From a virus: 20,496 bases of DNA. Below the pieces are notes generated by a model. The model searched no databases, was not told the DNA's origin, and worked only from the letters and a program-made list of their open reading frames with translations. This document shows positions 1 through 20,496 of the stretch, piece after piece. The stretch spans positions 1 through 20,496 of the IMG/VR virus record IMGVR_UViG_3300030107_003683; one strand, 5' to 3'. Each line of letters begins with the position of its first letter. Within the stretch, counting starts at the first letter, position 1. Both the position numbers and the translations under genes were made by a program.

Positions 1-135
1 GCAGATAATGGATCAACTCAAGATGGTGCAGAAAGTGAGCATATCTTTGCAAGATTCGATCAAAATAAACTTGATATGAGTCAAGTTGCTCCAGATGTAT
101 TTAATATGAAACTCAAGATTGAAGAAGAGTTTTAG
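1..135 (+). CDS. C-terminal end of an unknown rightward protein (partial)
   Basis: Frame 1 is open from the first base to a TAG at 133-135, giving the last 44 residues of a protein whose start lies before the window. The visible end is acidic and has no motif I recognise; it finishes in KLKIEEEF. Its last 23 bases overlap the end of the leftward NinB-like gene, so the two genes converge. It is probably the end of the rightward virion-gene block, because all other rightward genes here are packaging or virion genes, but that is inference. It is not simply the continuation of the tail-fibre gene at the other window end: joining base 20496 to base 1 puts a TAA in frame two codons later. Confidence 0.6.
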   Translation, partial: ADNGSTQDGAESEHIFARFDQNKLDMSQVAPDVFNMKLKIEEEF

Positions 136-430
136 GATCAGGAATAACTATGTTCATCTCTACAGCACTCCATCTAATTAAACGCTCTATGAATACTGAA
201 AACTCTTTTGTTGATAGCGTTTTAGTGCTATCTATATTAAAATGATTTTTTATAGTGGAGTGCATTTCTTGTTCAGTATATCCCAGTTCCTCACCCAATA
301 TACCTACAATCTTCCAGTAATAGTTATTTTGCTGGGCAGAGCGTACACCAGTTTCTTTTAGTTCAATATAATACTCGCCCTGCAACTTAGATATAGCATT
401 ATCAAATTCAGTCCTATTTAATAAGGACAT
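113..430 (-). CDS. NinB-like recombination protein (putative)
   Basis: The 105-residue product has an N-terminal QQNNYYW segment, a middle GYTEQEMH segment, and the C-terminal run LSTKEFSVFIERLIRWSAVE followed by IPDP. This combination is typical of short phage proteins that resemble lambda NinB, a recombination-associated DNA-binding protein. The assignment rests on pattern memory only. A longer reading frame starts at 472, but it would overlap the upstream gene by 31 bases. The ATG at 428-430 directly follows AAAGGTAAG, a good ribosome binding site just after the upstream stop, so I chose it. It is the last gene of the leftward block and overlaps the end of the rightward gene by 23 bases. 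The NinG-like gene in the same block fits a small recombination module. Confidence 0.5.
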   Translation of the reverse strand: MSLLNRTEFDNAISKLQGEYYIELKETGVRSAQQNNYYWKIVGILGEELGYTEQEMHSTIKNHFNIDSTKTLSTKEFSVFIERLIRWSAVEMNIVIPDPKTLLQS

Positions 431-441
431 CTTACCTTTCT

Positions 442-702
442 CTATTTTACAAGCAAATCGCAGTCTGGACATATCTTAGCTTCCCATAGTTTCATATCAG
501 AGGACTTCCAGAGTTCACCTTCAAATATATTCCATTTCTTGCGACACTCTGGACACCACCAGAGATCTTCATCTGCTCTGATTTCATCTGTTTTATGATT
601 TTCCCTAAATCTTGTTTCTACTACATGGCTATCGAGAGCATCAATAACCCATTGAATAGAGCCAAATTTATTTTGGTTTTCCTTTACTTTTTCTTTCTTC
701 AA
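442..702 (-). CDS. Small zinc-ribbon protein, TTG start
   Basis: This 86-residue protein has two CxxC pairs, WWCPEC near residue 50 and ICPDC near residue 79, spaced as in a zinc ribbon. The N-terminal third is charged and the middle is tryptophan-rich. The only start that keeps the ribbon is TTG at 700-702, preceded by AGGCGG inside the end of the upstream gene, with a 35-base overlap. The next in-frame ATG lies between the two CxxC pairs. The zinc ribbon could bind nucleic acid or mediate protein contact; the biological role is unknown. It is tightly coupled to both neighbours, which suggests translation from a polycistronic leftward message. Confidence 0.6.
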   Translation of the reverse strand: MKKEKVKENQNKFGSIQWVIDALDSHVVETRFRENHKTDEIRADEDLWWCPECRKKWNIFEGELWKSSDMKLWEAKICPDCDLLVK

Positions 703-994
703 TTATACCGCCTAGCAATAATAAATAATTTCGTGCATCCTGTATTCTACCAACTATAGGTTCTTCTGATACTTCTTTGCCGTTTAACACATAGTTTCTT
801 ATTGAATCCATATGTTTTAATAAATAAATAAGAGCTACCTGCTCTGCTCTTAAATTCATTCTGTCACCAATGCTTTTAAAGTTTTTAAACTTATCCTCAT
901 CTGATACAGTATATTCCTCGCCCTTAACTAGCATAAGTCTATTCTCTTCATCTTGCATAGATTTTGCCCATCTCATAAAGTGGCTAACCTTCAT
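668..994 (-). CDS. DUF1599 / Nmad1-like phage protein (putative)
   Basis: The 108-residue product has the segment order KGEEYT, then NFKSIG, then QVALIYLLKHMDSI, then an EPIVGRIQDARNYLLLL helix. I recognise this layout from phage proteins annotated DUF1599 or nucleotide-modification-associated domain 1, which are alpha-helical and sometimes compared with MazG-type pyrophosphatases. The catalytic activity of that family is not settled, so a nucleotide-metabolism role is only a suggestion. The basic C-terminus (ERKSKGKPK) overlaps the start of the zinc-ribbon gene by 35 bases. The start ATG at 992-994 overlaps the end of the upstream 45-residue membrane-protein gene by 11 bases. Confidence 0.5.
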   Translation of the reverse strand: MKVSHFMRWAKSMQDEENRLMLVKGEEYTVSDEDKFKNFKSIGDRMNLRAEQVALIYLLKHMDSIRNYVLNGKEVSEEPIVGRIQDARNYLLLLGGIIEERKSKGKPK

Positions 995-1121
995 AATAAA
1001 ACCTCTCTATGATTTGTAGGCAGACATGAAAAGTAATTAAAAAAGCTATGGAAAACAAAAGAGAGCTTAAACTAAAAAAAAAGAAAGTTGCAACCCATTC
1101 CGTAATATTAAACAATATCAT
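984..1121 (-). CDS. Small one-segment membrane protein, 45 residues
   Basis: An ATG at 1119-1121 follows GGGGAG at ideal spacing and opens a 45-residue frame ending in TAG at 984-986. Residues 9-37 are almost all hydrophobic or aromatic (WVATFFFFSLSSLLF and onward), a single long membrane segment. The tail is short and charged (IIERFYYEG). The start overlaps the stop of the upstream 51-residue membrane protein as ATGA, and the end overlaps the start of the DUF1599-like gene. Paired tiny membrane proteins in phages can be holins, pinholins, spanins or superinfection-exclusion factors. Nothing in the sequence decides between these, and no endolysin is visible in the window. Confidence 0.6.
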   Translation of the reverse strand: MILFNITEWVATFFFFSLSSLLFSIAFLITFHVCLQIIERFYYEG

Positions 1122-1273
1122 TTTACTCCCCTTATTTCATCAATAATATCTTGCTTATCTTTTTTTCTATCCCATCTATCCAGATAGTGATATGATATTA
1201 TTGAAAATATGATAATAGTAACGATGAAAACGTCAAAGGCATTTTCTTGTAGTGATTGTAGCCAATAGCTCAT
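1118..1273 (-). CDS. Small membrane protein with charged tail, 51 residues
   Basis: The ATG at 1271-1273 follows AAAGGAG at about five bases. The 51-residue product has a short polar N-terminus, one membrane segment at about residues 14-31 (DVFIVTIIIFSIISYHYL), and a strongly charged C-terminal tail (DRWDRKKDKQDIIDEIRG) likely to be cytoplasmic. Its stop overlaps the start of the next small membrane protein by the four bases ATGA, implying coupled translation and perhaps a two-component complex. A GTTAAG/CTTAAC palindrome lies 17 bases upstream of the start. Function is unknown. Confidence 0.6.
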   Translation of the reverse strand: MSYWLQSLQENAFDVFIVTIIIFSIISYHYLDRWDRKKDKQDIIDEIRGVK

Positions 1274-1289
1274 GATTTCTCCTTTAAAT

Positions 1290-1306
1290 AGTTAAGGTTC
1301 TTAACT
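1290..1306. repeat. Palindromic element, copy upstream of small membrane proteins
   Basis: Arms AGTTAAG and CTTAACT flank a 3-base centre. It is intergenic, 17 bases upstream of the start of the 51-residue membrane protein and just before its ribosome binding site. Confidence 0.75.
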
Positions 1307-1348
1307 TTTTAGCATAGGTAGGAAAGGTCAAAGTCTAGCAAAAGTCTT

Positions 1349-1450
1349 TTACTGTCTCCTACCGCCACTAATTTTTTGCCCCAGTTTTCTTTTAGTGCCA
1401 ACCATAAGAAAACATCTGTCATTCATTTTTACAAACATACTTAACCACAT
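1349..1450 (-). CDS. Possible 33-residue basic peptide
   Basis: An ATG at 1448-1450 is preceded by AGGAAG at suitable spacing and opens 33 codons to TAA. The product begins MWLSMFVKMNDRC and ends in a basic stretch (KRKLGQKISGGRRQ). It fills part of an otherwise empty 240-base gap between two leftward genes. The frame is short enough to occur by chance, and no family is recognised, so this is tentative. The good ribosome binding site and the leftward orientation are the only arguments for it. Confidence 0.3.
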   Translation of the reverse strand: MWLSMFVKMNDRCFLMVGTKRKLGQKISGGRRQ

Positions 1451-1513
1451 ATCTTCCTGTTTGCTTATGTGTTCAGCTTACAGGTTTAGTTATTGATTTA
1501 TTGGGGCAATTCA

Positions 1514-1735
1514 TTAAATTGATTTTGCCATGTCATCTAAGCAACTTGAACATATATCCTTACTACAAACATGGCAGGTGGTTATTTTGTCTAAGTCGTT
1601 CATAATACTATTAACTATGTAGCTAATAGATGATAATTCTTTTTGTAAACCAATTTTTGATAAATCTGACATTTCTAATTCTGTATGATTCCAAATCATA
1701 CTAACTTTATCTCTTATTCTTTCTATATCTTTCAT
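1514..1735 (-). CDS. Unknown small protein with C-terminal cysteine cluster
   Basis: The 73-residue product is mostly helical and charged. It ends in a cysteine cluster at about residues 54-65 (CHVC, then CSSC), which could bind one zinc ion. The start ATG at 1733-1735 follows AAGGAG. It lies 11 bases downstream of the NinG-like HNH gene on the same strand. I do not recognise the family. Confidence 0.6.
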   Translation of the reverse strand: MKDIERIRDKVSMIWNHTELEMSDLSKIGLQKELSSISYIVNSIMNDLDKITTCHVCSKDICSSCLDDMAKSI

Positions 1736-1746
1736 TTTTGTTCTCC

Positions 1747-2109
1747 TTAAAAATTGAATGATTCTTGAGCTAATCTTGTGATGATCTCCTCATAATCATC
1801 ATCATTAAATTTTACTATTTTATTTTTTCTTTCCTTTAATACTTCGTACCATCGGATGCCACGCTTTTCTACTGCCCATTCAACAAACTCCGCAGGAGTC
1901 TTATGAGCAGAGAATTTTGAGGAGAACACATGGCATCCGACACAGAGACAAAAACCATTATCAATATCCCAACGAACCGAGCGAATAGATCGTGAATAAA
2001 AGTGATGTGCATTTAGGGGTTTCGTCTTGTGGCAATATTCGCACATACCATATTCTTTTATTTTGTCCGACCATACTTTATCTAGCTTTTTTGATAATGA
2101 TTTCTTCAC
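1747..2109 (-). CDS. HNH-type nuclease resembling NinG (putative)
   Basis: The 120-residue protein carries a zinc-bound HNH-like core. CEYC is at residues 23-26, the NAHHFYSR box at 33-40, a conserved NGFCLCVGCH segment at 51-60, and a further histidine at 69 followed by TPAEFVEW. This order matches short phage NinG/HNH proteins, which act on recombination or replication intermediates; the precise substrate is not visible. Translation appears to begin at GTG (2107-2109), with no clear ribosome binding site, six bases after the stop of the SSB-like gene, so coupling to that gene is likely. The neighbouring SSB-like gene, and the NinB-like gene further along, fit a recombination module. Confidence 0.65.
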   Translation of the reverse strand: MKKSLSKKLDKVWSDKIKEYGMCEYCHKTKPLNAHHFYSRSIRSVRWDIDNGFCLCVGCHVFSSKFSAHKTPAEFVEWAVEKRGIRWYEVLKERKNKIVKFNDDDYEEIITRLAQESFNF

Positions 2110-2115
2110 AGAGAA

Positions 2116-2607
2116 TTAAAATGGGGAATCATCCTCTGTTGATTCAGATGGTGACTTACCTTCTAATACATTCAATAAACTCATCATATTAGCTTCTATA
2201 ACAACCAATTCTCCAGTAGTCAGCACCTTGTCTTTTGTACTTATCATATCAACAGCCAACTTCAAACATACCTGCTTGTGAATATCGTGAGTTCTATTAT
2301 CTATACTGCTATTTGCAGATGTAGATATAGATTTAGGTTGAGTATCTCCTTGAGGAATAACATTCCATGCAAATTTACCCGGGGCATACTCATCTTTCCT
2401 AATATTAACTTTAGCACCTCTACCAAATGTACTTAGTTTCTTATGCAGGTTCTCGGTTGCAAAAAAGCTAGTCTCTCGACCTTCTTTATTTACACCATAT
2501 AAATACCAAGCACCATAAGAATTTTGACCTTGTTTTGGCTGATCATAAAGTAACTCTACAATGTTATCTTTATCTTTTGACAATTTGAATGAATCTTTAT
2601 TTTCCAT
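2116..2607 (-). CDS. Single-stranded-DNA-binding protein-like
   Basis: The 163-residue protein has a beta-rich N-terminal half (residues 10-90) with aromatic positions such as YGAWYLYGV, then a flexible Ser/Thr linker. After a helical region it ends in the acidic tip EDDSPF. A terminal D/E-rich stretch ending in proline-phenylalanine is the hallmark of SSB proteins, where it contacts replication and recombination partners. The OB-fold reading of the N-terminus is inferred from its pattern, not from a match. The start ATG at 2605-2607 follows AAGGAG. The gene sits in the replication block between the metallophosphoesterase and NinG-like genes, as expected for an SSB. Confidence 0.6.
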   Translation of the reverse strand: MENKDSFKLSKDKDNIVELLYDQPKQGQNSYGAWYLYGVNKEGRETSFFATENLHKKLSTFGRGAKVNIRKDEYAPGKFAWNVIPQGDTQPKSISTSANSSIDNRTHDIHKQVCLKLAVDMISTKDKVLTTGELVVIEANMMSLLNVLEGKSPSESTEDDSPF

Positions 2608-2860
2608 GTTTCTCCTTTGCTTTTAATATGGTTTTAACTGATTCTGTAATATCTTTCCATTTCTCGACATCATGCCCTTCATAGGTTTCAAATGATGCAC
2701 ATTCCAAATATGGATCACGAGCTTTGAAAAGTAAAAGATACTCACTAACTCCTTCAAGAAGATCGTCTATGCTATATCTGACTATTGTTTGTTCTCCATC
2801 TGTATTTTCAAAATACCTGCCATCATCATCAACATATCCATCCCAACAAATAGTAGCCAT
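2597..2860 (-). CDS. Unknown acidic protein, 87 residues
   Basis: The product begins MATICWDGYVDDDGRYFEN and is acidic and aromatic throughout, with a lysine-rich end (KAKEKHGK). A longer frame begins at 2911, but that part overlaps an upstream 44-residue gene with its own good ribosome binding site. The ATG at 2858-2860 follows AGGGAAG just after that gene's stop, so I prefer it. The 3' end overlaps the SSB-like start by 11 bases. No family is recognised. Confidence 0.55.
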   Translation of the reverse strand: MATICWDGYVDDDGRYFENTDGEQTIVRYSIDDLLEGVSEYLLLFKARDPYLECASFETYEGHDVEKWKDITESVKTILKAKEKHGK

Positions 2861-2873
2861 ATAAACATCTTCC

Positions 2874-3008
2874 CTATTCAACTGGAACAACCTTACAGTT
2901 GTTACGCTCAAGAAGTTTTACAACCATCATTCTGATAGCATCAATCTCCTCTTGAGTTAGTTCTTCTGGAAATTCTACCCTGAATTTTCCTTGTGTTATT
3001 TCTTTCAT
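2874..3008 (-). CDS. Unknown small protein, 44 residues
   Basis: An ATG at 3006-3008 follows AAGGAGAACGT, a strong ribosome binding site, and opens 44 codons to TAG. The sequence looks like a folded mini-protein. A short strand (GKFRVEFP) is followed by a helix (TQEEIDAIRMMVVKLLERNN) and a second short strand (CKVVPV). It lies between the metallophosphoesterase and the 87-residue acidic gene, and the intergenic spacing to the latter is 13 bases. Function is unknown. Confidence 0.6.
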   Translation of the reverse strand: MKEITQGKFRVEFPEELTQEEIDAIRMMVVKLLERNNCKVVPVE

Positions 3009-3058
3009 ACGTTCTCCTTATGTTTGAATATAATAAATTGAAATAATATAAATCAAGT

Positions 3059-3823
3059 CTATCCCTTAATTAATTCACCCCACAACGATGTTTTACCATT
3101 CACTATTTGAACTAAGTGAACTGTAAAAAATCCTGAATAATAAAAATCAACGATAGCAAAAGCGTGTTGCCAATTATGTTGCCTATTACCTAACCACTCA
3201 TTTGATTCTGCACTCATATCTTTTAAGCAACCTATTGACCAAGCCGATTTGACTCCATCAATATGGGTAACGGAAGATTGCTGTATATCGTGATGGTGTC
3301 CATACATAACATTACCACCAAGACGAAGCAGATGGTTGCGAGTGTGATTAATACCAGCGAAATGATGTCCATGATAAAAGTTGAGCTTTCCAATTTTAAG
3401 CATCTTGCCCAATGGGTGGTATTTATAACCACGCTGTCCCAATTTAATAGCATTTTTAACCAAAAAATCCTTAGCAAGGTAGGGATTTTCTTCAACAAAT
3501 CTGTTAAGCCAGTCCTCATGGTTTCCTTCAACAAAATGTTTCTCCTTTACGTTTACTTTATCTAATGATTCATCAATTATATCCATTCCTTTATTTACCT
3601 CTTCAATCTCTTTTGCAACGAATGGTAATTGATATTCTAATGGTGGTCTTTTCTTTTTCTTCCATTGCCAATGGGAAACCGATTCCCATTCTCCAGTATC
3701 CCCAAGATCAATATAACCATCAGGTTTTATAATCTCGATAGCCTGACATACAACACTTATAGCTTTCATATCAGCCATAGGAAAATGTTTATCAGGTGTT
3801 ACTATATACCTTTTAACTTTCAT
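3059..3823 (-). CDS. Calcineurin-fold metallophosphoesterase
   Basis: The 254-residue protein has the ordered metal-binding motifs of the calcineurin-like phosphoesterase fold. These are D11 and H13 (TPDKHFP), GD at 41-42 (DLGDTGEW), GNHED at 100-104, YHGHH at 150-154 and GHHHDIQ at 175-181. Together they would hold a two-metal centre that hydrolyses phosphoesters, in nucleic acids or small molecules. Such genes are common in phage replication regions, but substrates are rarely known. The start at 3823 follows AGAGGT. It lies downstream of the primase-helicase and two small genes. All expected ligand motifs are present, so the enzyme is probably active. Confidence 0.8.
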   Translation of the reverse strand: MKVKRYIVTPDKHFPMADMKAISVVCQAIEIIKPDGYIDLGDTGEWESVSHWQWKKKKRPPLEYQLPFVAKEIEEVNKGMDIIDESLDKVNVKEKHFVEGNHEDWLNRFVEENPYLAKDFLVKNAIKLGQRGYKYHPLGKMLKIGKLNFYHGHHFAGINHTRNHLLRLGGNVMYGHHHDIQQSSVTHIDGVKSAWSIGCLKDMSAESNEWLGNRQHNWQHAFAIVDFYYSGFFTVHLVQIVNGKTSLWGELIKG

Positions 3824-3837
3824 AAACGCTTACCTCT

Positions 3838-4068
3838 TTATATTTTTTGTGATACATATTCTTGAAATAAATCCCATTGAGCAACAGAATCAACTCCAAA
3901 ATGTTTTTCCTCTAGTTTTTTTACAAAATCTTTTTCAGAAAGATTATTTAATTTTTTCTTTAAATGTTTTGTACAAATCTTTTTTAATCTCCAGTAAGGT
4001 AAACAATGAATATATAAATCTATAAATTCTTTTGTAAGTTTTTTTCTAGTTATGTTTTCTTTTTTCAT
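3838..4068 (-). CDS. Unknown basic helical protein, 76 residues
   Basis: The product is lysine-rich and predicted helical (KKENITRKKLTKEFIDLY, then LKKICTKHLKKKLNNLSEKDFVKKLEEKHFG). It has no recognisable domain. The start ATG at 4066-4068 overlaps the stop of the upstream gene as ATGA and is preceded by GGAG. It sits between the metallophosphoesterase and the primase-helicase, so a role in replication is possible but not shown. Confidence 0.6.
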   Translation of the reverse strand: MKKENITRKKLTKEFIDLYIHCLPYWRLKKICTKHLKKKLNNLSEKDFVKKLEEKHFGVDSVAQWDLFQEYVSQKI

Positions 4069-4286
4069 ATTAACTCCGAATTAAGCCACATATCAAGTGC
4101 TTTTTCCCATTGCTGATAAGTAGCTTTATTATTATTATAATTAACCCATACTTGGTCAAATTCTTTCCAGTATCTATTTCTCATATGTCTTATGTGTCTT
4201 TCCATACTTTGATTGTTCCATTTATTTATATCCATATCTCCTAACCTATTCAAAAAGATTTTCTTTAGGTTCTTCGATGTATTCAT
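4065..4286 (-). CDS. Unknown protein overlapping the primase-helicase end
   Basis: The frame encodes 73 residues rich in Trp, Asn and Arg (WNNQSMERHIRHMRNRYW) with no known domain. Two starts are possible. The ATG at 4284-4286 lies inside the primase-helicase gene and has AGAGG eight bases upstream. The ATG at 4233-4235 would give 56 residues and follows the primase stop, but its AGGAG is too close for ideal spacing. I give the longer form because its ribosome binding site is better placed. The stop overlaps the next start by four bases. Confidence 0.5.
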   Translation of the reverse strand: MNTSKNLKKIFLNRLGDMDINKWNNQSMERHIRHMRNRYWKEFDQVWVNYNNNKATYQQWEKALDMWLNSELI

Positions 4287-5934
4287 AATATTTTCCTCTA
4301 ACTATATCGTATTTTAATTTAATGGGGGAATTTTGATTTGGCTTTCCATTTTTATACTGAAATCTAATCTTATGAACATGAATACCTGCATAATCTTCCT
4401 CATCACTTCTGTGTCTATGCACAGTAATTGCATTGTCACATTTATTAAACCAGTTAGCTGATCCAGAAATATCATATGGTGTAGGCACAACTGGTTTACG
4501 ATCAACCCCATTCTCCATCTTTCTAGGGTGTGCTACAACCCATATGTGCATCTCATTAACTTTGGAAAATGCACTTAGTTGAGCAAGTACCCTTGAAACA
4601 TATAAAGTCTCATTCTCACCATCTCCAAACTTATGTTCTAATGTATTCCACGGATCAATAATTAATCCATTTAAACCAAATCTAAAATTTAAAATCTTAG
4701 CTTGTTCTATAATGGATTCTATTGTAACGGAATCTTCCTGAGTTCCAATAAATTTTATATGCTCATTTAATATTTTCATTGAACTTCTGGCTGTATCTTC
4801 ATCTAACTTTTCATCTCCCCAAAATGGCTTTCCAGTAAATTTACCAACCAGTTTTAATAAGTGGTGTTCAACTGGAAAGTTCTCTGCTGAAAAAACACCA
4901 AACTTCCACCCATAAGATTGTATCATGTTAATCATAACAGAATCCATCCATTCAGACTTCCCCATATTTGGCACACCAGTTATAACAGTAACCTCTGATG
5001 GACTTACTAAATAATGAGGATCAACACTAGACCAACCAGTAGATAGACCTTGAACTTGTGGCTTTAATAATAAATCAATGGCATCATCTTCAATGTCTTG
5101 AATCATAACAACACCATCAATAGGATATGGATGTGCATTACTTACAATATCCTGAACCGCATCTTCTCCATGCTTTATAAGTACATCATTCATGTCCTTA
5201 CATCCATCTGGATATACCACTCTAAAGCATTTTTCCCTACCTATACGCCTAGATAATTCATCTCTCAGGTGTTTACCTGCCCCATCGGAATCTGTGCATA
5301 ATATAATAGTATTTGCACTCATTAAGTGATCTTCTGCCGATATAAGGTAGCTAAATTTTCTATCACTAGGTTTTGAATTTGGGGCGGTTGCACCATCTGG
5401 AACAGATACAACATTCATAAATCCAGATTGAACTAATGCTAGTGCATCCATCTCGCCCTCAGTTATAATAATTGTCTCCATTCCTTTCATGTGGTCAAAT
5501 CTATAAAAACATTTTTCAGCATTTTTAGATTGCATAAATTTCTTATCAGATGTCCTAGATTTTATATTAACAACTTCACCATCCTTATAAAAGGGAAATT
5601 GTATCCATCTATTGTTATATCCAATTTTTTCAGAATCTACAACAACCCTAGAAATTCCACGATCCTCAAACCATTGATAGACTTTTTCAGGAATATTTGT
5701 TTTTGGCGGATCAGGTAATGTCGGTATTGGAACTACATCAGAAAAGTTATGCTCCTTAACTTTTTTCAATGTTCCCTTCCACCCACAATGATGGCAATTC
5801 CAAACTCCCTCATCTATATTAACAGACAAGCATGGATCAGATGTTTTCTTTCTACTACTAGAACACTTTGGGCATTGTATTTTTTCTTGCCCAGATGTTC
5901 CCTTTACAAAAATCCCATTCTCCTCAAATGTCAT
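4246..5934 (-). CDS. Bifunctional DNA primase-helicase (T7 gp4-like)
   Basis: The 562-residue protein has the three-part layout of replicative primase-helicases. An N-terminal zinc-binding region has CPKC at 21-24 and CHHC at 47-50. A TOPRIM primase core has IIITEGEMDAL at about 155-165 and the metal-binding TDSDGAGK at 214-221. A C-terminal RecA-fold helicase has Walker A GVPNMGKS at 320-327, the Walker B aspartate in LIIDPW at 424-429, and a VVAHPRK segment at 466-472. It should lay RNA primers and unwind the fork. I place the start at ATG 5932-5934, behind GGGAGAT, rather than the in-frame ATG 12 bases upstream. The initiator gene ends immediately before it. Residues 57-65 are encoded by a degenerate copy of a palindrome repeated elsewhere in this block. 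Confidence 0.9.
   Translation of the reverse strand: MTFEENGIFVKGTSGQEKIQCPKCSSSRKKTSDPCLSVNIDEGVWNCHHCGWKGTLKKVKEHNFSDVVPIPTLPDPPKTNIPEKVYQWFEDRGISRVVVDSEKIGYNNRWIQFPFYKDGEVVNIKSRTSDKKFMQSKNAEKCFYRFDHMKGMETIIITEGEMDALALVQSGFMNVVSVPDGATAPNSKPSDRKFSYLISAEDHLMSANTIILCTDSDGAGKHLRDELSRRIGREKCFRVVYPDGCKDMNDVLIKHGEDAVQDIVSNAHPYPIDGVVMIQDIEDDAIDLLLKPQVQGLSTGWSSVDPHYLVSPSEVTVITGVPNMGKSEWMDSVMINMIQSYGWKFGVFSAENFPVEHHLLKLVGKFTGKPFWGDEKLDEDTARSSMKILNEHIKFIGTQEDSVTIESIIEQAKILNFRFGLNGLIIDPWNTLEHKFGDGENETLYVSRVLAQLSAFSKVNEMHIWVVAHPRKMENGVDRKPVVPTPYDISGSANWFNKCDNAITVHRHRSDEEDYAGIHVHKIRFQYKNGKPNQNSPIKLKYDIVRGKYYEYIEEPKENLFE
5742..5767. repeat. Degenerate palindromic element inside the primase-helicase
   Basis: On the minus strand this 26-base stretch differs from the matching stretch around the copy at 9835-9857 at only two positions, both in the centre or second arm. 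It encodes KKVKEHNFS just after the primase zinc-binding region, against KKVKELNFS in the papain-fold protein. Confidence 0.6.
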
Positions 5935-5935
5935 T

Positions 5936-6730
5936 TTATCTCCCATTTAAATATTTATGTTGAATGTTCTGAAACTTAGTAAATCCATTTTCAGATTTTT
6001 TTCTCAGTGACTTTATGCTGAGTAAAGTCTTGCCCCAAAACTTATCATGTACTGCCCAGCTTATAACATTCTTAATATCATCATACTCAAAACCATCTTT
6101 TTTAATTAAATCATAAAGTATATTTATACTGCCATTTACAATATCAAGGTTATCATCCCAATTTTTTTCTATTATGTTTGGGTATCTCGATTCTTGTATA
6201 TTATAAAAATCTTTTACAATTTTATACAAAGCATTTTTCTGCTTTCCGCTGATCTGATTATTTAGCTTAGTATCTTTAGAATTGCCATTGGTATATACTT
6301 TTCTTATACTATTATTATTATATAATAATGATTGGGTATTTTGACTAAGCATATTGCCATTTAATTGTAATTCACCCTCGTTATTATTATTACCCCCTAC
6401 GTTATTTTGCACATAGGGTAATTTAGAATTGTTATTTAGATATAGGCAATTTTGTATAGGGGTAATATATCTTTTCTTAAATTTTTTAGTATTTTCTTCG
6501 TACTCATATACTATGTTTATAAACCCATATTTTCTCAAGCTAGATATACTTCTTGAGGCTGTGTCTTTGCTCATGTCAAACACCCTGCTAAAATAAGAAT
6601 TGTTCTTAACACAAACCCCATCTTTTTCTAAGCAAGCCATAATCTCTGCAAAAATTAATTTGGCATTTGCTGTTAATTCAGTATGGTATCTCACATCACT
6701 AGGCATAACTGCATAATAACTACTTTGCAT
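5936..6730 (-). CDS. Winged-helix replication initiator-like protein
   Basis: The 264-residue protein opens with YYAVMPSDVRYHTELTANAK and a winged helix-turn-helix at about residues 15-80 (NNSYFSRVFDMSKDTASRSI, then LRKYGFI). This is the arrangement in phage replication initiators of the lambda O / helix-turn-helix 36 type. Residues 95-165 are a low-complexity asparagine-rich linker. The C-terminal part (about 165-264) contains FWGKTLLSIKSLRKKSENGFTKFQ, typical of the end of such initiators. It probably recognises the origin and recruits the replicative helicase encoded directly downstream; its last bases abut the primase-helicase ribosome binding site. A stable hairpin lies just upstream at 6751-6782. 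Confidence 0.7.
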   Translation of the reverse strand: MQSSYYAVMPSDVRYHTELTANAKLIFAEIMACLEKDGVCVKNNSYFSRVFDMSKDTASRSISSLRKYGFINIVYEYEENTKKFKKRYITPIQNCLYLNNNSKLPYVQNNVGGNNNNEGELQLNGNMLSQNTQSLLYNNNSIRKVYTNGNSKDTKLNNQISGKQKNALYKIVKDFYNIQESRYPNIIEKNWDDNLDIVNGSINILYDLIKKDGFEYDDIKNVISWAVHDKFWGKTLLSIKSLRKKSENGFTKFQNIQHKYLNGR

Positions 6731-6750
6731 TTATTTCTTCTCCTTTTTGA

Positions 6751-6782
6751 TTGGGTAGGGTAATTTATAAAACCCCACCCAA
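6751..6782 (-). promoter_or_regulatory. Intergenic hairpin before the initiator gene
   Basis: Positions 6751-6761 and 6772-6782 form an 11-bp stem around a 10-base loop. On the plus strand the stem has one A-C mismatch, but on the minus-strand transcript that position is a G-U pair, so the structure suits RNA read leftward. No uridine run follows it, and the ribosome binding site AAGGAG lies soon after. It is therefore more likely a processing or stabilising hairpin than a simple terminator. Confidence 0.5.
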
Positions 6783-6796
6783 CCTATTGCCTTATG

Positions 6797-7015
6797 TTAT
6801 TTATTACCTTGTACTGGTTTTAGGCATAGTTCAAAATATTCACATTTCTTCCCATCTAAAACAGCACACTTTTTATAAGCATATTCTTCATTGATCCATT
6901 GATTAAGTTTCTCACCTATCATTATACCAGAACATTTAAAACCGACATTATAATTGGCACATTCTTTTTTTATGAATGTCTCTATATTGTTTTTTTCTCG
7001 GTTCATTCTTAGCAT
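6797..7015 (-). CDS. Unknown cysteine-rich protein, 72 residues
   Basis: The product has five cysteines (residues 19, 28, 50, 58 and 64), two of them in KKCEYFELCLKP near the C-terminus. That could be a metal site but matches no family I know. The start ATG at 7013-7015 has AGAGG at eight bases. It is separated from the initiator gene by a 66-base gap holding a hairpin. The role is unknown. Confidence 0.55.
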   Translation of the reverse strand: MLRMNREKNNIETFIKKECANYNVGFKCSGIMIGEKLNQWINEEYAYKKCAVLDGKKCEYFELCLKPVQGNK

Positions 7016-7042
7016 TGGATTATCCTCTATCTCTTACGATTT

Positions 7043-7306
7043 TTAAAAAAGAATGGCATCTTTGATCCAGAATTTTATTGGAACCACTAGCTTGTTTTCG
7101 CCACCTAATAATTTAGTCCATCCATATTCAATCGCCCATTTTTTTGAAATGCTATACCTATACCGATTGGTAATATAAACAATTTTAGTTAAAGATTCAA
7201 GAGAAACCTCATCTAAATTAATTGTCCATGATCCACCGCCCATCCTTAATTTACTAGATTCTTTTTCATATTTAGTTAGTACACCATCTTTTATAAATTG
7301 CTTCAT
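7043..7306 (-). CDS. Unknown protein, 87 residues
   Basis: The product is basic and beta-prone (SWTINLDEVSLESLTKIVYITNRYRYSISKKW) with no recognised motif. Its ATG at 7304-7306 overlaps the TGA of the upstream 110-residue gene as ATGA, indicating coupled translation, with GGAG some ten bases upstream. No function is assigned. Confidence 0.6.
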   Translation of the reverse strand: MKQFIKDGVLTKYEKESSKLRMGGGSWTINLDEVSLESLTKIVYITNRYRYSISKKWAIEYGWTKLLGGENKLVVPIKFWIKDAILF

Positions 7307-7635
7307 GATACACCATGCTCCGTGAATTTTCCAAAGGGATAATCTTCTTTCATTTTTTCATCTGCCATTCTTCGGATTTTTTCTCCATGTTTTTCATAAA
7401 TAGCCTTTCTTATAAAGTCTAGGTATTGATCTATACTTTCTTGATTGACTACAAAATGATGTATGAAGTGACTTGCTAAAAATTCATGAAACACCATAGG
7501 AACAATTATTTCTGTTGAATCTAATTCTTCGTGGTTTGTTTCTTGCCATTCTGTTATAGCATCTTCAACTAAGTCAAAAAGATCGCTATAATCTTGTTTT
7601 AGCATCTCATTATTCTCTTTATCATGTTTACACAT
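7303..7635 (-). CDS. Unknown acidic helical protein, 110 residues
   Basis: The product is acidic and largely helical (DYSDLFDLVEDAITEWQE, then FLASHFIHHFVVNQESID). Its histidine-rich middle, HFIHHF, could be a metal or packing motif. The ATG at 7633-7635 follows AAGGAG. The palindrome at 7650-7666 lies just before that ribosome binding site, inside the end of the upstream gene. Function is unknown. Confidence 0.6.
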   Translation of the reverse strand: MCKHDKENNEMLKQDYSDLFDLVEDAITEWQETNHEELDSTEIIVPMVFHEFLASHFIHHFVVNQESIDQYLDFIRKAIYEKHGEKIRRMADEKMKEDYPFGKFTEHGVS

Positions 7636-7647
7636 ACTGTTCTCCTT

Positions 7648-7920
7648 TTAGTTAAGTTCCTTAACTTTTATTCTTCTTGTGTAGAACTTATTTACAAACT
7701 CTTTCTGAGATAAGTTTGAGCAATGTAAACAAGTTACTTTTTCTTTTCCATAGCTAGGAAAATTTTTATAATAATATACATTTTTCAATGATACTTTTTT
7801 GCGATCTATTGACGTTATTCTCCTTACTACCTCCCAACATTGCCTACAGCTAGTACAATACCTGATGGTTTTATCCGCCAATTTTGCTTCAAATTCATAA
7901 TCTATATTTTTTTGTCTCAT
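7648..7920 (-). CDS. Small two-CxxC zinc-binding protein
   Basis: The 90-residue product has CTSCRQC near residue 22 and TCLHCSN near residue 63, a likely zinc ribbon. It ends RRIKVKELN; the last six residues plus the stop are encoded by the palindromic repeat at 7650-7666. I start at ATG 7918-7920, preceded by GGAGAT, not at an in-frame TTG 12 bases upstream. The upstream membrane-protein gene ends two bases before this start. The role is unknown, but several leftward genes share this small zinc-ribbon style. Confidence 0.6.
   Translation of the reverse strand: MRQKNIDYEFEAKLADKTIRYCTSCRQCWEVVRRITSIDRKKVSLKNVYYYKNFPSYGKEKVTCLHCSNLSQKEFVNKFYTRRIKVKELN
7650..7666. repeat. Palindromic element, copy at a gene end
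   Basis: Arms AGTTAAG and CTTAACT flank a 3-base centre. It encodes the last residues KVKELN and part of the stop of the 90-residue zinc-binding protein. It lies directly before the ribosome binding site of the 110-residue gene, the same geometry as the copy at 1290-1306. Confidence 0.75.
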
Positions 7921-7922
7921 TA

Positions 7923-8099
7923 TTATCTCCAAATTGCTATGTTGCTTAGTTTAAGAATGCGATTCTTAATCAGAGCTTGATCTCTGTAAAAATCTAGCTT
8001 ATGATTCATAATATTAAGGTCTGTTTTAAGTTTTGCCACCCAAATCATAGGTAGGCAAAATATAAGACCTAATATAATTTCTAATATAAAACTAATCAA
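7923..8099 (-). CDS. Small membrane protein, 58 residues, TTG start
   Basis: A TTG at 8097-8099, preceded by AAGGGGGT, opens 58 codons ending in TAA. Residues 2-22 form one membrane segment (ISFILEIILGLIFCLPMIWVA). It is followed by a basic, helical, probably cytoplasmic tail (KLKTDLNIMNHKLDFYRDQ and onward). The gene overlaps the upstream 46-residue gene by eight bases and ends two bases before the next start, so it lies in a tightly coupled series. No ATG start is available upstream of the membrane segment. Function is unknown. Confidence 0.5.
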   Translation of the reverse strand: MISFILEIILGLIFCLPMIWVAKLKTDLNIMNHKLDFYRDQALIKNRILKLSNIAIWR

Positions 8100-8232
8100 C
8101 GTAACCCCCTTGTTTTTTATCCTTCATTATAGATTCTAAAAACTGCTTGATTTCTACAAGTTCGGAATAGTACAAAACATCCCTAATTAAATACATAATG
8201 CCTTCTACTAAACTCATTCTATCTTTTTTCAT
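8092..8232 (-). CDS. Unknown small helical protein, 46 residues
   Basis: An ATG at 8230-8232 behind AAGGAG opens 46 codons. The product is one or two amphipathic helices (MSLVEGIMYLIRDVLYYSEL, then VEIKQFLESIMKD) with a charged end. Its start overlaps the stop of the upstream 55-residue gene as ATGA. The tight overlaps at both ends and the strong ribosome binding site support it as a real gene. Confidence 0.6.
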   Translation of the reverse strand: MKKDRMSLVEGIMYLIRDVLYYSELVEIKQFLESIMKDKKQGGYVD

Positions 8233-8396
8233 TTGTTCTCCTTTATTGTAAATACCCAATTACCACCATTTTCTACAAACATACTTGGGTTATCTTTTAC
8301 TGTTTCTTTTACGCTATCAATATGATAGTAATATTCATAGCCTACAATATCACTTTCATATTTTCCAAGATTTACATTAAATAGTATAAAATTCAT
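8229..8396 (-). CDS. Unknown small protein, 55 residues
   Basis: An ATG at 8394-8396 with GAGGAG upstream opens 55 codons. The product is aromatic and acidic (LGKYESDIVGYEYYYHIDSVKE), ends in a beta-prone NWVFTIKENK, and looks like a small compact domain. Its first 20 bases overlap the end of the upstream zinc-ribbon gene, and its stop overlaps the next start as ATGA. No family is recognised. Confidence 0.6.
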   Translation of the reverse strand: MNFILFNVNLGKYESDIVGYEYYYHIDSVKETVKDNPSMFVENGGNWVFTIKENK

Positions 8397-8607
8397 TATT
8401 TATCTCCTCTTTATGTTTTTTAAATCTGCTATTTAAACATGGATCGCATAACCAATCATCCTCAGTAAATAAATCATTCATCCATTTATCATCATAATCA
8501 TGTACTTTATTTAAACTGCCATATAATTCATCCATATCTTTTATCTCAAAGCAATCTGTACATTTTGCTTTATGATATTCATATAAATAAACATCTGTTT
8601 CTAACAT
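8377..8607 (-). CDS. Small two-CxxC zinc-ribbon protein
   Basis: The 76-residue product has CTDC near residue 16 and CDPC near residue 54 with acidic sequence between, a zinc-ribbon arrangement. The open frame reaches back to 8658, but the ATG at 8605-8607 follows GAGGAG at good spacing and is preferred. The end overlaps the next gene by 20 bases. Function is unknown; a nucleic-acid or protein-contact role is typical for such ribbons. Confidence 0.6.
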   Translation of the reverse strand: MLETDVYLYEYHKAKCTDCFEIKDMDELYGSLNKVHDYDDKWMNDLFTEDDWLCDPCLNSRFKKHKEEINNEFYTI

Positions 8608-8661
8608 ATTTTCTCCTCTAGTTAATTTGAAATTATATATATTGAATATAAAAGTCAACCT

Positions 8662-9225
8662 CTATTTTTCCATTCTGGATTGTATTAATTTATCCCAGCC
8701 ATTTTTAGGTTTTGGTGTTGGTAGATCATACCATTTTTTTGCCCATCTGCGAGGGTTTTGGTTTTTATATTTTGATTCAATATGTTTTTCCTTAAAAGAA
8801 AATTCTCTAACGTGCCTAACCCCCTTATTTTCATTGGGATAATAAATAATATGATCATAATCATCTATAAAACCACGATCAATAGGTACGGCAATCCAAT
8901 CAGCATAATTCTCAGTAATATTTACTTTTAAAGATTTTCCATAGGAAGTATTATAAGCTATGGTATGATACTTTACTTGGATCGTTATTAAATCAATTTT
9001 CCATTTATTTTTCCATAGTTTCGGTTTAAAACAAACTAAATCAATTCCCCAAGTATCTGCGGATTGATTAAATACTTGATAATCATTCTCAAGCAAATGA
9101 TTTTCTACCCGATTTTCCCCTATTTTACCAATGATTGCCGTATTTAGATGTGCGATCTTAGTATCATCTTGCAATCTGGTAGATTTATAAGGTGCGTGTT
9201 TACCCCCTTGACGTTTTTTTCTCAT
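8662..9225 (-). CDS. PD-(D/E)XK-fold nuclease (putative)
   Basis: In this 187-residue protein a helix IGKIGENRVENHLL (residues 32-45) is followed by WGIDLVC with D62, then a strand ending in QVKYH (83-87). An early glutamate helix, an aspartate after a strand, and a Q/E-x-K on the next strand form the core pattern of the PD-(D/E)XK endonuclease fold, as in archaeal Holliday-junction resolvases and restriction enzymes. The C-terminal half is basic and tryptophan-rich (NPRRWAKKWYDLP). It may cleave branched or foreign DNA; the fold call is by eye. The start ATG shares one base with the stop of the upstream gene (TAATG). Confidence 0.6.
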   Translation of the reverse strand: MRKKRQGGKHAPYKSTRLQDDTKIAHLNTAIIGKIGENRVENHLLENDYQVFNQSADTWGIDLVCFKPKLWKNKWKIDLITIQVKYHTIAYNTSYGKSLKVNITENYADWIAVPIDRGFIDDYDHIIYYPNENKGVRHVREFSFKEKHIESKYKNQNPRRWAKKWYDLPTPKPKNGWDKLIQSRMEK

Positions 9226-9488
9226 TATATTTCGCCCTTTATAATTTGTGAAATAACCTCTAATTTATAAAGTAGCGTTTTAGCGTTGCCGGTTATACCG
9301 AAATATTTTCTAACGTCTTTTAATCTAAATTTTCTATTTGCTACACCTATAATATTTTTATTCCAAAGTTTTAAAGCACCTTTAGTAGTTATCAAATTAT
9401 AAACACCTAGTGATACCCCATTATAATTTGGCTTCGATTCAATATCTTTTAAAAATTGGCAGTCCTGATCTATTTCTATTTTTTTCAT
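9225..9488 (-). CDS. Unknown protein, 87 residues
   Basis: The product has a basic C-terminal part (NRKFRLKDVRKYFGITGNAKTLLYKLE) that might be a small DNA-binding helical domain, but no family is recognised. The frame extends to an upstream TTG at 9503, yet the ATG at 9486-9488 is preceded by GGGGGT and follows the stop of a 29-codon membrane peptide, so I start there. It overlaps the nuclease start by one base. Confidence 0.55.
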   Translation of the reverse strand: MKKIEIDQDCQFLKDIESKPNYNGVSLGVYNLITTKGALKLWNKNIIGVANRKFRLKDVRKYFGITGNAKTLLYKLEVISQIIKGEI

Positions 9489-9489
9489 T

Positions 9490-9579
9490 TTATTTACCCC
9501 CAAATATTTTTAAACCTATATATCGGAATAATAAAAAAATTAAAGCCATATATAATAATTCTATGATAGTAATTAACAT
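9490..9579 (-). CDS. Tiny membrane peptide, 29 residues
   Basis: An ATG at 9577-9579 follows AAAGGGGG at good spacing and opens 29 codons to TAA. The peptide is nearly all one membrane segment (MLITIIELLYMALIFLLFRY) with a short basic end (LKIFGGK). It lies between two genes, using the ribosome binding site contained in the end of the upstream gene, and it ends one base before the next start. The close packing argues that it is translated. Confidence 0.5.
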   Translation of the reverse strand: MLITIIELLYMALIFLLFRYIGLKIFGGK

Positions 9580-9580
9580 T

Positions 9581-9796
9581 TTACCCCCTTTTACCAATGT
9601 TTTTAATTACAGAAACCTCTAGCGTAATGTCTTCTATTTCTTCAATTTCTTCTTGACTTATCTTATGCCCGAATAGATCTTGTAAAATATATTCAAATTC
9701 AATTCCGTTTTTTCTTTCAAAGTCTGATTTATATAAAGTTATTTCCTCTTTATAAAAACCCTCTTTTAATTCCTTTGCTCTTTTTTTACTTAACAT
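9581..9796 (-). CDS. Unknown acidic small protein, 71 residues
   Basis: The product is charged and helical (KKRAKELKEGFYKEE, then QEEIEEIEDITLEVSVIK), without a known motif. The ATG at 9794-9796 follows AAAGGGGG. The palindrome at 9835-9857 lies about 40 bases upstream, within the 3' end of the papain-fold gene. Function is unknown. Confidence 0.6.
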   Translation of the reverse strand: MLSKKRAKELKEGFYKEEITLYKSDFERKNGIEFEYILQDLFGHKISQEEIEEIEDITLEVSVIKNIGKRG

Positions 9797-9808
9797 TTTA
9801 AACCCCCT

Positions 9809-10315
9809 TTAAAATTTTGAAAAATCAAATTTTGAAAAGTTAAGTTCCTTAACTTTTTTATTTGATTCAACTTTAATTATTTCTGTTATCGGTTTTTTTC
9901 TGTCGGCTGTCCAATCATGCACAATATTATTTTTAACGGCTAAGACATGGTTTTTAACCCCTAGTAAATAGTTGCCCTTTGGTAAATAGTTGTCAAAATT
10001 ATTTACTGTTAGTCCGGTTCTTGAATTAACAAAACACAAGGATTGATTTTCTCTATTTTTCCAAGTCCATGTATTTTTATTAATGTATGATAGTTTATAG
10101 GTGTATAGCTTAAAGCCGTATTTTTCAGCCAAATTCCGCATTAAATTCTTGTAGGTGTACCACCCCAAGCCTTTACCATTTTTCCGCCCATTTTGGGCGA
10201 AATACGAATGAATTTCGTTATAGTCTTTATTGAATATGATACTAGCACTAATCACAGTACAACAGTTATTATCATTCTCAAAAGCTATCTTTTTAATATC
10301 TTTATAATTTTGCAT
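9809..10315 (-). CDS. Papain/C39-like cysteine-peptidase-fold protein (putative)
   Basis: This 168-residue protein has an N-terminal NNCCTVISASIIFNKDYNEI segment with Cys18 and Cys19 heading a helix, followed by NGRKNGKGLG. Near the end it has GNYLLGVKNHVLAVKNNIVHDW, with His123 and Asp134. A cysteine at a helix start, a histidine after a strand and a following Asp form the triad pattern of C39-like papain folds; similar short proteins occur in many phages, usually without known substrate. Residues 153-161 are encoded by a palindromic repeat. The gene is immediately downstream of the hammerhead ribozyme, which would leave a 22-base 5' leader containing the ribosome binding site GAGGGG. Confidence 0.5.
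   Translation of the reverse strand: MQNYKDIKKIAFENDNNCCTVISASIIFNKDYNEIHSYFAQNGRKNGKGLGWYTYKNLMRNLAEKYGFKLYTYKLSYINKNTWTWKNRENQSLCFVNSRTGLTVNNFDNYLPKGNYLLGVKNHVLAVKNNIVHDWTADRKKPITEIIKVESNKKVKELNFSKFDFSKF
9835..9857. repeat. Palindromic element, copy in the papain-fold gene
   Basis: A perfect inverted repeat with 10-base arms, AAAAGTTAAG and CTTAACTTTT, around a 3-base centre. It lies near the 3' end of the papain-fold gene, where it encodes part of KKVKELNFS, and about 40 bases upstream of the next start. The same core GTTAAG-N3-CTTAAC occurs at 1290-1306, 7650-7666 and 11465-11487, with a degenerate copy at 5742-5767. Confidence 0.8.
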
Positions 10316-10333
10316 TTATTCCCCTCATTGATA

Positions 10334-10387
10334 CCTAGACCTTTGCGGTTTCGGGGGGATCAATGAAAATCCCCCCTCATCAGTAGG
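10334..10387 (-). ncRNA. Type I hammerhead self-cleaving ribozyme (candidate)
   Basis: Read on the minus strand, every conserved part of a hammerhead is present in order. Stem I 5' strand is CCUA (10387-10384), then core CUGAUGA (10383-10377). Stem II is GGGGGGAU (10376-10369), loop UUUCAUUG, and AUCCCCCC (10360-10353). Core GAA (10352-10350) leads into stem III, ACC (10349-10347), loop GCAAA, and GGU (10341-10339). The cleavage nucleotide is C at 10338, and stem I 3' strand is UAGG (10337-10334). The invariant pairs A15.1-U16.1 and G10.1-C11.1 are kept, and the cleavage triplet is GUC. Stem I could extend after a three-base bulge (AUA 10393-10391 with UAU 10333-10331), giving the irregular stem I that natural hammerheads use for docking with loop II. 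It starts right after the stop codon of the 205-residue gene and ends just before the next ribosome binding site. Cleavage is predicted between 10338 and 10337. Confidence 0.9.
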
Positions 10388-10389
10388 AT

Positions 10390-11007
10390 TTATAAGCCGT
10401 TTTTTTCTATGCTTTCAATCACAGCTTTTAAAGATTCAAAATCATACATCTCTAAATTTTTTGAATCTGCTTTCGTACCATTAAATAAACCCTCTCTTTT
10501 TTCTGATCGCATCCATTTTAATAATCTTTCTTCTAGTCTGTCAGCTTTCTGTTCCTTGTACATTCTCACAAGTCTATATTTTCCGATATCAGTCTCATTA
10601 AAATTATCAACGTATTTCCCCTCTTCATTTTCAACCATTGGCTTATTTACTTTTTTTAATGTTGCTGTCATTGTCTTGTGATCGTCTTCTAAAATTGCCA
10701 ACTGTGTAGGCTTTTCCTTTACTAGGGTTTGGATCTGATTTTTTACGAACCTCTTTAACTGTTTTCTAACTTCTAATAATTCTTGAAGTTTCTCGCCTTT
10801 GATTTTATCGTCTTTTGAGGTGTTCATGATATTGTCAAATTTTTTAGTTAACTGGGTTTCGTTGTTTTCATCCGCATGATGTAAATCTCTAGTAATTACA
10901 TCTGTTACCGATTTACTTTTCTCAACCAATACCAGACCATCATTCAAAACTTGATCAATTTCTTTTTTGGTTGGTTTTTTCATTGTTACGTTAGTGTTAC
11001 TTTTCAT
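10390..11007 (-). CDS. Unknown charged coiled-coil-like protein, 205 residues
   Basis: The product is strongly charged and mostly helical, with likely coiled-coil stretches (KGEKLQELLEVRKQLKRFVK around residues 70-90, then MYKEQKADRLEERLLKWM around 149-166). No domain is recognised. The start ATG at 11005-11007 follows GAGGAG with rather long spacing. Its stop codon TAA at 10390-10392 is immediately followed by the hammerhead ribozyme and would be part of an extended stem I, so ribosomes finishing this gene could disturb ribozyme folding. It lies near the front of the leftward block, which suggests early, abundant expression. Confidence 0.65.
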   Translation of the reverse strand: MKSNTNVTMKKPTKKEIDQVLNDGLVLVEKSKSVTDVITRDLHHADENNETQLTKKFDNIMNTSKDDKIKGEKLQELLEVRKQLKRFVKNQIQTLVKEKPTQLAILEDDHKTMTATLKKVNKPMVENEEGKYVDNFNETDIGKYRLVRMYKEQKADRLEERLLKWMRSEKREGLFNGTKADSKNLEMYDFESLKAVIESIEKNGL

Positions 11008-11011
11008 GGTT

Positions 11012-11368
11012 TTATTTCTCCTCTATTAGTGTTCTTAAAAAATTGTTTAGTAGTTTTTTTCTTTCTTCCTTTGCTTGTTCATAGTTTAAACCACTATTAA
11101 ACGCTGTTAATTTTGAAGCTACTGTGTCGTATTCTCTGACTGTTTTATAGTCTATTCTTTTTCCTATCGGTGAATATCCGGTCGAAATTATCACCCTTTG
11201 ACCATTGACACTTAATTGATAATAATCACACGCCCAGCCATTGACACCGCTTGAATATGCGAAAGGGTTTTCATCCCTTAATAGATACTGTAGTTCACAA
11301 TACCCGACAGCATACAAGTTACCCCTTGTATTTTCTCGGATTTGTTTCTTGGTTGTTTTTAACTTCAT
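11012..11368 (-). CDS. Unknown protein, first gene of the leftward block
   Basis: The 118-residue product contains GNLYAVGYCELQYLLRDENPFAYSSG followed by NGWACDYYQL and ISTGYSPIGKR. I have a vague memory of this pattern from short phage proteins of unknown function. The open frame reaches an ATG at 11425, but that start lacks a ribosome binding site. The ATG at 11366-11368 has GAGGAG about 12 bases upstream, similar to the next gene, so I prefer it. If the longer start is used, 19 polar residues are added. A small hairpin (ATGGC/GCCAT, 11387-11400) abuts the ribosome binding site. The stop is four bases before the next start. Confidence 0.55.
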   Translation of the reverse strand: MKLKTTKKQIRENTRGNLYAVGYCELQYLLRDENPFAYSSGVNGWACDYYQLSVNGQRVIISTGYSPIGKRIDYKTVREYDTVASKLTAFNSGLNYEQAKEERKKLLNNFLRTLIEEK

Positions 11369-11464
11369 TTTGTTTTGTTTCTCCTCATGGCTAACGCCAT
11401 TGTTATTTAAATCAATATTTAACATGATGAAAATCTTACACCCTTTAGGTTAATAATCAAGTAA

Positions 11465-11487
11465 AAAAGTTAAGTTTCTTAACTTTT
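11465..11487. repeat. Palindromic element, copy upstream of the leftward block
   Basis: Arms AAAAGTTAAG and CTTAACTTTT flank the centre ttt. It is the only copy in the large intergenic region and lies 40 bases upstream of the first possible start of the leftward block, where a promoter operator or leader hairpin would be expected. Confidence 0.8.
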
Positions 11488-11530
11488 ATTTACTCCTTAT
11501 ATATGGAAGAGGAAAAAACTCTGGTTTTTT

Positions 11531-11558
11531 TATTGAATTGATGTCAATTAATTCAATA
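11531..11558. repeat. Nested inverted repeats in the control region
   Basis: The 9-base arms TATTGAATT (11531-11539) and AATTCAATA (11550-11558) enclose a second inverted repeat AATTGA-tg-TCAATT at 11536-11549. Such overlapping dyads resemble operator sites for a dimeric repressor. They lie about 75 bases upstream of the GTTAAG palindrome that precedes the leftward block. Confidence 0.5.
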
Positions 11559-11888
11559 GTCTATACAATTATTTAGAATGGTGTTTATTGGGGTTATTTA
11601 GTACCTTAAACCAATTATTTTAAGTATTCATACATTTGCATTAAAAAATCTTTTTATGGCTTTCTAGGCTATGTTTACGGCTTTCACTCTCAGATAAACG
11701 CTCAAAAAGTGCGACCTAAATCCTCATACAACTAATTAGGGACATATGCAAGTAAAACCTTTATAGGATAGCAATATTTAATTGGAATGATTTGGCAGAA
11801 TGCAAGTTATTTTTTTTCTGGTTGGATTTTAATTTACATACGCCCACCCACCGCACAAAAGCAAGTACAGAATAAAATTATTTTAATT

Positions 11889-11969
11889 TGAGCGATATGA
11901 GCGTTTAATATATTATATATATGAGCGTTTTGAGCGTTAGGGGTGTAGGGCGGATGAGCGTTATGAGCG
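11889..11969. repeat. Iteron-like TGAGCG array, three 33-bp units
   Basis: TGAGCG occurs six times on the plus strand at 11889, 11898, 11922, 11931, 11955 and 11964. The start-to-start distances are exactly 9, 24, 9, 24 and 9. Each 33-bp unit therefore reads TGAGCG-N3-TGAGCG-N18, and the N18 parts are unrelated in sequence. A single inverted copy, CGCTCA, lies at 11699-11704. The array ends about 130 bases before the small-terminase start. The regular phase suggests multimeric protein binding, as for origin iterons or terminase recognition sites. Confidence 0.85.
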
Positions 11970-12060
11970 ATTGCGTTATTACGTGTTCCCCATAAAATAA
12001 ATAAAAACAAAGTCCTACAGGCTGTTCCGTAAAAAAAGTTAAAAGAAAGTCCATAAATCC

Positions 12061-12089
12061 TTGCACTAAAGTAATAAAGTCCGTATAAT
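12061..12089 (+). promoter_or_regulatory. Sigma-70-type promoter of the small terminase gene
   Basis: TTGCAC at 12061-12066 and a perfect TATAAT at 12084-12089 are separated by 17 bases. Transcription would start near 12096, only a base or two before the ATG at 12098, and no ribosome binding site lies between. The message is therefore predicted to be leaderless. AAAGTCC repeats lie just upstream (12046) and within the spacer (12076). Confidence 0.7.
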
Positions 12090-12097
12090 ATACCATA

Positions 12098-12736
12098 ATG
12101 AGTGTTGTCCTACCAGATAAATTAAAGCCAGCTATGGGTATTGCCATAGATATGTTAGTTACTGATCCAGAGGCTAAAATGAAAGATGTAGCTGAGAAAT
12201 CAGGTGTTAATGTTTCTACTTTGCGAAGATGGATGAAAGATCCTGAGTTTGTAGAGGTGTTCTATCAGAAGTATATGGTTACTTTTGGTTCTAGGTTGCC
12301 AACTGTGCTTAATAGTATGGTTCGTGAGGCTGAGGCTGGCAATGTGCAGGCTGGTAGGTTGGTTTTGGAACATTCAGGTAAACTTATCAAACGAGTTGAG
12401 GTAAACAATCATCAAAGTCCCTTTGAAAAGTTCCTTAATTCACAAGTATCAGACATGGAAGAGGTTGAGGTTTTAGAAGCTGACTATGAGGATATTGAGG
12501 TTTTACCTCAGCGACCTATTGTGCCAGAAAAACCCCCTACTAAAAAAGAGTTATCTACTCAACAAAAGAAAGCAGACAGAAAGAATGAAAAGCGTAGAAA
12601 GGCTAGGCGTTGGAGACAGAGAGCTGAAGCCGTAGGTGTTGCAAGACCAAATAAAGGCAGGCAAACCCCAGCACAAAGAAAGGCTTGGCAGGAACAAATA
12701 ATAAAAAGAGAAAAAGCACTCAATATTGCTTTTTAA
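12098..12736 (+). CDS. Terminase small subunit (putative)
   Basis: The 212-residue protein has an N-terminal helix-turn-helix at about residues 27-50 (KMKDVAEKSGVNVSTLRRWMKDPEF). A helical oligomerisation-like region follows (LNSMVREAEAGNVQAGRLVLEHSGK, about 73-97), then an acidic stretch (EEVEVLEADYEDIEVL). The C-terminus is very basic (KNEKRRKARRWRQR). This is the layout of small terminase subunits that bind the packaging site and regulate the large subunit. It is on the opposite strand from the large terminase and portal, which is unusual. A consensus promoter ends nine bases before the ATG, so translation may be leaderless; an ATG 12 codons in is an alternative start. The last 17 bases overlap the convergent zinc-ribbon gene. 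Confidence 0.65.
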   Translation: MSVVLPDKLKPAMGIAIDMLVTDPEAKMKDVAEKSGVNVSTLRRWMKDPEFVEVFYQKYMVTFGSRLPTVLNSMVREAEAGNVQAGRLVLEHSGKLIKRVEVNNHQSPFEKFLNSQVSDMEEVEVLEADYEDIEVLPQRPIVPEKPPTKKELSTQQKKADRKNEKRRKARRWRQRAEAVGVARPNKGRQTPAQRKAWQEQIIKREKALNIAF

Positions 12737-12860
12737 AAATTTTAACATCGTATGATTTACATTCAGGGCATTCCTGTTCTTTATCAACTGTAACAGCTAA
12801 TACTTCCCACACCCAATAACAATTCATACATATACAGTTTACAAGTGTAAACTTTTTCAA
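12720..12860 (-). CDS. 46-residue zinc-ribbon protein, TTG start
   Basis: A leftward frame from TTG at 12858-12860 to TGA at 12720-12722 encodes 46 residues with CICMNC at 9-14 and CPEC at 31-34, and strands between (WVWEVLAVTV). Two CxxC knuckles separated by about 16 residues are the classic zinc-ribbon layout, which is unlikely by chance in so short a frame. GGGGA lies about 12 bases upstream in the end of the preceding gene. The only ATG lies between the first cysteines and would lose part of the first knuckle. Its 3' end overlaps the small-terminase 3' end by 17 bases on the other strand. Confidence 0.6.
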   Translation of the reverse strand: MKKFTLVNCICMNCYWVWEVLAVTVDKEQECPECKSYDVKIFKKQY

Positions 12861-12861
12861 A

Positions 12862-13116
12862 TTATGCTTTTCCCCATTGTTCTAGCTCTGCTGAATATTT
12901 TATCAACTCTTCCCATAATTCTTTGCTAAATGGAATATTAAAATTAACAATAGGACTATCTGAGGAATTTTTGGCTAAAAATCCCAATAAATCATTATTC
13001 ATTAGAGATAACTCTTGTAATCCCTCTAATTTTTTATTTAATTTTTCTATTGAGGACTCTTGAGCAGATAAACATTCAAGCAATAAGCGTAATAAATGAT
13101 CTTCTATTCTATTCAT
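12862..13116 (-). CDS. Unknown helical protein, 84 residues
   Basis: The product is a probable coiled coil in its first half (RLLLECLSAQESSIEKLNKKLEGLQELS), followed by a more mixed end (FNIPFSKELWEELIKYSAELEQWGKA). Its position at the end of the portal and tail-completion series suggests a small virion or assembly factor, but nothing proves it. The start ATG at 13114-13116 lies at the edge of an inverted repeat and just after a possible promoter (TTGTAT, 18 bases, TATATT on the minus strand). Confidence 0.55.
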   Translation of the reverse strand: MNRIEDHLLRLLLECLSAQESSIEKLNKKLEGLQELSLMNNDLLGFLAKNSSDSPIVNFNIPFSKELWEELIKYSAELEQWGKA

Positions 13117-13138
13117 ACTCTAATATAACTTGAGTATG
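13114..13138. repeat. Inverted repeat over the start of the 84-residue gene
   Basis: CATACTC (13114-13120) and GAGTATG (13132-13138) enclose 11 bases that contain a TATATT-like minus-strand -10 element at 13122-13127. One arm includes the start codon itself. It could be an operator or, in a longer transcript, a hairpin covering the start. Confidence 0.4.
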
Positions 13139-13157
13139 TTCTTTAATACAATGTTTA

Positions 13158-13568
13158 TTATTTTTTTAGTGCTTTATTTATGTCTTGAATAAGTTTTTTA
13201 CTCATTTTATCTACTTCTTTTATATCAGTAATACTTAGTCCAGAGATAAAAGGTCTAGCAACAGTAGTTGGAACTTTGCCATCATTGTGATATTTACCAT
13301 ATTTTAGCAAAGACAGCTTATTACCCTCTGCTTTTATACTGTCATACATTTTACCAGATGCTTTTAGCGGTGGAGATGCAGGAAAACCCTCTCTCTTTCT
13401 CCATTTTTTAGTAGATTCTTTTAATGGAGCAAGCCTACCACTATCTATATTAGCTTTTGATATTTTTTCTGAATTTAAAGCTACTTTTTTTACGAAATTA
13501 TTAGATATTTTTTCTATTTGACTTGCCAGTTTACTAAAACTAAAGTTTGTTGTTATTTTTATGTCCAT
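13158..13568 (-). CDS. Virion morphogenesis / tail-completion protein (gpG or HK97 gp10-like)
   Basis: The 136-residue product contains SPPLKASGKMYDSIKAEG at about residues 65-82, then LLKYGKYHNDGK and ARPFISGL. The L-x-x-SG-x-x-x-x-SI box followed by a Y-x-x-x-H-x-x-G segment and a late RPF motif is the signature of phage virion-morphogenesis proteins related to Mu gpG and HK97 gp10, which act at the head-tail junction. Its ATG immediately follows the portal stop (TAAATG). This supports a structural role and tells us the leftward late operon encodes connector parts in addition to the packaging motor. Confidence 0.7.
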   Translation of the reverse strand: MDIKITTNFSFSKLASQIEKISNNFVKKVALNSEKISKANIDSGRLAPLKESTKKWRKREGFPASPPLKASGKMYDSIKAEGNKLSLLKYGKYHNDGKVPTTVARPFISGLSITDIKEVDKMSKKLIQDINKALKK

Positions 13569-14849
13569 TTAAGATTGCTCTGGTTGCTGAGGAGCTTCTA
13601 AGTTATTTACAGCTTTGTTTCCCTCTATAATCATTTGAGCTTGCTCTACTGTAAGATCTTTATTGTCACGAACCATTATTTTAGCTCTAGTTGTAAGATT
13701 GTTTTGAATGTCAAACTGATCTTTTAGTATCTGATCCTGTACTGTTTTAGGATAATCAATCTCTTCAAAGTCTACTCCGAATTGTTCTGGCAGTTCAATT
13801 CCATTGTATCCTGCTATTACACGCTCAACATTATAAAAATCTTGCTCATACATTCTCCAGAGAGCAATATCGTCATAGTAATCTTCTTTCCTCTCCATAT
13901 CCTTAATCATTAGTGATATTCCACTAGGAACTTCACCACCAGACTCAGCAAACTGTATCCATAAGTGATTATTGATAGCTACAAGCTCCATTTGGAACTT
14001 TATATTCTCTATAGCTTCCATAATGTTGCCTGATGGACTTGTTATATTATAAGCACCATCTTCCCCCATATCTAAGATCGTATTAGAACCTGCCCTGAGC
14101 ATACTTTGATCTGCTCTAAGTCCTGTAACCCACGGCTGACCAAACATATTAAACCTCATACCTAAGTTCATTTCAGTAAGAGCTATATTTACCTGCTCAT
14201 TGCAATTTACAATATCTGATGCTCCTTCAACAAAAAAAGAGTCTATTTGATCTTCTCTATGAGTAAAAACAAAAGGAATAATCCCATAAGGATTTTCAAT
14301 TTCAGTTAGCATTTTACCTTCTGCATCCATCATTCCATAAGACTCATTGCTCCAATACTCCCACTGCATATTATCTGTATTTGATAGATCTGCTGTGCTG
14401 TGCAGTAAAGGGTAAACAATAGAACTAGGAACAAATGGATCTTCGTCAAAGTATGCCTCAAAATAATAAATAGGTCTATAGTCAAAAAACTCACCTTTCC
14501 AGTGAACTCTGTTTGCAACAGTTCCAAGCAACCTAGTCATTCTTTCTGAATGTTTCATGCGAACATTTTTTGTTGGTATTAATTGCTCATAGCGTTCCGT
14601 AGCATCTCCTACGTTTCTTTTTGCTCCTAAACTGTAAATACGGCTTATTTTATTAATAAATTTTCTGGTAAAGTTGGTTACACTTGGTGGTATTTCCCTA
14701 AAAGCATCTCCGTTAAAGTAGTTGGTTATATACTGCTCTACTGAAACGCCAGAATAGTAATCTAAGTGCTTTCTTATTTCATTTCTTCTAGCATGGGAAA
14801 TCATTAGCTTTGTTTCTAGCAATTTGTCTTTTAACACTCTTTGAATCAT
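13569..14849 (-). CDS. Portal protein
   Basis: The 426-residue protein follows the large terminase directly and has the features of a phage portal, the dodecameric ring through which DNA enters the head. An N-terminal helical part (RRNEIRKHLDYYSG) leads to a wing region (YGIIPFVFTHREDQ near residue 190). Next comes the SDIVNCNEQVNIALTEMNL helix near 215. A long C-terminal helical stem includes AESGGEVPSGISLMIKD. The acidic, Gln-rich end (APQQPEQS) is typical. The start overlaps the terminase stop as ATGA and has AGAGGAT upstream. The length is at the short end for portals. Portal on the opposite strand to the capsid gene is unusual. Confidence 0.8.
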   Translation of the reverse strand: MIQRVLKDKLLETKLMISHARRNEIRKHLDYYSGVSVEQYITNYFNGDAFREIPPSVTNFTRKFINKISRIYSLGAKRNVGDATERYEQLIPTKNVRMKHSERMTRLLGTVANRVHWKGEFFDYRPIYYFEAYFDEDPFVPSSIVYPLLHSTADLSNTDNMQWEYWSNESYGMMDAEGKMLTEIENPYGIIPFVFTHREDQIDSFFVEGASDIVNCNEQVNIALTEMNLGMRFNMFGQPWVTGLRADQSMLRAGSNTILDMGEDGAYNITSPSGNIMEAIENIKFQMELVAINNHLWIQFAESGGEVPSGISLMIKDMERKEDYYDDIALWRMYEQDFYNVERVIAGYNGIELPEQFGVDFEEIDYPKTVQDQILKDQFDIQNNLTTRAKIMVRDNKDLTVEQAQMIIEGNKAVNNLEAPQQPEQS

Positions 14850-16159
14850 CTTTGAATCCTCTTCATTTCGTTATTTCTCATAGGAAACCTGTTAATAATA
14901 AAATACCTAAAAGCATCATTTCCGTGGTCATGCGTACCATCTTTTAATGGTTCTTCCTTTATTGGTTTCCCATCTTCACTTTCAGGGTATCTGTACTCCT
15001 CAAAATCTTCTATCAAATCTTTGCATTTTCTATCCACATGAACTCTCCTTACTCCATCTGCACTTTCAAAAAATCCTCTAGTATATGCAATACTAGCAAC
15101 AAGGTTTCTGCTCATTCTGTCCCTTGCAGATATAATCCTAATGCCACTACGTCTAAAAATCTCCATATCTCCAGCACCACTTTGACCTTGAACATTGCTA
15201 CCAGCAGGATCGCCATAGTAAGACATAATAGGGTAGCCTTTGGTTTTAATCATTTTAATTAAATCTTCTGTTTTAATGTTTTGCTTGTGTAGGATAGAGT
15301 CAAAAACACGAATATGCTCTAGTTCTCCATCCCAATAGGTTTGCAAAAATAAAACTGCTGGCATTCTAAAGCCAAAGTCAATAGAACAATATGTGGGTAA
15401 ATTTTGATCGTATGGAAAATCACCAGTATCCAAATCTCTGTTAAAATCCCAAACTTTACCCTCAAATACAGAAAACTCTGCTCCGAACTCTTGACCAAAA
15501 AGTTCTTTTGACATATTTCTCTTTCTTTCTATGATAGCAGGATCACTCAACCCCAGTGGGAACTCATGTTCATTTATCCACGATGGCGATGTATGGCTTT
15601 CCCACATTGGATCATCTGCACCTAGTTTAAACAAATCATATATCCAGTTTCTGCCTTCTGGTGTTGTTATAAAAATAACTTTACCTTTTCTACCTGCTAC
15701 TGTTGGGGATAGATACATATCCCAAATTTTTTTATTCATCTTGGCAACCTCATCAATTACCAAGAGGTCTAAACCTTCACCAACAAGACTTGATGGATTG
15801 TCTGCCGACATTCCTTCTACGATTGTACCCCATTTAAAACGAATGTACATATCTTTTTCTGATGCCTTATCTATATCATCTGCATGACCAACAACCATAC
15901 GTTGCCAAATCTCACGAAATATCAACCTAGCTTTCTTGTATGACATCCCCACTACCCAAATTCTTTTGTTTGGCTGAGATGCTACATAAGTAGCTTCCAT
16001 TGCACTTGCCCAAGTCTTACCAAATCTACGCCCACATACTACCACTTGAAATCTGGCATCTTGTTTTGTAGGGTAATGCAAAGGGATTTGCCCACTATGA
16101 GGTTTGTAACCTAAGTAGTCAAACCATTTTTTCTTAAATTCGTAATTTTTTTCTTGCAT
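14846..16159 (-). CDS. Terminase large subunit (ATPase and nuclease)
   Basis: The 437-residue protein has a Walker A-type VVCGRRFGKT (40-49), Walker B LLVIDE (132-137) and the coupling motif ITTPEGR (164-170) of the packaging ATPase. The C-terminal RNase H-like nuclease has acidic residues D261 (SIDFG), D317 (YGDPAG) and the terminal DHGNDAFRY (411-419). It drives DNA into the prohead and cuts it. It is transcribed leftward from an extended -10 promoter at 16181-16189, giving a leader of only about 15 bases with no strong ribosome binding site. It is followed by the portal with a 4-base overlap. All key motifs are intact. Confidence 0.9.
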   Translation of the reverse strand: MQEKNYEFKKKWFDYLGYKPHSGQIPLHYPTKQDARFQVVVCGRRFGKTWASAMEATYVASQPNKRIWVVGMSYKKARLIFREIWQRMVVGHADDIDKASEKDMYIRFKWGTIVEGMSADNPSSLVGEGLDLLVIDEVAKMNKKIWDMYLSPTVAGRKGKVIFITTPEGRNWIYDLFKLGADDPMWESHTSPSWINEHEFPLGLSDPAIIERKRNMSKELFGQEFGAEFSVFEGKVWDFNRDLDTGDFPYDQNLPTYCSIDFGFRMPAVLFLQTYWDGELEHIRVFDSILHKQNIKTEDLIKMIKTKGYPIMSYYGDPAGSNVQGQSGAGDMEIFRRSGIRIISARDRMSRNLVASIAYTRGFFESADGVRRVHVDRKCKDLIEDFEEYRYPESEDGKPIKEEPLKDGTHDHGNDAFRYFIINRFPMRNNEMKRIQR

Positions 16160-16180
16160 TAGATTACTTTACTAACTTAC

Positions 16181-16189
16181 ATTATAGCA
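16181..16189 (-). promoter_or_regulatory. Extended -10 promoter of the terminase-portal operon
   Basis: On the minus strand TGCTATAAT matches the extended -10 consensus TGnTATAAT exactly. No good -35 hexamer is seen, as is common for extended -10 promoters. Initiation is expected near 16174. The inverted repeat at 16199-16216 would then lie at about -25 to -42, a position suited to an operator or activator site. Confidence 0.6.
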
Positions 16190-16198
16190 TATCTTTAA

Positions 16199-16216
16199 TG
16201 CAAGAGTATTCTTGCA
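16199..16216. promoter_or_regulatory. Inverted repeat operator candidate between divergent late operons
   Basis: TGCAAGA (16199-16205) and TCTTGCA (16210-16216) form a perfect 7-base inverted repeat around GTAT. A further TCTTGCA half-site overlaps the terminase start codon (16152-16158). It lies between the leftward terminase promoter and the rightward scaffold gene, so one bound protein could control both directions. Confidence 0.55.
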
Positions 16217-16244
16217 CAATTCATAACTCACTGAAGAGGTAAAA

Positions 16245-16748
16245 ATGTCTGAAGAAACGACCATCGAGCCAGATGTAAAACAGGAAAACGTCACTAAAGA
16301 CGAAAACAATGTACCAATTTCAAGATTAAATGAAGTTATTTCAGAAAGAAATGAACTCCGTGAAATGCTTGAATCATTTAAAAGTAAGGAGGAAGAAGGC
16401 AAAAGAGCAAAGCTTCAAGAAGAAGAAAAATGGCAAGAACTCAATGCAGAGCTTGTCAAACAACTTGATTCCTATAAGCCCTATAAGGACAGATGGGATT
16501 CAATGGATAAAAGACTTCGTGAAGGTGCTTTAGCTCAACTTCCTGAATCAAAAAGAGAAAAATTTGCCAATGTTGATACCGAAGTTCTTTTAAGTATTGT
16601 TGAAGAGTTTACAGAAATAGAAAAAGTAAATCCACCAGACACTAAAGGAACAATACCTACTGAAAAAATAGGCGATTGGACTGAAATGTCAAGTGAAGAA
16701 CGTAGAAGAAACTGGGGTACGATATTGGAGTCATACGTTAAAAGGTAA
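16245..16748 (+). CDS. Capsid scaffolding-like protein
   Basis: The 167-residue product is acidic and dominated by coiled coil (RLNEVISERNELREMLESFK, then EEEGKRAKLQEEEKWQEL). It has an unstructured N-terminus and a basic C-terminal end (ERRRNWGTILESYVKR). An acidic helical protein with a basic C-terminal helix directly upstream of the major capsid gene is the standard layout of phage scaffolding proteins, which template prohead assembly and then leave. The ATG follows GAGGT. The intergenic gap to the capsid gene is only five bases. The assignment rests on composition and position, because scaffold proteins diverge quickly. Confidence 0.7.
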   Translation: MSEETTIEPDVKQENVTKDENNVPISRLNEVISERNELREMLESFKSKEEEGKRAKLQEEEKWQELNAELVKQLDSYKPYKDRWDSMDKRLREGALAQLPESKREKFANVDTEVLLSIVEEFTEIEKVNPPDTKGTIPTEKIGDWTEMSSEERRRNWGTILESYVKR

Positions 16749-16753
16749 AATAA

Positions 16754-17659
16754 ATGTCTAAACATTATCAAGGTAGTGCTGTAACTAACACGACTGACCA
16801 ACATTTTATACCAGAAATTTGGGCAGATGGAATTTATAAGTATTTTGAAAGAAAATCTGTATTTCGTGGATTAGTAGATGATTATTCTGCTCTTTTTGCT
16901 GGAAAAGGCTATGGAGATGTTCTTCATATTCCAGAAATGAGCTTGATAAGTGCATCTGATAAATCTGCTGGTGCTGATGTATCTTATGATGCAACTGCAA
17001 CTACAGAAACTCAACTAACTGTTAATAAACACAAATATGTCGCTAAATTATTTGAAGATTTGACTTTAATCCAATCTGAAGCTGATTTAGTAGAAAAGTA
17101 TTCAAGAATGATGGGTGAAGCTCTTAGCCGTCAAGTAGATGCTGATATATGGACTGAGCTACAAAGCTTAGAAGATTCATTGAACTTAGCTGATGATGAT
17201 ACTTTAACTGCTGGAAAATTTGAAGAAGCTTTGGCTACTTTAGGTGAAGCAGATATTCCTTACATGGATGGAGAGTGTGCAATGGTTGTTAATCCAACAC
17301 TATTTGCTGACATCTTAAATCCTTCTGCTGGTATTGCACAATACTTTATCAGAAATGATGCTGTTGGTGAAGGAAACAGAGGTTTACGCTCAGGTCTTGT
17401 TGGATCACTTTACGGAATTGACGTTTATATGTCAAATACTGTAGATACAGCTAACGAAGGTGGAGCAGGTGCTAACACAATTAGTGGAGCTATTTTCCAT
17501 AAATCAGCCGTAGCTTTTGCTTCTCAGCAAGATGTTAGGGTGCAAAGCGAATATTCGATTGATGCTTTAGGTACTAAAGTAGTCGCAGATTTGCTTTATG
17601 GTGTAAAGAGAATAGACGATACAGATAATAAGAAAGGTCTTAAAATCCGTAACGCTTAG
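16754..17659 (+). CDS. Major capsid protein
   Basis: This 301-residue protein is the expected size for an HK97-fold capsid protein. Early segments IPEIWADGIYKYFERKSVFRG and GDVLHIPEMS resemble the N-terminal arm and E-loop regions of short-type phage coats. The TQLTVNKHKYVAKLFEDL strand-helix is characteristic of these coats. Later, MVVNPTLFADILN and GIDVYMSNT match the conserved capsid core that precedes the C-terminal strand (VRVQSEYSIDALGTKVVADLLYG). It follows the scaffold gene with its own ribosome binding site AAGGT and is followed by a strong hairpin. No separate prohead protease is seen nearby. Confidence 0.85.
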   Translation: MSKHYQGSAVTNTTDQHFIPEIWADGIYKYFERKSVFRGLVDDYSALFAGKGYGDVLHIPEMSLISASDKSAGADVSYDATATTETQLTVNKHKYVAKLFEDLTLIQSEADLVEKYSRMMGEALSRQVDADIWTELQSLEDSLNLADDDTLTAGKFEEALATLGEADIPYMDGECAMVVNPTLFADILNPSAGIAQYFIRNDAVGEGNRGLRSGLVGSLYGIDVYMSNTVDTANEGGAGANTISGAIFHKSAVAFASQQDVRVQSEYSIDALGTKVVADLLYGVKRIDDTDNKKGLKIRNA

Positions 17660-17674
17660 TTAGTATTCTTAAAA

Positions 17675-17705
17675 TATTGGGGGTGTATTTATTATGCCCC
17701 CAATA
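17675..17705 (+). terminator. Strong hairpin after the capsid gene
   Basis: TATTGGGGG (17675-17683) pairs perfectly with CCCCCAATA (17697-17705) over a 13-base loop, 16 bases past the capsid stop. No thymine run follows, so it is at best a partial terminator. It may instead protect the capsid message from 3' decay and lower expression of the next genes. Confidence 0.5.
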
Positions 17706-17718
17706 ACATGAGGTTAAT

Positions 17719-17892
17719 ATGCAATATTGGAAACATAAAAAATCAGGTAAAGTAGAAAGAATTGAAGCAACAGTTGTATTTCAACATCCTGAAAAATTAG
17801 AAGAACTCAAGAAAGATTATGAACAGGTAACTGGAGCAGATAATTGGACTCCATACAAAGAATCAGTTGAGGAATCTTCAGAAGAAGAATAA
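17719..17892 (+). CDS. Small acidic-tailed virion-region protein, 57 residues
   Basis: An ATG at 17719 follows GAGG by five bases and opens 57 codons to TAA. The product begins YWKHKKSGKVERIEATVVF, a basic strand-rich start. It continues with a helix (PEKLEELKKDYEQV) and the segment GADNWTPYKE, and ends in ESVEESSEEE. I recognise no family. Its place between capsid and accessory virion genes, beyond the hairpin, suggests a minor structural or assembly protein. Confidence 0.65.
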   Translation: MQYWKHKKSGKVERIEATVVFQHPEKLEELKKDYEQVTGADNWTPYKESVEESSEEE

Positions 17893-17947
17893 ATAAATAA
17901 TCACAAGTCTCGTTCACGCTTGTGTCATAGCTTAGAGAGGGAGAAAA

Positions 17948-18292
17948 ATGGCAGACCTACATACACATTCAGTACAAGAAGCAGTAAATGCTACAGTTGG
18001 GGGTAAATGGACAGTATCAACAGCAGGAACAGCAGGAAGTTCAGCAGACGTAGCAAACACATCACATAAACTATTATTAGGTAGCACATCTACATTAGGT
18101 GTATATTCAGCAGTAGAGATATATTATAATTTTACTACATCTGAAACAAACGTAAATGCTAGTAACGATTTACTAATACCAGCTAATACACAATTTTTTA
18201 TTACAGTACCTAGAGGGTTAGGTAATACTGTATATTTTAATTTTAACTCTACTAGCACTACTACAGGTGCGGTAAGAATGGTGGAGATTTAA
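17948..18292 (+). CDS. Probable head decoration or accessory virion protein
   Basis: The 114-residue product is rich in Ser, Thr, Ala and Asn and almost free of charge, with beta-strand character (GGKWTVSTAGTAGSS, then AVEIYYNFTTSETNVNAS, then NTQFFITVPRGLGNTVYFNF). Low-charge beta proteins of this size after the capsid gene are often head-decoration or fibre-like surface proteins. No specific family is recognised. The start follows GAGAGGGAG. A weak 6-bp hairpin lies in the 55-base leader. The stop is two bases before the tail-fibre start, so the two genes are probably co-translated. Confidence 0.55.
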   Translation: MADLHTHSVQEAVNATVGGKWTVSTAGTAGSSADVANTSHKLLLGSTSTLGVYSAVEIYYNFTTSETNVNASNDLLIPANTQFFITVPRGLGNTVYFNFNSTSTTTGAVRMVEI

Positions 18293-18293
18293 T

Positions 18294-20496
18294 ATGTTTG
18301 GATCAATGGGGCAAACCAATGTCAAGAATCTTGGCAATGGTGGAACAATGGATGGAGATGTCACGATTACAGGTGACCTCACTGTATCTGGTGGAATAGC
18401 ATTAACATTAAATGAGGTACTTCAAGGCACATCAACAATAGACATAAATAGCACAGAAGCACTACTGGTTAGAAAAGATGGAGATGGTGGTGATGTATTT
18501 ACAGTAGACACAAGCAATATGGATGTGACTGTAAATGGTGCAAAAAATACTACTACTTTTTCAGTTACTAATAATTGGTCTACTACAAACGATTACATAA
18601 GAATAGCATTAAATGATGCAACAATACGTTCTACAGTATTAGATAGTGGAGCAAGAAATTTAATATTAGCACCTTTAGGTAATGATGCTTTGACTCTTCA
18701 TTCTACAAGCGGTGGAGTAGTTTCGGCTGGTATAGGCATTGCTTCTGGAGATGGAACTCTTCATGTGCATACTGCTTCTGCTGGAAGTGTAACTGCTCAT
18801 GCTGATGCAGATGATTTGGTTGTAGAAAATAGTGGTAATGCTGGAATATCAATTTTAACTCCAGCTTCAAGTTTCGGTGGAATATTTTTTGGTTCACCTG
18901 ATGATAACATTGGCTCTTCTATTACCTTTCAAGATTCATCTGCAACCATGTTTGTAGGTACAAGATTATCAGGTGGTATTCTAAAATTAAGGTCTGGAGA
19001 TGGAACAGATGCTATAGTTATAGATGCAAGTCAAAATGTCGGCATTGGTACTTCAAGTCCTTGTTCTGTAAGACCAGATGGTTCAACAGACCCTGTAGTT
19101 GGATTGCAAATTACTAATTCTATATCTGGCAATGATGCAGTTTTATCTCTTCGTAATGATAACAATACTCAAGGTCTTGATATATGGTCAGACACAAATG
19201 CTGGTACAGCTTATATTGATAATATATATGATGGAGCTGGAGCAGATATAAATTTTAGAGTACGAACATTAGGCACTACAATCCACGCTATGACTATAGA
19301 TGGAGCTGGCTCGGTTGGTATTGGCACAGCAAGTCCTTTAGAGGCTTTACACATTTCATCAAGCGAAGCATCTGCTACGCCTGTTCTTTTATTGGAAAAT
19401 ACGAATGCCAATAATTTACCAGCACAGATAAATTTTTATAAAAACACTTCCGATGAAGCTGATGATGATAACCTCGGTCAAATAGATTTTGAAGGTAATG
19501 ATGATGGTGCTAATAGAACTATATTTGGAAGAATTATATCAAAATCAACTGATGTATCAGATGGTAGTGAAGATGGAAACATAGTTTTTTCAACAATGAA
19601 AGCTGGTACATTAACAGAAACTTTAAGGCTTGAATCTGGCTCAGTTGGTATTGGAGTAACGCCATCAACAAAACTTCATGTGAAAGGTTCTGGTGAAATA
19701 TTTAGAATAGAAAATGATACCAACGCTTCAGGCAATACTTATATAAGCTTCTTAGATACAAGTGCAGTAAAAGGATATTTGGGATATACTGGAGGCTCAA
19801 CAGACCATTTAAATGTATGGAATGCTGAAAATGCTCATGTAAAAATTGCAACAAATGATACTGAAAGAATAACTGTACTTGGTGGAGGCAATGTTGGTAT
19901 AAATTCTACTTCTCCTCAACAAAAGCTTGACGTAAGGGGCGGTATAAATAGTGTCCATGCTATGTTTTCTGGTCAAGATGGTAGAGGTTTGTTAATAGAA
20001 ACACAAGCCACTACAAACAATGATGATACAGTTGTTTTAAATGCTCAAACAAGTACAGGAGAAATAGCATTTGAGGTTAATTCAAATGAAAAAATGAGGA
20101 TAGATGACTCTGGCAATGTAGGTATTGGAACTACAAGTCCAATAAGTTCAGGTGTCGAAACTTCGTTGCATATTTATGGAAACCATAATAGCAATAATAC
20201 AATTTTAGTAGTAGAGCAAGATGGTGCAAGTTCATCAGCATTAATAAATATAGACTCAGCGGATGGTAGAGATAGTTATGTTCAATTCCAAGAAGCAGGG
20301 ACTACAAAAGCAAGTGTATTTAACGATGCAAGTGCAGATTCTCTTGTATTAACAGATGGAGCTAATTCAAATACTGTTTTTATAAAGTCAGACAAGGTCG
20401 GTATTGGAAATGACTCTCCAGTAGACCTTTTGCATGTTGGTGCTGGTGCAGATTCTCCTGCTGTTGATTCTGTTGCAATATTTTCCCATACAGGAA
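18294..20496 (+). CDS. Repetitive tail-fibre-like protein (partial, runs off the end)
   Basis: An ATG at 18294, preceded by GGTGGAGAT, opens a frame still open at the last base (734 codons visible). The N-terminus GGTMDGDVTITGDLTVSGG is a typical fibre-like beta repeat. Downstream the motif VGIGTSSP or a variant recurs six times, separated by 75-110 residues of beta-rich, Asp/Gly/Ser/Thr-rich sequence, with KLHV, KLDV or LLHV following in several cases. This pattern is known from long trimeric tail-fibre or virion-surface proteins of marine phages, which often end in an intramolecular chaperone, presumably beyond the window. It probably contacts the host surface. Adjacent placement to the capsid genes also allows a head-fibre role. 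Confidence 0.75.
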   Translation, partial: MFGSMGQTNVKNLGNGGTMDGDVTITGDLTVSGGIALTLNEVLQGTSTIDINSTEALLVRKDGDGGDVFTVDTSNMDVTVNGAKNTTTFSVTNNWSTTNDYIRIALNDATIRSTVLDSGARNLILAPLGNDALTLHSTSGGVVSAGIGIASGDGTLHVHTASAGSVTAHADADDLVVENSGNAGISILTPASSFGGIFFGSPDDNIGSSITFQDSSATMFVGTRLSGGILKLRSGDGTDAIVIDASQNVGIGTSSPCSVRPDGSTDPVVGLQITNSISGNDAVLSLRNDNNTQGLDIWSDTNAGTAYIDNIYDGAGADINFRVRTLGTTIHAMTIDGAGSVGIGTASPLEALHISSSEASATPVLLLENTNANNLPAQINFYKNTSDEADDDNLGQIDFEGNDDGANRTIFGRIISKSTDVSDGSEDGNIVFSTMKAGTLTETLRLESGSVGIGVTPSTKLHVKGSGEIFRIENDTNASGNTYISFLDTSAVKGYLGYTGGSTDHLNVWNAENAHVKIATNDTERITVLGGGNVGINSTSPQQKLDVRGGINSVHAMFSGQDGRGLLIETQATTNNDDTVVLNAQTSTGEIAFEVNSNEKMRIDDSGNVGIGTTSPISSGVETSLHIYGNHNSNNTILVVEQDGASSSALINIDSADGRDSYVQFQEAGTTKASVFNDASADSLVLTDGANSNTVFIKSDKVGIGNDSPVDLLHVGAGADSPAVDSVAIFSHTG
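19035..20420 (+). repeat. Six VGIGT-SP motif repeats within the fibre gene
   Basis: Motif copies begin at about 19035 (NVGIGTSSP), 19314 (VGIGTASP), 19644 (VGIGVTP), 19890 (NVGINSTSP), 20115 (NVGIGTTSP) and 20397 (VGIGNDSP). Spacing ranges from 225 to 330 bases. The repeats are conserved at protein level while the DNA between them differs, so they are ancient structural repeats, not recent duplications. Confidence 0.8.

Follow-up and report, generated by a model that had tools for sequence, protein, structure and literature searches.

A pseudoknotted type I hammerhead motif between two phage genes and its placement behind the upstream stop codon

Hundreds of bacterial hammerhead ribozymes were described by Perreault et al. 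in 2011, many of them near prophage integrase genes (PMC3088659). According to the main text of that study, pseudoknots link stems I and II in all three hammerhead types and hammerhead clusters flank single genes in prophages; three clusters cleaved in vitro, one cloned in E. coli cleaved in cells, and the cutting of long phage transcripts was proposed (PMC3088659). Pseudoknotted hammerheads of bacteria and prophages, and the idea that they cut transcripts, have been known since that report. The same text describes HHphage of the haloviruses HF1 and HF2, viruses of extreme halophilic archaea, which is found 13 nt ahead of a start codon and for which a transcript 5' end was mapped within 3 nt of the cleavage site (PMC3088659). 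The theta ribozymes of gut phages are a further small self-cleaving class in phage genomes, and in the portion of the source compared here they are HDV-like and tied to tRNAs (PMC10879173). A 2017 review noted the link to phages and called the role of prokaryotic hammerheads an open question (PMC6155905).

Here we describe a hammerhead motif in a 20,496-nt stretch of viral DNA (IMG/VR record IMGVR_UViG_3300030107_003683), which we call the window. Minus-strand genes predominate in the window; the plus strand carries genes at 12098-12736 and from position 16245 onward. A terminase large subunit gene (14846-16159, minus; about 30% identical to the best listed cultured phages) and a primase-helicase gene (4246-5946, minus; PHROG 239) point to a tailed phage. 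No tRNA was found in the window, in contrast to the setting of the theta ribozymes.

The window's motif resembles the hammerheads of the 2011 study in its core, three stems, pseudoknot, position round phage genes and proposed transcript cutting. Its family is set apart from them by a stem III of 2-4 bp, a stem II of 8 bp and a pseudoknot of conserved register that joins loop II to the 3' tail, a difference judged from the main-text description, so that the family may have members there (PMC3088659). It shares with HHphage the position shortly upstream of a start codon; in that text, however, HHphage is a core variant, structurally analogous to HHmeta, which needs high Mg2+ (PMC3088659), whereas the window has the consensus core.

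Anatomy and identity of the motif

A complete type I hammerhead motif occupies the minus strand at 10387-10334, between two minus-strand genes, and reads CCUA-CUGAUGA-GGGGGGAU-UUUCAUUG-AUCCCCCC-GAA-ACC-GCAAA-GGU-C↓UAGG. Stem I pairs CCUA (10387-10384) with UAGG (10337-10334), the first bases of the 3' product, and is invariant in the five distinct sequences of the family. It is followed by the catalytic core CUGAUGA (10383-10377), whose N7 is A in the diverged relative L002, and by an 8-bp stem II, in which GGGGGGAU at 10376-10369 pairs with AUCCCCCC at 10360-10353; loop II, UUUCAUUG, lies inside this stem II element (10376-10353). The core nucleotides G12, A13 and A14 together with A15.1 lie at 10352-10349, as placed by the sequence and by a covariance model, and stem III (10349-10339) has three base pairs (A-U, C-G and C-G; ACC/GGU) closed by the loop GCAAA, which is one base shorter in L002. 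C17 is at 10338, and by the general hammerhead rule the predicted cleavage site, GUC↓U, falls between 10338 and 10337, leaving a 22-nt leader before the ATG at 10315.

The CUGANGA core, GAAA and NUH are therefore present in the order of a type I hammerhead, with three stems round the core (4, 8 and 3 bp for stems I, II and III) and an open stem I. In addition, we noticed a putative 6-bp pseudoknot that is absent from the original prediction, in which UCAUUG of loop II (10366-10361, minus) would pair with CAAUGA downstream of stem I (10330-10325, minus) and would provide the contact of loop II with the stem I side that characterizes type I. A Shine-Dalgarno-like GAGGGG (10326-10321, minus) overlaps the 3' strand of the pseudoknot by 2 nt; this overlap occurs in the window, L001 and L002 only, and the site lies further downstream in L003, L078 and L132. 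The conserved positions, the stems, their coordinates and the 22-base leader, as read from the minus strand, all agree with the original prediction.

A descriptor search, with at least 4 bp in stems I and II and at least 3 bp in stem III, returned a single type I motif from the window, and 10.2 Mb of random sequence having the window's dinucleotide frequencies yielded none. By descriptor, no type II or type III motif was found in the window. A second loose match at 16231-16292 (plus) was rejected; by eye, it has no paired stem II. We also built a covariance model from L003, L078 and L132 only, excluding the window, on a MAFFT alignment that misplaces one gap in L132. With this model the site scores 58 bits (E 1.8e-17) and the next-best site in the window 8.7 bits (E 1), and a chance origin is very unlikely, as had been argued from the letters of the motif. 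The model also matches L002 (53 bits), a second ribozyme in L132 (26.8 bits) and loci of a wider class among 40 chosen from those retrieved, and it gave no match at E ≤ 1 in any of 13 control loci (nine from a pattern with a changed core and four stemless chance matches).

At curated cut-offs, no Rfam family matched the window. The Rfam type I model, recommended earlier as a check, is RF00163 (Hammerhead_1, gathering score 34 bits); it gave no match in the window's record and was equally silent on control genomes. At a lax cut-off, with 231 bases searched, the best match was RAGATH-1-hammerhead (RF03152) at the same place, with 19.6 bits (E 0.42) against a gathering score of 56.3 bits, and this family gave no match at its cut-off in any of four records, the window's included. 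The 5' flank, core and site align with the RAGATH-1-hammerhead model, while the window's stem II is longer and its stem III much shorter than those of the model. The silence of Rfam means little because all 20 related hammerhead loci tested also miss the cut-offs, and with the Hammerhead_1 model a canonical one reaches 22 of the 34 bits required.

Some properties count against the motif. Stem III has only 2-4 bp in the window's family, the stability of the predicted fold is no better than that of many shuffles (z -1.41), and folding prediction puts a structure other than the hammerhead at the lowest energy (-25.1 versus -19.4 kcal/mol, with the pseudoknot not counted). Since the hammerhead fold without the pseudoknot is 5.7 kcal/mol less stable than the best fold, the pseudoknot probably matters.

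Relatives and compensatory changes

Two other contigs keep both flanking genes. L001 is 99.8% identical to the window over 3000 nt and carries the same ribozyme. In L002, 52 substitutions separate the upstream gene from that of the window (566 of 618 bases are the same; codon positions 1/2/3 carry 13/4/35 changes), the 205-residue protein is 93% identical, and 461 of 510 aligned bases of the downstream gene are the same. Of the 54 aligned ribozyme positions, L002 departs from the window at two, with A in place of U at N7 and one base missing from loop III, and the 18 leader bases compared are all identical. Relatives that break the core while keeping the flanking genes had been named in advance as evidence against a ribozyme; L002, the only diverged relative found with both genes, retains it.

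More distant members of the family lie beside other genes in L003, L078 (whose ribozyme is that of L129) and L132 (whose ribozyme is that of L135). A scan with fixed spacing returned 11 contigs, seven carrying the window's family and four being matches without stems. The second hammerhead of L132 (764-840, minus), also present in L135, has CCAU/AUGG as stem I, an additional U after A9 and ahead of stem II, and 7 bp of complementarity between loop II and the tail (UUAGCUA/UAGCUAA). The narrow ribozyme pattern had no match in the genome-contig collection, and the ribozyme regions of the window and of L125 had no DNA match in the phage collection.

Covariation was assessed in five distinct sequences, of which those of the window and L002 are near-identical. 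Over 20 pairs, all 100 cells are paired and nine pairs have changes on both sides, five of the eight in stem II and four of the six in the pseudoknot. The comparison of relatives that had been proposed for stems I-III therefore gave compensatory changes for stem II. Neither stem I nor the two counted pairs of stem III vary in the window's family, so that covariation is no test of these stems there.

The pseudoknot keeps the same register in all five distinct sequences, with 30 of 30 cells paired, against at most 55% for a slid partner, and its four pairs changed on both sides compare with 1.8 in shuffles. The pairing was picked after the sequences had been viewed, and the number of different pair types does not exceed that of shuffles, 242 of 500 of which reach it. 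Taken singly, and with G-U pairs permitted, two of five tails pair better than their shuffles at P < 0.05 (P = 0.004 for the window, 0.10 for L003, 0.18 for L078, 0.50 for L132 and 0.02 for the second L132 ribozyme), and swapped AT-rich tails often pair with loop II equally well. It is the register-conserved changes that make the case for the pseudoknot.

A wider hammerhead pattern matched at least 120 viral contigs, and the same pattern with one core base changed matched nine in the whole collection. The rarity of such motifs had been overstated in the original prediction, as phage and prophage hammerheads also appear in the 2011 main text (PMC3088659). The loci, numbered L001-L138, comprise 148 matches, 126 of them distinct, and 111 pass a stem filter. 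Among the 126 distinct unfiltered matches, at least 4 bp are found in stem I in 120, in stem II in 114 and in stem III in 115, the pattern itself fixing 2, 1 and 2, respectively. These unfiltered figures weigh more than those below because the filter itself demands stems. The filter is conservative, since some of the 15 failing loci (for example, L099 and L118) match the model of the window's family. In an alignment of 28 sequences with chosen stem lengths, taken from the 111 already stem-filtered loci, 99.8% of 420 cells pair and 117 are changed on both sides, with slid controls at 28-38%; pairs with double changes number 9 versus 8.1 in shuffles. Among these filtered loci, the pairs of stems I and III vary yet stay paired. 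Twenty of the 111 loci lie inside an open frame of at least 100 codons on either strand, which counts against the class.

In the wide class, the presence of a complement between loop II and the tail depends on the length of stem I. It exceeds expectation where stem I has 5 bp (found in 20 of 33 loci, with 8.5 expected) or 6 bp (in 21 of 62, with 12.4 expected), shows little excess at 4 bp (5 of 8, 3.6 expected) and none at 7 bp (0 of 8, 0.4 expected). A general pseudoknot between loop II and the tail across the wide class was therefore not retained.

From these comparisons, we regard 10387-10334 as a real hammerhead motif that belongs to a small family with a register-conserved predicted pseudoknot. 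Its identity as a hammerhead is strongly supported by the independent covariance model, the double changes that preserve pairing in stem II and in the pseudoknot, and the retention of the motif in the diverged L002.

Placement behind the stop codon and possible roles

In the window, the TAA of the upstream gene (10392-10390) ends 2 nt before the 4-bp stem I and does not overlap it; an overlap with a possible extended stem I had been suggested. An in-frame stop ends 2 nt before stem I in all five distinct ribozymes of the family, with L001 representing the window. In the second L132 ribozyme, a TAA at the 2-nt spacing closes a frame of six codons, and an 83-codon frame ends 6 nt before stem I.

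This placement recurs in the wide class. Among the 99 of 111 loci that have an upstream open frame of at least 60 codons, the stop codon lies flush with stem I, at -1 to +2 nt, in 52 and within 5 nt in 67; in an antisense control put through the same procedure, the counts are 1 and 2 of 59. Flush stops amount to 58 of 113 without the stem filter and to 36 of 70 with one locus per downstream-protein cluster; the 52 comprise 31 UAA, 20 UAG and 1 UGA. Flush placement was observed in 48 of 63 usable loci, where a ribozyme free to take any position between stop and start would give 18.2 (sd 3.3); these 63 come from 93 loci with both values, after stops deeper than -1 or more than 80 nt away and leaders shorter than 16 nt were dropped. 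In 22 of the 99 loci, the stop ends deeper inside the ribozyme.

On the other side, the distance from cleavage site to start has a median of 30 nt in 105 loci when the choice of start favours Shine-Dalgarno sites, and 28 nt in 101 loci under a rule blind to them. With the blind rule, a Shine-Dalgarno match of at least 4 bases precedes 66 of 101 starts, compared with 368 of 2220 random ATGs.

What looks new here is the placement directly behind the upstream stop codon. The phrase 'stop codon' does not occur in the 2011 paper, and a stop-codon-flush rule is not described in the parts of it that were compared (PMC3088659). Such a rule was not found in the open-licence literature searched and may be in print elsewhere. 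It makes the role of phage hammerheads directly testable and offers a concrete lead on their function.

The best-supported function for the window's motif is mRNA processing between the two genes, as suggested by its strand, its position and the pattern in other phages. We assign a probability of about 0.8 to the reading that a pseudoknot-locked type I hammerhead cuts a polycistronic message between the 205-residue gene and the downstream gene, a member of PHROG 3754. After cleavage by a type I hammerhead, the ribozyme body remains with the upstream RNA, the downstream RNA receives just the 3' strand of stem I, and the products have 2',3'-cyclic phosphate and 5'-hydroxyl ends, which many host RNases use poorly. 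In a polycistronic transcript, where we infer both co-transcription and cleavage, the ribozyme would cut between the two genes; its body would stay on the upstream message as a GC-rich structured 3' end with a 2',3'-cyclic phosphate, and the downstream message would begin with a 5'-hydroxyl and a 22-nt leader carrying the ribosome-binding site. The likely use of this cut would be to turn one transcript into separate messages with ends that host RNases attack poorly, and the new ends may stabilize both messages. As the pseudoknot strand lies in the downstream product, separation of the products would be expected to require the opening of both the 4-bp stem I and the 6-bp pseudoknot.

The flush stops in 52 of 99 loci are also compatible with translational control, which we consider possible, with the odds clearly against it. 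A ribosome at the flush stop would cover stem I and CUGAUGA, so that cleavage would await a gap in upstream translation and would report on the use of the upstream gene. The excess of flush stops over the antisense control and over free sliding, its persistence without the stem filter and after dereplication, and the constant 2-nt spacing in the window's family all agree with such gating; however, the flush position could equally reflect genome compaction on the 5' side or keep the ribozyme clear of the ribosome-binding site. The 22 stops that end deeper inside the ribozyme are not predicted by gating alone, and the longer frame ahead of the second L132 ribozyme, with its 6-nt gap to stem I, weakens it slightly. 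If gating is true, these hammerheads would be scissors gated by translation termination, separating the downstream gene only when upstream translation pauses, and many phages and genes with no relation to one another would share this arrangement.

It is unlikely that the ribozyme is a selfish passenger, spread by phage recombination and of no benefit. The 101 downstream proteins behind hammerheads fall into 79 clusters, and the commonest PHROG, an ATPase, accounts for only 4 of 101; the ribozyme is therefore not tied to one gene, as a hitch-hiker would not be, but the strand, the spacing to the start codon and the pairing are all maintained.

The prospect that cleavage acts as a switch, freeing a Shine-Dalgarno sequence that the uncut fold hides, appears fainter still. 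The 2-nt overlap of the pseudoknot strand with GAGGGG in the window would fit such a switch, and predicted accessibility rises upon cutting from 0.42 to 0.67 in L001, and rises in 46 and falls in 7 of 96 loci. The mean gain over these 96 loci, in folds computed without the pseudoknot, is however 0.076, less than the 0.093 obtained with shuffled upstream sequence, and L078 shows no gain (0.43 and 0.43). Unmasking of the ribosome-binding site is therefore unsupported as a general role.

Finally, we give very little credence to a non-catalytic GC-rich stem II hairpin serving as a terminator or stability element with a chance core match, as the stem II hairpin does dominate the predicted fold but no terminator was called at the site (9700-11500 searched), random sequence yielded no such motif and the independent covariance model matches.

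Flanking genes and further hammerhead loci

The upstream gene (10390-11007, minus) is an open reading frame of 205 aa, and its protein has no Pfam or PHROG match and no relatives in the phage collection. The downstream gene (9809-10315, minus; start at 10315) encodes 168 aa and belongs to PHROG 3754, which is of unknown function. Its Cys/His pattern is one that we take to resemble papain-like proteins; the papain fold once proposed for it drew no support from Pfam (no match) or from solved structures (none better than E 0.17), and the single-sequence fold has too low a confidence (pLDDT 49).

A relation between the hammerhead and PHROG 3754 is at most a weak lead. This PHROG occurs in 5 of the 100 hammerhead contigs searched. 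Its gene immediately follows a hammerhead in the window, in L002 and in L089 and does not do so in L046, a comparison that leaves out the contig of L130. L089 encodes a relative of the 168-residue protein (3-140, minus; 43% identity across 44 aa) that is truncated where the contig ends; its start lies 16 nt past the cleavage site of a hammerhead belonging to a different class. No CUGANGA was present within 160 nt upstream of PHROG 3754 in four cultured-phage records, the other two of six carrying the same phage names. Other genes behind hammerheads encode DUF932 (three loci) and an RNA polymerase, an ArdC-type antirestriction domain and MazG (one each).

Six loci (L031, L048, L100, L113, L122 and L130) carry two distinct hammerheads separated by some 250 to 700 bases, and a different gene follows each of them. 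We also observed type I motifs with a GUA site in the cultured pelagiphages HTVC019P (L166, near 2005), Jormungand (L167, near 2005) and HTVC131P (L168, near 2003), a count of three that leaves out four further Pelagibacter and 11 Streptomyces records. These motifs lie upstream of genes for a MarR-like regulator, an integrase and an RNA polymerase, and only protein genes are annotated in the stretches examined. The three cultured pelagiphages offer living systems for tests of function.
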